DNA of 64,000 nucleotides from contig PBLQ01000004.1 in NCBI GenBank assembly GCA_002721815.1, forward strand, positions 39,316 through 103,315. The letters run 5' to 3'. The notes under the pieces were generated by a model. The model was not told the origin of the DNA and searched no databases. It saw nothing but the letters and a program-made list of their open reading frames with translations. Shown piece by piece: positions 1-64,000 of the stretch. Origin of the DNA: Myxococcales bacterium. GTDB lineage: Bacteria > Myxococcota > UBA727 > GCA-2721815. Position 1 is the stretch's first letter. Every line of letters starts with the position of its first letter. A program made the translations under genes and the position numbers.

Positions 1-2429
<2,429 letters not shown>

Positions 2430-2437
2430 GAGGCAAG

Positions 2438-3262
2438 GTGCCAGCGCGCCTCAAAACAGTTATTGAACCACCTCGGGGTTTACAATTGCCCAAGCCCGCC
2501 GAGCTGTGGGCTTACCGTGAACTGTTGTGGGTGTTCATGTTCCGGGACGTACGGGTCAGGTACAAGCAAACGGTGCTGGGGGGGCTGTGGGCCATCATAC
2601 AGCCTTTCATGATGATGGTGGTCTTCTCCGTTATTTTTGGGAAGTTCGCGAAGGTGCCATCTGACGGCTTTCCGTACCCGATATTTTTGTACTCAGCGTT
2701 GCTTCCATGGACATTGTTTGCGAGCACCTTGAGTCAAAGCAGTGGCGCCATTATCGGTGCAGAAATGCTCATCAAAAAAGTATATTTCCCGCGGTTGATC
2801 ATTCCCTCGGCAGCGGCGGGTTCTCCCTTGGTGGATTATTTGGTGGCAAATGTATTGATGGTAGGTTTGGCGGTGTATTACGGGGTGACGCCCTCATGGC
2901 AAATTGTCTTTATCCCCGTGTTGATATTTTTCATCAGCGTGGCCGCCCAGGGGGCCGCTTTGGCGTTGGGGGGCATGTCCGTGAGCTACCGAGACTTTCG
3001 CCATGTGATTCCATTTGTGGTGCAGATTTGGATGTTTGTTACGCCGGTGATTTATGGGGCGAGTTTGTTGCCCGAAAAATGGCGTTTTTTACTCTTGTTA
3101 AACCCCATCGCTGGCCTGGTAGAGAGCTGCCGTTTTATTTGGCTGAACCAGCCGCTCGACTGGATGGGGCTGGGTCTGTCCATCCTTATGTCTCTTGCTT
3201 TATGGTTTGTGGGCCTGCTCATTTTTCAGGGACAAGAAAATAAAATGGCTGACAGGATGTAG
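2438..3262 (+). CDS. wzm: ABC-2 type polysaccharide export permease (Wzm-like)
   Basis: This is an inner-membrane permease of 274 residues with about six hydrophobic segments. The N-terminal amphipathic stretch LLWVFMFRDVRVRYKQTVLG is typical of Wzm/TagG permeases. Such proteins export lipid-linked O-antigen or related polysaccharide together with a Wzt ATPase, and the next gene is one. The start is GTG, chosen because a perfect AGGAGG lies 4 bases before it. It lies 8 bases after thiC and 4 bases before wzt. No glycosyltransferases or sugar-nucleotide genes are next to it, so the exported glycan cannot be named. Confidence 0.88.
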   Translation: MPARLKTVIEPPRGLQLPKPAELWAYRELLWVFMFRDVRVRYKQTVLGGLWAIIQPFMMMVVFSVIFGKFAKVPSDGFPYPIFLYSALLPWTLFASTLSQSSGAIIGAEMLIKKVYFPRLIIPSAAAGSPLVDYLVANVLMVGLAVYYGVTPSWQIVFIPVLIFFISVAAQGAALALGGMSVSYRDFRHVIPFVVQIWMFVTPVIYGASLLPEKWRFLLLLNPIAGLVESCRFIWLNQPLDWMGLGLSILMSLALWFVGLLIFQGQENKMADRM

Positions 3263-3266
3263 AGTA

Positions 3267-4517
3267 ATGACTTTGGCCATTAACGTAGAAAACATTAGCA
3301 AAGAGTTCTTAGTGGGCAAGGCGCACCAGAACGAAAATTTTCGTGAAGCGTTTCAGCGTTTTTTATTGGCGCCTTTGTACCGCTACAAAACCCTATCGGG
3401 CCAAGTGGATGAAGCCTTACGTTTCCAAGCCCTCGAAGATGTTTCTTTTAAAGTGAAACAAGGCGAGATATTGGGCCTCATCGGGGCCAATGGTGCTGGA
3501 AAAAGCACCCTGCTGAAGATTTTATCCCGCATTACGCCGCCATCGAAAGGGCGGGCCACCATCGAGGGAACGGTAGGCTCCTTATTAGAGGTGGGAATCG
3601 GATTTAACCGAGAGCTCACCGGTCGCGAGAACATTTATTTAAATGGGGCTATCTTGGGCATGCGGCGCGCTGAGATCAAACGAGAATTAGATGCCATTGT
3701 AGACTTTGCGGGAGTGGAAAAATTTTTAGACACACCGGTGAAACGTTATTCCAGCGGCATGTATGTTCGTTTGGCTTTCGCGGTGGCCGCTCACCTGAAA
3801 ACAGATATCTTGCTGGTAGACGAAGTGCTCGCTGTGGGCGATAAAGCCTTCCAAGAGAAATGCCTCGGCAAAATGGACGATTTGTCTCAAGATGGGCGCA
3901 CCATTATTTTTGTGAGTCACAACCTCGCGGTGATTGAAAATTTATGCGAACGGGTTTTGGTTTTGAACGAAGGGCGTTTGGCCTTTGATGGCCCAACCGA
4001 CGACGCCATTGCGCATTATGCTTCAGAGGTTGCTCAAAATACCAACCCGGTTCACGTTGGGGATTTAAAGCGTGCACCCCATTACCGATCTGTATTAAAA
4101 TCTGTTGCCATTCAAGATGAACACGGGCAAATGAATACCAATATTCCCGCATTTGAAGGCATGCAGTTGGTCTTTGATTATGATTTTGGGGAGACGGTAC
4201 AAGATCCTTATGTGGGATTTTCCATTGAAACGCCCACAGGCTTAAAGCTGCTGACCTGCTCCACCCGGCAAAATGGATGCGAAGGCGCATTGCCCGCGAA
4301 GGGCAAAGTATTGTGCAATATCCCCTCGCTGTCTTTAGCGCCTGGTAACTATTTTATATCCATGGGCTGTGGGGAGCGCCGCCGACCCATAGATGGCCTG
4401 GAGCGCTGTGCCCAAATCGAAATTCGTGATGGAGATGTCTTTGGTACGGGGTTCGTCTATGACCGTCGCCATGGGCATTTAATCTCTAAGGGCGAATTCA
4501 AAGTGATGAGCGATTAA
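3267..4517 (+). CDS. wzt: Polysaccharide ABC exporter ATPase with C-terminal carbohydrate-binding domain (Wzt-like)
   Basis: This is the ATP-binding partner of the preceding permease, 416 residues from ATG 3267. An in-frame earlier start would run into wzm and is not needed. Visible motifs are Walker A GANGAGKST, signature YSSGMYVRLAFA, Walker B ILLVDEVLAVGD and the H-loop FVSHN. This signature variant (SSGM) is typical of Wzt/TagH proteins. After about residue 260 comes a beta-rich extension like the Wzt C-terminal domain, which in characterised O-antigen systems recognises the terminal modification of the glycan before export. Its stop codon shares the TTAA at 4514-4517 with the stop of the convergent RND pump gene. 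Confidence 0.9.
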   Translation: MTLAINVENISKEFLVGKAHQNENFREAFQRFLLAPLYRYKTLSGQVDEALRFQALEDVSFKVKQGEILGLIGANGAGKSTLLKILSRITPPSKGRATIEGTVGSLLEVGIGFNRELTGRENIYLNGAILGMRRAEIKRELDAIVDFAGVEKFLDTPVKRYSSGMYVRLAFAVAAHLKTDILLVDEVLAVGDKAFQEKCLGKMDDLSQDGRTIIFVSHNLAVIENLCERVLVLNEGRLAFDGPTDDAIAHYASEVAQNTNPVHVGDLKRAPHYRSVLKSVAIQDEHGQMNTNIPAFEGMQLVFDYDFGETVQDPYVGFSIETPTGLKLLTCSTRQNGCEGALPAKGKVLCNIPSLSLAPGNYFISMGCGERRRPIDGLERCAQIEIRDGDVFGTGFVYDRRHGHLISKGEFKVMSD

Positions 4518-7500
4518 GGGGTTTCAAGCGCTTCAGTAGCAGCGGCCAAATCTGTTTGACGGGTGTTCTCTCGGTCTGAGTTGGAAACCTCTCGAGGTTG
4601 TTCAGCCACGCTCTTGGTGACATCCATCATGTCATCGTTATTGGAATCATCGTTACCGGTGATCTTCTGCAAGATGGCGTAGAGAACTGGGACCAGCACC
4701 AAAATTACGAACGTGGTGAACATGACGCCAAAACCCAATGAGATGGCCATGGGCACGAGGAACCGGGCCTGCATCGAGGTTTCGAAAATCATAGGCGCCA
4801 AGCCAAAAAATGTTGTGAGCGACGTGAGGATAATGGGTCGGAAACGCTTTTTACCGGCCATGACCAGCGCGTCTTCGAGGGACACCCCGGCTCTGCGGCT
4901 TTTATTCACCGAGTCCACCAATACCAAAGAGTCATTTACCACGACGCCCGACAGGGCCACGATGCCCATAATAGAAATCAAACTCAAACCATAACCCAGC
5001 AGGACGTGGCCCCAAACGGCACCGATGAGACCGAAAGGAATGGCCGCCATGATAACAAAAGGTTGGGTGTAGCTCTTAAACGGAATGGCCAACAGCGCGA
5101 AAATAACGATCAAGGCCAAAAGGTAGCCTTTACCCAGCTCGCTCAGCGATTCTTGCTGGTCTTTGGTTTCGCCCTCGAAGGAATAAGAAAGCCCCGGAAA
5201 TTGGGCCACCACGTCGGGAAGAACGTTGTTTTTCATGTCCCTTAACACGGCGCCGGAGTTGCCTTTGCCCGAGACCAGATCGCCGGTGACCTCTACGACC
5301 CGGCGGCCATTGGTGCGCTTAATCTGGCTGTAAGCACGACCCTTATTGATGGTGGCCACTGAACTTAAAGGCACCAGTGCGCCCTGGGGCAAAGCGATTT
5401 TCATATTTTCGAGGGTGTGCGTGAGAGAGCGTTCTCGTTTGGGGAAGCGCACCACCGTTTTCATTTCAAGTCGGCCTTTTTGCTGCTTTTCAGCCTCTAT
5501 CCCGTAAAACGCATTGCGCAGCATCATACCCAGCATGCCCTCGGTAAGACCGAGCTTGCGCCCTTCTTCGGTGAGTTGAAAATCAAATTGTTCTTTACCC
5601 AGGGCTTTGCCGTTGTCCAAATCGATCACAAATGGATATTTTTCGAGGTGCCGCGTGACCACATCTGCAGCGTCCGCCAGGACATTGGTGTTGACATGGC
5701 TGAGTCGAATGGTGATGGGCTTACCCACCGAAGGGCCCAAAGAGGCTTTGAACGTGAGGCTTTCCAGCTGCGGCATCTCACCCGCATTTTCCCGCCAACG
5801 TTCAACAAACTCGGCGGCGGTGAAACTGCGCTGATCGATGGGCACCAAAAAGAGCTGCATGTTCATGATGTGAGCGCCCAGATCACTGGCCCCGACGGCG
5901 ACCGGGCCGGCTTGGGTGCCCTGTGCGCCGATCATTCCCATAAGGCCCCGAGAAGTGTTTTTTCCTTCGCTTTTTTCATCGAGTGTTTTTTCAGCGGCAT
6001 CCATCAGCTGCCGGATGACTTTGTGCGACTCTTCGATGGGGGTCCCAATGGGGAGCCGTGCGTTCACAAAGACCACATCTGATTCGATGTTGGGCAAAAA
6101 GGTGAACGGAATACGCCCGCCCGCAATCAAGCCGATGGTGGACAAGAAAACGAAAATACATAATGCAAAAATCCAAAAAGGCTTTCTGAGCGAGAAACGA
6201 ACGATGGGCGCGTAGTAATCGTCGGTGATGGTGTGCAAGCCTTTCTGAAAAGGCTGTTGGACTTTGGATAGCGTTTTGGTGCCGGTTGCTTGTAAGTGGG
6301 TCAGCGTGCGTGCCAGAGGCAGCGTGAATTTGTTTTGTTCAAGAAATCGGCCCAACATGCCTTTTTTCGGCTCATCACTTCCGTGAGATAGGTGGGCGGG
6401 CAAAACGAACACCGACTCAATCAAAGAGATGGCCAAGACAGCCACCACGATGGCCGGAATGTTCATAAAAAACTTGCCGGAAATACCGGGCACAAAAAAC
6501 ATCGGGGAGAAAGCGGCACAAGACGTGAGCACTGAGAAGGTCACGGGTCCGGCAATGTCTTTGGCGCCTTGAATGGCGGCTTCGAGGCGATCGAGTCCTT
6601 TTTCCCGGTACTGGTAAATGTTCTCGCCCACCACGATTGCATCATCGACCACCAGTCCCAACGACACGATAAATGCAAAAAGACTGATCATGTTAATGGA
6701 AATGTCGAAGCCCGGAATGAGCAAAAATGCACCCAGGAACGAGGTGGGGATGCCCATCGTGACCCAGAAAGCCAATCCGGGCTCCATCAAGAGGCCTAAG
6801 ATGATAAAAACCAGTACGAGTCCTAGGAGGGCATTGCTCAGTAACAGGTTGATACGATCGCGGTACATTTCGGAACTGTCGTTCCAAAAAGCGTATGAAA
6901 CCCCGTCGGGAATCTCCGGCGCCAGTTCGGCCACCACGGCTCGGGCTGCTTGCGAGGAGTCCACAGGGCTTGCGTTTCTAGGTCGAAAGACTTTCAGCAT
7001 GATGGCGGGTTGGTTGTTGAAGGTCGCTTGTTCTTCGGTTTCAGCGTAGCCGTCTTTAATTTCGGCCAGATCGCGGAGTAACATGCGGCCGCCATCGGGC
7101 CGGTTGAGGACGACGATGTTCCCGTATTCTTCTGCGGTCTGCCTCCGGTTTGAAGTGCGTAGAAGAATTTCTCCATTTTGTGTTTTCAGGCCGCCGGCGG
7201 GGATTTCAACTGAAGAACGTGAAATGATGCCCGCTAAGTTTTCGAGGGTCAGCCCATATTGCTCCAGACGTTCCCGAGGCACCTCGATGGCCATCTCTAG
7301 CGGGGGCACGCCCATGGTGCTCACTTGGCTGATCTCCGGTTTTTGGGTGAGGGCGTCGCGAATCTTTTCGCCTACAGACTGTAGCGTTCGCAGGTTTTGC
7401 TCGCCGTAGACCACCAAGGAAACCACTTCCCGTTTACTTTGCACGATGGAGACAGTGGGTTCTTCGGCATCTTCGGGAAATGTGCGAATGCCATCAATGG

Positions 7501-7855
7501 CATTTTTTACATCGGATACCGTACGGTCCACATCGGTACCCAGTTCCAAATCAAAATAGACCACACCGGCATTTTCTTTGGCTTCACTGTTGATATTCTT
7601 GATGCCTTCAATACCTGCTAGCGCTTCCTCTATAGATAAGACCACACCTTTTTCAACCTCGGCAGGGCTGGCCCCGGGGTAAGGAACGGTCACGGTGATG
7701 ATGTCTAGTGAGAATTCTGGGAAGACCTCCTTGCGTACCTTCGAGGTAAATACGAGCCCGCCAATGATCAAAAAAGCGAAAACCAGGTTGGCCGCCACGG
7801 AATTTCGCGTCATCCATGCGATGGCGCCTTTATGCTGAGTGGGTTCAGTGGACAT
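4514..7855 (-). CDS. RND family efflux permease (AcrB/MexB-like)
   Basis: This is an inner-membrane proton-driven efflux pump of 1113 residues, the normal size for the HAE1/AcrB superfamily. The N-terminal first helix is followed by the TVPYPGASPAEVEKGV porter-domain motif. The TM4 motif GLVVDDAIVVGENI carries the paired Asp residues of the proton relay, and the second half has GVVVNDSLVLVDSVN. The C-terminal tail is hydrophilic and polar. Substrate cannot be read from the sequence; the sequence resembles the broad group annotated as multidrug or AcrB/AcrD/AcrF. Its ATG overlaps the stop of the upstream adaptor gene by one base (TAATG), so the two are translationally coupled. No TolC-type outer-membrane channel is nearby. 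Confidence 0.93.
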   Translation of the reverse strand: MSTEPTQHKGAIAWMTRNSVAANLVFAFLIIGGLVFTSKVRKEVFPEFSLDIITVTVPYPGASPAEVEKGVVLSIEEALAGIEGIKNINSEAKENAGVVYFDLELGTDVDRTVSDVKNAIDGIRTFPEDAEEPTVSIVQSKREVVSLVVYGEQNLRTLQSVGEKIRDALTQKPEISQVSTMGVPPLEMAIEVPRERLEQYGLTLENLAGIISRSSVEIPAGGLKTQNGEILLRTSNRRQTAEEYGNIVVLNRPDGGRMLLRDLAEIKDGYAETEEQATFNNQPAIMLKVFRPRNASPVDSSQAARAVVAELAPEIPDGVSYAFWNDSSEMYRDRINLLLSNALLGLVLVFIILGLLMEPGLAFWVTMGIPTSFLGAFLLIPGFDISINMISLFAFIVSLGLVVDDAIVVGENIYQYREKGLDRLEAAIQGAKDIAGPVTFSVLTSCAAFSPMFFVPGISGKFFMNIPAIVVAVLAISLIESVFVLPAHLSHGSDEPKKGMLGRFLEQNKFTLPLARTLTHLQATGTKTLSKVQQPFQKGLHTITDDYYAPIVRFSLRKPFWIFALCIFVFLSTIGLIAGGRIPFTFLPNIESDVVFVNARLPIGTPIEESHKVIRQLMDAAEKTLDEKSEGKNTSRGLMGMIGAQGTQAGPVAVGASDLGAHIMNMQLFLVPIDQRSFTAAEFVERWRENAGEMPQLESLTFKASLGPSVGKPITIRLSHVNTNVLADAADVVTRHLEKYPFVIDLDNGKALGKEQFDFQLTEEGRKLGLTEGMLGMMLRNAFYGIEAEKQQKGRLEMKTVVRFPKRERSLTHTLENMKIALPQGALVPLSSVATINKGRAYSQIKRTNGRRVVEVTGDLVSGKGNSGAVLRDMKNNVLPDVVAQFPGLSYSFEGETKDQQESLSELGKGYLLALIVIFALLAIPFKSYTQPFVIMAAIPFGLIGAVWGHVLLGYGLSLISIMGIVALSGVVVNDSLVLVDSVNKSRRAGVSLEDALVMAGKKRFRPIILTSLTTFFGLAPMIFETSMQARFLVPMAISLGFGVMFTTFVILVLVPVLYAILQKITGNDDSNNDDMMDVTKSVAEQPREVSNSDRENTRQTDLAAATEALETP

Positions 7856-9030
7856 TATTGGCCTTTGCTCGCTTGTTCGGCTTGAAGTTGCATGCCCTCA
7901 ACAGGAAGCGCGATGGGAGAGGTGATAAGCTGGTCTCCGCTGGTGAGCGAACGGGTCCAGATATCAGTTTCGTCACGCCAAACGGTTTCGATTTCTTTCT
8001 TGAGCAGACGGTTTTCGGGACTGAGGATAAAAACAGAGCTGTTTTCCCGGATGGCCATTCGGGGAATTTTATAAATGCCTTCGAGGCTCTTACCAGAAAA
8101 GGACACGGTGACCCGGGCGCCGGTGAGCAATGGCAATTCCGATTTGGTCTTGAGACCGAGAGGATCAGGAATTTCTACCAGGATTTGGGCCATGTGCCCC
8201 GTTCCGTCCAGTTCACCCAGATAGCGAATGATTTGTCCTGCCTTCTGAATCGTGACGTTGTTCTCGGCGGTGTGTGTGACGGTTACTTCGCTACCTTTTT
8301 CTGCATTTAACCCGGGGATGGCCAAACGACTGAGGGAGGAAACCGGCAGTGCTGCCTGCACCCAAAAAGCATCGGTTCCCACCAGGGTGGCCACGGGGGC
8401 ACCAGGGCCGACCACCTGGCCCACATCGATATTTTCTGATTGCACGACCGCATTGAAGGGAGCGAGCAAGGTCGTTCGATCCAAGGCGAGTTTGGCTTGT
8501 TTCACCGCGTTCTCAGCTGCTTGATAGGCCATTTGCGCCCGTTGCACTTGGGGTTCCTTGAGCGCTAAAGCGCGGGCGTTGGCATCTCCGAGACGATTGA
8601 GTTCTTTTGGGGACCAATCCTTTTGCGCCACCGATTGTTGGGCCTTGTCGATGGTGAGCTGCAGGCCTGCGCTCTCAGCGTTCGCGCGACTTTGCCCCAG
8701 CGCCAACTGGTAATCCCGTTTATCGATTTGTGCCAAGAAATCTCCCTTGCGGAAGTGTCCACCGGGTTGGAGGTTTTTTGAGATGGAAACGATCTTGCCG
8801 GAGACCTGCGGATTGATGCGGACCATTTGGGCCGGAATGACACGCCCCACCGCCGAAAAACTAACTTGGGGGTTTTCGGGAGCCATTTTAGACACTTGCA
8901 CCGTGGGGATTCTTTTTTGAGGTTCTTTTTGTTCCGCCTGAGGCCGCGTGGCGAACATCACGCCAATGACCACGAAGCCTGCAGCAACGAGCAAAAGGGG
9001 CCCTAAGGCCGAAAAAATTTTACGAATCAT
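7855..9030 (-). CDS. RND efflux periplasmic adaptor (membrane fusion protein)
   Basis: This is the HlyD/AcrA-type adaptor that links the RND permease to an outer-membrane channel. It has 391 residues from ATG 9030. A TTG at 9042 is in frame, but the ATG gives a standard signal-anchor start, MIRKIFSALGPLLLVAAG. After the N-terminal membrane segment come the barrel-sandwich motif VSGKIVSI, a helical hairpin rich in Gln, Ala and Arg, and the matching lipoyl half TLLAPFNAVVQSENIDVGQVV. The gene is first in a two-gene minus-strand operon. The 193-base gap to the divergent oppD must contain both promoters. Confidence 0.92.
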   Translation of the reverse strand: MIRKIFSALGPLLLVAAGFVVIGVMFATRPQAEQKEPQKRIPTVQVSKMAPENPQVSFSAVGRVIPAQMVRINPQVSGKIVSISKNLQPGGHFRKGDFLAQIDKRDYQLALGQSRANAESAGLQLTIDKAQQSVAQKDWSPKELNRLGDANARALALKEPQVQRAQMAYQAAENAVKQAKLALDRTTLLAPFNAVVQSENIDVGQVVGPGAPVATLVGTDAFWVQAALPVSSLSRLAIPGLNAEKGSEVTVTHTAENNVTIQKAGQIIRYLGELDGTGHMAQILVEIPDPLGLKTKSELPLLTGARVTVSFSGKSLEGIYKIPRMAIRENSSVFILSPENRLLKKEIETVWRDETDIWTRSLTSGDQLITSPIALPVEGMQLQAEQASKGQ

Positions 9031-9223
9031 GTGGTTTCCCAAAATCTGAGCAGGTTTGTTCGCGGGTTAACACACCGCACAATTTTAAACAATCTTTAAG
9101 CCCCCGGCATTCCGGCTAGATCCGCTAAAATAAACAATTTCTCGGATTTTCAAGGGCCCGAAAGCATTGAACCAACCGGCTTTTCGCACTAAGGTCACCT
9201 TGCCTTTTCTTAGGGGTGAGCAC

Positions 9224-10201
9224 ATGTCCGAAACAGTTTTACAAGTGAGGGATTTGGTTACCGCCTTTTCCACCGATCGCGGAACAGTCCGCCCGGTCAA
9301 TGGTATCTCTTTCGATGTGAAAAAGGGCCGAACATTGGCCATTGTGGGAGAATCGGGCTCGGGTAAAAGCGTTACATCGCTCTCGGTCATGCAACTCATC
9401 CCTGAAAACGGCCGGGTTGAACAAGGCGAAATCCTGTTTCGAGGGGAAGACCTGGCCGGGGCGAACAAGAGAAAAATGCAAGAACTTCGGGGCAACCGCA
9501 TGGCCATGATTTTCCAAGAGCCCATGACCGCCCTCAATCCTGTGTACACGGTCGGCGAGCAAATTGCCGAAGTGCTGCGATTGCATCAAAACCAGACACG
9601 TAAAGAAGCAGCCCAAAATGCCATTGGGATGCTGGAGAAGGTACACATTCCAGATCCGGCGGCCCGCGCGGCCTGTTACCCACATGAACTCTCTGGCGGC
9701 ATGCGCCAAAGGGTGATGATCGCCATGTCCTTGGCGTGCAACCCCCAACTTCTAATTGCCGATGAGCCCACCACCGCTTTGGATGTGACCATTCAGGCTC
9801 AAGTCCTTCGTCTCATGCGCAACCTGCAAGAGGAGTTGGGTACTGCGATAATTTTTATCACACACGATTTGGGGGTGGTGGCTGAAGTAGCTGACGATGT
9901 GGCAGTCATGTATTGCGGTAACATTGTGGAGCAAGGCACGGTGTACGAGGTGTTTGAAAACCCTCAGCACCCTTATACGAAAGGGCTCATGAACTCTCTG
10001 CCCAAAATGAGTGATGACAAAGCCCGACCTCTAGAAGCCATCAAGGGCATGGTCCCCAGTTTGTTTGACTTGCCCAAAGGATGTCGTTTTACCACACGCT
10101 GTGAACACGTCATGGATGTCTGCGACACCATGCCTGGGTTGTTGAAAATTGGTGAGACCCACGCGGCCGCATGCCACCTCGTCCGCCAGGAGGTATCATG
10201 A
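9224..10201 (+). CDS. oppD: Oligopeptide/dipeptide ABC transporter ATPase, OppD/DppD type
   Basis: This is one of the two ATPases of a peptide importer, 325 residues from ATG 9224, with an AGGGGTGA ribosome-binding site. An upstream in-frame TTG (9167) lacks such a site. It has Walker A GESGSGKS, signature [13 protein letters not shown], Walker [13 protein letters not shown] and H-loop FITHD. The C-terminal region has the Cys-containing oligopeptide-transporter segment ([15 protein letters not shown]), which in this family can hold an iron-sulfur cluster. The stop overlaps the oppF start by ATGA. It is the first gene of the opp operon that runs on to the Mla-like genes. Confidence 0.95.
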
Positions 10202-11202
10202 CGTACATTTTGGAACTCAAAAACCTCACCAAGTACTTCCCGGTGATGGGGGGTGTTTTTCGTCGAGAGGTGGGTCGGGTTTACGCCGTAAACGACGTTA
10301 CATTATCTGTAAAAAAAGGTGAAACCTTAGGGATTGTGGGTGAGTCGGGGTGTGGCAAAAGTACGTTGGGCCGGGCATTGATTCGCCTGTATGAGCCAAG
10401 CAGTGGCCAGGTCATTTTTGACGGTGAGGACTTTACGGCTCTTTCCCAAAAGGAATTAAAAGAGCGACGCAAGCGCATCCAAATGATCTTTCAAGACCCT
10501 TACGCTTCGTTGAATCCGAGGATGTCTATTGAAAAAATTCTGAGCGAACCTTTCGAACTCCACGATGTGGGCACGAAAGAAGAGCGGCAAGTTTGGGTGC
10601 GTGAACTTCTAGAAACGGTGGGGCTTCCCGCTGAAGCAGCTCAACGCTACCCGCATGAATTTTCAGGGGGCCAGCGTCAACGGGTGGGGATTGCACGAGC
10701 ACTGGCGTTGCGACCCGATCTCATTATTTGTGATGAAGCGGTATCGGCCTTGGATGTTTCAATTCAGTCGCAGGTGCTCAACTTGTTGGTACAGCTACAA
10801 AAAGAACGAGGTTTAACCTATTTGTTCATTTCACACGATCTGTCGGTGGTGAAATATATTTCAGACCGTGTGGCCGTGATGTACCTGGGCAAGGTGGTCG
10901 AAACAGCCGACGCTGCCGCGTTGTACGATCAGCCTACTCACCCGTATACCCAGGCTTTGTTGCAATCGTTACCGGTGCCCGATCCACGTAAGCGAAAAGA
11001 ATTCGTTCCATTGCAGGGCGACGTACCTTCGCCGCGGAATCCGCCATCAGGGTGCTTTTTTCACCCACGATGTCCCAAGGCCATGGACCGCTGTAAGGAT
11101 GAAGAGCCCCTGTTGCAGATCATCTCTGCCGAAAAAGACCACCAAGTGGCCTGCCATTTGGTCGATGGCGCCACCCATGGAACAGCGGAGGCCCAATCAT
11201 GA
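10198..11202 (+). CDS. oppF: Oligopeptide/dipeptide ABC transporter ATPase, OppF/DppF type
   Basis: This is the second importer ATPase, 334 residues from ATG 10198, which overlaps the oppD stop by four bases and has AGGAGG just upstream. It has Walker A GESGCGKST, signature FSGGQRQRVGIARAL, Walker B LIICDEAVSALD (Ala in place of the usual Pro after Glu) and H-loop FISHDLSVVKY. The typical C-terminal CFFHPRCPKAMDRC segment follows. OppD and OppF normally form a heterodimer on the cytoplasmic side of OppBC. Its stop overlaps the lipoprotein gene oppA by ATGA. Confidence 0.95.
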   Translation: MTYILELKNLTKYFPVMGGVFRREVGRVYAVNDVTLSVKKGETLGIVGESGCGKSTLGRALIRLYEPSSGQVIFDGEDFTALSQKELKERRKRIQMIFQDPYASLNPRMSIEKILSEPFELHDVGTKEERQVWVRELLETVGLPAEAAQRYPHEFSGGQRQRVGIARALALRPDLIICDEAVSALDVSIQSQVLNLLVQLQKERGLTYLFISHDLSVVKYISDRVAVMYLGKVVETADAAALYDQPTHPYTQALLQSLPVPDPRKRKEFVPLQGDVPSPRNPPSGCFFHPRCPKAMDRCKDEEPLLQIISAEKDHQVACHLVDGATHGTAEAQS

Positions 11203-13058
11203 CAAAGAGTCGCTGCTTGTCTCTTTTCTTTCTGTTTCTATGTTTGTCTGGCTGCACCAAAAGCATGACCGAGTACAATCCGGATGGCAGCATCAAAAAA
11301 ATCTTTCACTATTTTAGATCAGCGGCACATAAGAGTCTCGACCCCCAAAAACAATTTGATTCGGCATCGGCAGATATTATCAATGTGGTTTACGACACTT
11401 TGTTGAGCTACCACTATTTGAAACGACCCTACCAACTAACGCCCAACTTACTGACCCAAATGCCTTCTTTATCTGAAGATGGACTGACCTATTCTTTTGA
11501 ATTACGACAAGACGTCTTCTTTATGGATGATCCTTGTTTTGAGGGGGGTAAAGGCCGGCAGCTCACAGTCGACGACGTCATATATACCCTCAAGCGTTTT
11601 GCGGATTACAATGTGAACACCATATCCTATGGCACCTTGATGCAAGGTTATATCAAAGGGATGGATGTGTTTCGTGCAGAAACAAAAAAATTAGGAGAGA
11701 GTAAAACCGATTACGCAAAACTCGAGATTGAAGGCATAAAAAAGACCGGTCAATTTGAATTTGAAATGACCTTGACCCAACCCATTCCCATGGCATTGCT
11801 GCCATTCGCCGCCTCTCAATTAGCGATTGTGGCGCGCGAGGCTGTGATGCATTACGGAATCGACTTTAAACACCACCCGGTGGGCTCAGGGCCGTTTTAT
11901 ATCTCCCAATATTCCCGACGCGGTGAAATGCGGCTGGCGAAGAACCCCAAATATCATCTGACGTACCCTTTAGAGGGAGACGTCGGCGATGCTGAAAATG
12001 GATACTTGAAAGATGCGGGCAAACGACTGCCTCTGATCGATGAGGTACGGCTGCCTTTGATCGAAGAAAGCCAGCCTCGAATGCTGAAGTTTCGACGTGG
12101 TCGTCTCGACTGGGTGGGGGTAGACAAAGAGAACTTCACCAAAATGGCCATTAAAGAAGGAGACACTTTTCGGCTGATCCCTGAGCTTGCAGGATCGTTT
12201 CGACACTACTATGCGCCCTACCTCTACAGCGGGTACTGGTCCTTTAATATGAAAGATCCTGTGTTGGGTAGTGAATGTAAGCCCGAGCAAGGAGACCCTT
12301 CCGATCCGGAGAGTGAGTGTGCCAAGCACCAAGCGCGAACCAAGGCCCTACGACAGGCCATGGCCTATGCATTCGACATGGAAACCTACATCGACAAAAT
12401 GCGCAATGGTCGCGGTTTGAAGTCGAATACCATCGTTCCCATCCCCATTGCGGGAAGTGAGAAAGACACGGGGGCGAAGTGGTATCCTTTTGATCTGAAA
12501 AAAGCCAAAGAGAAGTTGGTCGAAGCGGGCTACCCAGGTGGTGAAGGACTTCCGCCCATTAAAGTTGAGTACGCAGGCACATCCAGTGGATCCCAGCAAG
12601 ATGGTGAGTTTTTTCGGCGGGCATTTGCGGCCATCGGTATTGAGCTGCAGCCCCAGTACCAAACCTTTTCTGCTTATTTGAAAAAAACGGACTCGGGGAA
12701 TTTTCAACTCGCCAGTTCTGCATGGTCTGCTGATTACCCGGATGCTGAAAACTTCTATCAATTGCTTTATGGTCCCAACGGTCCACCCGGGCCGAACCAT
12801 GGCGCTTACGCCAATCCAAGGTACGACGCGCTTTACTTGAAGAGCAAGTACATGTCCAACGGGCCCGAACGCTACCAAGTGTTCAAGGAAATGGCGGATA
12901 TTCTTAAAGACGAGGTCCCATTTCTATTAACGGTATCGCCTATTTCTTTTGGGCTTTATCAAAATTGGCTGCTGAACATGAAACGGCACATGATGGTGGA
13001 TTCACCTTACCAATACATCAACATTGACACCGAAATGAAAAAGAAAGGACTAAAGTAA
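11199..13058 (+). CDS. oppA: Peptide ABC transporter substrate-binding lipoprotein (SBP family 5)
   Basis: This is the substrate receptor of the importer, 619 residues. The N-terminal signal ends in a lipobox, LCLSGC, so the mature protein is probably a lipid-anchored periplasmic protein. The body is an SBP_bac_5 fold, with LDPQKQFDSASADIINVVYDTL near the start and the WSADYPDAENF motif near the end. The sequence contains several insertions with paired Cys and acidic residues (for example CKPEQGDPSDPESEC), which is unusual but compatible with the family. Placement between the ATPases and permeases is a common opp order. Ligand (peptide, opine, nickel or other) is not decidable from sequence alone. 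Confidence 0.9.
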   Translation: MTKSRCLSLFFLFLCLSGCTKSMTEYNPDGSIKKIFHYFRSAAHKSLDPQKQFDSASADIINVVYDTLLSYHYLKRPYQLTPNLLTQMPSLSEDGLTYSFELRQDVFFMDDPCFEGGKGRQLTVDDVIYTLKRFADYNVNTISYGTLMQGYIKGMDVFRAETKKLGESKTDYAKLEIEGIKKTGQFEFEMTLTQPIPMALLPFAASQLAIVAREAVMHYGIDFKHHPVGSGPFYISQYSRRGEMRLAKNPKYHLTYPLEGDVGDAENGYLKDAGKRLPLIDEVRLPLIEESQPRMLKFRRGRLDWVGVDKENFTKMAIKEGDTFRLIPELAGSFRHYYAPYLYSGYWSFNMKDPVLGSECKPEQGDPSDPESECAKHQARTKALRQAMAYAFDMETYIDKMRNGRGLKSNTIVPIPIAGSEKDTGAKWYPFDLKKAKEKLVEAGYPGGEGLPPIKVEYAGTSSGSQQDGEFFRRAFAAIGIELQPQYQTFSAYLKKTDSGNFQLASSAWSADYPDAENFYQLLYGPNGPPGPNHGAYANPRYDALYLKSKYMSNGPERYQVFKEMADILKDEVPFLLTVSPISFGLYQNWLLNMKRHMMVDSPYQYINIDTEMKKKGLK

Positions 13059-13991
13059 ATGCTGGCATACATTATTCGCCGTGTCCTTTATATGATCCCC
13101 ACCATTTTGGCCGTAGCCCTGTTGGTCTTTTTACTATTTCACGAGGTGGGTGAAGACCCTGTTCGGGTGGCGCTCGGTCCCCACGCCTCGCCCGAAAAAA
13201 TCGCTGCACTCGAGGCCAAATGGGGCTTGGACCAGCCCATGCACGTTCAGTTTGGTGCGTTTCTCAAGGAGATCGCCACCATGGATTTTGGGCGTTCTTA
13301 TGTGACGGACGAAAAACTGAGCGGTTTGTTTAAAGAAGGTGCTTGGGTATCTCTATCGTTGACTGCGCCCCCATTTATTTTGGGTTTACTTCTGAACGTG
13401 GCTTTGTCATTGCTCATCGCTTTTTATCGAGGTTCCTGGTTTGATAAATTGTCTACCGCTGTTTTTATTATTTCCATGAGCATTTCCTACCTGGTGTACA
13501 TTATTGGATTCCAATACCTTTTTGCGTTTCAGTTGGATTGGTTCCCCATCAATGGGTACTCGTGGGGAGTGGCGAGCATCCCCTATCTCACGTTGCCCAT
13601 TTTGATCATGTTGTTTGTTCGAGCCGGCCCAGAAATTCGTTTGTACCGAACGGTTTTCCTCGATGAGACCAGTGAAGACTATGTGCGAACGGCGCGGGCG
13701 AAAGGGCTGTCCGAAAATAAAATCCTGTTCAAACATATTTTGAAAAACGCCATGATTCCAATTTTGACCAATACGGTTACCGCCATTCCATTTTTGGTTT
13801 TGGGAGCGTTTTTAATGGAGCGTTTTTTTTCGTTGCCCGGTGTGGGTGATCTCATGATCACGGCCATCAATACCGGTGATTTTCCGGTTTTAAAGGGTTT
13901 ATGTATGTTTATCGCCATTGGGTACTCGGTATTCATGCTGTTGACAGATATTCTTTACGCCTACGTAGACCCACGGGTAAAATTGGGTTAG
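13059..13991 (+). CDS. oppB: Peptide ABC transporter permease, OppB/DppB type
   Basis: This is an inner-membrane permease of 310 residues, starting one base after the oppA stop. The N-terminal MLAYIIRRVLYMIPTILAV helix is followed by the family block EKIAALEAKWGLDQPM. The EAA loop that docks the ATPase, DYVRTARAKGLSENKILFKH, is well conserved. About six transmembrane segments are visible. It pairs with OppC, 15 bases downstream. Confidence 0.94.
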   Translation: MLAYIIRRVLYMIPTILAVALLVFLLFHEVGEDPVRVALGPHASPEKIAALEAKWGLDQPMHVQFGAFLKEIATMDFGRSYVTDEKLSGLFKEGAWVSLSLTAPPFILGLLLNVALSLLIAFYRGSWFDKLSTAVFIISMSISYLVYIIGFQYLFAFQLDWFPINGYSWGVASIPYLTLPILIMLFVRAGPEIRLYRTVFLDETSEDYVRTARAKGLSENKILFKHILKNAMIPILTNTVTAIPFLVLGAFLMERFFSLPGVGDLMITAINTGDFPVLKGLCMFIAIGYSVFMLLTDILYAYVDPRVKLG

Positions 13992-14006
13992 GCCCAGGAG
14001 TGAAAA

Positions 14007-14870
14007 ATGACCACAAATGTGCAAAATAATTCTCTTGGTCGACGTGCTTGGCGAAAGCTTCAGACCCAAAAATTCACTATGGCCTGTTTTGCGGTCATCG
14101 TGCTGTACTTGTTTGTAGCCCTCTTGGGAGCGTTGGACTTTTTACCGGATCATCGGGTCGAAGTGGGCGAAAGTTACACCAAGCCCACCTGGAGTTTGGC
14201 AGGCATCTTGGGAACCGATTTTTTCGGCTATTCGGTCTTGTATAAAATTTTGGCGGGCACCGAAACGGCTATGGCCATTGGCTTTTTGACCACGGCCATT
14301 GTGATTCCTCTGGGCGTCATTATCGGTGCGATCGCAGGGTACTACGGCGGTTTTATTGACGACGCTGTGGTTTTTCTTTGCACGGTGGTGAACTCGGTCC
14401 CCTATATTTTGATGGTGATCGCCATTGCTTATCTGCTGGGCAAAGGGCTTGAATCCATGTGTGTGGCCATGGGGGTTGTGGGCTGGGTGCCATTGTCGCG
14501 TTTAATCCGCGCGGAGTTCATGAAACACAAAGAACGGGAATACGTGTTGGCTTCTCGTTTATTGGGCGCCAATGACTTTTTATTGATCTTTAAACACATT
14601 TTGCCCAACGTTTTTCATTTGGCCATCATTACAGCATCGCTCACGGTGTTGAGCGCTATTAAGTCGGAAGTGATTTTAACCTATTTGGGGGTTGGGATTA
14701 CCGACGGCTCATCATGGGGTTCCATGATTCAAGCAGCTGAAAAAGAATTGGTGACGGGTGTTTGGTGGCCTTTGATGGGTGTGGTTTTGGCCATGTTTTT
14801 AATTATTTATGCTCTCAATGTGGCGGGCGACGCCTTGCGCGATGCCTTGGACCCCAAACTGGTAGATTAA
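14007..14870 (+). CDS. oppC: Peptide ABC transporter permease, OppC/DppC type
   Basis: This is the second permease, 287 residues. It has the N-terminal OppC_N-like helix, the GTDFFGYSVLYKILAG segment typical of OppC/DppC, and an EAA loop, REYVLASRLLGANDFLLIFKH. The C-terminus NVAGDALRDALDPKL is the standard OppC ending. A GGCCCAGGAG ribosome-binding site lies upstream. The next gene, an MlaE-type permease, starts one base after its stop codon, so the operon does not end with the opp set. Confidence 0.94.
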   Translation: MTTNVQNNSLGRRAWRKLQTQKFTMACFAVIVLYLFVALLGALDFLPDHRVEVGESYTKPTWSLAGILGTDFFGYSVLYKILAGTETAMAIGFLTTAIVIPLGVIIGAIAGYYGGFIDDAVVFLCTVVNSVPYILMVIAIAYLLGKGLESMCVAMGVVGWVPLSRLIRAEFMKHKEREYVLASRLLGANDFLLIFKHILPNVFHLAIITASLTVLSAIKSEVILTYLGVGITDGSSWGSMIQAAEKELVTGVWWPLMGVVLAMFLIIYALNVAGDALRDALDPKLVD

Positions 14871-14871
14871 T

Positions 14872-15606
14872 ATGAATACCTTGACCATGATCACCGCAAC
14901 CACACGTCGGGCCTTGAGTTTGAAGGGGTCGGCCAAAAAAGTGGTGTGGGACGTGGCGCGCAAACAAATCTTTTTCACCGGCGTGGACGCCATTCCTTTG
15001 ATCGCGTTTTTAGGTGCTGCGGTGGGCATTTTGGTCATTGTGCAGTCCGTGTCTTACTTACCGCAGGTGGGCGCAGCGCGCTTCATGGGCGATCTTTTTG
15101 TGTTGCTGATCCTGAGAGAATTGGGCCCCATTTTGGTGGCCTTCGTGGTAATTGCGCGTTCGGGAACGGCCATTGCTGCCGAGTTGGGAACCATGACCGT
15201 ACGCGGTGAAATGGTAGGCATGATGGGGGTGGGTGTTGACCCGCTCACCTACATGGTTTGGCCACGCATGGTGGGGGCGGTCACGGCGGTGATGGGCTTA
15301 ACCGTCATATTTATTAGTGTGGCATTTGTGGCGGGTTTTGGTATGGCGGCGTTCATGCACATTTCGGCTTTTGGTTATTTGTTCGACACATTGTTTCGCT
15401 CTATGGCGTTGGGGGACATTGCCATGGCTCTGGGTAAAACGGCCTTGATGGCCGTAGCTGTCGCAGGGGTCGCAGCTCGACAAGGTCTTTCTGCTGAAGG
15501 GGACAGTACCGATGTGCCGCGACGTACTTTGGCTGCCGTGGTGAATTCATTCACGGCGGTGGTTGCCATTGAAGCCGTGGTGATGGTGGTCTGGTTATCA
15601 TTTTAA
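14872..15606 (+). CDS. mlaE: MlaE-type lipid ABC transporter permease
   Basis: This integral membrane protein has 244 residues and belongs to the MlaE/TrgB/YrbE permease family, which moves phospholipids or other hydrophobic compounds between membranes. Family features are the LRELGPILVAFVVIARSGTA block and the MTVRGEMVGMMGVGVDPL segment. About five membrane segments are present. MlaE normally works with an MlaF ATPase and an MCE-domain MlaD protein. Here an MlaF-like gene follows but is degraded in its motifs, and no MCE protein is seen in the window. It begins one base after oppC, so it is probably translated from the opp transcript. Confidence 0.88.
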   Translation: MNTLTMITATTRRALSLKGSAKKVVWDVARKQIFFTGVDAIPLIAFLGAAVGILVIVQSVSYLPQVGAARFMGDLFVLLILRELGPILVAFVVIARSGTAIAAELGTMTVRGEMVGMMGVGVDPLTYMVWPRMVGAVTAVMGLTVIFISVAFVAGFGMAAFMHISAFGYLFDTLFRSMALGDIAMALGKTALMAVAVAGVAARQGLSAEGDSTDVPRRTLAAVVNSFTAVVAIEAVVMVVWLSF

Positions 15607-15616
15607 GGATTGCAAC

Positions 15617-16267
15617 GTGAGTGTATGGTGCCGGTTAGACAATTTAACGGTTAAAGAACTGGGACGAGGCCATGTTCACGAGCTTTCTTTAGAGGTTAAC
15701 GCCGGCGAGCTGGTCTGTTTGCATGGGCCACCTGGCGTGGGCAAAAGCCTAGCCCTTCGAGCGTTGATGGGGTTTTGCGCTGAAGCCCAAGGGAAGATTT
15801 ACCTTCATGACGAAGACGTTTCTTCTTTGGACCACGATGAATTAATGCGGCTGCGACAAACCATTGGATACTCTTGTATTCACGCACCCCCTCTTTCGAA
15901 TCTGACGGTGCAACAAAATTTAGTGGTTCCTTTATGCATGAATGGAATGACCTTCGATGAGGCCAATGAGCGCGCTTCTGTGGTTTTAGAAGAGTTCGAG
16001 TTGTCAGAGAACGCACAACAACGCCTCACGGCCTTAACGGCTCAGAAAATACATTTGTTATCGGTGGCGCGATGCTTTGCCATGCCGGTAAATTATTACA
16101 TTTTGGCAGAGCCTTTTCGCGCCATGAGCTGGGCTCAAATCAAACTTACAGAGCAAGCCATTTACCGACGCGTAGAGGACAATAAAAGTATTTTGGTGTG
16201 TACCGATAACCGAAAATTTATTGAGCACGAAAAATGCCGAGTGGTAGAAATGCCAGTCGTCCCTTAA
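15617..16267 (+). CDS. Degenerate ABC ATPase, MlaF-like, lacking most catalytic motifs
   Basis: This 216-residue reading frame has the layout of an ABC ATPase, and its position after MlaE suggests the MlaF role. The Walker A GPPGVGKS (residues 37-44) is intact. The signature is replaced by LTALTAQ. The Walker B aspartate is Ala164 (ILAEPF), although the following Glu165 remains. The D-loop is gone, and the H-loop His position reads Thr-Asp (196-197). The frame has no stops or shifts, so it looks maintained rather than newly decaying. It starts at GTG 15617 with AAGGA 9 bases upstream. It may bind nucleotide without hydrolysing it, or act as a structural partner. Its stop shares TTAA (16264-16267) with the convergent gene. 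Confidence 0.75.
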   Translation: MSVWCRLDNLTVKELGRGHVHELSLEVNAGELVCLHGPPGVGKSLALRALMGFCAEAQGKIYLHDEDVSSLDHDELMRLRQTIGYSCIHAPPLSNLTVQQNLVVPLCMNGMTFDEANERASVVLEEFELSENAQQRLTALTAQKIHLLSVARCFAMPVNYYILAEPFRAMSWAQIKLTEQAIYRRVEDNKSILVCTDNRKFIEHEKCRVVEMPVVP

Positions 16268-16839
16268 GGAAGGTCTGCATAGCCCACCAAGGCACGTTCC
16301 ATGGCGTCGCCCTCAACAACCTTAAGGCGCACCACCCGGTAGCCCACGGTTTTTCCTGCATCGAGAACAGGCCGTGTCAGCACCACCTGAGAGACCGTGT
16401 TGTTGTCCGTTTTTAAAATGACGCCACTCCGATCGGGCTTGAAGTTAAACCGACCGCGATCTTCCCATTCAAAAAAGCAGACCATGCCAGGGACGGGTGC
16501 TGGTGCGCCCCCTCTAGGGATGTAGAAATTTTTGCGCTTGAGATAATGGATGAGATTGTGCTGACTGCGAAAGAAATAGGGCATGGCAGGCGAATTGGCA
16601 CTGCCGCCGATTTTTTTGTAGCCCGCTTCATCTTTGATGTAGTCACGGGCCAGTCCATCTTGGAGCCAGGGCGCCCCGGCCACCATCACCACATCCACCG
16701 CGCAGAGCTGGTCGTGGACAGGGTCGAAGCCTTCACTGGTTTTCGCCCCTACGAGAGCGTGGGCGGCTTTTAAAATGTGCGCGCGCCGCTTTTCTCGTGC
16801 GTTGTTTTTTTGGGTTTGGTCGTGGAAAAGATCACTCAT
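16264..16839 (-). CDS. Hypothetical protein, possible DUF1287 / NlpC-P60-like fold
   Basis: This 191-residue protein has no clear signal peptide. Its central part resembles DUF1287 proteins, relatives of NlpC/P60 cysteine peptidases, in motif order: a Cys-containing segment (LCAVDVVMVA), a HNLIHYLKR segment, a proline-glycine turn (VPGMVCFFEW) and a hydrophobic strand (RSGVIL). The strand carrying the usual histidine reads DRSGVIL, so catalytic competence is doubtful. This is a remote resemblance judged by eye, and the function is unknown. It is transcribed divergently from the kynurenine operon and ends on the shared TTAA with the degenerate ATPase gene. Confidence 0.6.
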   Translation of the reverse strand: MSDLFHDQTQKNNAREKRRAHILKAAHALVGAKTSEGFDPVHDQLCAVDVVMVAGAPWLQDGLARDYIKDEAGYKKIGGSANSPAMPYFFRSQHNLIHYLKRKNFYIPRGGAPAPVPGMVCFFEWEDRGRFNFKPDRSGVILKTDNNTVSQVVLTRPVLDAGKTVGYRVVRLKVVEGDAMERALVGYADLP

Positions 16840-16848
16840 AACCTACAA

Positions 16849-16885
16849 TTGACAAGATTGGACTTTGGTACAAATTCTTTATCTA
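16849..16885 (+). promoter_or_regulatory. Candidate promoter for the kynurenine/2-aminomuconate operon
   Basis: A TTGACA at 16849-16854 lies in the divergent intergenic region. A second hexamer TTGGAC at 16858-16863 is followed after 16 bases by TATCTA at 16880-16885. Either could serve as sigma70-type elements for the operon starting at 16987. The -10 fit is only fair. Confidence 0.35.
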
Positions 16886-16955
16886 ATTAGTCCATATTTT
16901 CGAACGAGAATCGACGTGCAGGCCCCTTTTCAAAGCTTTCTGAAAATGTTTGAAT

Positions 16956-16984
16956 GGGGTCACTTTTGCAACCTAAAGGACCCC
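16956..16984 (+). promoter_or_regulatory. Hairpin overlapping the ribosome-binding site of the first operon gene
   Basis: GGGGTC (16956-16961) is complementary to GACCCC (16979-16984), which ends two bases before ATG 16987. The downstream arm includes the last two bases of the AAAGGA ribosome-binding site. Folding would hinder initiation at the first gene of the operon. Whether it is regulated is unknown. Confidence 0.4.
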
Positions 16985-16986
16985 CT

Positions 16987-18444
16987 ATGAAAACCATCCC
17001 TTCATTGATTGGCGGGCGCTGGATTGGCCCAGAGAACCGGTCGCAATTCGACAATTTCAATCCTGCTTTGGGCGTGCCTTACGCCAAGGTGGTGAAAAAC
17101 AGCATTGAAGACGTGGACGAGGCTGTTCAGTGTGCCAAAAAGGCGCTTCATGGTCCTTGGGGTCAAATGAGCCTGGGGGATCGGGTGGCCTTGCTTGAAA
17201 AAGTGGCCGACACCATCATGGAGCGTTTTGATGCGTTCTTGGCGGCCGAAATGGCGGACACCGGAAAGCCCATCTCCTTGGCCAGTCAGATCGATATTCC
17301 AAGAGGGGCCGCGAATTTCCGCATTTTTGCCAGAATGGCAGCCTCCATGGGTTCCGATTCCTTTTTTACCCACACCCCAGACGGCCAGGGTGCCGTGAAT
17401 TATGTGCAGCAAATGCCGGTGGGCGTGGTGGGGGTGATTTGTCCTTGGAATTTGCCCCTTTTATTGATGACATGGAAGGTTGCCCCTGCGTTGGCCATGG
17501 GGAACACCGTGATCGTGAAGCCCTCCGAAGAAACTCCCGCCACTGCCACCTTACTCGGGGAAGTGATGGAACAAGTGGGCGTGCCCGCAGGCGTGTACAA
17601 TGTGGTTCACGGGTTTGGACCTGAATGTGTGGGGGATGCTTTGGTGACCCACCCAGATGTGGCCGCCATTACCTTTACCGGCGAAAGCCGCACGGGGTCG
17701 GCCATTATGGCGCGTGCCGCTGCCCACATTAAGCCCCTTTCTTTTGAGTTGGGAGGGAAAAACCCGGCAGTGGTTTTTGGTGATGCTGATTTTGATAAAG
17801 CGCTCGAGGGGACCACGCGATCGGTGTTTTCCAATTGCGGTCAAGTTTGTTTGTGTTCTGAGCGTGTTTATGTTCACGAAAGTATCTTTGATCGTTTCGC
17901 AGAAGCACTCACCGAAAAAGCACGCGGGTTGGTGTTGGCCGATCCCCAATTAGAGACCACCTCCATGGGACCCCTTATTTCACAGGTGCACAGAGATAAG
18001 GTGCAGTCTTATTTCGATTTGGTGAAGCAAGAAGGTGGCACATTCCTTACGGGTGGTGTTACCGCGCAACCCCAGGGCTTTGAGAACGGTTTTTGGGTTG
18101 AACCCACCATTGCCACTGGCTTATCCGAAACGGCCCGGGTTCAAAAAGAAGAAATCTTTGGCCCCTTTTGCCATCTCACCCCGTTTAAAGAAGAAGAAGA
18201 AGTCATCCACATGGCCAACGACACCGAGTATGGGTTGGCGGCGGCCATTTGGACTGAAGATCTCAAAAGAGCACATCGCGTGGCCCAGTCGGTAGAGGCC
18301 GGCATGGTTTGGGTGAACACGTGGTTCCTGCGCGATTTGCGTACCCCTTTTGGCGGTGTCAAAAACAGTGGCATCGGTCGTGAAGGCGGGCGGCACTCTT
18401 TAGAGTTCTACAGCGAAAGTAAAACCATTTGTATCAAGATGTGA
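16987..18444 (+). CDS. 2-aminomuconate 6-semialdehyde dehydrogenase (ALDH family)
   Basis: This NAD-dependent aldehyde dehydrogenase has 485 residues. It has the general-base motif FELGGKNPAVV (Glu254) and the nucleophile segment NCGQVCLCSER (Cys288). The C-terminal PFGGVKNSGIGREGG is typical of 2-hydroxymuconic / 2-aminomuconic semialdehyde dehydrogenases. The neighbours (ACM-semialdehyde decarboxylase, 2-aminomuconate deaminase) point to 2-aminomuconate 6-semialdehyde as substrate, giving 2-aminomuconate. ATG 16987 is chosen because AAAGGA precedes it; an in-frame start at 16954 extends into the putative hairpin. It is the first gene of the operon. Confidence 0.88.
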   Translation: MKTIPSLIGGRWIGPENRSQFDNFNPALGVPYAKVVKNSIEDVDEAVQCAKKALHGPWGQMSLGDRVALLEKVADTIMERFDAFLAAEMADTGKPISLASQIDIPRGAANFRIFARMAASMGSDSFFTHTPDGQGAVNYVQQMPVGVVGVICPWNLPLLLMTWKVAPALAMGNTVIVKPSEETPATATLLGEVMEQVGVPAGVYNVVHGFGPECVGDALVTHPDVAAITFTGESRTGSAIMARAAAHIKPLSFELGGKNPAVVFGDADFDKALEGTTRSVFSNCGQVCLCSERVYVHESIFDRFAEALTEKARGLVLADPQLETTSMGPLISQVHRDKVQSYFDLVKQEGGTFLTGGVTAQPQGFENGFWVEPTIATGLSETARVQKEEIFGPFCHLTPFKEEEEVIHMANDTEYGLAAAIWTEDLKRAHRVAQSVEAGMVWVNTWFLRDLRTPFGGVKNSGIGREGGRHSLEFYSESKTICIKM

Positions 18445-18447
18445 TGT

Positions 18448-18870
18448 ATGTCCACTGAAAGTATTATTTTAGAGAACAGAGCCGGGGCCTTGGCCCAGTA
18501 CCCCCACGCCAAACGGGTTGGGGATTTAATTTTTGTTTCTGGCGTTTCTTCGCGACGGCCTGACAACTCGCATGAAGGGGTGACGCAAAATGAAGACGGC
18601 ACGGTCACTTTAGACATCGCGGCACAAACCCGTGCGGTCATCCAAAATATTCAGGTGATTCTTCGGGCCGCCGGTGCCGACTTGGAGCATGTGGTGGACA
18701 TGACCACCTTCTTGGTGAACATGGAAGATTTCAAGGGATACAACCAAGTATATAATGAATTTTTCGAGGCGCAAAATGGGCCGTCTCGCACCACGGTGGC
18801 GGTGAAGCAATTGCCGCACCCTAATTTGTTGATCGAGATGAAAGCCATTGCACACTTGCCGAAAGCTTAG
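18448..18870 (+). CDS. 2-aminomuconate deaminase (RidA/YjgF family)
   Basis: This 140-residue protein is from the Rid family. The N-terminal VGDLIFVSGVSSRRPDNSHE, the central HVVDMTTFLVNMEDFKGYN and the C-terminal LPHPNLLIEMKAIA blocks match the 2-aminomuconate deaminase subgroup rather than housekeeping RidA. The enzyme hydrolyses 2-aminomuconate to 4-oxalocrotonate plus ammonia. It starts three bases after the dehydrogenase stop, and the next gene follows after 11 bases. Context in the ring-cleavage operon strongly supports the assignment. Confidence 0.88.
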   Translation: MSTESIILENRAGALAQYPHAKRVGDLIFVSGVSSRRPDNSHEGVTQNEDGTVTLDIAAQTRAVIQNIQVILRAAGADLEHVVDMTTFLVNMEDFKGYNQVYNEFFEAQNGPSRTTVAVKQLPHPNLLIEMKAIAHLPKA

Positions 18871-18881
18871 GGGAGGAAAAG

Positions 18882-19697
18882 TTGGACAACGAAAATATAT
18901 TACCTTTGGCCGAGATGCTCTGGAGTGCACAACAGTCAAAAGTGCCTTGCGAGCCCCTGACACAGCACAAAGAAGATCTGTCGGTGAGTGAAGCGTACGA
19001 CATTCAAATTCACAATATGCGCCAACGGTTCCGTCAGGGGCTTCATGGTCGCCCCGCCCGTTTGGTGGGACGAAAAATAGGCATTACCAGTAAAGCGGTA
19101 CAAAATTGGCTCAATGTGAGCGAACCTGATTTCGGATTTTTACTCGATGACATGATGGTGACCCACGGGGAGGTGGCCCCCATCCAGTTAATGCTCCAAC
19201 CGCGCGTGGAGGGCGAAATCGCTTTTGTTCTCAAGAAAGACCTTGAAGGACCCGGCGTGACGCCATTGGATGTGATTTCAGCCACCGACTATCTGCTGCC
19301 GGCCATTGAAATAATCGATTCGCGCATTACCGATTGGAAGATCAAATATGAAGACACCATCGCTGACAATGCTTCCAGCGGCTTTTTTGTTTTGGGCAAT
19401 CAGCCACGGGCCTTGAGCAAAGTAGATTTAGATTTGTGTGGTCTGTCGCTCTTGCAAAATGGCCGGGTGAAAAGCACTGGTGCAGGTTTGGCGTGTTTGG
19501 GCGATCCCATTCATGCGGTGGTATGGCTGGCCAACACATTGGGCAAGATGGGTGTCCGCATTAAGGCGGGCGAAGTAATTCTGTCGGGGGCGTTGGGCCC
19601 TGTGGTACCGGTGGCTCAAGGCGATCACATAGAGGTTCTCATTTCGGGCCTGGGCAGCGTGTCCTGTCGTTTTGACGAAGAGGAGTGGGCAAGATGA
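18882..19697 (+). CDS. 2-oxopent-4-enoate hydratase (FAH superfamily, DmpE/MhpD-like)
   Basis: This 271-residue hydratase adds water to 2-hydroxypenta-2,4-dienoate to give 4-hydroxy-2-oxovalerate. Family motifs are [14 protein letters not shown] near residue 65, the metal-binding EGEIAFVL, and [12 protein letters not shown]. The start is TTG 18882, favoured by the strong GGGGAGGAAAAG just before it; the next ATG (18918) would cut the conserved N-terminus. It is paralogous to the decarboxylase gene at 21644, as usual in these pathways, and the two enzymes often act as a complex. Its stop overlaps the next start by ATGA. Confidence 0.87.
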
Positions 19698-20632
19698 CCA
19701 CCAAAAAAATGGGATGTGCCATCATTGGTTCTGGAAATATTGGAACCGATTTGATGGTGAAAATACTCAAGCAAAGCCAGCACCTCGAGCTCTTGGCCAT
19801 GGTGGGCATTGATCCAAATTCTGACGGTTTGGCCCGGGCGTCGCGCATGGGCGTGTTCACCACCCACGAAGGTTTAGAGGGGCTGATGTCGGCGCCCTGC
19901 TATGAAAATATTCGTATCATTTTCGATGCAACCTCAGCGAAAGCTCACGTGGCCCATGCCAAAATGCTGGAAGGGGAAAGTCGTCATTTGATCGATATGA
20001 CCCCGGCAGCCATCGGTCCTTATGCGGTCCCCATTGCCAACCTAGAGACACATTTACAGGCCGAAAACGTCAACATGGTGACTTGTGGGGGCCAAGCCAC
20101 CATTCCTATCGTGTGGGCCATCAGCCAGCACACCAAGGTTCACTTGGCAGAGATCGTCGCATCGATCTCATCCAAAAGTGCCGGGCCGGGAACCCGGGCG
20201 AATATCGACGAGTTCACTGAAACCACCGCCAAAGGGCTCGAAGTGGTGGGCGGGGCCACCCATGGCAAGGCCATCATCGTACTCAATCCGGCGGAACCAC
20301 CCTTGATCATGCGCGATACGGTGCACATGTTGTGCGATTCTATGGAGCAAGAGGCCCTTACGGCCGCGGTCAAGGATGCAGTAATGCGTGTTTCAGAATA
20401 TGTACCCGGATACCGTTTGGTTCAGGAACCCGTTTTCGAAAGTTTTGAAGAAAACGGTTTGAGTCACCCCGATCATGGCACGCAAAAAGGCTTAAAGGTT
20501 TCTGTCTTTTTAGAGGTCGAAGGCGCAGGGCACTATTTGCCAAAATATGCGGGCAACCTCGACATCATGACCTCAGCGGCGTTGCAAATGGGTGAGCTGA
20601 AGGCACAACACCAACTAAAGGCAGGTGTTTGA
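19694..20632 (+). CDS. mhpF: Acetaldehyde dehydrogenase (acylating)
   Basis: This 312-residue enzyme converts acetaldehyde, NAD and CoA to acetyl-CoA. It has an N-terminal Rossmann motif, [10 protein letters not shown], and the active-site Cys in [11 protein letters not shown]. The [21 protein letters not shown] block is characteristic of DmpF/MhpF/BphJ. It normally forms a channelling complex with the 4-hydroxy-2-oxovalerate aldolase, whose gene starts one base after its stop. ATG 19694 is chosen over GTG 19685 because of the ATGA overlap with the hydratase. Confidence 0.95.
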
Positions 20633-20633
20633 G

Positions 20634-21647
20634 ATGAGTAAAAAGAAGGTCATTATTCAAGACGCCACACTCCGTGATGGCATGCATGCTTTGGGGCACC
20701 AGTACACCATCGAACATATGGTCACCATCGCGGAAAAGCTTGAAGAGGCAAAAGTGGATTTGATCGAAGTCAGCCATGGGGATGGTCTTAATGGTAACTC
20801 GTTCAATTATGGTTTTTCACGCCACAAAGAATCAGACTATTTGTTAGCCGTGAGAGAGGTCCTTGATCACGCCAAGTTGGCCGCGCTTTTATTACCCGGC
20901 ATTGGCACGGTTGAAGATATGAAGATGGCCAAAGATTGCGGGGTCCATACCATTCGCATTGCCACCCATTGCACCGAAGCGGATATTTCAAAACAACACA
21001 TCGAAACCGCGCGCCAAATGGGATTCGATGTGGTGGGCTTTTTAATGATGGCCCACCAAACTTCCACCAGCCAATTGGTGGAACAGGCCAAGCTCATGGA
21101 AAGCTACGGCGCTCACTGTGTGTACGTGGTGGATTCTGCGGGGGCTTTGTTGATGGATGAGACTGCCGAACGCATTCGAGCCTTCAAAGACAACTTGGGC
21201 GTCGAAGTGGGTTTTCACAACCACAACAACCTCGGGCTGGGTGTGGCTAATACCATTTTAGCCATTGAAAATGGCGCCGATCGCGTTGACGGTTCGGTGG
21301 CCGGCATGGGCGCGGGTGCGGGCAATTGCCCGTTAGAAGTCTTGATTGCGGTTTGTGATCGCATGGGTATTGAAACCGGCGTTGGCTTGTATCCGCTCAT
21401 GGATTGCGCAGACACGTTGGTCAGGCCTTTGCAGCAAAGACCCGTGCAAACCGATGGCAATGCATTGATGCTTGGTTTTGCCGGTGTGTATTCTTCATTT
21501 TTACTGCATACCGAAAAAGCGTCTCGACAATTTGGGGTGGACTCCCGGGATATTTTAATGGAATTAGGACGCCGCAAAATGGTGGGGGGCCAAGAAGACA
21601 TGATTGTCGATGTGGCCTTAGATCTTCAAAAAGGAACAAACCGATGA
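20634..21647 (+). CDS. mhpE: 4-hydroxy-2-oxovalerate aldolase
   Basis: This 337-residue metal-dependent aldolase of the HMGL-like family splits 4-hydroxy-2-oxovalerate to pyruvate and acetaldehyde. It has [15 protein letters not shown] at the N-terminus and the metal-binding [16 protein letters not shown] segment. The DmpG-type communication domain follows at the C-terminus. It passes acetaldehyde to the dehydrogenase encoded just upstream. The ATG at 20634 follows the previous stop by one base, and the stop overlaps the next start by ATGA. Confidence 0.96.
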
Positions 21648-22426
21648 GCTTAAGCACAGAACAAAAAAACAGCTTTGCGTCACAATTGCACGCCGCCGCT
21701 CGCAGCGGACATCAGGTCCCCATGCTGACAGCTGAAACCTCTTTTTCGATGGTGGAAGCTTACGACATTCAAGAAGCGTTAATTCAAAAACGCATCGATG
21801 AGGGTGCACCTTTGGTGGGCATGAAAATGGGCCTCACTTCCTTAGCAAAGATGGAGCAAATGGGGGTGGACTCACCCATCTATGGGCATCTAACTTCCGA
21901 TATGCTTTTGGATGACGGGGGCACTTTAGATTTATCTGTTTATGGGCACCCCCGTGTAGAGCCCGAAGTTGCATTTATCATGGCCGAAGACATCAAGGGG
22001 CCCACCACGTCTGCGCAAGTGGCCTTAGCGGTTAAAGGGGTTTGTGCGGCCTTAGAAGTGATCGATTCCAGGTACGAAAATTTTAAGTTTACCCTAAATG
22101 ATGTGGTTGCCGATAACGCTTCGTCAACCCGTTTTGTCTTGGGCACCGAGTTGCATCCAGTGGACAGCGTGCCACTGGGTAATTTAGGAATGGTTTTAGA
22201 AGTGGACGGAGAGCCGGCACAAATCGGTTCGTCGGCAGCCATCTTTGAGCACCCATTGAAATCTTTGGCGGCATTGGTGAACATGTTGGCCACGCGTGAT
22301 CGCGGTTTGAAGGCCGGCCAAATTGTGTTGGCCGGCGGTGCCACCGCAGCCGTAGCACTGAGCGATAACCAGAGAGTGAGGGTCCGAGTTCAAGGACTCG
22401 GTGATGCGAGCTTTTTCACTAAATGA
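21644..22426 (+). CDS. 4-oxalocrotonate (2-oxo-3-hexenedioate) decarboxylase (DmpH-like)
   Basis: This 260-residue protein is from the same FAH superfamily as the hydratase at 18882. The [21 protein letters not shown] segment and [15 protein letters not shown] match the decarboxylase branch (DmpH/XylI). It removes CO2 from 4-oxalocrotonate to give 2-oxopent-4-enoate, which the hydratase uses. No 4-oxalocrotonate tautomerase is present, as expected when the deaminase product is already the keto form. Start ATG 21644 overlaps the aldolase stop and has AAGGA upstream; a longer in-frame opening into mhpE has no support. Confidence 0.87.
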
Positions 22427-22434
22427 GTTGAACC

Positions 22435-23448
22435 ATGAAGATTGATTTACACACCCATATTATACCTCCAGACATTCCCAACTATGCTAAAAAATTTGGG
22501 TATGGCGATTTCATCCATTTGGATCATGATCCCACAACTTGTACCGCCTGTATGATGAAGGGGCCCGAACGCTTTCGGGTGATTGAATCCAATTGTTGGG
22601 ATGTGGAAAAGCGGCTCGAAGAATGCAACAAAGATGGGGTAAGTGTGCAGGTGTTGTCCACCATTCCCGTGTTGTTCAATTACTGGGCGAAACCCGAACA
22701 CGCCAGCGAGACCTCCAAATACATTAACGATCATTTGGCACAAGTTGTGTCGGAGCACCCCACGCGGTTCATTGCCTTGGGCACAGTGCCGCTGCAGGAG
22801 ACGCAACTGGCCTGTTTTGAAATGGAACGTGCGGTCAAAAAACTAGGCATGCCTGGTATTGAGATCGGATCGAACGTGAATGGACGCAATTTAGACGATC
22901 CAGCGCTCGATGAGTTTTGGGCCACGGCTCAAGACCTAGGGGCTTCCATCTTTATTCATCCTTGGGACATGATGGCTCGGGACCGCATGAGCAAGTATTG
23001 GACCCCGTGGTTGGTGGGCATGATGGCGGAGACTGCTTTGGCCTACTGCTCTCTCACCATGGGTGGGGTGTTAGATAAATACCCAGACCTCAAAATCTGC
23101 TTCGCACACGGTGGCGGCTCCTTTCCGGCCACCATTGGTCGGATCGATCACGGATTTAATGTTCGTCCGGACTTGTGTCAAACCGACAGTCAAAGCCTGC
23201 CCTCTTCATGGTTGAAAAAAATCTATATTGATTCTTTGGTTCACGATGAGGATGCCCTTAAGTTGTTGATCAAAAAAGTGGGTGTGCAACGTATTGCGCT
23301 GGGGACGGATTACCCATTTCCGTTGGGAGAGCACCGACCAGGCGCATTGATTGAAAAAATGAGCCATCTCACGCAAGATCAACGTTCCTGGCTCAATTAT
23401 AAATCAGCTCTGGCCTTCTTAGGCTTGGACGAAAAGCATTATTTGTAG
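22435..23448 (+). CDS. 2-amino-3-carboxymuconate 6-semialdehyde decarboxylase (ACMSD)
   Basis: This 337-residue zinc amidohydrolase-family decarboxylase removes CO2 from the ring-opened product of 3-hydroxyanthranilate and diverts it from quinolinate/NAD synthesis to degradation. Zinc and catalytic residues can be matched to known ACMSD: His6 and His8 (DLHTH), His175 (FIHPWD), His225 (FAHGGG) and Asp292 (LGTDYPFPLGEHRPG). Spacing agrees with the Pseudomonas enzyme. It lies 8 bases after the decarboxylase and links the kynurenine branch to the aminomuconate branch of the operon. Confidence 0.94.
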   Translation: MKIDLHTHIIPPDIPNYAKKFGYGDFIHLDHDPTTCTACMMKGPERFRVIESNCWDVEKRLEECNKDGVSVQVLSTIPVLFNYWAKPEHASETSKYINDHLAQVVSEHPTRFIALGTVPLQETQLACFEMERAVKKLGMPGIEIGSNVNGRNLDDPALDEFWATAQDLGASIFIHPWDMMARDRMSKYWTPWLVGMMAETALAYCSLTMGGVLDKYPDLKICFAHGGGSFPATIGRIDHGFNVRPDLCQTDSQSLPSSWLKKIYIDSLVHDEDALKLLIKKVGVQRIALGTDYPFPLGEHRPGALIEKMSHLTQDQRSWLNYKSALAFLGLDEKHYL

Positions 23449-23457
23449 GTGAATGTA

Positions 23458-24294
23458 ATGTGGGTGCGTTTTCAATTTGAAAACAATTGGATCATGGCAG
23501 ATACGAGTAAGCCCATCTCGTTGGCGCACCAAATTGTTCCCAACGAAGAACCGACGGTGTCTGCATTTTATTTGTCCGCGGCCACTTCCACCCCCGTCGA
23601 AGCGGGTGAGTTTGTCGGGGACACGCGCCGGGGTGGTTCGGTGAATTGCGAGGTCCTTCACATTGCCCCCCATGGAAACGGAACACACACCGAAGGCGTT
23701 GGTCACATTACCGACGCACGAATCCCAGTGACCAATGCTTTGCCAGCACCTTTGATGCTCACCATGCTTTTGGATGTAGCGCCAGTGCGGCTGAAAGACG
23801 TGAAAGAGACTTATTCTGGACAACACGACGGAGAGGATTGGGTGATCACTGCGCGGGCGTTGGAAAATGCTTGGCAAAAAAGCAACACCTTTGACTTGTC
23901 TCCTCCTGCTTTTGTCATTCGCGCTTGCAAAGACTTTTTTAGGGATGAGGCTGCGTTATTTAGTGGTCGAAATCCGCCCTACTTCACTGATCAGGCCATG
24001 GGTTGGATTCGAGCCATGGGCGCCTCTCATTTGCTCACCGATATCCCCAGTGTGGATCGCGAAGATGATGGGGGAGGGGTGTGTGCCCATCGCATTTTTT
24101 GGGAACTCGAAAATAAAACCGATGAGCCCACAGGCGAAGCCAAAGCACGCACCATTACAGAGCTGTGCAACATTCCCAAAGAGTTGTCAGAAGGAATTTA
24201 TTTATTGAACCTGCAATTACCACCGGTGAAAAGTGATGCCGTGCCTTCTTGGCCCATGCTTTACGAAGCCCAATTGGTAGAAAACGACGGATAA
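23458..24294 (+). CDS. kynB: Cyclase-family metal hydrolase, probable kynurenine formamidase
   Basis: This protein has 278 residues from ATG 23458 (AGGTGA upstream); a GTG at 23449 is possible. It belongs to the cyclase / KynB superfamily. The signature is HGNGTHTEGVGH, against HxGTHxDxPxH in typical KynB, so it has one extra residue between the first two His and Glu for Asp. The position next to kynureninase argues for hydrolysis of N-formylkynurenine, but the enzyme is of a divergent branch and could act on another N-formyl or lactone substrate. No signal peptide is seen. Confidence 0.7.
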   Translation: MWVRFQFENNWIMADTSKPISLAHQIVPNEEPTVSAFYLSAATSTPVEAGEFVGDTRRGGSVNCEVLHIAPHGNGTHTEGVGHITDARIPVTNALPAPLMLTMLLDVAPVRLKDVKETYSGQHDGEDWVITARALENAWQKSNTFDLSPPAFVIRACKDFFRDEAALFSGRNPPYFTDQAMGWIRAMGASHLLTDIPSVDREDDGGGVCAHRIFWELENKTDEPTGEAKARTITELCNIPKELSEGIYLLNLQLPPVKSDAVPSWPMLYEAQLVENDG

Positions 24295-24298
24295 ACCC

Positions 24299-25570
24299 AT
24301 GGTTGAATTTGCCAACACCCGCTCTTACGCTGAAACTCTCGACGATACAGACCCGCTGCAGTCGTTTCGAAAGCGTTTTATTTTCCCAACGCAAAAAGAT
24401 GGCACGCCTTACCGCTATTTCTGCGGCAACTCTTTAGGGTTACAACCTCAAAAAGCCAAAGACGCGCTTTGGGTCGAATTGGAAGATTGGGCAAAGTACG
24501 GGGTTGAAGGCCATTTTGATGGGCGCAATCCTTGGTATGGTTATCACGAACGGTTTGCTGAACTGCTAATGCCGGTGGTGGGGGCCAAGCACCCGCATGA
24601 AGTGGTGGCCATGAATGGGCTAACAGTGAACTTACACCTCTTGCTGGTTTCTTTTTATCGCCCCACACCAGAGCGCTATAAAATTGTCATCGAGGAGAAT
24701 GCTTTCCCATCTGATCGCTATGCTGTGGCTTCCCAGGCCCGTTGTCATGGGCTCGATCCTGACAAAGCGGTGGTGATCTTAAAGCCAAGAGAAGGCGAGC
24801 ATACGCTTCGCACCGAAGACATTGAAAAGTATTTAGAAGAAGAGGGTGATTCGGTGGCCACGGTGATGCTCGGGGGTGTCAATTATTATACGGGTCAATT
24901 TTACGATCTCGAACGTATTACGCAGGCCGCCCATCGGGCAGGCGCCATGGCTGGGTTCGACTTGGCCCACGCGGCGGGTAATGTACTTTTGGAGCTGCAT
25001 GACTGGCAGGTAGATTTTGCTTGCTGGTGCTCCTACAAGTATCTCAATTCCGGTCCGGGCAGTGTGGCAGGTGCTTTTGTTCATGATAACCACCGCAACA
25101 AACCCGACATGCCAAGGTTTGAAGGCTGGTGGGGCACAGACCCGCAAAGCCGATTCAAGATGGAGCATTTTGAGTTACAAGATGGTGCGCCGGGTTGGCA
25201 ACTTTCAAACGCGCCGGTTTTGGCCATGGCGGTGCATTACGAAGCACTCAAAGTTTGGAATGAGGCGGGCCGGGAAAACCTCAGAGACAAATCCATCAAG
25301 CTCACGGCTTATCTGGAGCACTTGTTGTCACAAATTGAGAATGCACCTTTTGAAATTATCACGCCCAAAGATCCTGAGCGACGTGGTTGTCAATTGTCTT
25401 TGAAATTTAAAGAAAACGCCAAGCACGTGAATGAGCGCATGTCCGCCGAAGGGTTGATCACTGATTTCCGTTCCCCCGATGTGATTCGGGTGGCACCGGT
25501 ACCACTGTACAACTCTTACGAAGATGTTTGGGTTTTTGCTGACATTGTGAAGCGTGCATTTGAAGACTAG
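24299..25570 (+). CDS. kynU: Kynureninase
   Basis: This PLP enzyme of 423 residues cleaves kynurenine or 3-hydroxykynurenine to anthranilate or 3-hydroxyanthranilate plus alanine. Features are YFCGNSLGLQP near the N-terminus, the AGFDLAHAAGNV PLP-phosphate region, and the Schiff-base lysine in CWCSYKYLNSGPG (Lys247). The C-terminal domain has RGCQLSLKF and FRSPDVIRVAPVPLYNSYEDV. It is the last metabolic gene of the operon. The following reading frame overlaps its 3' end by 17 bases. Confidence 0.96.
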   Translation: MVEFANTRSYAETLDDTDPLQSFRKRFIFPTQKDGTPYRYFCGNSLGLQPQKAKDALWVELEDWAKYGVEGHFDGRNPWYGYHERFAELLMPVVGAKHPHEVVAMNGLTVNLHLLLVSFYRPTPERYKIVIEENAFPSDRYAVASQARCHGLDPDKAVVILKPREGEHTLRTEDIEKYLEEEGDSVATVMLGGVNYYTGQFYDLERITQAAHRAGAMAGFDLAHAAGNVLLELHDWQVDFACWCSYKYLNSGPGSVAGAFVHDNHRNKPDMPRFEGWWGTDPQSRFKMEHFELQDGAPGWQLSNAPVLAMAVHYEALKVWNEAGRENLRDKSIKLTAYLEHLLSQIENAPFEIITPKDPERRGCQLSLKFKENAKHVNERMSAEGLITDFRSPDVIRVAPVPLYNSYEDVWVFADIVKRAFED

Positions 25571-27200
25571 AAGACCGTCACGTCTGACAAAGTTGGCGGT
25601 GCTCTTTTGGGCTTGGGCCATTGCAACACCGGGCCAAGCGGGCTTGGGGCCCCATCAGGTGCTTTTGGTGTACGATGCGGAGCATCCCCAAAGCATTGAG
25701 GTGGCGAACCGTTACGCCACCCTTCGACAAATTCCAACCGCTCATTTTTGCCCGATCATCCTTGGGGATTTGGAAAATAAAACCATATCCATGGCAGCGT
25801 TTATGGAAAATTGGGTGCCATCTTTAGAGGGTTGCTTAGAAGGTCTTTCGCCCCAAGATGTTTGGGCCTTTGCCTTGAGCTCCCATCTGCCGCACCGTGT
25901 GGTCTTGGCCAATGAAACCCACCGCGTCAGTTTGGTGTCGCTGTTACAAACATTTTTTCTGAGCCACGAAGGCGAGCGTTTTATGCCTTCGGCCCATCTT
26001 ATGGAAGACAACGTCCAACTGCCCACTGTGCGAAATCCGCTTTTTGTGGGGACCGAAAACCCGGTTCCCGACTTTGCTTGGCGTTCCTTGGGTGATGAAA
26101 ACTACAATGCCACCTCTACCTTAGTGCGCAGTTTGTTGTTGCCGGGCAACGCGGATTTTGTTGCAAACACCGAATCATTTTCGGGCCAAATGTCTGTGGC
26201 TTTTCATTTGGAAGGCATGCGGCATGTTGACAGCTTGTCGTTGTTAGAAAACGCACTTGCTGGTGAAACCGCGGAACCTGTGAGTGCGAAATGGGTTGCC
26301 ATGCGTGGTGTGTCCGAAGCCCGGCAGGTACGCGATCCCGAGGCCAATTTTTTAGCAGACGTATTAACTGCCAAGGGCAGAGCGAGTGAATTCATCAGCA
26401 CCCACGATGGGGCTTTATTGCCCGACAACCTGGTGGGCTTTTTTACGGGGGCGGAGTTGCTCCACGATGTGTTGCCCCAATTAAATTTTCATCCGGCTGC
26501 GATGGTCGATAATGTCACGTCTTATGGTGCAGTTCCCGCCAATTGGCAGTGTTCGGATGAGGGTTGCCCGGAAAATGAAATCCAGACGGCCATTGGCCAT
26601 TTCATTGCTCTTGGCGCTTCTCAGGTTCATGGCACGGTGGACGAGCCACTCAATAACTCTTTTCCAAACATGGGCGCCTATTTCCTTTACGATGCCGGCT
26701 ATACGGCGGCGGAGAGTTGGTTCTACAACCAGCCATATTTGTTTTGGCAAAACGCGTATTGGGGCGATGGTTTGGCCGCACCTTTTGCGCAACGGCCAAC
26801 GGTGACGTACGCACCGAAGGGCGCGTCTTTGCTGGTGACGGCTGAGCACGGAGCAGGGATCACATGGTTGGCAGCCTTTCAAGATGGACAATTGGTGCAG
26901 GAAACAACGCAGTCCACTTTGGAGTTACAGATCAATGAACTAGGGGCCGGCGAAGTGCTCTTGGTCGCCCAAGCGGACGTATTTGAAAGCCGACACGAGG
27001 GTTTAAAAGTTTCGGCCCAAATAAATGCCAGTGGTCCCATGGGCTGGCTTCAAATAACTGAGCAGGACTGGATATTTTCGGCGTCGCAGACAGAGCCGAA
27101 AACACCAGGGTGTGACTGTCGTTCTTCGAACGCAGCCAGTGCACCCCTCACCCTTCTTTATTTGTTTGTGTTGTGCCGATCGCGACGATCGAGGCTTTAA
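25554..27200 (+). CDS. TIGR03790-like secreted protein with MYXO-CTERM-like tail
   Basis: This 548-residue exported protein starts at GTG 25554 inside kynU. A signal peptide (KLAVLFWAWAIATPGQAG) is followed by HQVLLVYDAEHPQSIEVANR, the opening motif of TIGR03790 proteins. Further family features are the later QPYLFWQNAYWGDGLAAPF block and repeated references to His/Asp-rich turns. The extreme C-terminus has Cys-Asp-Cys, a hydrophobic stretch and an Arg-rich end (CRSRRSRL), like a MYXO-CTERM sorting tail. Family function is unknown. Overlap suggests co-transcription with the kynurenine operon, though no metabolic link is apparent. Its stop shares TTAA with ggt. Confidence 0.72.
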   Translation: MHLKTRRPSRLTKLAVLFWAWAIATPGQAGLGPHQVLLVYDAEHPQSIEVANRYATLRQIPTAHFCPIILGDLENKTISMAAFMENWVPSLEGCLEGLSPQDVWAFALSSHLPHRVVLANETHRVSLVSLLQTFFLSHEGERFMPSAHLMEDNVQLPTVRNPLFVGTENPVPDFAWRSLGDENYNATSTLVRSLLLPGNADFVANTESFSGQMSVAFHLEGMRHVDSLSLLENALAGETAEPVSAKWVAMRGVSEARQVRDPEANFLADVLTAKGRASEFISTHDGALLPDNLVGFFTGAELLHDVLPQLNFHPAAMVDNVTSYGAVPANWQCSDEGCPENEIQTAIGHFIALGASQVHGTVDEPLNNSFPNMGAYFLYDAGYTAAESWFYNQPYLFWQNAYWGDGLAAPFAQRPTVTYAPKGASLLVTAEHGAGITWLAAFQDGQLVQETTQSTLELQINELGAGEVLLVAQADVFESRHEGLKVSAQINASGPMGWLQITEQDWIFSASQTEPKTPGCDCRSSNAASAPLTLLYLFVLCRSRRSRL

Positions 27201-28900
27201 AAGCCCATGGCCTCGCCCTCTGCGCGAGGATCGGCACAGCCTTCGAGTTGACCGTCTTTTCTTTGAATGATGAGGTTCGCATTTCCCCAGGGGTCTCGGT
27301 TTTTGAAGGTGTGGCCTCGTTTTTCTAAATCTCTCTTGGTGGCCGCATCTAAGCCGAAGGGTTCTACGTCGGTATGATCGGGGAGCCATTGGTGATGTAT
27401 CTTGGGTGCGTGGATGGCTTGGGCTGCGTTCATGTCGTAGACCAACGCATTCAAAATCAATTGTAAAGAAGTGGTGATGATGGTGCTGCCACCGGGGGAG
27501 CCGCCGGCCATGGTTAACTTCTCGTCTTGGGTGACCACAAAAGGCGTCATACTCGAAAGCGGTGTTTTGAGAGGTTGAACGGAGTTTGCCTTGCCACCGA
27601 CGAGTCCGTATGCATTGGGAACCCCAGGGGCGATGGCAAAGTCGTCCATTTCGTCGTTCAGTAAAACACCTGTTCCTTTGGCGACAATCCCCGAGCCAAA
27701 GGGGTAGTTGATGGTAAAGGTAATGCTGATGACGAGACGGTTTTCATCCACCACCGTGAGGTGAGAGGTGTCGGGACTTTCTGCGCGTTGTGCAAAAGCC
27801 TTCATGGCTTCACCGGAAAGCGCGCTCACCTCGTTGGAGGCTTTGGCTTTTTTCGGGTCGATTTCTGCCAGTCGTTTTTGTGCGTAGGCATCTGAAGTGA
27901 GGCTGCGAATGGGCACCGGGTGAAAATCGGGGTCTCCCAGATGGGTGGCCCGGTCGGCGTAAGCAATGCGCATGCTTTCAATCAAATGATGAAGCGCATC
28001 AGGATCATGCCAGCCTTGTGCTTTCATTTTTTCACCGTCCAAAAGGTTTAAAATCTGAATGAGATGAACCCCGCCAGACGAGGGGGGCGGCATGGAACAA
28101 ACTCGGTGTTTCAAAAAATCGCCACAAACGGGTTTACGCCAGATGCTGCGGTATTTTTTGAGGTCGTTAATGGTGACCAGCCCGCCACCATTGCTAATGT
28201 CTTGTGCGATAAATTGGGCAATTTGCCCACGATAGAAATCCATGGGGTCTTGTGCGATTCGCTTGAGCGTGTTGGCCAAATCTTGTTGGACCAAGACTGA
28301 GCCTGGTTTTTTTGGTTTTCCATTGTCGGTAAAAATACGTTTTGCCTCTGGGTTTTTGTTCAATAAGTCTAAACGCCAAATCGACATGGCTTCGTAGCGC
28401 CACCCCACCCGAAAGCCCCGTTCTGCCAACAAAATGGCAGGGCCCAGAAGTTTGCGCCAGGGCAGCTTTCCGTTTTCCTGGTGCAATCGCCACAAACCGT
28501 AAACCGTGCCTGGCACAGCGATGCTGTTGTATCCATCACGGCTGGCGAGGGGATCTGGCCGGCCTTCTTTGATGTACATGTCTTTCGAGGCGGTTACAGG
28601 CGCGCGTTCTCGAAAGTCCAAGGCACGAAGGGTGTTTTCATTCTCTTTATAAAAGAGCGCAAAACCACCGCCGCCAATCCCCGCAGAAAAAGGCTCCACC
28701 ACCGAAATGGCAAAGGTCGTGGCAATGGCTGCATCAACTGCGTTGCCACCTGCTTTCAAAATGCTCAATCCTGCCTTGGTGGCCAGCGGGTTACCGGACA
28801 CCACCATTCCTTTATCGCCCGTTACGGGCTGGGGAAAGAAGGCTTGCAAGGGCAGCGCGAAGAGCAAGCAAAAAGAAAATCCGAGGAAGGAGGAGCGCAT
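27197..28900 (-). CDS. ggt: Gamma-glutamyltransferase
   Basis: This 567-residue precursor has an N-terminal signal peptide ending near LPLQAFF and is probably periplasmic. GGT proteins self-cleave before a threonine; here that is Thr378 in the PDTSHLTVVDEN motif. The large subunit has GGNAVDAAIAT and EPFSAGIGGGGF. The small subunit has GGSPGGSTIITT and the C-terminal block PWGNANLII. The enzyme hydrolyses or transfers gamma-glutamyl groups from glutathione and related compounds. It is last in a minus-strand operon after rpe, 11 bases downstream of the rpe stop. Confidence 0.95.
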   Translation of the reverse strand: MRSSFLGFSFCLLFALPLQAFFPQPVTGDKGMVVSGNPLATKAGLSILKAGGNAVDAAIATTFAISVVEPFSAGIGGGGFALFYKENENTLRALDFRERAPVTASKDMYIKEGRPDPLASRDGYNSIAVPGTVYGLWRLHQENGKLPWRKLLGPAILLAERGFRVGWRYEAMSIWRLDLLNKNPEAKRIFTDNGKPKKPGSVLVQQDLANTLKRIAQDPMDFYRGQIAQFIAQDISNGGGLVTINDLKKYRSIWRKPVCGDFLKHRVCSMPPPSSGGVHLIQILNLLDGEKMKAQGWHDPDALHHLIESMRIAYADRATHLGDPDFHPVPIRSLTSDAYAQKRLAEIDPKKAKASNEVSALSGEAMKAFAQRAESPDTSHLTVVDENRLVISITFTINYPFGSGIVAKGTGVLLNDEMDDFAIAPGVPNAYGLVGGKANSVQPLKTPLSSMTPFVVTQDEKLTMAGGSPGGSTIITTSLQLILNALVYDMNAAQAIHAPKIHHQWLPDHTDVEPFGLDAATKRDLEKRGHTFKNRDPWGNANLIIQRKDGQLEGCADPRAEGEAMGF

Positions 28901-28911
28901 GCGGTAAACCC

Positions 28912-29568
28912 TTAGGCCGTTTGGTTTTGTTTAAGGTTGTGGATGTTCTGAGCGTAGTCGCCTTTAAACACCGCAGAGCCAGCCACCAAAACATCTGCGC
29001 CCGCCGCCACGCACTCCGGCGCGTTGTTGGGATTCACGCCACCGTCCACTTGAACGTGACATTGCGTGTTGCCTGCTCCATTGAGCATTTCTCTTACCCG
29101 AGCGATTTTTGTCAGTTGCGATCTTAAAAAGCTTTGACCACCAAAACCAGGATTCACACTCATGACCAAAACCAAGTCGAGATCATCGAGAACGTAGCGC
29201 AGGGTTTCTTCGGAGGTGGCTGGATTCAGGCTGACCCCGGCTTTCACACCGAAGCTTCGAATGAGCTGTAAGGTGCGCTGTAGGTGGGTACAGGCTTCTT
29301 GGTGGACGGTAATTACCGATGCACCGGCTTTGGCAAAAGCTTCAATCCAATTTTCGGGTTGAACGATCATCAAATGCACATCGAGCGGAAGTGTGGTCAC
29401 CGGTTTGATCGCCTGAACCACAGGAGGACCAATGGTGAGATTGGGAACGAACTGGCCATCCATGACATCCACGTGTACCCAGTCCGCGCCGGCTTTTGCG
29501 ATGGCTTGAATTTCTTCACCCAGTCGGGCGAAATCGGCGGAGAGAATGGATGGTGCGATAAGGGTCAT
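28912..29568 (-). CDS. rpe: Ribulose-phosphate 3-epimerase
   Basis: This 218-residue TIM-barrel enzyme interconverts ribulose 5-phosphate and xylulose 5-phosphate in the pentose phosphate pathway. It has [15 protein letters not shown], the metal and catalytic [26 protein letters not shown] and [10 protein letters not shown]. The start ATG is preceded by AGGAGGATTTCT on the minus strand. It lies between rsmB (31 bases upstream) and ggt, a frequent arrangement with rsmB in bacteria. Confidence 0.97.
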
Positions 29569-29599
29569 AGAAATCCTCCTGGCCCAATCTAAGACCGGG

Positions 29600-30952
29600 C
29601 TACTGCTTTTTCAAGACAGCCATAAAGAATCCGTCCGAATCATGCAAATGCGGCCGTAAAGAGACAAGGCCTTCAGATGTGACCGCATTATCAGGGAGAT
29701 AGGGGGCGTTTTGATGGGCGTTTTGGATATTGAAGTCGGGGTTTTGCGTTAGAAATTGATGGATGACCTCAGGGCCTTCTTGGACGAAAAGGGAGCACAC
29801 CGAGTAAACGAGCTGCCCGCCGGGCCGGACCAATCGAGCGGCTGCGGTCAAAAGCCGGCTTTGCAGGGGCTTTGCTTCGTCTGCATTTTGGGTGGATTTT
29901 TGCCACTTTATTTCGGGGTGTCGTCGAAAGGTTCCTGTTGCGGAGCAAGGTGCGTCCAATAAAACCACATGGGCTTTTTCGTGAAACTGGGGATCTGCGG
30001 CAAAGTCCAGGGCGTCGGCAATGCGGGGCTGAAAGGGGAGTTTCATGCGTTCAGCATTTTCACGCATCCGTTTTTCTTTGGCCGGTGAAATTTCAACGCT
30101 GGTGACGCGATCTTTTTTACCCAACTGGCTTTGGAGGATGAGACTCTTTCCGCCGGGGGCAGCGCACAAATCATAAACGGTCGCGCCCGGCTCTACCGAG
30201 CAAAGCAAGGCACACAATTGGCTCGCTGCGTCTTGAACCCAAAACCTCCCCTCGGCAAAGCCCGGTAAATTTTGAATGTTACCGGTTCGGTACAAAACAA
30301 AGGCTTGGGGACACCAAGGGTGCGGTTCGACTCGGACTTTTTTTTGCTCAAGTTGCGCCACCCATACTTTGATGTCCTCGAGCGTGCCCTGAGCGCGAAC
30401 GGTGAGGCTCGGTCGCTGGTTGAGCGCTTCGCAGGCTTGTGCCCATTGGCTTTGTGGGGTGCCAGCCAGGGTGGTGGCGAGGATGGTGGGAGAAAAAGAA
30501 TATGATTTTGCGAACTGATCGAGATGCGCATCGTGGGCAAGATGGAGATGGGTGGGTTGCGGGAGGTTTCGTAAGATCGCATTGGCAAAGCCCGCCAAGG
30601 GGGCTTTTACTTTTTTAACGCAGCGCAATGCTTCGTTGATGGCGGCGTAAGGGGGAATGCGTTCTTGAAGGTGGTGCAATTGATAGGCGGCCAAAAGGAG
30701 ATGGGAAAAAATTTTTTTATGAATTTTAGAGTTGGGTTTGGTGCATGCTTTGTGAAGACTTTCTTCGAGCGCTGTTTTCCATCGCAGCGACCCGTAAAAA
30801 AGCTCAGTGGCAAAACCTTTGTCTTCAGGGGACAGTGCGTGTCCCGACAATTGTTGGTCTAAAACCGCACCCGAAAACCCGCCATTGTGGATGACTTCAT
30901 CGAGCGCCTTGGCGGCAATAAATCGAGGGGTTTGTTTGATGGGGCCACTCAT
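29600..30952 (-). CDS. rsmB: 16S rRNA (cytosine-967-C5)-methyltransferase
   Basis: This 450-residue protein has an N-terminal NusB-like RNA-binding domain (about residues 1-150) and a C-terminal SAM-dependent methyltransferase domain. Methyltransferase motifs are [15 protein letters not shown] for [21 protein letters not shown] with the motif IV Cys, and [12 protein letters not shown] with the catalytic Cys. It methylates C967 of 16S rRNA. Its start overlaps the stop of the upstream hydrolase by four bases. Confidence 0.95.
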
Positions 30953-31734
30953 GGGGTTCGTATCGCTTCTTTTACGAACAACCGAAGGGCTTGCTTAAAA
31001 CTTTGTTGTTCTAAATCGAGAGGCAACACATGACCAGACGCAGGAAACCGGTGATAGGTGACCTCCGGTGCCTTTACGAGTCGCTCGCTCACTTCCACTG
31101 AAATGCGTGCGGGAATGGTGCGGTCTTTTTCCCCGTGGGCAATAAAGACTGGCACGCGAATGTTTGAGAGGGCTTCAATGGCCAAGTGGCGTAAGTGGTC
31201 GAGCTCTTGGAGGGCCCGGACGGGAATTTCCGACGTGTTGGGATTGTGTTGTTGCGCAGAGCCATCAACCATATCCCCACCTTTTTCCGATTTTTCTAAA
31301 ACAGGGATTAAGTGGTGCGCCCCCATTTTTGAAAGGGCAACGCCCACTTTTCCATCCGGAAATAATTCAAAGGCCGGGGCGATGAGGATCAGGGCGTCCA
31401 CCGGCTGGGCTGCAGCCAGACAAGTCGCCAGGAGGGCGCCCATGGAAACACCTGCGATGACAGTAGGTTGCTGAGCGGGCAAGGTGTCTAGGGCCGTGCG
31501 CACGGCGTTGGCCCATTGCCGATGGTCGGTGTTGTTAATGGCTGCACCGTCTTTTCCGTGACCAGGCAGCAACGGTGCGGAAACGGCGAAACCCAATTCC
31601 CCGAAGACGTCTGCCACGGGCCGCACTTCATTGGGGATGCCCGTGAACCCATGAATGAGCAGCGCCCTGCCTTGAGTGCCGCCGAAATTAAAAGGGGCTT
31701 TGAGATCTTCAGGAAATGAGAACTGGGGGCTCAT
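30949..31734 (-). CDS. Alpha/beta hydrolase, carboxylesterase Est30-like
   Basis: This 261-residue serine hydrolase starts at ATG 31734; an in-frame TTG at 31755 is an alternative. Features are the oxyanion motif LIHGFTGIPNEVR, the nucleophile elbow GVSMGALLA, the acid in HGEKDRTIP and the histidine in SGHVLPLD. The profile fits Est30 / monoacylglycerol lipase-type carboxylesterases acting on small esters. It is the first gene of the hydrolase-rsmB-rpe-ggt operon. Substrate unknown. Confidence 0.85.
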   Translation of the reverse strand: MSPQFSFPEDLKAPFNFGGTQGRALLIHGFTGIPNEVRPVADVFGELGFAVSAPLLPGHGKDGAAINNTDHRQWANAVRTALDTLPAQQPTVIAGVSMGALLATCLAAAQPVDALILIAPAFELFPDGKVGVALSKMGAHHLIPVLEKSEKGGDMVDGSAQQHNPNTSEIPVRALQELDHLRHLAIEALSNIRVPVFIAHGEKDRTIPARISVEVSERLVKAPEVTYHRFPASGHVLPLDLEQQSFKQALRLFVKEAIRTP

Positions 31735-31879
31735 GGCAGTCTCAGTGGGACGCAATTAAAAAAGAAGAATTGGGACAAAAGTAGCTCCTGAGGGTGTTGC
31801 CACCCACCAAGACGAGGGTTAGGCTTTAGAGCATAGCGCTCAGCCAACCAACTTTCAATATGGGCGGAAGGATCCTTGC

Positions 31880-32194
31880 ATGCACGACGACGAAAATACC
31901 AACTCTCAACCCAAGCGCAAAAAAGTCAAAATCGAAGTGGATGAGGCCATTGCTCAGGGCACGTATTCCAATTTCGGCGTGGTGAATCATACCGACACCG
32001 AATTTGTGATGGATTTCATTTTCGTTCAGCCCATGGATGAGCGTGCCAAAGTGCGATCTCGAATTATTTCCAGTCCTCGGCACGCCAAACGGTTTTTAAT
32101 GGCCCTGCAGGACAATGTCCGCCGTTATGAGGCCCGGTTTGGCCCCATTGAAATGCCCGTTGGACCGCCGCCGAATGATCCTTCGGTGAACTAG
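31880..32194 (+). CDS. DUF3467 family protein
   Basis: This small acidic protein of 104 residues matches DUF3467 by its core: IAQGTYSNFGVVNHTDTEFVMDF, FVQPMDERAKVRSRIISSP and HAKRFLMALQDNVRRYEARFG. It has no signal or membrane segment. Function is unknown. AAGGATCC before the ATG serves as the ribosome-binding site. It is monocistronic as far as visible, convergent with the DUF4920 gene four bases away. Confidence 0.85.
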   Translation: MHDDENTNSQPKRKKVKIEVDEAIAQGTYSNFGVVNHTDTEFVMDFIFVQPMDERAKVRSRIISSPRHAKRFLMALQDNVRRYEARFGPIEMPVGPPPNDPSVN

Positions 32195-32198
32195 CTGC

Positions 32199-32693
32199 TT
32201 ATTTTTTGAGTTCCACACCCACAGAGGCCAGGCGGTATTCTTGCGAGGTTTTGGTTACCTTTTTGGCTTTTTTGCCGGTGCCCTCAACCCGATCATCTTC
32301 AAGGTGCTGTCCCTCTGCAACGCTCATGGTCTTGACCTCGAATTGGCCTTCAACCGTGGCGGTTTGACCTTCACAGTCTTTGGGGACGAAAAACTTATAC
32401 CCCAAAGATGTGATGCGAATTTCCTCGTTGGATTTGGGGTCTTTGATCACAAACCAGCAACCTTTTTTCTTGCAGACGCTTTTGACTGCCCCGGTGACTT
32501 TAACGTAGTTGCCCGCATGCTTTTTGGCTTCGGCAATTACTTTTGCCACCGAAAGAGGTGCTTTTTTAGACAATGGTAAGCCTCTGCGAATGATGCCATC
32601 TGCTGGCTGGGAAGTGGGACCACCTTGATCGGCCAGAGTGTCAGTGGCTGTAAAAACCGTAAACATCAAAAACAATAATAAACCCATACGCAT
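32199..32693 (-). CDS. DUF4920-like exported protein
   Basis: This 164-residue protein has a cleavable signal peptide (MRMGLLLFLMFTVFTATDTLA). Its body matches DUF4920: VKVTGAVKSVCKKKGCWFVI followed by a short beta-rich region. The CxxxGCW motif with two Cys is characteristic and may form a disulfide or bind metal in the periplasm. The C-terminal region is Lys-rich. AAAGGAGT lies just before the ATG. Role unknown; it probably has its own promoter in the 125 bases between it and the CADD-like gene. Confidence 0.8.
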   Translation of the reverse strand: MRMGLLLFLMFTVFTATDTLADQGGPTSQPADGIIRRGLPLSKKAPLSVAKVIAEAKKHAGNYVKVTGAVKSVCKKKGCWFVIKDPKSNEEIRITSLGYKFFVPKDCEGQTATVEGQFEVKTMSVAEGQHLEDDRVEGTGKKAKKVTKTSQEYRLASVGVELKK

Positions 32694-32761
32694 AAAAGAC
32701 TCCTTTAAATGTCTTAAGCCGCTTTATCCCCTGATGGCGGGGATGCAAACCCCTCTAAGGC

Positions 32762-32791
32762 AAAAAAAACCCCGGCACACAGGTCCGGGGT
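32762..32791 (-). terminator. Rho-independent terminator of the CADD-like gene
   Basis: On the minus strand ACCCCGG (32791-32785) pairs with CCGGGGT (32775-32769), followed by a run of eight T. It lies 28 bases after the stop at 32819. Confidence 0.9.
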
Positions 32792-32818
32792 GATTTGAAA
32801 ACACTTTGTTTCGGGTGT

Positions 32819-33499
32819 TTAAGCGGCCATGTCTGTGCAATGTGCTTCGACGACCCCATCGAGCAAAAGATTCAATGCATCGGCAGCTTCTTCTGCAGCT
32901 TGCAGTGCGCGCTCTTCTTTTTCTGGCGTGCTGCACAGATCGGTCAACGCAGAACGGGTGGCTTCGCTGTGAAGCACATCTGCGGTTTCGTGTTCGGTGA
33001 AGAATGAAAGGCTGCGTTCATCGCTCACATCGTAGAACTTTTTCAAGCCGTCAATTTTGGTGGTAGAAACCTCTGGGATTTGGCTTTCGTAAGCGTAAAG
33101 TGCGGCCATGCCCACTTCAGCATTTTCACTTTGCGCCAACTGCTTGAGGATGCGAACGCTTTGCAGTGTTTTTGGCAAGGCTTTGTGGCTGCGTACTTCT
33201 TCTTTTGTGGCGCCCATGCGCTCTGCAAATCGCAACCATAATTCGGGATGGTTGTCTTCGCCTTGCTCTTCTTCGATGAGGTTTTCTAAGAGCATTTGAC
33301 GAATTTTGATGTCGTCACAAGCAGCGTGTGTGGCACTTACGTAAGTTGGAAAAGCGTGGACTTGGCGATAGTATTCTTTGCTGTACTCCAGCAACGCTTC
33401 TTGGCTGAGTTTGCCTTCATTCCAAGCCTGATAAAAAGGGTGGTTGAGCAAGTGGCGCTCGCTGATGATTTTGTCGAGTCGCTCCAGAAAGTTAGTCAT
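32819..33499 (-). CDS. CADD-like para-aminobenzoate synthase (di-iron, heme-oxygenase-like fold)
   Basis: This 226-residue protein belongs to the CADD/TENA-like family. Chlamydial CADD makes para-aminobenzoate for folate by sacrificing its own tyrosine. Every published CADD key residue is present at a constant offset of four: metal ligands Glu77, His84, Glu138, His170, Asp174 and His177; Tyr23 (CADD Tyr27) and Lys148 (CADD Lys152). The Tyr-Pro context HPFYQAW and the block EYYRQVHAFPTYVSATHA are diagnostic. Start ATG 33499 has AGGAG six bases before it; a longer in-frame start at 33580 lacks one. The gene sits below a structured leader (33586-33760). Confidence 0.88.
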   Translation of the reverse strand: MTNFLERLDKIISERHLLNHPFYQAWNEGKLSQEALLEYSKEYYRQVHAFPTYVSATHAACDDIKIRQMLLENLIEEEQGEDNHPELWLRFAERMGATKEEVRSHKALPKTLQSVRILKQLAQSENAEVGMAALYAYESQIPEVSTTKIDGLKKFYDVSDERSLSFFTEHETADVLHSEATRSALTDLCSTPEKEERALQAAEEAADALNLLLDGVVEAHCTDMAA

Positions 33500-33585
33500 G
33501 TTATTCTCCTGTGCAATTGCGTATTGCGATGTCTGATTTCGTAAATGTTTTAATCGAAGGTCCTCATGAGAAACAAGCAAATGCG

Positions 33586-33627
33586 AAAAAAAAAACCCTG
33601 AAAACCTGGGGGATAGGTTTTCAGGGT
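33586..33627 (-). terminator. Strong intrinsic terminator with 13-bp perfect stem
   Basis: On the minus strand ACCCTGAAAACCT (33627-33615, complement) and its exact partner at 33607-33595 enclose a seven-base C-rich loop and are followed by nine or more T. It lies about 90 bases upstream of the CADD-like start and has no gene before it on that strand, so it ends either a small RNA or a regulated leader. Confidence 0.85.
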
Positions 33628-33760
33628 AAAACCGCCGGGTTGAAAGGGGGAGGTCCCAGCGGACATTAAAAGCTCTCGGGGAAGAACTTTCCCTAAAGGC
33701 TGTGCATTTATTTTGCCAAGTGCCGAAAGAAGGCTAACCCCTCAAAAAAAAAGCCGATAT
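33586..33760 (-). ncRNA. Candidate structured RNA (small RNA or leader of the CADD-like gene)
   Basis: The 3' end is set by the terminator; the 5' end is a guess. On the minus strand, CCGCUGGG (33662-33655) pairs over eight positions with CCCGGCGG (33639-33632). This needs a U-G wobble that becomes a C-A mismatch if the plus strand were transcribed, which supports minus-strand transcription. A GGGAA/UUCCC hairpin (33693-33679) and possible GGGUU/AACCC closure follow. A stretch around 33680-33640 resembles the 3' bubble strand of 6S RNA in layout (CGAGAG, UUUUAAUG, CAACC), but this is weak. A folate-linked leader is the main alternative. Confidence 0.4.
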
Positions 33761-34018
33761 GGATTTTCTGGCTCCGGAAAAAACCGCCCATTTGTTGGTA
33801 AAAAAGCCTCACCGTTTGCGATTTCCCACATATGGACTCTAAGTATCTCAAAAATAAAGATAAAAAATGTTGGTAAATACTCCTCATGAGGGCAAAAAGA
33901 CCCTGTGCTGGAAGGAGCCCTGTATTTGGAGGGCTAAAACATGTGGAGTGGGGGTTGACAGAATGAGGTGATACTCATTAGGAAGGAGCTGCATTTCAAA
34001 GGATGTAAATCCGCTTAC

Positions 34019-34093
34019 TGGGGCGTCGGCAAGCGGCAAGCCAACGGTTTTTGGTACCGTCATTCGCAGGTTCGAATCCTGCCGCCCCAACCA
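34019..34093 (+). tRNA. tRNA-Gln (UUG)
   Basis: The 75-base gene has a TGGGGCG / CGCCCCA acceptor stem, anticodon stem ACGGT/ACCGT with loop TTTTGGT (anticodon TTG), T arm GCAGG-TTCGAAT-CCTGC, and an encoded CCA. The first base U is typical for tRNA-Gln. It precedes prs. Confidence 0.97.
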
Positions 34094-34102
34094 TTGGTAG
34101 GG

Positions 34103-34134
34103 CCGCCCGGCACATTTTGCTGGGTGGTTTTTTT
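34103..34134 (+). terminator. Rho-independent terminator after tRNA-Gln
   Basis: CCGCCCGGC (34103-34111) pairs with GCTGGGTGG (34119-34127), with two G-U pairs, followed by seven T. It lies 9 bases after the tRNA CCA end. Confidence 0.85.
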
Positions 34135-34182
34135 GTACCGCACCGGCGTCGGAGCGCCTCGAGCACCCAAGGGAGTTAAGCC

Positions 34183-35145
34183 ATGCCGACCTCAGACATT
34201 AAAGTTTTCGCAGGGAGTTCCAATCCCAGTTTGGCTGAGCAAGTGTCTGCTCATTTGGAGTTGCCCTTGGGGCGCGCGCAAATCGGACGGTTCTCCGATG
34301 GCGAAGTGATGGTGGACATCGACGAAAGCGTTCGTGGTCTTCATTGCTTTGTTTTGCAGTCCACTTGTCCGCCGGCGAATGATCACTTGATGGAACTGTT
34401 GGTGGTGATCGATGCGTTGAAGCGTGCCTCTGCAGGCGAGATCACCGCGGTGATTCCGTATTACGGCTACGGCAGGCAAGATCGAAAAGTAGCGCCTCGT
34501 GCCCCCATTACTGCGAAGCTGGTGGCCGATTTGCTTGAGGCGGCAGGCGCCACCCGGGTGATCTCCATGGACATGCATGCGGGACAGATTCAGGGCTTTT
34601 TCAATGTGCCTTTTGATCATCTATATGCGCGACCTTTGTTTTTGAATCATATCAAGGATAACTTCTGCCCTACCGCCGCCGATGCTGAGGATTTGGTGGT
34701 GGTTTCTCCCGATGCAGGCGGGGTGGAGACAGCCCGTGCATATGCCAAAAGGCTGCATGCGGGTTTGGCGATCATCGATAAACGACGTACCGGGCCTAAC
34801 GTGGCCGAAGTGATGAACATCATCGGGGATGTGGATGGTAAAAGGGCCATTATTCTCGATGACATGATCGATACAGCAGGAACGCTGACCCAGGCCGCAG
34901 GCGCATTGAAGCAACAAGGTGCGGTGGGCATCTGGGCTTATGCGTCCCATGCGGTCTTTTCTGGTCCGGCGGTGGAGCGATTGATCAACTCGGAAATCAA
35001 AGAAATTGTGGTGACCGACTCCATCCCACTGGCCGGGGAAACAGAAGTAAGCAATAAATTCAAGGTCTTATCCTGTGCGCCACTGGTGGGCGAAGCCATC
35101 AAACGGGTTCACAGCGGTGACAGTATTTCCACTTTGTTCTATTAA
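34183..35145 (+). CDS. prs: Ribose-phosphate pyrophosphokinase
   Basis: This 320-residue enzyme makes PRPP from ribose 5-phosphate and ATP for nucleotide, histidine and NAD synthesis. It starts with IKVFAGSSNPSLAEQV and has the flexible-loop motif YYGYGRQDRKVAPRAPITAK. The PRPP loop is AIILDDMIDTAGTL, and the segment VVVSPDAGGVETARAYAKRL is also present. The start ATG follows the tRNA terminator by 48 bases. Order tRNA-Gln, prs, rplY, pth is widely conserved in bacteria. Confidence 0.97.
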   Translation: MPTSDIKVFAGSSNPSLAEQVSAHLELPLGRAQIGRFSDGEVMVDIDESVRGLHCFVLQSTCPPANDHLMELLVVIDALKRASAGEITAVIPYYGYGRQDRKVAPRAPITAKLVADLLEAAGATRVISMDMHAGQIQGFFNVPFDHLYARPLFLNHIKDNFCPTAADAEDLVVVSPDAGGVETARAYAKRLHAGLAIIDKRRTGPNVAEVMNIIGDVDGKRAIILDDMIDTAGTLTQAAGALKQQGAVGIWAYASHAVFSGPAVERLINSEIKEIVVTDSIPLAGETEVSNKFKVLSCAPLVGEAIKRVHSGDSISTLFY

Positions 35146-35146
35146 G

Positions 35147-35206
35147 AACCCGGTTGACCTTTAGGGTTCAACCCATCACAACAGGTAAGGTCGGGATCCC
35201 GACTTT
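35147..35206 (+). promoter_or_regulatory. Inverted repeats in the prs-rplY spacer
   Basis: Two overlapping hairpins are possible: GAACCC/GGGTTC (35147-35152 with 35164-35169) or GGTTGA/TCAACC (35152-35157 with 35168-35173). They cannot form together. A perfect 14-bp palindrome GTCGGGATCCCGAC follows at 35190-35203. The roles are unknown; a terminator is unlikely because no T-run follows. Confidence 0.4.
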
Positions 35207-35263
35207 CACCCCAAATCCCTGCGAGGCCAATGATCGGCGTTATCGAGGGGAAAGGAAAATATA

Positions 35264-35875
35264 ATGAGCGAAAACAAATTAGACGCCGTTGTGCGCACCC
35301 TGACCGGAAAGGGCGCTGCCCGTAAATCTCGAAAAGCTGGCCGTTTGCCCGCAGTGGTTTATAGCAAAGGGCAAGAGACCCTCGGCGTTGAAGTTTCTCC
35401 CCGTGAGTTGACCCATATTTTACGCCGTCCGTTGCGCCGCAACGTATTGATCGAGCTTGCAGTAGAAGGGGATTCCACCCGACACGTGATGGTGCGCGAC
35501 ATTCAAAAGCACCCTGTTCGTCGCGATTTGGTTCACGTGGATTTTGTTCAAGTAGATCCCTCTCAAGAAGTGATCGTCGAAGTTCCGGTGGCTTTGCAAG
35601 GTCGTGCCAAGTCCGTTGTGGCCGGTGGTAAGTTAGAGCAAGTTCGTCGTTTCGTGACCGTGTCCTGTTTGCCAACAGTTATTCCTGCGCAGATCGACGT
35701 GGACATCACTGATTTGCCTTTTGGCTCCACCCGAACCGCAAACATTGCACTGCCCAATGGTCTGACACTTCAAGACGATCCAGCCTTGTCGGTCATCACC
35801 ATCAAAGCACCTCGTGGTAAGCAAGCCGCTGAGGAAGAAGAGGGCGAAGCCGCTGCAGCACCTGCTCAAGGCTAA
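35264..35875 (+). CDS. rplY: 50S ribosomal protein bL25 (CTC type)
   Basis: This 203-residue protein has the N-terminal L25 domain that binds 5S rRNA, plus a C-terminal beta-barrel extension as in the TL5/CTC general-stress form. Features are KGAARKSRKAGRLPAVVYSKG at the start, RRDLVHVDFVQVD in the middle, and an acidic Ala/Glu tail. The ribosome-binding site GGGGAAAGGA precedes the ATG. It lies between prs and pth as in many bacteria. Confidence 0.95.
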   Translation: MSENKLDAVVRTLTGKGAARKSRKAGRLPAVVYSKGQETLGVEVSPRELTHILRRPLRRNVLIELAVEGDSTRHVMVRDIQKHPVRRDLVHVDFVQVDPSQEVIVEVPVALQGRAKSVVAGGKLEQVRRFVTVSCLPTVIPAQIDVDITDLPFGSTRTANIALPNGLTLQDDPALSVITIKAPRGKQAAEEEEGEAAAAPAQG

Positions 35876-35901
35876 ATCGGAAATACGCGTTCCCACAAAA
35901 C

Positions 35902-35941
35902 CGCCATCCCACCTCTTGTAGGCCCGGATGGCGTTTTTTTT
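35902..35941 (+). terminator. Terminator after rplY
   Basis: CGCCATCC (35902-35909) pairs with GGATGGCG (35926-35933), followed by eight T, 26 bases after the rplY stop. pth starts 10 bases later, so expression of pth needs read-through or its own promoter in this tight spacer. Confidence 0.85.
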
Positions 35942-35951
35942 GAGGTAGACC

Positions 35952-36575
35952 ATGTGGATCATTGCAGGTCTGGGCAATCCTGGCCCAAAATACGATGGAA
36001 CCCGCCACAACATTGGGTTTGAGGTGGTGGACGCCATCGCCCGCCAGTTCGGCGCCATGGGGTTTCAAAACAACTTCCACGGTGAGGCGGATAAAATTCG
36101 CATCGCGGGAGAAACGGTGTTGCTGGTCAAACCCATGACCTACATGAACCTATCAGGAAAGAGTGTTCAAGCAGCGGCCGCATTTTTCAAAGTGAAACCT
36201 GAAAATATTTTGGTGGTTCATGACGACTTGGACCTTCCTTTGGGCAGTGTTCGCGTCAAAAAAGGGGGTGGGCATGGGGGCCACAACGGTCTGCGCGACA
36301 TCAGCGCGAAGCTGGGAAACAACTACGGCCGCATTCGTATGGGCATTGGTCGCCCCCAGTTCAAAGGGGCCGAAGCAGATTACGTACTGGGCCGCTACCG
36401 AGGGGAGGAGCAAGCCAAGCTCGATGCTCAGGTTGATTTGGCGCTCAAGGCCATGGAAAAAGTCATCGGCGAATCCTATGAAGATGCGCAAATGCTGTTC
36501 AATCAAAAAAAGAAGAAAAAGCCAGCACCGCCGAAGAAAGAAAACAATGATGGTAAAGGTGCTGCGGATCCCTAA
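35952..36575 (+). CDS. pth: Peptidyl-tRNA hydrolase
   Basis: This 207-residue enzyme releases tRNA from stalled peptidyl-tRNA. It has WIIAGLGNPGPKYDGTRHNIGFE with the catalytic His19, the MTYMNLSGKSV substrate loop and VVHDDLDLPLG with the acidic partner. The C-terminal 20 residues are a Lys-rich extension (KKKKKPAPPKKE) beyond the usual core. It lies 10 bases downstream of the terminator after rplY. Confidence 0.96.
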   Translation: MWIIAGLGNPGPKYDGTRHNIGFEVVDAIARQFGAMGFQNNFHGEADKIRIAGETVLLVKPMTYMNLSGKSVQAAAAFFKVKPENILVVHDDLDLPLGSVRVKKGGGHGGHNGLRDISAKLGNNYGRIRMGIGRPQFKGAEADYVLGRYRGEEQAKLDAQVDLALKAMEKVIGESYEDAQMLFNQKKKKKPAPPKKENNDGKGAADP

Positions 36576-36725
36576 GCTTTTGTCGTGAAGGCTCTGTTCG
36601 TTAGGCTGTGGGCGGGTTGTTTTGATCTTGGATACGAGAAAGCAATTATGACCGAGTGGATTCGCTTCTTTGACCTTCAGGCGCTTGATTTCCCCGCTTT
36701 CTTTCGTTAAACCCAGAATCCCTGC

Positions 36726-36816
36726 GGAGGGGTGGTCGAGTTGGTCTAAGGCACCGGACTTGAAATCCGGCGTATCGGCAACGATACCGTGGGTTCGAAT
36801 CCCACCCCCTCCGCCA
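36726..36816 (+). tRNA. tRNA-Ser (UGA)
   Basis: This class II tRNA of 91 bases has a GGAGGGG / CCCCTCC acceptor stem and anticodon stem CCGGA/TCCGG with loop CTTGAAA (anticodon TGA). It also has a long variable arm (GTATCGGCAACGATAC), T arm TGGG-TTCGAAT-CCCA and an encoded CCA. Confidence 0.97.
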
Positions 36817-36826
36817 ACTTTAGATT

Positions 36827-36853
36827 AAACCGGTTCTTAGGAATCGGTTTTTT
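36827..36853 (+). terminator. Terminator after tRNA-Ser
   Basis: AAACCGGTTC (36827-36836) pairs with GAATCGGTTT (36841-36850) around a TTAG loop, with one G-U pair, followed by further T. It also lies just beyond the stop of the convergent monooxygenase gene. Confidence 0.85.
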
Positions 36854-36863
36854 CGTTTTGGCT

Positions 36864-38009
36864 CTAAATTTCGATTTTTGTGACTCGGTAAGAAAAATAT
36901 TGGTCGATCATTTTCATGGCAACACTTGAAGGCATTATTTTGAAAAAAAAGTTTCTCAAGGCAATCAAAATCGGATTTGAAATTTGACCCATGGCGCCAA
37001 GCTTTAAACTTTCATTGATGATTTTTTTTGAACGCGGAAATTGGTGTTTTTCATAAATGCCATACGCTTTCGTGGAGAGTCCATATTTATTGATACACTT
37101 GGCCAACAGATAAGCGCCCTCAATGGCCATACAACCACCTTGCCCCAAGTTGGGTGTGGTTGGATGAGCTGCGTCACCCAATAAAACCATATTGCCTTTG
37201 GTCCAACCTTTATGGGGGACGCGATCGGACAAGCTGTTTTTTAAGATAACTTCCGTGTTAGCAATGAGGTCTGGGATGGGGTGATGCCAATCCCCAAAAA
37301 GACGTTGAAGCTTTTGTTGGGTTCCTTCCGGTTGGTCATCCTGTAAGAATTTTTCATTGCAAGTTGCCCACCAGCCATAGGTACCGTCTTTAATGGGGAC
37401 AATCCCCACACGTTGCCCTTTTCCAAAGGTCTCACTTGCATAGCCAGTATCGAAGGTCGTTTTTACCACGCCACGCCAGATACTATAACCCCTGTAGATG
37501 GGGGCACCATCATTGATAATGTCTTTTCGGACAACAGAATGAATTCCGTCGGCCCCGATAACTGCATCAAAAACAGAGGACTCGCCATTTTCAAAGGTCA
37601 CTTCGAGTTGTCCGTTTTCAAGATGTGTAAAACCCGTCACAGCCTTGTTGTTATGCAAATGCGCCTTTGTGCCCTTGAGCAATATGCCGTGAAGATGAGC
37701 GCGGTGAATGCAAATAACGGGGTAATCACTCTTTGGGCTCGATTTGCTGAGCACTCCCCCTTTATGTGTTTTTAAAAACACATTTTCGAATTTCCCGGCT
37801 GCGTTTAATATCGTATCCAGCAGCCCAATTTCGTCCATGACGCAAAGGGCATTGGGGAAGACGCTGATGGCGGCACCTATTTCTCCGAATTCGTTCTTTT
37901 TTTCGAAGATGTGCACATCGTATTCATCATGTGAGAGGCAGTGAGAGAAGGTGAGCCCAGCAATTCCCCCACCGATGATCGCAACTTTTTTTTTCATTTT
38001 TTCTTTCAT
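36864..38009 (-). CDS. FAD-dependent group A monooxygenase
   Basis: This flavoprotein hydroxylase or epoxidase has 381 residues from ATG 38009; ATG 37997 is an alternative. It has the dinucleotide fold VAIIGGGIAGLTFSHCLS, the DG motif DAVIGADGIHSVVR and the FAD ribityl motif VLLGDAAHPTTPNLGQGG. It resembles salicylate- or zeaxanthin-type monooxygenases. It lacks kynurenine 3-monooxygenase features, so it is not an obvious missing step of the kynurenine pathway. It is visibly richer in A and T than its neighbours, especially at the 5' end, suggesting transfer. No partner gene is evident. Confidence 0.82.
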   Translation of the reverse strand: MKEKMKKKVAIIGGGIAGLTFSHCLSHDEYDVHIFEKKNEFGEIGAAISVFPNALCVMDEIGLLDTILNAAGKFENVFLKTHKGGVLSKSSPKSDYPVICIHRAHLHGILLKGTKAHLHNNKAVTGFTHLENGQLEVTFENGESSVFDAVIGADGIHSVVRKDIINDGAPIYRGYSIWRGVVKTTFDTGYASETFGKGQRVGIVPIKDGTYGWWATCNEKFLQDDQPEGTQQKLQRLFGDWHHPIPDLIANTEVILKNSLSDRVPHKGWTKGNMVLLGDAAHPTTPNLGQGGCMAIEGAYLLAKCINKYGLSTKAYGIYEKHQFPRSKKIINESLKLGAMGQISNPILIALRNFFFKIMPSSVAMKMIDQYFSYRVTKIEI

Positions 38010-38168
38010 CTTTCTCAGAGAATCAATGCCTGCCTCCAAAATACCCTTACCCACTTTTTTTGTGAAGCGATAATTGAGTGGGTCACGAACTCTTGGCTGA
38101 GACGATACCCTCATTCAAAGAGGGCATGGGCCTTGAGCAAAGATACGAAGCCTGCCTATGCTGATGTC

Positions 38169-39335
38169 ATGAGTAATCGTGCATTGGCCCCATTTGGGAC
38201 CACCATTTTTTCTGAAATGACGGCTGCGGCCCTGGAGCACCAGGCCATTAATTTGTCCCAGGGGTTTCCAGACTTTAACGGGCCCCAAGGCATTATGGAG
38301 GCGGCCCAAAAAGCTTTGTCGCAAGGCCACAATCAATACGCGCGCAGCATGGGGCACCCCGCACTGGTGGAAGCGGTGGCGAACCACGTGAAGACGAATT
38401 ACCAAATCGACGTGGCGCCTTACGAAGAGGTGTGCACCTTTTCAGGGGCCACTGAAGGCATTGCGGCCTTTTTGTTGGGCTATCTTAACCCGGGCGATGA
38501 AGTGATTTTGTTTGCGCCTTTTTATGATTCGTATCAAGCCGTGGCCGCATTGGCGGGCGCCAAGGTCAAAACCTATTTTTTGCAGCCACCGAATTTTGAA
38601 CTAGATCTAAACCTCCTCGAGTCATTGATCACACCCAAAACAAAATTGCTATTGTTGAACAGCCCGCATAACCCCACGGGCAAAGTTTTTACCAAAGAAG
38701 AAATGACAGACATTTCTGAGCTGGTGAAAAAGTATGACCTCACCGTGTTATCCGATGAAGTGTATGAACATCTGACTTATGATGGGGCGCAGCACATCCC
38801 TTTTTGTTCTCTGCCAAACATGTGGGAACGAACCTTTACATTGTCGTCGACAGGGAAAACATTTTCATTCACAGGGTGGAAAATCGGCTGGGGATATGGT
38901 CCCCCTCATTTGGCGCAAGCCGGGTTGCGCGCACACCAATTCCTGACCTTTTGTGCGGCCACTCCTTTGCAGGTGGCTATGGCGCACGCTTTAAATAATT
39001 ATCAAGAATCGTATTTGGCCGAACTCAAAAGCGAATATTTAGAACGGCGAAATATTTTAGCTCAAGGATTGGCCCTGGCAGGTTTTGAAGTGTTCATGCC
39101 TAAGGGCACCTACTTTTTATTGGCTGATTTTTCGCGGCATTCAAAGAGTCCTGATCGCGTCTTTGCCCATCAACTCACCCAGGAGGCCAAAGTGGCCACT
39201 GTGCCCCCCAGCGTATTTTACCCTCAGGATGAACGCACACCCAAACACCTGCTTCGGTTCGCTTTTTGTAAGCAAAAATCCACCATGGAAGAGGCGGTTC
39301 AACGCTTAAGCCAATGGGCGAAAAAAACGGCCTAA
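38169..39335 (+). CDS. PLP-dependent aminotransferase, class I (YbdL / kynurenine aminotransferase-like)
   Basis: This 388-residue aminotransferase of fold type I has LSQGFPDFNGP, the LNSPHNPTGKVF substrate/PLP region and DEVYEHLTYDG. The Schiff-base lysine is in SSTGKTFSFTGWKIGW. Its closest look is to methionine/glutamine-type aminotransferases (YbdL, KAT I). The start ATG 38169 gives the usual 9-residue lead before GTTIF; an earlier TTG at 38133 is in frame. It is divergent from the monooxygenase gene and 134 bases before gyrA. A role in kynurenic acid formation is possible but not shown. Confidence 0.87.
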   Translation: MSNRALAPFGTTIFSEMTAAALEHQAINLSQGFPDFNGPQGIMEAAQKALSQGHNQYARSMGHPALVEAVANHVKTNYQIDVAPYEEVCTFSGATEGIAAFLLGYLNPGDEVILFAPFYDSYQAVAALAGAKVKTYFLQPPNFELDLNLLESLITPKTKLLLLNSPHNPTGKVFTKEEMTDISELVKKYDLTVLSDEVYEHLTYDGAQHIPFCSLPNMWERTFTLSSTGKTFSFTGWKIGWGYGPPHLAQAGLRAHQFLTFCAATPLQVAMAHALNNYQESYLAELKSEYLERRNILAQGLALAGFEVFMPKGTYFLLADFSRHSKSPDRVFAHQLTQEAKVATVPPSVFYPQDERTPKHLLRFAFCKQKSTMEEAVQRLSQWAKKTA

Positions 39336-39469
39336 ATTCAAAATCAGATCGCCCGCAACCGGCTGTTTTATAGAGACTTTCCAGTGGCGGGCCCGCTTGA
39401 CCGGATCTGGGGCATCCGCTAAGGTTTTTTCTTTTAATTGGCGTTCCAATTGAGCGAGGAAAAGACCCC

Positions 39470-42082
39470 ATGGATGTGACCGAACAAACAGGAAATGATG
39501 GCAACGGAGCTGTGCCCAACAACGGTGAAGACGGCCCTCCAGAGCCCATGCACCCACGCGTGAGCATTGTAGATGAAATGCGTGGGTCCTTTCGCGACTA
39601 TTCCATGAGTGTCATCATTGGTCGTGCCCTTCCCGACGTTCGCGATGGTTTGAAGCCCGTTCACCGACGTATTCTGTACGCCATGTACAAAGAAGGTTTG
39701 TTGGCCAATAAAAAATACAGCAAGTGTGCCGGTGTGGTGGGTGAAGTGCTCAAAAAATATCACCCTCACGGTGACTCAGCGGTGTACGATGCTTTGGTGC
39801 GTCTGGCACAGCCATGGAACATGCGAGCCCCATTGGTGGACGGCCAAGGGAACTTTGGGAGTATCGACGGTGACCCTGCTGCGGCCTATCGTTACACAGA
39901 GGCAAAGCTTACCAAGATTGCCGAGATGCTCCTGCGCGACATCGAAAAAAATACCGTAGATTTTTCCGACAATTTTGATGGCACCACTCAGGAGCCTACG
40001 GTGTTACCGTCCCGGGTGCCCAACTTATTGGTGAATGGGTCCGAAGGCATTGCAGTGGCTATGGCCACGCGGTGCCCACCGCACAACTTGGGTGAGGTGG
40101 TGAACGCACTTTTGGCCATTATCGCAGAAACCTACGAAGGCGGCGAGCCGGTAGATGTGAAGCGTCTTTTGGAGCTGGTCCCCGGCCCAGATTTTCCAAC
40201 GGGGGGCTTAATTTGTGGCTCGGGCGGTGTCTATAAGGCTTACACGAAAGGCCGTGGCTCCATTAAGGTGAGAGCGGTCTGTCGCATCGAGGAAACCAAA
40301 AAGGGTCGCCAACAAATCGTTGTTGATGAAGTGCCTTACCAGGTGAACAAGGCGCGGCTGTTGGAGCGCATTGCGGAGTTAGTGCGGGACAAAAAAATCG
40401 AAGGTATTGCTGATTTACGCGATGAGTCCGACCGAGACGGCTTGCGTATTGCCATTGATTTGAAGAAGGACGCCATTGGCGACATTGTTCTTAATCAGCT
40501 GTACCGTCATACCTTGTTGCAAACGTCTTATCCGGTCAGCTTTTTGTCCATCAGCCATGGACAACCTCGTACTATGGGGCTGAAAGATATTTTGATCTCC
40601 TTCTTGGATTTTCGCCGAGAAGTGGTGACGCGGCGTACGCGATTTGAATTAGAGGAAGCCCAGGATCGTTTCCACCTGGTTGCAGGTTTGGTAACAGCAT
40701 TAGATGATATCGATCGCATTATCGAAATCATTCGATCCTCCAAAGACACCGACGAGGCCAAGCAGCGAATTTGTGCAGAGCGTTTTGAGAGCGCCACCCA
40801 AATAGGCTTGTTCACTGACTCTCCTACGACCCAAGTGGGACAATGGCTAGAGCAAGGTTACGCCCAGCTCGATGCCAAGCAGGCGCAAGCGATTTTAGAT
40901 ATGCGCTTGGCGCGCCTGGTTGGTTTGGAGCGCGACAAGCTAATTGCGGAAGGCGAAGAGCTCTTGTTGGCCATTAAGGGCTTCAAAGAAATTTTGTCTG
41001 ATGTCTTGGTGCTCATGTCTGTGATCAAAAAAGAGCTCGAAGAGGTTCGGGACCTGTTTGCCACACCTCGCCGGACCCAATTAGTGGGCGACATCGATGA
41101 AATCGAAGTTGAAGATATGATCGTGGAAGAAGACATGGTGGTCACCCTGTCGCACCAGGGGTATATCAAGCGGTCACCCCTGAGCAATTATCGATCTCAA
41201 CGCCGAGGTGGGCGTGGAAAATCCGCGGCCAGAGCCAAGGATGAAGATTTTATCACCGAAGCGTTTGTGGCATCGACCCATGCGTACCTGCTCTGTTTCA
41301 CCGATCGTGGCAAGGTTTACTGGGTGAAAGTACACCGATTGCCCGAGGCGGGCCCGCAGGCTCGGGGTCGTCCCATCATTAATCTTATCCAGGTGGAAAA
41401 GGGTGAAAAAGTGTGTGCGGTTTTACCGGTTCGCGAATTTCCCAAAAATGAAGGTGAGCAATACGTGGTCACTTGTTCAAGACTGGGCCGCGTGAAGAAA
41501 ACCGATTTGCGTGCTTATGCCACGCCTCGCAACAGCGGTTTGATCGCCTGTGGTATTGCCGAGGATGACGAGCTGATCGAAATAGACATCACTGACGGCA
41601 AGAGCGATATGTTGATCTCCTCTAGAGAAGGCATGGCCATTCGTTTTGCCGAGTCTCAAGTTCGGCCCATGGGCCGCGGGGCTGCCGGGGTGAAAGGCAT
41701 CAATCTTCGTGCCGGTGACGAAGTGGTGAGCATGCTCATCGTGGAAGAAAACACCTCTATTTTGACCATTACTGAAAAAGGCTTCGGCAAGCGTACCGCT
41801 GCATCAGAGTTTCGCGCACAGGCGCGAGGCGGCCTGGGCTTGATTGCCATGAAGGTCACTGGCCGCAACGGCAGAGTGGCGGATGCGGGACAGGTTCACG
41901 ATACTGATTCGGTAATGTTGACCACCAACCAAGGGGTTTTGATTCGCGTTCAGGCCAATGAAGTGTCTGAGTACGGCCGAAACACCCAAGGGGTTCGAGT
42001 GATGAACATCAGTGGTGCCGGCGAATCGGTGATCGCCATCACCCGAATCGCTGATTCCGATTTGGAAGAACCTAAAGGGTAA
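39470..42082 (+). CDS. gyrA: DNA gyrase subunit A
   Basis: This 870-residue subunit of type II topoisomerase introduces negative supercoils. The quinolone-resistance region [19 protein letters not shown] keeps the sensitive-type Ser and Asp. The active-site Tyr lies in [11 protein letters not shown], and the C-terminal beta-pinwheel carries the GyrA box QRRGGRG. An N-terminal Asn/Gly-rich extension of about 30 residues precedes the conserved core. GAGGAAAAG precedes the ATG. The stop abuts the next ATG directly, so an ABC exporter set is expressed on the same transcript. Confidence 0.98.
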
Positions 42083-42838
42083 ATGAGCGAAACAGACTCC
42101 CATCCAACAGCACTTTTGGTGGCTTCTGACCTCAAGAAAAATTTCGGAAACCTGCAAGCGGTGGCCGGATTGGATTTGGTGGGACACGCTGGCGATGTGA
42201 TTGGGGTGTTAGGACCCAACGGGGCCGGCAAGACAACTACCTTGCGGATGTTGGCAGGCACCTTGGCACCTTCGTCGGGCGAGATTGAGTTATGCGGCTT
42301 TTCCATGAAGCATGCGTCTCGCCAGGCCAAAAATAACATGGGCTATTTGCCAGAGACCCCGCCGTTGTATGAAGAATTGTCGGTTTTAGAGCAATTGAAT
42401 TTGGCCGCGGCTTTACGACATTCTTCGTCGAAAGCAAGACAAGACAAAGTGGAACAGGTGATGTCTGAGTGTGGCTTGCAGTCAGAGTCGCAACGTTTGA
42501 TTCGGTTTCTCTCTAAAGGGTTTCGTCAGCGGGTGGCATTGGCACAGGCTTTGGTCGGAGACCCCAAAGTCTTAATTCTTGACGAGCCCACCGCGGGGTT
42601 AGATTTGGCCCAGTTGGTTCAAATGCGCGCGCTGATAAAAAAATTATCCGGGGAACGACTAATTCTTTTGTCTACTCATATCCTTCAAGAAGTGGTGCAG
42701 AATTGTAACCGTGTGGTGATGCTGTCTCGCGGGGTGAAAAAATTAGATGAGTCGCTTGCAACTTTACAGCAGCGGCATACCGATCAAAGCCTCGAAACTG
42801 TCGTCAGCCAAGAGTTGGCACTTCATATGGGGACGTGA
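42083..42838 (+). CDS. ABC exporter ATPase (GldA-like)
   Basis: This 251-residue ATPase has Walker A GPNGAGKTT, signature LSKGFRQRVALAQAL and Walker B VLILDEPTAGLD. In layout it is the first of a four-gene set (ATPase, permease, GldG-like, DUF4340) seen in many deltaproteobacteria and Bacteroidota, where the gliding-motility GldAFG transporter is the best-known relative. Export substrate unknown. It starts with no gap after gyrA, using AAAGGG in the end of gyrA as ribosome-binding site. The stop overlaps the permease start. Confidence 0.9.
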   Translation: MSETDSHPTALLVASDLKKNFGNLQAVAGLDLVGHAGDVIGVLGPNGAGKTTTLRMLAGTLAPSSGEIELCGFSMKHASRQAKNNMGYLPETPPLYEELSVLEQLNLAAALRHSSSKARQDKVEQVMSECGLQSESQRLIRFLSKGFRQRVALAQALVGDPKVLILDEPTAGLDLAQLVQMRALIKKLSGERLILLSTHILQEVVQNCNRVVMLSRGVKKLDESLATLQQRHTDQSLETVVSQELALHMGT

Positions 42839-43638
42839 TGACAGCGTTTTGGGGTTTAACGATAAAAGAGCTCAAGTGCCTTTGGGGGTCGTTTTCGGCT
42901 TGGGTGGTTTTGTTTGCCTTTAACTTGGTGGTTTCGATCCTTTTTTGGCTGCGTTTGCTCCAGTATGAGAAAGTTGTTCAAAATTACGAGCACTATCAAG
43001 ATCAGGTACTGCTCTCGCGACTGAATTTTGACGATGTCATAATAAAATATTTATTCATGAACATGGCGATGGTGTTCCTTTTCGTAATTCCCGTGATGAC
43101 CATGCGAGCCTTTGCCGAAGAGAAACGATTAAAAACCTACGAATGGCTTCGGGCCCAGCCCATTCAAAGTTTGGTTTTACTGATGGCCAAATTTACGGGA
43201 ATTTATTCTTTTGTAGTGATGCTGTGTTTGATGGGATTGGTATATCCATTGGTACTTGAGGCCGTAGGGAGCACCTCGTTGATTCAAGAGTCCGTCATTG
43301 ATTGGGCGGCCACTGTTGTTGGTTTTATCGGAGTGGGTTTGCTCGGTGGCTTGTTCGTGGCTATTGGCATTTTCTTTTCCGCTTGTAATGAGAATCAGTT
43401 GCTTTCAGCGTTGATGGCTTTTTTGTTTTTGTTGGTGATTTGGTTTTTGAAGTCAGCCGGCAGTGAAGTCGGTGGGCTCGCCGGTCCAGTATTGGCTTAT
43501 TTGTCCCCACTTGGACATTTGGATTCTTTTTCTCGAGGGACCTTGCGCCTGGAGGACTTGACGTACTTTACATCGACCATCTTTTTCTTTTTGTGGTTAA
43601 GCCACAAGCGACTCGAAAGTGATGGTTGGGGCGGATGA
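42838..43638 (+). CDS. ABC-2 exporter permease (GldF-like)
   Basis: This 266-residue integral membrane protein has about six helices. The MAMVFLFVIPVMTMRAFAEEKR segment with its short amphipathic loop is typical of ABC-2 permeases of the NosY/GldF type. The start is taken as ATG 42838 (one-base overlap with the ATPase stop); GTG 42835 is equally possible. Its stop overlaps the next start by ATGA. Confidence 0.88.
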   Translation: MTAFWGLTIKELKCLWGSFSAWVVLFAFNLVVSILFWLRLLQYEKVVQNYEHYQDQVLLSRLNFDDVIIKYLFMNMAMVFLFVIPVMTMRAFAEEKRLKTYEWLRAQPIQSLVLLMAKFTGIYSFVVMLCLMGLVYPLVLEAVGSTSLIQESVIDWAATVVGFIGVGLLGGLFVAIGIFFSACNENQLLSALMAFLFLLVIWFLKSAGSEVGGLAGPVLAYLSPLGHLDSFSRGTLRLEDLTYFTSTIFFFLWLSHKRLESDGWGG

Positions 43639-45209
43639 GGCGCGAGGCGGTACTTGAAAGTTTAGGGCTGTGCGCCTTGGTGTTGATGGGCTCATCAGCC
43701 ACCTTGGGCCTGTATCTTTTTGGGGTGCAGTCTTGGTTGTTTTGGGTACCTTTGACTGCGGGAGGGGTGTTACTTCTACTTACTTTGGTGTTCGGTTTTT
43801 CGTCGTTTAAAAAGCGCCTTCAAGGTGCGCCCACTCTTTACTGGGGCGTGGTGATCGCTCAGGCTTTGCTGTTGTTGCTGGTTTTGGGCTTGGTGAATTT
43901 CGGGGCCGTGCAAAGACACAGTTATTGGGATCTGACCTCTCGTGGTGTTTTTTCATTGGCCCCACAAAGTCTCAAGGTGGCGCAAAACCTAAAGAGCGAT
44001 ATCAGCGTGAAGGCATTCTACGGGGGCCAAGAGCCAGAACTTCCCAATATCAGGGAACTGGTTTTAAGGTACCAACAGCACACCCCATATATTCATTTTG
44101 AATCCGTCGACCCCAATGTTGATGTGGCTTCGGCAAGGCGTTTTAATATTCAAAAGGACGGGGCTCGCGTGCTCTTGGTGCGCCGAAATGAACATGGGCA
44201 AGAGCAAGTAGAGCGATTGCGTTGGGATTTGGCTGCCTACGACCACGAAATTCATTTCACGCAAGCGCTGCTTCGAATCAACAAGCCCGAAAATAAAACT
44301 GTTTACTTTAGTATTGGGCACGGTGAACGATCGCCCGATGTCATGGGCCCCGCTGGACTTGGGGCACTGAAGAAAGCGCTGGAAGCCGAAGGCTACCGGG
44401 TCGCTCGATTAAGCCTCAGCCAGGAGGGGCCACTTCCTCACCCCATGGCCGCCTTGTTGATCATGGGTCCGCAACTGCCGTTGGGCCAGGCGGAGCGACA
44501 AAAAATAGAGTCTTATTTACAAGAAGGCGGTCGTTTGGGTTTGGCGTTGGAGCCTGGACATGAATCGCAATGGAATGGGTTTTTGGGCCGGTACGGCATC
44601 CAAATCAACCAGGATCTCGTGATCGATCAAGCCCAGATGGGTAAGATGGTGGGGCAGGGACCCACCACGGCCATCGCTCTGAATTACCCTAGCCCTCATG
44701 TGATCACGGAAGATCTAAGGGGGGCAGCGACCGTTTTTCCGGGCGCAAGCAGCATCTCACTGAATCCGGGCGGGGAAGGGGAGACCCATATTTTGGCTCA
44801 AACAGGCAACCGGGCGTGGGGTGATAAAAATTTATTGGGCGAGAGCCCTTCCGCAGGGACATTGAGGTATGATCCTGGTGAGGTTCAGGGACCGATCAAT
44901 TTAATGGTGGCGGCAGAAAAAGAACATATGCGTTTGTGGGTGACCAGCGATGCCGATTTTTTAACGGATGATGTTTTGAATCTATCGGCCAATAAAAACT
45001 TAGCATTGAACGCCTTTTCGTGGCTGGCTAATCAAGAAACCACCATTGGCGTTCGGCCCCACCACCGGGGCCACCATCGGATTATGTTGTCCTTGGCCCA
45101 AAAGGAAAGACTCGCTTTTGCTTTGGTTTATCTTTGGCCTCTGCTGTGTTTGTTTTTGGGAATCATCACGACGCAATACCGTCGCTACCGTTCTGGAGTC
45201 TCACCATGA
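43635..45209 (+). CDS. GldG family protein (ABC transporter auxiliary)
   Basis: This 524-residue membrane protein has two N-terminal helices, a large extracytoplasmic domain and a C-terminal helix (FALVYLWPLLCLFLGIIT). The soluble part matches the ABC_transp_aux / GldG domain: FSLAPQSLKVAQNLKSDISV at its start and YFSIGHGERSPD in the core. It likely works with the two preceding genes as an exporter auxiliary subunit. Start ATG 43635 overlaps the permease stop; the stop overlaps the next start. Confidence 0.87.
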   Translation: MRREAVLESLGLCALVLMGSSATLGLYLFGVQSWLFWVPLTAGGVLLLLTLVFGFSSFKKRLQGAPTLYWGVVIAQALLLLLVLGLVNFGAVQRHSYWDLTSRGVFSLAPQSLKVAQNLKSDISVKAFYGGQEPELPNIRELVLRYQQHTPYIHFESVDPNVDVASARRFNIQKDGARVLLVRRNEHGQEQVERLRWDLAAYDHEIHFTQALLRINKPENKTVYFSIGHGERSPDVMGPAGLGALKKALEAEGYRVARLSLSQEGPLPHPMAALLIMGPQLPLGQAERQKIESYLQEGGRLGLALEPGHESQWNGFLGRYGIQINQDLVIDQAQMGKMVGQGPTTAIALNYPSPHVITEDLRGAATVFPGASSISLNPGGEGETHILAQTGNRAWGDKNLLGESPSAGTLRYDPGEVQGPINLMVAAEKEHMRLWVTSDADFLTDDVLNLSANKNLALNAFSWLANQETTIGVRPHHRGHHRIMLSLAQKERLAFALVYLWPLLCLFLGIITTQYRRYRSGVSP

Positions 45210-46606
45210 AACGGCAAACCAGACTAATTCTAGGCTTTGTTCCAATCTTAGGTATGGCAGGTGTAGCCGCCTTTTTGCTGGGACCGACTGAGTCAGAAGA
45301 GAAGCCCGTGGCAGCAGTCAAGTGGCCTTTGGGTGAGTCTTCTATTAAGGCTGTCGATCAAATCGAAATTCAAAAATCACAGCAGCGCGTTGTATTACAA
45401 CGTAAAGAAACCCTTTGGCGCGTGGCACAACCAATTAATACCGATGTGAACGCAGAAAAGATGGAGAGCTACCTACTTCAGTTAAGTCAAATCAGCCCAC
45501 AGAAACAATTGGCTGCCTCTCAAAAACAAAAAGAATGGGGCTTTGAAAAACCAACGGCCTCTGTCGTGGGCAACAGTGCTCAGGGGGAGCCTCTTTTCGC
45601 GCTTACATTTGGTGCCCTTAACACTTTCGACCAGACCGTTTTCACGGCGTTACAGTTACCGAACATGGCGATAGCCTACTACAGTTTGCCTCGGCTGATG
45701 GCATATCGGTTGGGGCTGACCTTGGATGAATTACGGGAAAAACGAATTTGGCCTGTCTCGGATATGCAAGGGCTTCATGTTCAATTCGAGAGTAAAAAAC
45801 CACCCTTTTCATTCATCTTTACGAAGTCTGCTTCTTCCGCCCAAGGCAGACGGGTGAGTCCGTATCGGCTCTTGGCACCCATCGAGGGAATGGGCGATGA
45901 AATGCGGCTGGGCCAGCTGCTGCGGTTTTTAGGGCAAGTGGAAATCGATCGCATTGAAACTGAAAACCACCAAGACAAACTTGCCCCATGGGGACTTCAA
46001 AAACCGGCTTGGAAAATTAAAGTACAAAACGGATCGATGAACCTGCCTTTAACGATCAGCTTCGGTCAGCGCCCGCAAAACCCAAATGATCTCTACGTAA
46101 CACGCGGAGATGTGCCTTGGGTGGGTCGTTTATCCATAGAGCACTTGTCCGCGTTGAACTATAACTTGGAACAGATCACGGATAAGCGTCTATTCACCTT
46201 TGAAGTGAAAAAAGTAAGTCGGTGGGAGATCTTTTCAAAGTCTGTGGGTCGCATCATTTTGGAAAAAGACAAAGGGGAGTTCACCATGTTGGCCCCTCAG
46301 CCCGCCTTGGTTAAAAAAGACGCCGTGCATCGATCCTTGTTGGCCTTTGCGCGGATGGAGGGGAGCCAATTGGTACCCACCAAACCTGAATCCTTCGCCA
46401 AAGAATTGCAGAAGGCCCAAAAAGAGTGGGAAGTTAAAATGACGTTTTGGGATCGTCATCAAAAAGAAATGGATGCACTATATCTTTATCCAAAGAGCGC
46501 AGACGTTCTGTATGGAATCGCCGTCAAATCCAAACGCATCCTGGTGATCCCCAGACGCCAGCTCAATAATTTGCCAGCAAACATCGAAGCCTGGATCGAG
46601 CTTTAA
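45206..46606 (+). CDS. DUF4340 membrane-anchored protein
   Basis: This 466-residue protein has an N-terminal signal anchor (LILGFVPILGMAGVAAFLL) and a periplasmic beta-rich domain of the DUF4340 family. DUF4340 genes accompany GldG-type exporters in many genomes. ATG 45206 overlaps the GldG stop by four bases; a longer upstream frame inside gldG is not used. Its stop abuts the stop of the convergent lipoprotein gene, with no intergenic base. Confidence 0.85.
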   Translation: MKRQTRLILGFVPILGMAGVAAFLLGPTESEEKPVAAVKWPLGESSIKAVDQIEIQKSQQRVVLQRKETLWRVAQPINTDVNAEKMESYLLQLSQISPQKQLAASQKQKEWGFEKPTASVVGNSAQGEPLFALTFGALNTFDQTVFTALQLPNMAIAYYSLPRLMAYRLGLTLDELREKRIWPVSDMQGLHVQFESKKPPFSFIFTKSASSAQGRRVSPYRLLAPIEGMGDEMRLGQLLRFLGQVEIDRIETENHQDKLAPWGLQKPAWKIKVQNGSMNLPLTISFGQRPQNPNDLYVTRGDVPWVGRLSIEHLSALNYNLEQITDKRLFTFEVKKVSRWEIFSKSVGRIILEKDKGEFTMLAPQPALVKKDAVHRSLLAFARMEGSQLVPTKPESFAKELQKAQKEWEVKMTFWDRHQKEMDALYLYPKSADVLYGIAVKSKRILVIPRRQLNNLPANIEAWIEL

Positions 46607-48889
46607 TTATTGAATCTCAACATTTAGGGTGTAGCGAGCTGACACATCATTGGCCAGCGAAAAGACCCTGAGGTAATAGGTACCGGTCACGGGCGCGGCC
46701 ATCACGATTTCTTCGTAATTATTGGTGGTGTCTGAGGCCGCCATCACTTGAACGCCATCAATCCCCCAAAGAATCAGATCTAAATCGCCATCCGAATGAA
46801 TAAACTCAATGCGGGCACTGATGATTTTGTCCTCGAGGGCTTCGATCATGAAGATATCCTCATCGTTGTTACACAGGGTCAACCATGGTGTATTTTCGGG
46901 GATGGACACCGCAGATGCCAAAAGATCGTTTGGCTCAGAGCCATCGGCCAGGCAGGTCAGCTGTGCTTCTTTGAACACTTGAAGGTCGATTTCTCCCTCG
47001 GTGTTGACGTAACCCCAAACCTTCAGTTGAACGGTTTCTTCTTGCCAGGGCTGGTAGGTGATGGAGCCTTGGCCGTTGCGGTAAATAATTTCTTGGTGGG
47101 TTTGACTGCCGTCTTCACTTTGTACCGCCATGGCCAAAGTTAAGTCTGCGCGGTTAAATGAAGCGAGAGCCACCAAGCGTTCATAAGGCTGAACGGTTAC
47201 GGTATACACACGCGGCACGTCGCGGCAAAGCGCAAGCTCCGTGGCATTGAACGGCGTGGTGAGATCAAGTTGTTGGGTGGTCACTTCTTCATCTGGACAG
47301 ACAAAGGGAGGCAGACGTTCCAGCTTAAGGTTATAGCTCCCTTTGTTGTTGTGATAGCCGCGCACACGAACGATGATGGTTCGCTCTTCGATGACGCGGT
47401 GGGTGAGTGTTTCGGTGTTGCCAGTTCCGGAAGAACTCAGAATTAAATCGCCGTTGGAGGCGTCTAAGAATGCCATATCCAGATCTGTGGCGCTTCCGTC
47501 GATGGTTAATGTGGCATTCAGTGCTTCGCCAGCCGCTAAAGTATAAGCATAGTGATCCACGTCGTTGCTACAAATGGCAGCGTCCAGGGTGTCTAGATCG
47601 TTGCCGGTGGCAATGACGTGGGCTGTAAGATGGTCTTCATTGCCAGACTCACCTTCATAATCATCGGTGGTGCATGGCAGCCCAGGTGTGATTTGGATGG
47701 TGAGATTATAATCTGTGGCGCCCAAAAGCGCATTAATGCGAAGGTAAATGACTTCGTCTGCATCGGCCACGTAATCGAGGGTACCATCGCCCCGAGGAGG
47801 TGCCTCAACATATTGTAACGAGGTTTCACCTTGGCTGTCCAATAACCAAATTGTGGCCCGGGCCTTGCTATCGGTATCGGTCACTTCTACGTGCAGTTGA
47901 TCGCCCGCGGCGAGCGCGATGGAAAAGAGGTCATCGTCATCTGGACAAAGCATGAGTCCATCGTAAATTCGTTCGGTGGCATCGGTGGGCAGCGTGACCG
48001 TTTCGGCGTTGCTGGGACTGTCTGAATCTTCGAGGTAGTCATCCACGCAGGCCCCGTCTAACAATTCACATCTTCCGGTGCTTCGGTTACAGATTTCGGC
48101 CACTTCACAGTCGAAGTCATCTTCACAAGCTGGCGGTGGGACCTGACAAAGGGCCGTGGTGGGTTCGCAATACAAGTGGGGCGGACAATCGGAATCGTCG
48201 TAACACAGGTTTTCTGACTCACACCGACCTGCGCGGGTGTTGCAAACGAGCCCCGCTCCGCAATGAGCGTCTTCCAGGCATTGGACACACCGGCTGGAAG
48301 CATCGCAATACATGTTCGGACCGCAATCCTCATCGACGGTTTCTGGGGTGCACTGACCGCTGTCCTCTCCGCGACACAGGCCGCTGATTTGATCGCAGAC
48401 TTGATCGGGCTCGCAAGCCAATTCGGGGTAATACTCGGCCAGGGTACAGGGGCCTTCCTCAATACAGTAAAAGGTTCGCCGGTCACAAATTTGTCCTAAG
48501 GGGCAATCGGTTCTGCGCCCGCAAGGGATGGCGTTGGTGGTATTGCGGCATTTTCCTAAGGCGCAAAAATACCCGGGCTCGCAGGGTTCTTCATCAGAGC
48601 ACTCTTCAGCAAAGCCGTCGCGCACTTCACAGCGCTGGGCGGGGTAGGTGCAGAACCAGGCGATTGAGGGGCAGTCTTCATCGTCTTCACAAGCATCGAG
48701 GAGGACGCATTTATTCTCTTTACAGGATTCGTCGGACAGGCAGTCACCGTCCACTTCGCATTGGATGGGGGCTTTAGGCAAACCACTGGTGTTGTCTTGG
48801 GTGCAGCCGCCGGCCAACGCAAGCAAAACGCTCATGATGCCAAGGGCGCGCCAGTGCGACATCTGGAAAATTGACGTTAGGTGCTTCAT
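46607..48889 (-). CDS. Secreted lipoprotein with nine Cys-rich repeats and PPC-like domains
   Basis: This 760-residue exported protein starts at ATG 48889 (one-base overlap with the upstream stop, TAATG). An earlier in-frame ATG would lie inside that gene. The signal ends in the lipobox LALAGGC. Residues about 45-290 hold nine repeats of roughly 20-30 residues with four Cys each, of the form C-x-D-x-D-C, then two spaced Cys (for example CEDDFDCEVAEICNRSTGRC). This Dickkopf-like pattern is common in myxobacterial secreted proteins. Then come several bacterial pre-peptidase C-terminal-like beta domains. Likely cell-surface binding; function unknown. Confidence 0.8.
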   Translation of the reverse strand: MKHLTSIFQMSHWRALGIMSVLLALAGGCTQDNTSGLPKAPIQCEVDGDCLSDESCKENKCVLLDACEDDEDCPSIAWFCTYPAQRCEVRDGFAEECSDEEPCEPGYFCALGKCRNTTNAIPCGRRTDCPLGQICDRRTFYCIEEGPCTLAEYYPELACEPDQVCDQISGLCRGEDSGQCTPETVDEDCGPNMYCDASSRCVQCLEDAHCGAGLVCNTRAGRCESENLCYDDSDCPPHLYCEPTTALCQVPPPACEDDFDCEVAEICNRSTGRCELLDGACVDDYLEDSDSPSNAETVTLPTDATERIYDGLMLCPDDDDLFSIALAAGDQLHVEVTDTDSKARATIWLLDSQGETSLQYVEAPPRGDGTLDYVADADEVIYLRINALLGATDYNLTIQITPGLPCTTDDYEGESGNEDHLTAHVIATGNDLDTLDAAICSNDVDHYAYTLAAGEALNATLTIDGSATDLDMAFLDASNGDLILSSSGTGNTETLTHRVIEERTIIVRVRGYHNNKGSYNLKLERLPPFVCPDEEVTTQQLDLTTPFNATELALCRDVPRVYTVTVQPYERLVALASFNRADLTLAMAVQSEDGSQTHQEIIYRNGQGSITYQPWQEETVQLKVWGYVNTEGEIDLQVFKEAQLTCLADGSEPNDLLASAVSIPENTPWLTLCNNDEDIFMIEALEDKIISARIEFIHSDGDLDLILWGIDGVQVMAASDTTNNYEEIVMAAPVTGTYYLRVFSLANDVSARYTLNVEIQ

Positions 48890-50610
48890 TAAAATGGCCT
48901 CGGATAGGGAATGGTATTGGTAAATAGGTTGATGACAGGCAAGGGTTGAGTGCCTGCATCTGAACTTTCGGCCCATATAATTTCGGCCGCTTGCCACATG
49001 GTCTCATCGGCTTCAAAAGCCAGTTGGTGCTCGCCCACCATCTGTCCGTAAGCAAAAACCCGAATGGTGGCAATGGCAAAAGCGTCACCGTCGGTTTGTG
49101 CGTCCCAATAATGAACATAAATGCTGTAGCGCGCGCCGGGCAGCGGGGTTTCGACATTGATATTTTCAGGACCGTAGCCTTGGTTGTCATCTAAATCCAA
49201 AATGGGGTTGGCGCCTGGGTTTTCGGGATACCAATCGGGTTCGCGGTTAGAAAAATAGGTGTCGCTTTCATGATCAAAAACTTCGCCGGATTCTTTGAGC
49301 AAGTGCAGGTCAAAGTCGGCGTAGGGGTGATCCCATACGAGCTGAACATGAAGTTCTTCGGTGGGCACGCAGGAAAATCTCAGGGTATCATCTTCACAGG
49401 ACCGTAGCCCGCGGTCGTCGTAAACAGATAGGGATACTTCATACTCTCCCGCCAAATCACATTGGATTTGGGCACGCGCACTGGTGGGCTCCATGATGGC
49501 TGTGGACCCTACGGGCCTTTGGAGCAAACGCCATTCGTATTCGCTGATGCTGCCACCCGCCGTTTGGGCGTAACTGTCGGTTCCGTCTACTCGGATATTG
49601 TCTAGAGGCTCCAGTCCATCGATTTTATCTTCATCCAAAAATTTCGCGATGGCCACTGGACAGGTGTATCCTTGACCGCTCAGATTGACCACCACCACAG
49701 GCTCGTCAGGGTCGTTGCTGAATATTTTTAGTTCGCCCGAATAGGCCGCAGCCACTTCAGGTGAAAAGGCCAGTTCCAGGGTGAGGCTTTGCCCTGGGGG
49801 CAAAGGCCAGCTGGGGGGTACGGAGGTGATGAGGTGGAAAGGTGACGCGCCGGCGGATGTTCCTCCGTCCATGTCATTGCCGCTGTTTTCAGCACTTGCG
49901 CCCGCCGACCCTCCACCGGTGGCGCTCCCTCCGTCGGGTTGAGAGGGGCTGTCGGAAGGAGGCGTCGTGTTGCCGCCATCAGAATCGGTGGCGGGCAGGC
50001 CGCCATCGGTGGCTACCTCGACCGGTGGTGGAGGTTCATTCACTTGTGCCCAGGTGAGTTGGAAATCGTCTAAGAGCAAATCCCGAACCCCCACATTGGT
50101 GATGATCACTTCGGCCCGGGCCACATCGATCCGGGCCACTTCTGCAAAGACCACTTCTAAGGGGTCTACTTCGATGTCCGGTAAGCCCATATCCGCGGAA
50201 GTGGCAGAGATTTTGGCTTCGAGTTCCGGGGTCACATCCGCGTCACTTTCGACGATTAAAGTGGCTTCGATGGTGGTGGGGAACATGGGCCGTACCTTCA
50301 CTTGGATGGTTTCGGTACTTTGTGGGGAGACGGACTCGGGTTGGTCCACGATCACAAAAGCTGGATCACTGTCATCGCTCAGCCGAATATCTCTGATGTT
50401 GAATGAAATGCTGGACGGGTTGCCCACCTCAAAGACTATCAATGTGTCTGCTGCCACGGGAACTGGGTTGAGTTCGACCTCTTGTGGGTTGAGCGTCATT
50501 TTTGAACGGACTTGGCTGAGTTCTTCATCACAGCCTTGGCAGCCGCCCAGTCCGAAAAGACCGAGCATGGCGGCACCGATGAGCTGGTGGCGGAGGTTTT
50601 TGGATGTCAT
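48889..50610 (-). CDS. Lipoprotein with HYDIN/choice-of-anchor and PKD-like domains
   Basis: This 573-residue protein has a signal peptide and lipobox LFGLGGC. Residues about 38-190 form repeated immunoglobulin-like units of the ASPM-SPD-2-Hydin / choice-of-anchor type (VFEVGNPSSISFNIRDI, ITNVGVRDLLLDDF). A low-complexity Gly/Ser/Asp linker follows, then another such unit and a PKD-like segment with Cys pairs. The C-terminal region (about 430-573) has a carbohydrate-related look but no named family. It is coupled to the downstream Cys-repeat lipoprotein. Function unknown, probably outer surface. Confidence 0.77.
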   Translation of the reverse strand: MTSKNLRHQLIGAAMLGLFGLGGCQGCDEELSQVRSKMTLNPQEVELNPVPVAADTLIVFEVGNPSSISFNIRDIRLSDDSDPAFVIVDQPESVSPQSTETIQVKVRPMFPTTIEATLIVESDADVTPELEAKISATSADMGLPDIEVDPLEVVFAEVARIDVARAEVIITNVGVRDLLLDDFQLTWAQVNEPPPPVEVATDGGLPATDSDGGNTTPPSDSPSQPDGGSATGGGSAGASAENSGNDMDGGTSAGASPFHLITSVPPSWPLPPGQSLTLELAFSPEVAAAYSGELKIFSNDPDEPVVVVNLSGQGYTCPVAIAKFLDEDKIDGLEPLDNIRVDGTDSYAQTAGGSISEYEWRLLQRPVGSTAIMEPTSARAQIQCDLAGEYEVSLSVYDDRGLRSCEDDTLRFSCVPTEELHVQLVWDHPYADFDLHLLKESGEVFDHESDTYFSNREPDWYPENPGANPILDLDDNQGYGPENINVETPLPGARYSIYVHYWDAQTDGDAFAIATIRVFAYGQMVGEHQLAFEADETMWQAAEIIWAESSDAGTQPLPVINLFTNTIPYPRPF

Positions 50611-50796
50611 TTTGGCTCTTTGTTTTCCTTTTAAAAGTAATGGTACCCTTTCTAACGCTTTTCGCCCCTTTTTTCTAATAGAAGCTGTTTCAAAATGGGG
50701 CGGAAGACTGGATTTTTATCAAAAACCAGGATACTGAACATAATTACCGTGCTCAAAACTGTATCATCGGGAAATTGTGTGGTTTTTGAAAAGCAA

Positions 50797-53175
50797 ATGG
50801 CCCTCGAAAAAATGCTCACACCGGTTCAGGTGGAGGCGGTCACCTGCGCTCAGGGACCCTTGTGTATTTTGGCCGGGGCAGGAACGGGCAAAACCCGGGT
50901 GATCACCCATCGCATGGCCTGGCTGATTCGCGAACAACGCGTTGCACCGGAACAAATTTTGGGGGTTACTTTCACCAATAAGGCCGCACGAGAAATGGCC
51001 AAGCGCGTTGAAGACTTGGTCCCAGGCACTGGCCGGCGGGTGCAGCTGGGAACATTCCACGGAATGGCCGCGCGGTTTCTCAGGCGCTACGGATATTTCA
51101 TTGATGTGGCTTCCGACTTTGTCATTTACGATGAAGACGATGCGTTACGAATGCTCAAGGAATTATGGGAGCAAGACCCGGGAACGCGGGTGAATGCCGA
51201 TCACAAAGCGGCCTGGCATTTTTTTGAAAACTGGCGCCACCAAGGAGAAGGGCCGCCCCCTCATTTGCTCAAGAGTGACGACCCATTTATTGCCAAATGT
51301 GTACGTGTTTTTGATGCTTACGAAACGGCACTCAAGCGGATGAACGCGCTCGATTTTAGTGGTCTGCTCATTGGCTGGCTTCGATTGCTCAAAAGTCCCG
51401 GCGGTGCAGCCCGATTTGGTGCGCAGGTTCAGCACCTGTTGGTGGACGAATACCAAGACACCAACCCTGTCCAGGCCCAAATCGTTTATGCGTTAGCCGC
51501 CACCGCCAAGTCCGTGGCGGTTGTGGGCGACGATGACCAAAGTATTTATTCTTGGCGTGGTGCCGTGGCTGATAACATGAAACATTTTCTACAAAAATGT
51601 GACGGCGCCAAGCTCATCAAGCTGGAGGAAAACCACCGCTCCACCTCACATATTCTACATGGTGCCAACACGGTGATCGCCAATAACACGCAACGGCTTG
51701 GTAAAAACCTCAAAGCCATGGGCGAAGACGGCTTGCCCGTTTTGTTGCTTCGTTGTCGCGACGATCGTTCGGAGGCCCAAAAAGTGGTGCACCTCATCGA
51801 GGAGCAGTTGATGCGTGGCATTCCGCCCCATGAAATAGCCATCCTGGTACGGACCCATGCTGACAGTCGGGTGTTTGAAGAGCGTTTGCTCAAGGCGGGG
51901 ATACCGTATCAGTTGGTGGGCGGTACACGGTTTTACGCCCGACGTGAAGTGAAAGACGTACTGGCCATGTTACGAGCGGCAGTGAATCCCGCATCGAACG
52001 TCGATCTGCTGCGCGCGCTCACAGCCATCCCCAGGGGGGTGGGCCCGGCCAGTGTGCAAAAAATGGTAGACGAAGCGCACCGAAGAAGTGTGCCAGTCTA
52101 CGACGTGATGTCCAATGAGGCGCATTTGAAGTCAGCCTCCATTTCACCGGCCATTCGTAAAAAGATTGCACGTTTCATGGACACCCTTTCGTCATTAAGT
52201 CAGCAGGTGTTGGGGGTGGGAGATCCCAGCATGCCTTTGCTGAGCCAAGGCTCTGGGCAGGCCATCAGCGCCAAGGATGCGGTGGCCCTGGCGATCGACC
52301 TCAGTGGTCTTTCCGATCATTTTGAATCACAGCAAAACGAAGAGGCCGCCGATCGCTTGGAGAATCTTCAAGAATTGGTTTCTGCCGCTGCTGCCTTTGT
52401 TGAAGAGGCCAAAGCAGACGATGAAGATATCACCATTAAAGGTTTTTTATCTCAAGCGGTTTTGGCCACCGACCAGGGCAACAACAAAAACACATTTCAG
52501 GGACCGCCCATTCATTTGATGACCCTGCATGCGGCCAAAGGCCTGGAGTTTGAATCGGTCTTTTTGTGTGCGCTTGAAGAGTATGGTTTCCCCCATGCGC
52601 GCGCCCTGGCCGACGACGCCGACCCTGGAAACTTAGAAGAAGAGCGGCGCTTGGCTTACGTGGGCATGACGCGCGCCAAAAGGGAACTCACGCTGACCTG
52701 GGCGGCTCGTCGCATGGTGCGCGGTGAAGTCAAACGACGTAATTCGAGCCGGTTTTTAGCGGAGTTGGATCCCGTCAATTGCCGGGGGGATTTTCATTTA
52801 CTCAACCGCGCCCGCCGAACGCCCCGTTGGGAACAAGAACACTCTTTTGATCCTTACCCCGAAGCCAATTCACCCATCGCAATGCCAACGCGACGGCAAC
52901 AGGCCATCCAAAACGTATTGGCGCGCCGCAAACAATTACGAGAAGAAAGTCAAGAGATGCGGGTGGAACTCGAACCCGGTTTTGGGGCCGTGGCCGATGA
53001 ACAATTACATTCCGGTGATCGGGTACGTCATCAGGTTTTTGGGACGGGCGAAGTGGTGCGGGTTTCTGGCAGTGGAAAATTGGGACGGGCCACGGTTTTG
53101 TTCGACCATGAATTGGACAGTCGAACGATTATTCTCAAACACCTTGAGGTCATCGCCACCGTGAAAAACGTTTAA
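50797..53175 (+). CDS. pcrA: UvrD/PcrA-type ATP-dependent DNA helicase
   Basis: This superfamily 1 3'-5' helicase of 792 residues acts in nucleotide-excision repair and removal of RecA filaments. Motifs are GAGTGKTRVITHR (Walker A), DDQSIYSWRGA, LVDEYQDTN and AYVGMTRAKREL. The C-terminus ends in the tudor-like HQVFGTGEVVRVSG segment typical of PcrA. Start is taken as ATG 50797; an in-frame GTG at 50695 would add 34 residues without family support. The stop shares TTAA with the convergent ATP-grasp gene. Confidence 0.94.
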   Translation: MALEKMLTPVQVEAVTCAQGPLCILAGAGTGKTRVITHRMAWLIREQRVAPEQILGVTFTNKAAREMAKRVEDLVPGTGRRVQLGTFHGMAARFLRRYGYFIDVASDFVIYDEDDALRMLKELWEQDPGTRVNADHKAAWHFFENWRHQGEGPPPHLLKSDDPFIAKCVRVFDAYETALKRMNALDFSGLLIGWLRLLKSPGGAARFGAQVQHLLVDEYQDTNPVQAQIVYALAATAKSVAVVGDDDQSIYSWRGAVADNMKHFLQKCDGAKLIKLEENHRSTSHILHGANTVIANNTQRLGKNLKAMGEDGLPVLLLRCRDDRSEAQKVVHLIEEQLMRGIPPHEIAILVRTHADSRVFEERLLKAGIPYQLVGGTRFYARREVKDVLAMLRAAVNPASNVDLLRALTAIPRGVGPASVQKMVDEAHRRSVPVYDVMSNEAHLKSASISPAIRKKIARFMDTLSSLSQQVLGVGDPSMPLLSQGSGQAISAKDAVALAIDLSGLSDHFESQQNEEAADRLENLQELVSAAAAFVEEAKADDEDITIKGFLSQAVLATDQGNNKNTFQGPPIHLMTLHAAKGLEFESVFLCALEEYGFPHARALADDADPGNLEEERRLAYVGMTRAKRELTLTWAARRMVRGEVKRRNSSRFLAELDPVNCRGDFHLLNRARRTPRWEQEHSFDPYPEANSPIAMPTRRQQAIQNVLARRKQLREESQEMRVELEPGFGAVADEQLHSGDRVRHQVFGTGEVVRVSGSGKLGRATVLFDHELDSRTIILKHLEVIATVKNV

Positions 53176-54079
53176 GCTAAAAACTGAGCCACCGCTTCTG
53201 ATATTTTTTGGCTGGGCTCGAGCGGTAAATCACACCAGGCCGGCGCGGTGTTGGCCTCCAAAAAAACGAAATCATCTTCTGTCCGGATGAAATCGAATCC
53301 CAGGAGTTGACAGCTTTGCCCGTGGACAAAGCGTCGAAGCCGTTCTTCCGTTGGCTCGGAAAGTTGTATGGACTGCCAGACAGGCATGGCGTCGGGTTGT
53401 TCGAACAGTGCGCGCCAATCCACTGTGGGCGTTATGGGAAGTTCAAAAGCCCCCAGGCAGCGATCGTCCAGCCAAAGAACGCGGCAGGGTTTTCCAGTCA
53501 CATGCGCCTGTACCATGATAGGGCCAAAATCACGGAGCATTTGAGTGATGTTGGTTTTATCGGCTGTTTGTGCCAAGGCCCCGCCGATGATGGGCTTAAT
53601 GATACAGGGGGTCTCGTTTTCCTGGGTAAACGTCATGGCCGCAGCATTGTTATTGGTGCAGTAAGTATGGGGGACCGAAAGGCCGGAACGCCGAGCCAGT
53701 TGGAGTTGATGCCCTTTGTTTTGGTCGTAGGAGCCTTCTTGTAGGCGGGGCAAAAGACGTGTTCCAATTTCTTGTTGGTGGATGAGCCATTGCAAAAAAA
53801 AGCTTCTGAGGGAGCGCTGTTTGCGAATGGCATTAACATGGCAAAGACCATTGGATTGGATGTGGGCAGAAGGAAAGAGTGGAGGCAATTGTCTCACCCA
53901 AATGGCGTCCCACTTCGAGACACTGTTGTTTTTTGGGATATTCCATTGGAGCTGCTCGATTGTTTGAGGGTCTCGACTGTTCCATATCGTGATGGCATGC
54001 CCTGAACGTTGGAGCGCGTTCCCCACTTGCTGCAGATGCGGGTCTTCGAGGAGACCACACAGCAAAATATTTCGTTGAC

Positions 54080-54083
<4 letters not shown>
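53172..54083 (-). CDS. ATP-grasp ligase, RimK/MvdD-like
   Basis: This 303-residue protein has an ATP-grasp fold: the lysine-bearing CIIKPIIGG strand and the C-terminal metal site FDFIRTEDDFVFLEANTAPAW. This last motif resembles ATP-grasp ligases that form peptide bonds or modify peptides. The N-terminal domain carries an unusual stretch around IRKQRSLRSFFLQWLIHQ. Its start overlaps the stop of the rhomboid gene by four bases. No precursor peptide gene is visible nearby. Substrate unknown; a glutamate-ligase-type or peptide-modifying role is conceivable. Confidence 0.82.
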
Positions 54084-58866
<4,783 letters not shown>

Positions 58867-58926
58867 GGTACCTTTACAGATAGGGCAAAGAGCGACAGTT
58901 TAAGGGTGCAAAAAGGAGACTAGCAG

Positions 58927-60006
58927 ATGGGCTTTGGTGCCGCCAAATTTGAACTTCCCGCCCAGCCGCGTGTTCGGTTACCAGGCAGTTTTTTGGCCAC
59001 AGATGCTTATATGCGATTTTTACAGGCCACCCACCCCGACCTTCATTTGGACCTTCAGGGGCCTTTGCCCAGCTATATGGCCCCTTTGTGCTTTTACGAG
59101 CCTCTCAAAAACGGATGGATACGCAGCTGCTTGCGCTTTTTAGCTCGCTATGGCTCCCGGTTGGGGGCTCCTCAAACTTTGTTTTTGGGTTCACCCTTTG
59201 AACCTTACGAGCAAACCGCAGGGCTGCACCAATCGCCACGTTCTTGTCTTGCTTACGCGCAACAAAGATTGCGTCAGCGGTCTTGTGGGCTGGTGGTGGT
59301 GACCAATGTGTGCGCCGAAAGCTCACACTTGCCCCAATGGGAAAGAGCGGGCTTTAAAGTCTTGCCTTCTTTTCCCGATATGGTGTTGAACTTGCCCGGC
59401 ACTTCATTTGCTGATTTTCTGAAGGCCAAGAAATCGAAGGTCCGCAATTCAATTTTACGAAATATGCGTAAGTTTGATGATGCGGGGTTGCGCATTCGCA
59501 GCATTAGCGGTGCAGAATTAAAAAAGCATGCCCACCACTTTCAGCGGGCCTACCATCACATGTTTGCCCGTGCCCAAGTGAAATGGTTGCGACACACCGC
59601 CAGCTATTTTGAATGCCTCGAGCAACTGGGTGATCATCTTTTTGTGGAAGGCGCCTTCGATGCGAAAGGCCGACTCGTGGGCTTTGTGATGGCCTTTGAT
59701 GATGGTGACCGACTTCATGGTGGCCGAATCGGGGTGATTCCCACACAGCACAAAAAAAATTCCATTTATTTTCGTTTGATTTATGCCCTTTTGGAAAGAG
59801 GGTACCAGGCGCAGAAAAAGCAGGTGGTTTTAGAGCCCACATCCTATGCTTTCAAAGGGACTTTGGGGGCGAACGCGCGACCCATGGTCAACTTGGTGGC
59901 GGGAACCACGCCATTTTGGCGGGTGGTGATGTTTTTGGGGTTAAAGTTTGGCAAAATGTCGCTTCGCCATTTAGAAAGTCCATCATGGCTCAAAAGAAAC
60001 ATTTAA
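58927..60006 (+). CDS. GNAT/FemAB-like acyltransferase (Acetyltransf_6 type)
   Basis: This 359-residue protein matches the BioF2/FemAB-related GNAT family. The central KAKKSKVRNSILRNMRKFDDAG block is typical of the tandem GNAT fold that transfers amino acids or acyl groups to cell-wall or glycan acceptors. Residues about 220-320 hold the second GNAT half (VEGAFDAKGRLVGFVMAF). No signal peptide. The downstream lipoprotein gene overlaps its 3' end by 22 bases. Substrate unknown; peptidoglycan or exopolysaccharide modification is plausible. Confidence 0.72.
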   Translation: MGFGAAKFELPAQPRVRLPGSFLATDAYMRFLQATHPDLHLDLQGPLPSYMAPLCFYEPLKNGWIRSCLRFLARYGSRLGAPQTLFLGSPFEPYEQTAGLHQSPRSCLAYAQQRLRQRSCGLVVVTNVCAESSHLPQWERAGFKVLPSFPDMVLNLPGTSFADFLKAKKSKVRNSILRNMRKFDDAGLRIRSISGAELKKHAHHFQRAYHHMFARAQVKWLRHTASYFECLEQLGDHLFVEGAFDAKGRLVGFVMAFDDGDRLHGGRIGVIPTQHKKNSIYFRLIYALLERGYQAQKKQVVLEPTSYAFKGTLGANARPMVNLVAGTTPFWRVVMFLGLKFGKMSLRHLESPSWLKRNI

Positions 60007-62024
60007 GACTTGTCGTTGGATTCATTCTCATGGCCGGCGCGATGGCCTGTCAATCCTCAGCGCCCCCCATCAAGGTCGATCGGTTTCACAGGGCCGATCG
60101 CATCACTGCGGCGGCTTATCCTGATGCTGACGCGGTGGTTTTGCTCAACCGGTTTCAAGCCCAAATGGGTTTCTCAACTGCCAAAAACAGACCTTATGCG
60201 CACGTGGTGCACGTGCAACGCATTCAGGTGCTTAATGCAGCCGGTTTGAAGTATGCCAAACAGACTGTGTCCTTCGATGATTTTTCGAGAATTTTAAATG
60301 TCCAGGGCCGGGTCTACAAAGAAAACGGCAATATTATTGAAATGGATCCATCTCATTATCGCGACGTGCCCTTTTTTGCGAAAGAAGATCCCGCCCTTTC
60401 TATCTACAGCCAAAAAGGATTGAGGGTTTTCAAAGTGCCCGAAGTAGAAGTGGGGGATGTGATTGAAGTGGCCACGTTACGCGTCTACCGCGACGCGCGT
60501 TGGCTACAGCCGTTACAGTGCGACGGTCGTTTGCCTGTGGTTCGCACCGAGGTCGCTTTAGACGCCCCAAATGACTTTGATTTGGATTTTCGAGTAATCA
60601 AGGGCGGCGAAGTTCAAAAGGTCTCCCCCCAAAATTTTCCCAACCGATGGCAGGATCACCACGGCGTGGAAATCGAGGGCCGACGGCGGACACTCCTGAT
60701 GGAGAATAAAGCCCCTATCTTTTTTGAAGAAAACCAAGCCCCTTTGTCGTTCCTGCAGACCCAAGTGTTTATTTCTTTGCGAAACTACATGTTCCAAGGA
60801 AAAAGCTATCGCGGCTTTTGGTCTTTTGAAGATGTTGAAAAATGGTTTTATGCACTTACCCAGTCGCAGCAAAAAGAAGATCAACGTTTAACTGATGCTG
60901 TTCAAAAAGCTTTAGGCGCCGGACGGAGCAAAACCGAAGTGATTAATTTTGTGCAACGGTTCTTACAGGATCGGGTGCGCGATGTTCCCAGTTACTCTCA
61001 TTTGGGCGTCTTTAAAGGCCGCACCCCTTGGGACATCTGGCGCTTTCAAATCGGCGACAGCAAAGACCAAGCCATTTTGGGACAACACATGCTTCGTGCC
61101 ATGGGGTATCAAAGTTTATTGGTTCTGGTGGCCGACGATAACAGCAGCGGCCAAATCACTGATTTACCATCTCCAGCCCCTTACAATCATGTGCTCATCG
61201 CGGTTCCCGAAGGTGGGGCTTACACATTTATCGACCCAGAAGGGCAGTATTTGCCCCGAGGTCGTTTAAGTCCGGCGGTTCAGGGCAAGCAAGGTTTGTT
61301 GCTGGGCGTTAAGCCTGTATCCTTCATTGTGCTGCCGCAGGAGAAGCCTTCGGACAATCAGGTGAACATGGAATTCAATTTTCGCTTGCAGCCGTCGGCC
61401 CATGGGGTGGGAAATATACGTCTTGAACTCTCGGGCCAGCCCGCTGCCCAATTGCGATCCACGCTTTACGGTTCACAAGATAACTGGGAGAAAGCCATTG
61501 CCGGTTGGTTGTGGCCCCAACAGACACCGCGGGCGAAGCTTGATGCCGTTCAAGTCATTCACCTTTCAGAGCCAGATAAGCCCTTGGTGATCACGGGGAG
61601 CATTGGTGAAATGCTGCTGGGTGCGCCGAACAACGGCGGGCTCAACTTAAAAAAAGCACCTTTGGTGAGCCGTCCTTGGGGTTGGGCTTGGCGACAAAAA
61701 AGGCAGACTGCGGCTCAGCTGGGTTACCCAATGGGAGTGAGTATCAAAACTTTTTTCACCCTTCCTCAAGGATGGGGGGTGATGACCATGCCAAGCAACT
61801 GGGAAATGAAATCCTTTGCTTTTGAAACGTCCGCCAGTTGGTTCTTGGCGGATGGGCGGCTGGAGCACCAGCTCAAATGGGCCACCACTGCGATGAATAT
61901 CTCGCCCCAGCGCTACGGTGAAGCAATCATTCCGGCAGGCGTGCTGAACCAGCGGCTCAAAGAGGTGGTGCCCTTGGGACTGGGGGGGGATCGTGGGGAG
62001 AATTACCAGGGAGCTCCCTTTTGA
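59985..62024 (+). CDS. DUF3857/transglutaminase-like lipoprotein with Ser for catalytic Cys
   Basis: This 679-residue exported lipoprotein has a signal peptide with lipobox AGAMAC. Residues about 40-280 resemble DUF3857 (QRIQVLNAAGLKYAKQTVSFDD), followed by a transglutaminase-like core. The core reads GDSKDQAIL where the family has GDCKDK; the catalytic Cys is Ser359. His402 (YNHVLIAV) and Asp417 (FIDPEGQYLP) remain. Such proteins may be peptide-binding rather than enzymatic. Start ATG 59985 lies inside the previous gene. The stop overlaps the next start by TTGA. Confidence 0.85.
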   Translation: MAQKKHLRLVVGFILMAGAMACQSSAPPIKVDRFHRADRITAAAYPDADAVVLLNRFQAQMGFSTAKNRPYAHVVHVQRIQVLNAAGLKYAKQTVSFDDFSRILNVQGRVYKENGNIIEMDPSHYRDVPFFAKEDPALSIYSQKGLRVFKVPEVEVGDVIEVATLRVYRDARWLQPLQCDGRLPVVRTEVALDAPNDFDLDFRVIKGGEVQKVSPQNFPNRWQDHHGVEIEGRRRTLLMENKAPIFFEENQAPLSFLQTQVFISLRNYMFQGKSYRGFWSFEDVEKWFYALTQSQQKEDQRLTDAVQKALGAGRSKTEVINFVQRFLQDRVRDVPSYSHLGVFKGRTPWDIWRFQIGDSKDQAILGQHMLRAMGYQSLLVLVADDNSSGQITDLPSPAPYNHVLIAVPEGGAYTFIDPEGQYLPRGRLSPAVQGKQGLLLGVKPVSFIVLPQEKPSDNQVNMEFNFRLQPSAHGVGNIRLELSGQPAAQLRSTLYGSQDNWEKAIAGWLWPQQTPRAKLDAVQVIHLSEPDKPLVITGSIGEMLLGAPNNGGLNLKKAPLVSRPWGWAWRQKRQTAAQLGYPMGVSIKTFFTLPQGWGVMTMPSNWEMKSFAFETSASWFLADGRLEHQLKWATTAMNISPQRYGEAIIPAGVLNQRLKEVVPLGLGGDRGENYQGAPF

Positions 62025-62551
62025 AGCTGGGTAAAAACACACATCCCATGGTTTACTTTCGGTTCGCGGCGGGCATCATCATCGCATTTCTACTGTTGTT
62101 ACTGATGATGGGTGAACCAGAGCCTCCTTTGGTGGCAGGGGCTTCAGCGCCGCCTGCGCGGGTGAGCTCGTATGATGGTAAAATTTGGAAGCTGAGCGAT
62201 TTCTACGGAAAGCCCATCGTGGTTAATTTTTGGGCCACCTGGTGCGGCCCTTGTCGCTATGAAATCCCTCACCTGGTGGATTTGGCCAAGGAATACCCCG
62301 AAGATCTACAGGTTGTTGGTTTCACTGTTAATTCGCCGGTAGATGAGGTGGTCAAAGCGGTTAAAGATTTTGGGATCACTTACCCCATTGCCCGGGTGGA
62401 TGAGCCTACCATCGACCTTTGGCGGGCGTCAGCAGTGCCGGCCACCTATATTTTGGACGGAAATGGCCAGATTGTATGGTCCACACGGGGGGCGATGACC
62501 AAAAGCACGTTACAAAAAAAGGTATCAGAACACTTGTTTAGCCCTAAATAA
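62021..62551 (+). CDS. Thiol:disulfide interchange protein, TlpA/ResA-like
   Basis: This 176-residue protein has an N-terminal membrane anchor and a periplasmic thioredoxin fold with the CxxC site WATWCGPCRYE. The TlpA-type motifs VVNFWATWCGPC and VPATYILDGNGQIV are clear. It likely reduces or transfers disulfides in exported proteins. Start is TTG 62021 with AGGGAG seven bases before it; it overlaps the previous stop by TTGA. The next ATG (62048) has no good site. Its neighbour is a Cys-poor transglutaminase-like lipoprotein, so the client is unclear. Confidence 0.88.
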   Translation: MKLGKNTHPMVYFRFAAGIIIAFLLLLLMMGEPEPPLVAGASAPPARVSSYDGKIWKLSDFYGKPIVVNFWATWCGPCRYEIPHLVDLAKEYPEDLQVVGFTVNSPVDEVVKAVKDFGITYPIARVDEPTIDLWRASAVPATYILDGNGQIVWSTRGAMTKSTLQKKVSEHLFSPK

Positions 62552-62670
62552 GGCGCCTTTGAGCAAAAATGGGATCTCAAATTAGAAAAAAATTTGGCGA
62601 ATGACCAAAAACCATGGCAAACCCCTATAACTTAAACGATTTAGGGGTTGATTAATCTTCTAAAGCGTTT

Positions 62671-62692
62671 AATAACCCGGACCGCACTCGGG
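62671..62692 (+). promoter_or_regulatory. Hairpin in the leader of the Asp/His-rich protein gene
   Basis: AACCCG pairs with CGGGTT over six bases (seven with the flanking T-A), about 90 bases before ATG 62776. There is no T-run, so it is not an intrinsic terminator. Confidence 0.4.
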
Positions 62693-62775
62693 TTAAGGAG
62701 ATGGCTCGAGAAAAATTAATGAGATTCTACTGGGTAAAACCAGTTTCAACCTTCAAAGTTACATAGGAGCACCAA

Positions 62776-63258
62776 ATGAAAAAAACTTTGAGTCAATTGG
62801 CAGTATTATTTGCCGCAATTTTAGTAGTTTCTGGCCCGGCATTCGCCGACGATCATGATGGTGGCGTACCAGCCGCTGAAGAGCCAAGCAGCGATGAGCC
62901 AAGTGCTGATGAGCCAAGTGCTGATGAGCCAAGCGAAGATGACACCAGCTCAACTGACGCAGGCAACGCTGACGGTACCACCGACGGTACCACCGACGGC
63001 ACCACCGACGGCACCACCGACGGCACCACCGACGGTACCACCGACGGTGATGACGATGATGACGACGATGATCACGACGACGATGATCACGACGACGATG
63101 ATCACGACGGTGACGATCACGACGATGACGATCACGACCACGATCACGACGATGAAGACGGTGGTTGCGGCTGTAACACCCAAAGCAACAGCGGAAGCGC
63201 CGGTTTCGTTCTCGGCGGTATGTTCTTGCTCGGTTTAGCCTTGCGTCGTCGCAAGTAA
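62776..63258 (+). CDS. Asp/His-rich low-complexity exported protein with MYXO-CTERM-like tail
   Basis: This 160-residue precursor has a signal peptide (LAVLFAAILVVSGPAFA). The mature part is Asp/Glu-rich: repeats of DEPSA, then six Asp-Gly-Thr-Thr units, then a tract of Asp with His every few residues. Such a tract could bind divalent metals. The tail has GCGC, a hydrophobic segment and RRRK, as in MYXO-CTERM surface-sorting signals. AGGAG lies six bases before the ATG. No enzymatic domain is present. Confidence 0.8.
   Translation: MKKTLSQLAVLFAAILVVSGPAFADDHDGGVPAAEEPSSDEPSADEPSADEPSEDDTSSTDAGNADGTTDGTTDGTTDGTTDGTTDGTTDGDDDDDDDDHDDDDHDDDDHDGDDHDDDDHDHDHDDEDGGCGCNTQSNSGSAGFVLGGMFLLGLALRRRK
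62971..63042 (+). repeat. Six tandem copies of a 12-base unit
   Basis: The unit GACGGYACCACC is repeated six times in frame, coding Asp-Gly-Thr-Thr, and starts the low-complexity region of the gene at 62776. Length variation by slippage or recombination is likely in relatives. Confidence 0.9.
63052..63150 (+). repeat. Asp/His-codon microsatellite-like tract
   Basis: Dominant units GACGAT and GATCAC alternate for about 100 bases and encode the Asp/His-rich segment of the gene at 62776. The reading frame is maintained through the repeat. Confidence 0.85.
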
Positions 63259-63285
63259 TCTTTTCTTCACAAGCTTGAAGAAACC

Positions 63286-63314
63286 AAAAAGCGCCCTTTA
63301 AGGGCGCTTTTTTT
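63286..63314 (+). terminator. Rho-independent terminator after the Asp/His-rich gene
   Basis: AAGCGCCC and GGGCGCTT form a stem around a short TTTAA loop, flanked by A and T runs that would also allow termination from the other direction. It lies about 30 bases after the stop at 63258. Confidence 0.92.
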
Positions 63315-63380
63315 GTGCTCGCGGTTAAAAAAAGCTATCAGAAGAATCTCAGCAGTGCACCCGCTGAGTAAGGAGCACCC

Positions 63381-64000
63381 ATGTTTTTCAGTAAAAATTT
63401 CATTTTGATCACAGCCATAGCCTTGTTGAATGCAGAGGGCCTTTGGGCATCCAGCAATGGTGCCCAACAAGGACTGTCCGGGAGGCCGGGTGATGGGAAT
63501 GGATGCACCCAATGTCACGATGCCGTTTCGCAAGCCGCTTTGATTCCCACCATTGCTTTTACGGCACCTGATACCATCAACGTAGGTGAAAGCGTGCTTT
63601 TTACCTTGGATGTGACCAGCAACGATTCAGACAAATCGGGCTTTGGTTACGACATCGCGGTGGCAGACACCGCAGTGGGGACATTTGGTGCAAGTACAGG
63701 GGTTCGGGTGAATGATGATGATGCATCAGAAGTCACCCACCAACAAACCGTATCTTACGAATCGGGGACCAGCACCATCACGCTTTCGTTCACGGCCGCA
63801 TCGGCAGGAGAGCACACCCTATATATGGCGTTTAACGAGGTGAATGGGAATTGGAACATCACTGGTGATGGGTGGTCGGCACATTCTTGGACGTTCACGG
63901 TGGAGGCAGAAGACGCTTCAGATGCGGGTGCCTCAGATGGCGCCAGTGATGGTGATGCCGTCGCAACAGATGCCGGTACATCAGATGGCGCCAGTGATGG
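63381..64000 (+). CDS. Secreted CxxCH-containing protein, MXAN_6652/Reeler-like (partial)
   Basis: This reading frame runs off the right edge; about 206 codons are visible from ATG 63381, with AAGGAG seven bases upstream. A signal peptide (MFFSKNFILITAIALL...) is followed by GCTQCH, one heme-binding-type CxxCH motif. Then comes a beta-rich Reeler/immunoglobulin-like domain with FGYDIAVADTAVG and a low-complexity tail of Ser-Asp-Gly-Ala units. This layout resembles myxobacterial MXAN_6652-type surface proteins with a MYXO-CTERM end beyond the window. Function unknown; single-heme c-type cytochrome or surface-anchored electron carrier is possible. Confidence 0.7.
   Translation, partial: MFFSKNFILITAIALLNAEGLWASSNGAQQGLSGRPGDGNGCTQCHDAVSQAALIPTIAFTAPDTINVGESVLFTLDVTSNDSDKSGFGYDIAVADTAVGTFGASTGVRVNDDDASEVTHQQTVSYESGTSTITLSFTAASAGEHTLYMAFNEVNGNWNITGDGWSAHSWTFTVEAEDASDAGASDGASDGDAVATDAGTSDGASD

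Follow-up and report, generated by a model that had tools for sequence, protein, structure and literature searches.

A gene for a degenerate ABC nucleotide-binding domain (NBD), which follows an MlaE-type permease gene in the genome of a Myxococcales bacterium (GenBank assembly GCA_002721815.1), probably encodes a non-hydrolysing structural subunit of an MCE (Mla-type) lipid transporter, with the MCE protein and a DUF6918 protein of the system encoded on another contig (C70). The two genes lie within the stretch of 64,000 nucleotides of contig PBLQ01000004.1 that was analysed here (the window) and would represent the inner-membrane half of the transporter.

The genes upstream of this pair (Table 1) form a complete Opp/Dpp-type importer, with a binding protein, two permeases and two ATPases in five genes (9224-14870; Pfam), whereas mlaE and the eroded NBD gene belong to other families (Pfam). 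The gaps between oppB, oppC, mlaE and the ATPase-like gene are 15, 1 and 10 bases and all four reading frames are intact, as the first-pass annotation of this DNA had described. Judging from this spacing, co-transcription of the four genes is plausible; a consensus scan for promoter- and terminator-like sites gave no excess over shuffled sequence. Genes for MlaB (STAS), MlaC or MlaA were not seen adjoining mlaE and the eroded NBD gene in the neighbourhood of the locus. Further along the window (16990-25570) there are genes for 2-hydroxymuconic semialdehyde dehydrogenase, hydratase/decarboxylase, acetaldehyde dehydrogenase, 4-hydroxy-2-oxovalerate aldolase and kynureninase, likely a tryptophan/kynurenine meta-cleavage cluster beside the peptide importer.

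Table 1. Genes of the peptide importer and of the adjoining MlaE-NBD pair, in window positions
Gene	Position	Strand	Remarks
oppD	9224-10201	+	own ATPase of the peptide importer; ABC motifs intact
oppF	10198-11202	+	own ATPase of the peptide importer; ABC motifs intact
oppA-like binding protein	11199-13058	+	part of the peptide importer
oppB	13059-13991	+	Pfam BPD_transp_1; outside the lipid system
oppC	14007-14870	+	Pfam BPD_transp_1; stop one base before the mlaE start
mlaE	14872-15606	+	MCE-transporter permease of the 'LFTG' clade, 244 aa; Pfam MlaE 1.2e-47
eroded ABC NBD	15617-16267	+	pseudo-ATPase in MlaF position, 216 aa, GTG start; Pfam ABC_tran 2e-17

The tight spacing after oppC invites the idea that the mlaE-NBD pair is an accessory of the peptide importer that borrows OppD/OppF, and two such options, a shared use of OppD/OppF and a lipid-peptide uptake machine, had been raised in the first-pass annotation. 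Neither found support. Among the loci fetched from other genomes none has oppB or oppC adjoining mlaE, and the position of mlaE after oppC, which the first-pass annotation had proposed to look for in related genomes, is so far peculiar to the window's genome. Moreover, OppD and OppF have their motifs intact in their own operon, MlaE is of another family than the Opp permeases, and in relatives this MlaE goes with MCE proteins. An Opp-linked machine is therefore hardly credible.

At the protein level, direct reading shows that the only catalytic ABC motif kept by the NBD is Walker A (GPPGVGKS, residues 37-44), with the Q-loop, signature, Walker B Asp-Glu and H-loop lost. Specifically, LTAQK (140-144) occupies the place of the LSGGQ signature, the Walker B Asp-Glu has become Ala164-Glu165 (the catalytic glutamate survives), the D-loop region reads AMSW and the H-loop His is replaced by Asp197. 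These losses, the retained Walker A and the intact frame had all been claimed before and are confirmed; the replacement of the Q-loop Gln by His89 was missing from the earlier list. Because the signature, the Walker B Asp and the H-loop His are gone, a homodimer of the window protein contains no complete ATP site, and such a homodimer should not hydrolyse ATP. A second, complementary NBD gene was not found beside mlaE in the window, and the corresponding loci of the two genomes with close orthologues (G003 and G006, see below) have one NBD each. The fold is nevertheless predicted to be complete: the AlphaFold2 model of the window NBD has a pLDDT of 95.9 and a TM-score of 0.84-0.87 against MlaF 6xgz, and that of a clade member from Kiritimatiellae with none of five motifs left is likewise a complete NBD (pLDDT 94.8). 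Both models match solved NBDs, with the MlaF chains 6xgz and 6xbd among the structures matched.

The permease itself belongs to the MlaE family (its Pfam match is above cut-off, and it matches MlaE structures in the PDB down to 5e-19), and the window's genome (G000) holds seven MlaE-family and five MCE matches. Close orthologues of the window MlaE were found in only two of the 195 genomes of the phylum that were searched (G003 and G006, 51-52% identity), both of the same order as the window's genome, and in both the ATPase orthologue is eroded with its frame intact; that of G003 has lost Walker A too. The gene order in G006 (JACOUT010000004.1) is mlaE, eroded ATPase, MCE, DUF6918, whereas in G003 mlaE stands alone on VGSZ01000124.1 and the eroded ATPase and MCE genes lie together on another contig. 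In the window's genome an MCE and DUF6918 gene pair is found on C70, and this MCE protein is 33-37% identical to those of G003 and G006 over nearly the whole length, with no match at E 1e-4 to the other four MCE proteins of its own genome. A single gene set is split at different points in the three genomes, which explains why the MCE gene is missing at the window locus. By orthology in these draft assemblies, the MCE partner of the window mlaE appears to have been split off to C70 and not lost. The first-pass statement that no MCE protein is nearby holds for the window's contig, where no MCE gene was found and all five MCE matches of the genome lie elsewhere, but misses the orthologous gene on C70. 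The DUF6918 gene (PF21893) lies 3′ of the orthologous MCE gene in both G000 and G006 (L051 6425-6877 and L044 4664-5119; 52% identical), and its product is possibly part of the lipid system.

Beyond these close relatives, the window MlaE falls inside a clade (SH-aLRT 100) that spans several phyla, named here as in the GenBank record titles, with clade-specific residues F35-T36 and P216 and the usual gene order mlaE-ATPase-MCE. A scan of named genomes with the MlaE trio gave 80 loci, mostly with mlaE, ATPase and MCE in a row, and the MCE gene is downstream in 74 of 79 clade loci. Next comes an ORF with a lipobox in 49 of the 69 clade loci with enough sequence, and TPR repeats were found in five of six such lipoproteins tested; in G000 and G006 the DUF6918 gene takes this place. 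A lipoprotein of about 300 residues is the fourth gene of the cluster, 3′ of MCE, in L104, L132, L133, L158, L170 and L160, with TPR in all but L160; as a guess, it could be an outer-membrane partner.

Erosion of the ATPase recurs throughout this clade. Under a strict five-motif score, the 79 members are distributed as 32 with no motif, 16 with one, 25 with two, four with three, two with four and none with all five, while 26 of 27 canonical MlaE partners used as controls score five; Walker A is retained in 32 of the 79. A larger tree sample drew on MlaE sequences that resemble that of the window or those of two less eroded members, and took in a second sampling of two additional groups. For this tree any signature with S at position 2 and G at position 4 was accepted, and near-duplicates as well as a few odd rows were dropped. 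Here the clade of 99 comprises 63 dead (at most two of five catalytic motifs), 24 partial and 12 active-like ATPases; given the way the sample was drawn, these fractions do not estimate population frequencies. Outside the clade, the 23 controls on the same MlaE tree comprise 22 active-like, one partial and no dead. The dead state requires at least eight changes on the tree, at least three of them forced by well supported branches. Motif loss is graded and repeated, not a single event. The check proposed in the first-pass annotation, to look for the eroded form beside MlaE in related genomes, had a positive outcome: the ATPase of both closest relatives is eroded, and erosion recurs across phyla.

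Several other readings of this pattern were discarded. The assumption that every clade member is eroded was refuted by the active-like and partial members of the second sample. Sequencing error or assembly decay was rejected as a cause, since records whose titles name a chromosome (L104, L132, L164) show the same erosion, as do members from different phyla, and an alignment artefact was rejected because the canonical Mla ATPases of the same genomes have their motifs intact.

The existence of partial and active-like members, together with the Walker A kept in the window NBD and in part of the clade, could also mean that the NBD retains a slow or unusual ATPase activity, or acts as a switch that binds ATP, through Walker A and Glu165 with a non-standard signature. 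However, the signature, Walker B Asp, Q-loop and H-loop are lost together in the window NBD, the G003 orthologue lacks Walker A as well, and the largest score class has no motif at all, so that this explanation is distinctly unlikely.

Selection on the ATPase-like gene was estimated in relatives. As distant pairs are saturated, non-overlapping close pairs were used instead of an all-against-all comparison of dN/dS. In 19 such pairs omega is 0.07-0.36 with all bootstrap upper limits below 1 (NG86 estimates with bootstrap, some with dS above 1, the window gene being outside the set), and four of these pairs, with no motif left, are likewise under purifying selection; MlaE has lower omega than the ATPase-like gene in the same pairs. 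Purifying selection, named in the first-pass annotation as a mark of a functional subunit, was thus found on eroded relatives of the window copy. The best conserved columns of the eroded members (G52, G59, N95, N101 and R152) all lie outside the catalytic residues, and Asn95, at a position mostly occupied by Ser in canonical partners, is shared by 77 of the 79 clade members. In E. coli, contact between MlaE and MlaF is mediated by the MlaE coupling helix between TM2 and TM3 (PMC7790496), and from general ABC anatomy N95 and N101 may be expected to touch this helix.

These figures also bear on the possibility that the ATPase is a pseudogene in progress in the window's genome. Many catalytic residues are lost and the selection figures come from relatives, yet the frame is intact in the window, both orthologues are eroded and still in frame, selection is purifying clade-wide, and a confident, complete fold is predicted. 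A decaying gene is accordingly very improbable. The earlier proposal of a functional non-hydrolysing subunit is borne out as regards conserved erosion and selection in relatives, while the lack of hydrolysis itself can only be called probable.

A different question is whether the motor is provided from elsewhere in the cell. At least one further MlaE was found in 24 of the 25 genomes that carry the clade system, the exception having a near-intact clade ATPase. An ATPase accompanies 25 of the further MlaE loci that were fetched, with signature and Walker B intact in all and the H-loop pattern failing in one; at four more loci no ATPase was found in the sequence examined. As the further Mla ATPases of the same genomes are canonical, motif loss goes with this type of locus. 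In the window's genome, canonical Mla-type ATPases are encoded on contigs C2, C25 and C37. The main rival to a structural NBD is that a canonical MlaF of such a system acts in trans, either replacing the eroded subunit as a homodimer or pairing with it in a heterodimer; the frequent company of another MlaE, usually with a canonical ATPase, would fit, as would the separately encoded ATPase MceG of mycobacterial Mce systems (PMC9947336). Most diderms have a canonical Mla system anyway, though, which makes this co-occurrence weak evidence, and retention of the eroded gene beside mlaE under purifying selection indicates that it has not simply been replaced. Furthermore, if a member with none of the five motifs formed a heterodimer, neither composite site would be intact, since one would lack the signature and the other Walker A/B. 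A motor in trans is, on this evidence, unlikely.

Some of these other systems have unusual layouts of their own. C25 (approximately 24.7-27.6 kb; L046 4691-7597) carries an ATPase-MlaE-MlaE-ATPase cluster, with similar ones in L067 and L084, whose degenerate sites are complementary (NBD1 has LSGGM but a Walker B of DN, NBD2 has LTPGQ with Walker B and H-loop intact); its motifs suggest a heterodimeric MlaE transporter in which one ATP site is complete, in contrast to the window pair. C37 (L045 5741-8855) has two tandem MlaE genes, possibly for a heterodimeric permease, with one canonical ATPase and one MCE gene, and on C2 (L050 4740-6816) an MCE gene comes after the gene of a canonical Mla-type ATPase, while nothing on that contig matches MlaE. 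In L151 (10022 and 17815) a canonical MlaE-ATPase pair shares a contig with an eroded clade system, at a distance of about 8 kb.

Under the favoured reading of a structural, non-hydrolysing NBD, the pseudo-NBD would keep the ABC fold and the conserved stretch after the Q-loop with which it is expected to grip the MlaE coupling helix, and, from the cytoplasmic side, would keep the two MlaE subunits together and determine the conformation of their dimer. Because Walker A is kept in the window member, binding of ATP without turnover could serve as a switch. The presumed lipid substrate would either follow a gradient passively through MlaE and the MCE ring or be moved by a force that does not come from this NBD; since some clade members are active-like, the system as such is compatible with use of ATP. 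More broadly, there is about an even chance that in one cross-phylum branch of MCE transporters the NBD has repeatedly become a non-catalytic scaffold, with MlaE and MCE proteins moving lipids between the bacterial membranes without ATP hydrolysis by their own NBD, and on sequence grounds the lipid transporters of the 'LFTG' branch may need no ATP hydrolysis.

What drives MCE lipid transport, and in which direction it runs, are unsettled matters in the field. With the gene kept under selection from active-looking NBDs down to NBDs without a P-loop, these MlaE systems form a natural series in which the structural role of the NBD can be told apart from hydrolysis, and the need for hydrolysis becomes directly testable. 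The series also cautions that counts of ATP-driven transporters come out too high where annotation relies on the ABC fold alone. In a broad phylogenomic study of Mla, MlaF was found by synteny and its annotations were noted as uncertain (PMC10665443), and a search of the open-access literature returned no paper on a degenerate MlaF.

Among known systems, E. coli MlaFEDB (PDB 6XBD; PMC7790496) likewise has an MlaE permease with a coupling helix, an NBD in the MlaF position and an MCE partner (MlaD), but its MlaF motifs are intact, whereas in the window five sites of the NBD are lost, the MCE gene lies elsewhere in the genome and genes for MlaB, MlaC or MlaA are not adjacent. The minimal MlaEFD of Veillonella parvula (PMC10665443) has three genes for MlaE, ATPase and a long MCE protein, as do G006 and most clade loci, although its MlaE and MlaF are described as closely similar to those of model diderms, while the clade MlaE is distinct and its NBD often dead. 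Mycobacterial Mce systems with MceG also have parts of one system at separate loci (PMC9947336, PMC9882608); there it is the ATPase that is encoded apart, here it is the MCE protein, with the eroded NBD remaining beside mlaE. In heterodimeric ABC transporters with one degenerate site a motif-degenerate NBD is functionally retained too, but their second NBD completes one site, and no partner NBD adjoins the window pair. Finally, PqiABC and LetAB (PMC10897342) are lipid systems with MCE proteins for which no ABC ATPase subunit is known, so that there is some precedent for MCE transport that lacks an ABC motor; PqiA and LetA are not MlaE and have no NBD, whereas here the NBD is kept but catalytically eroded.
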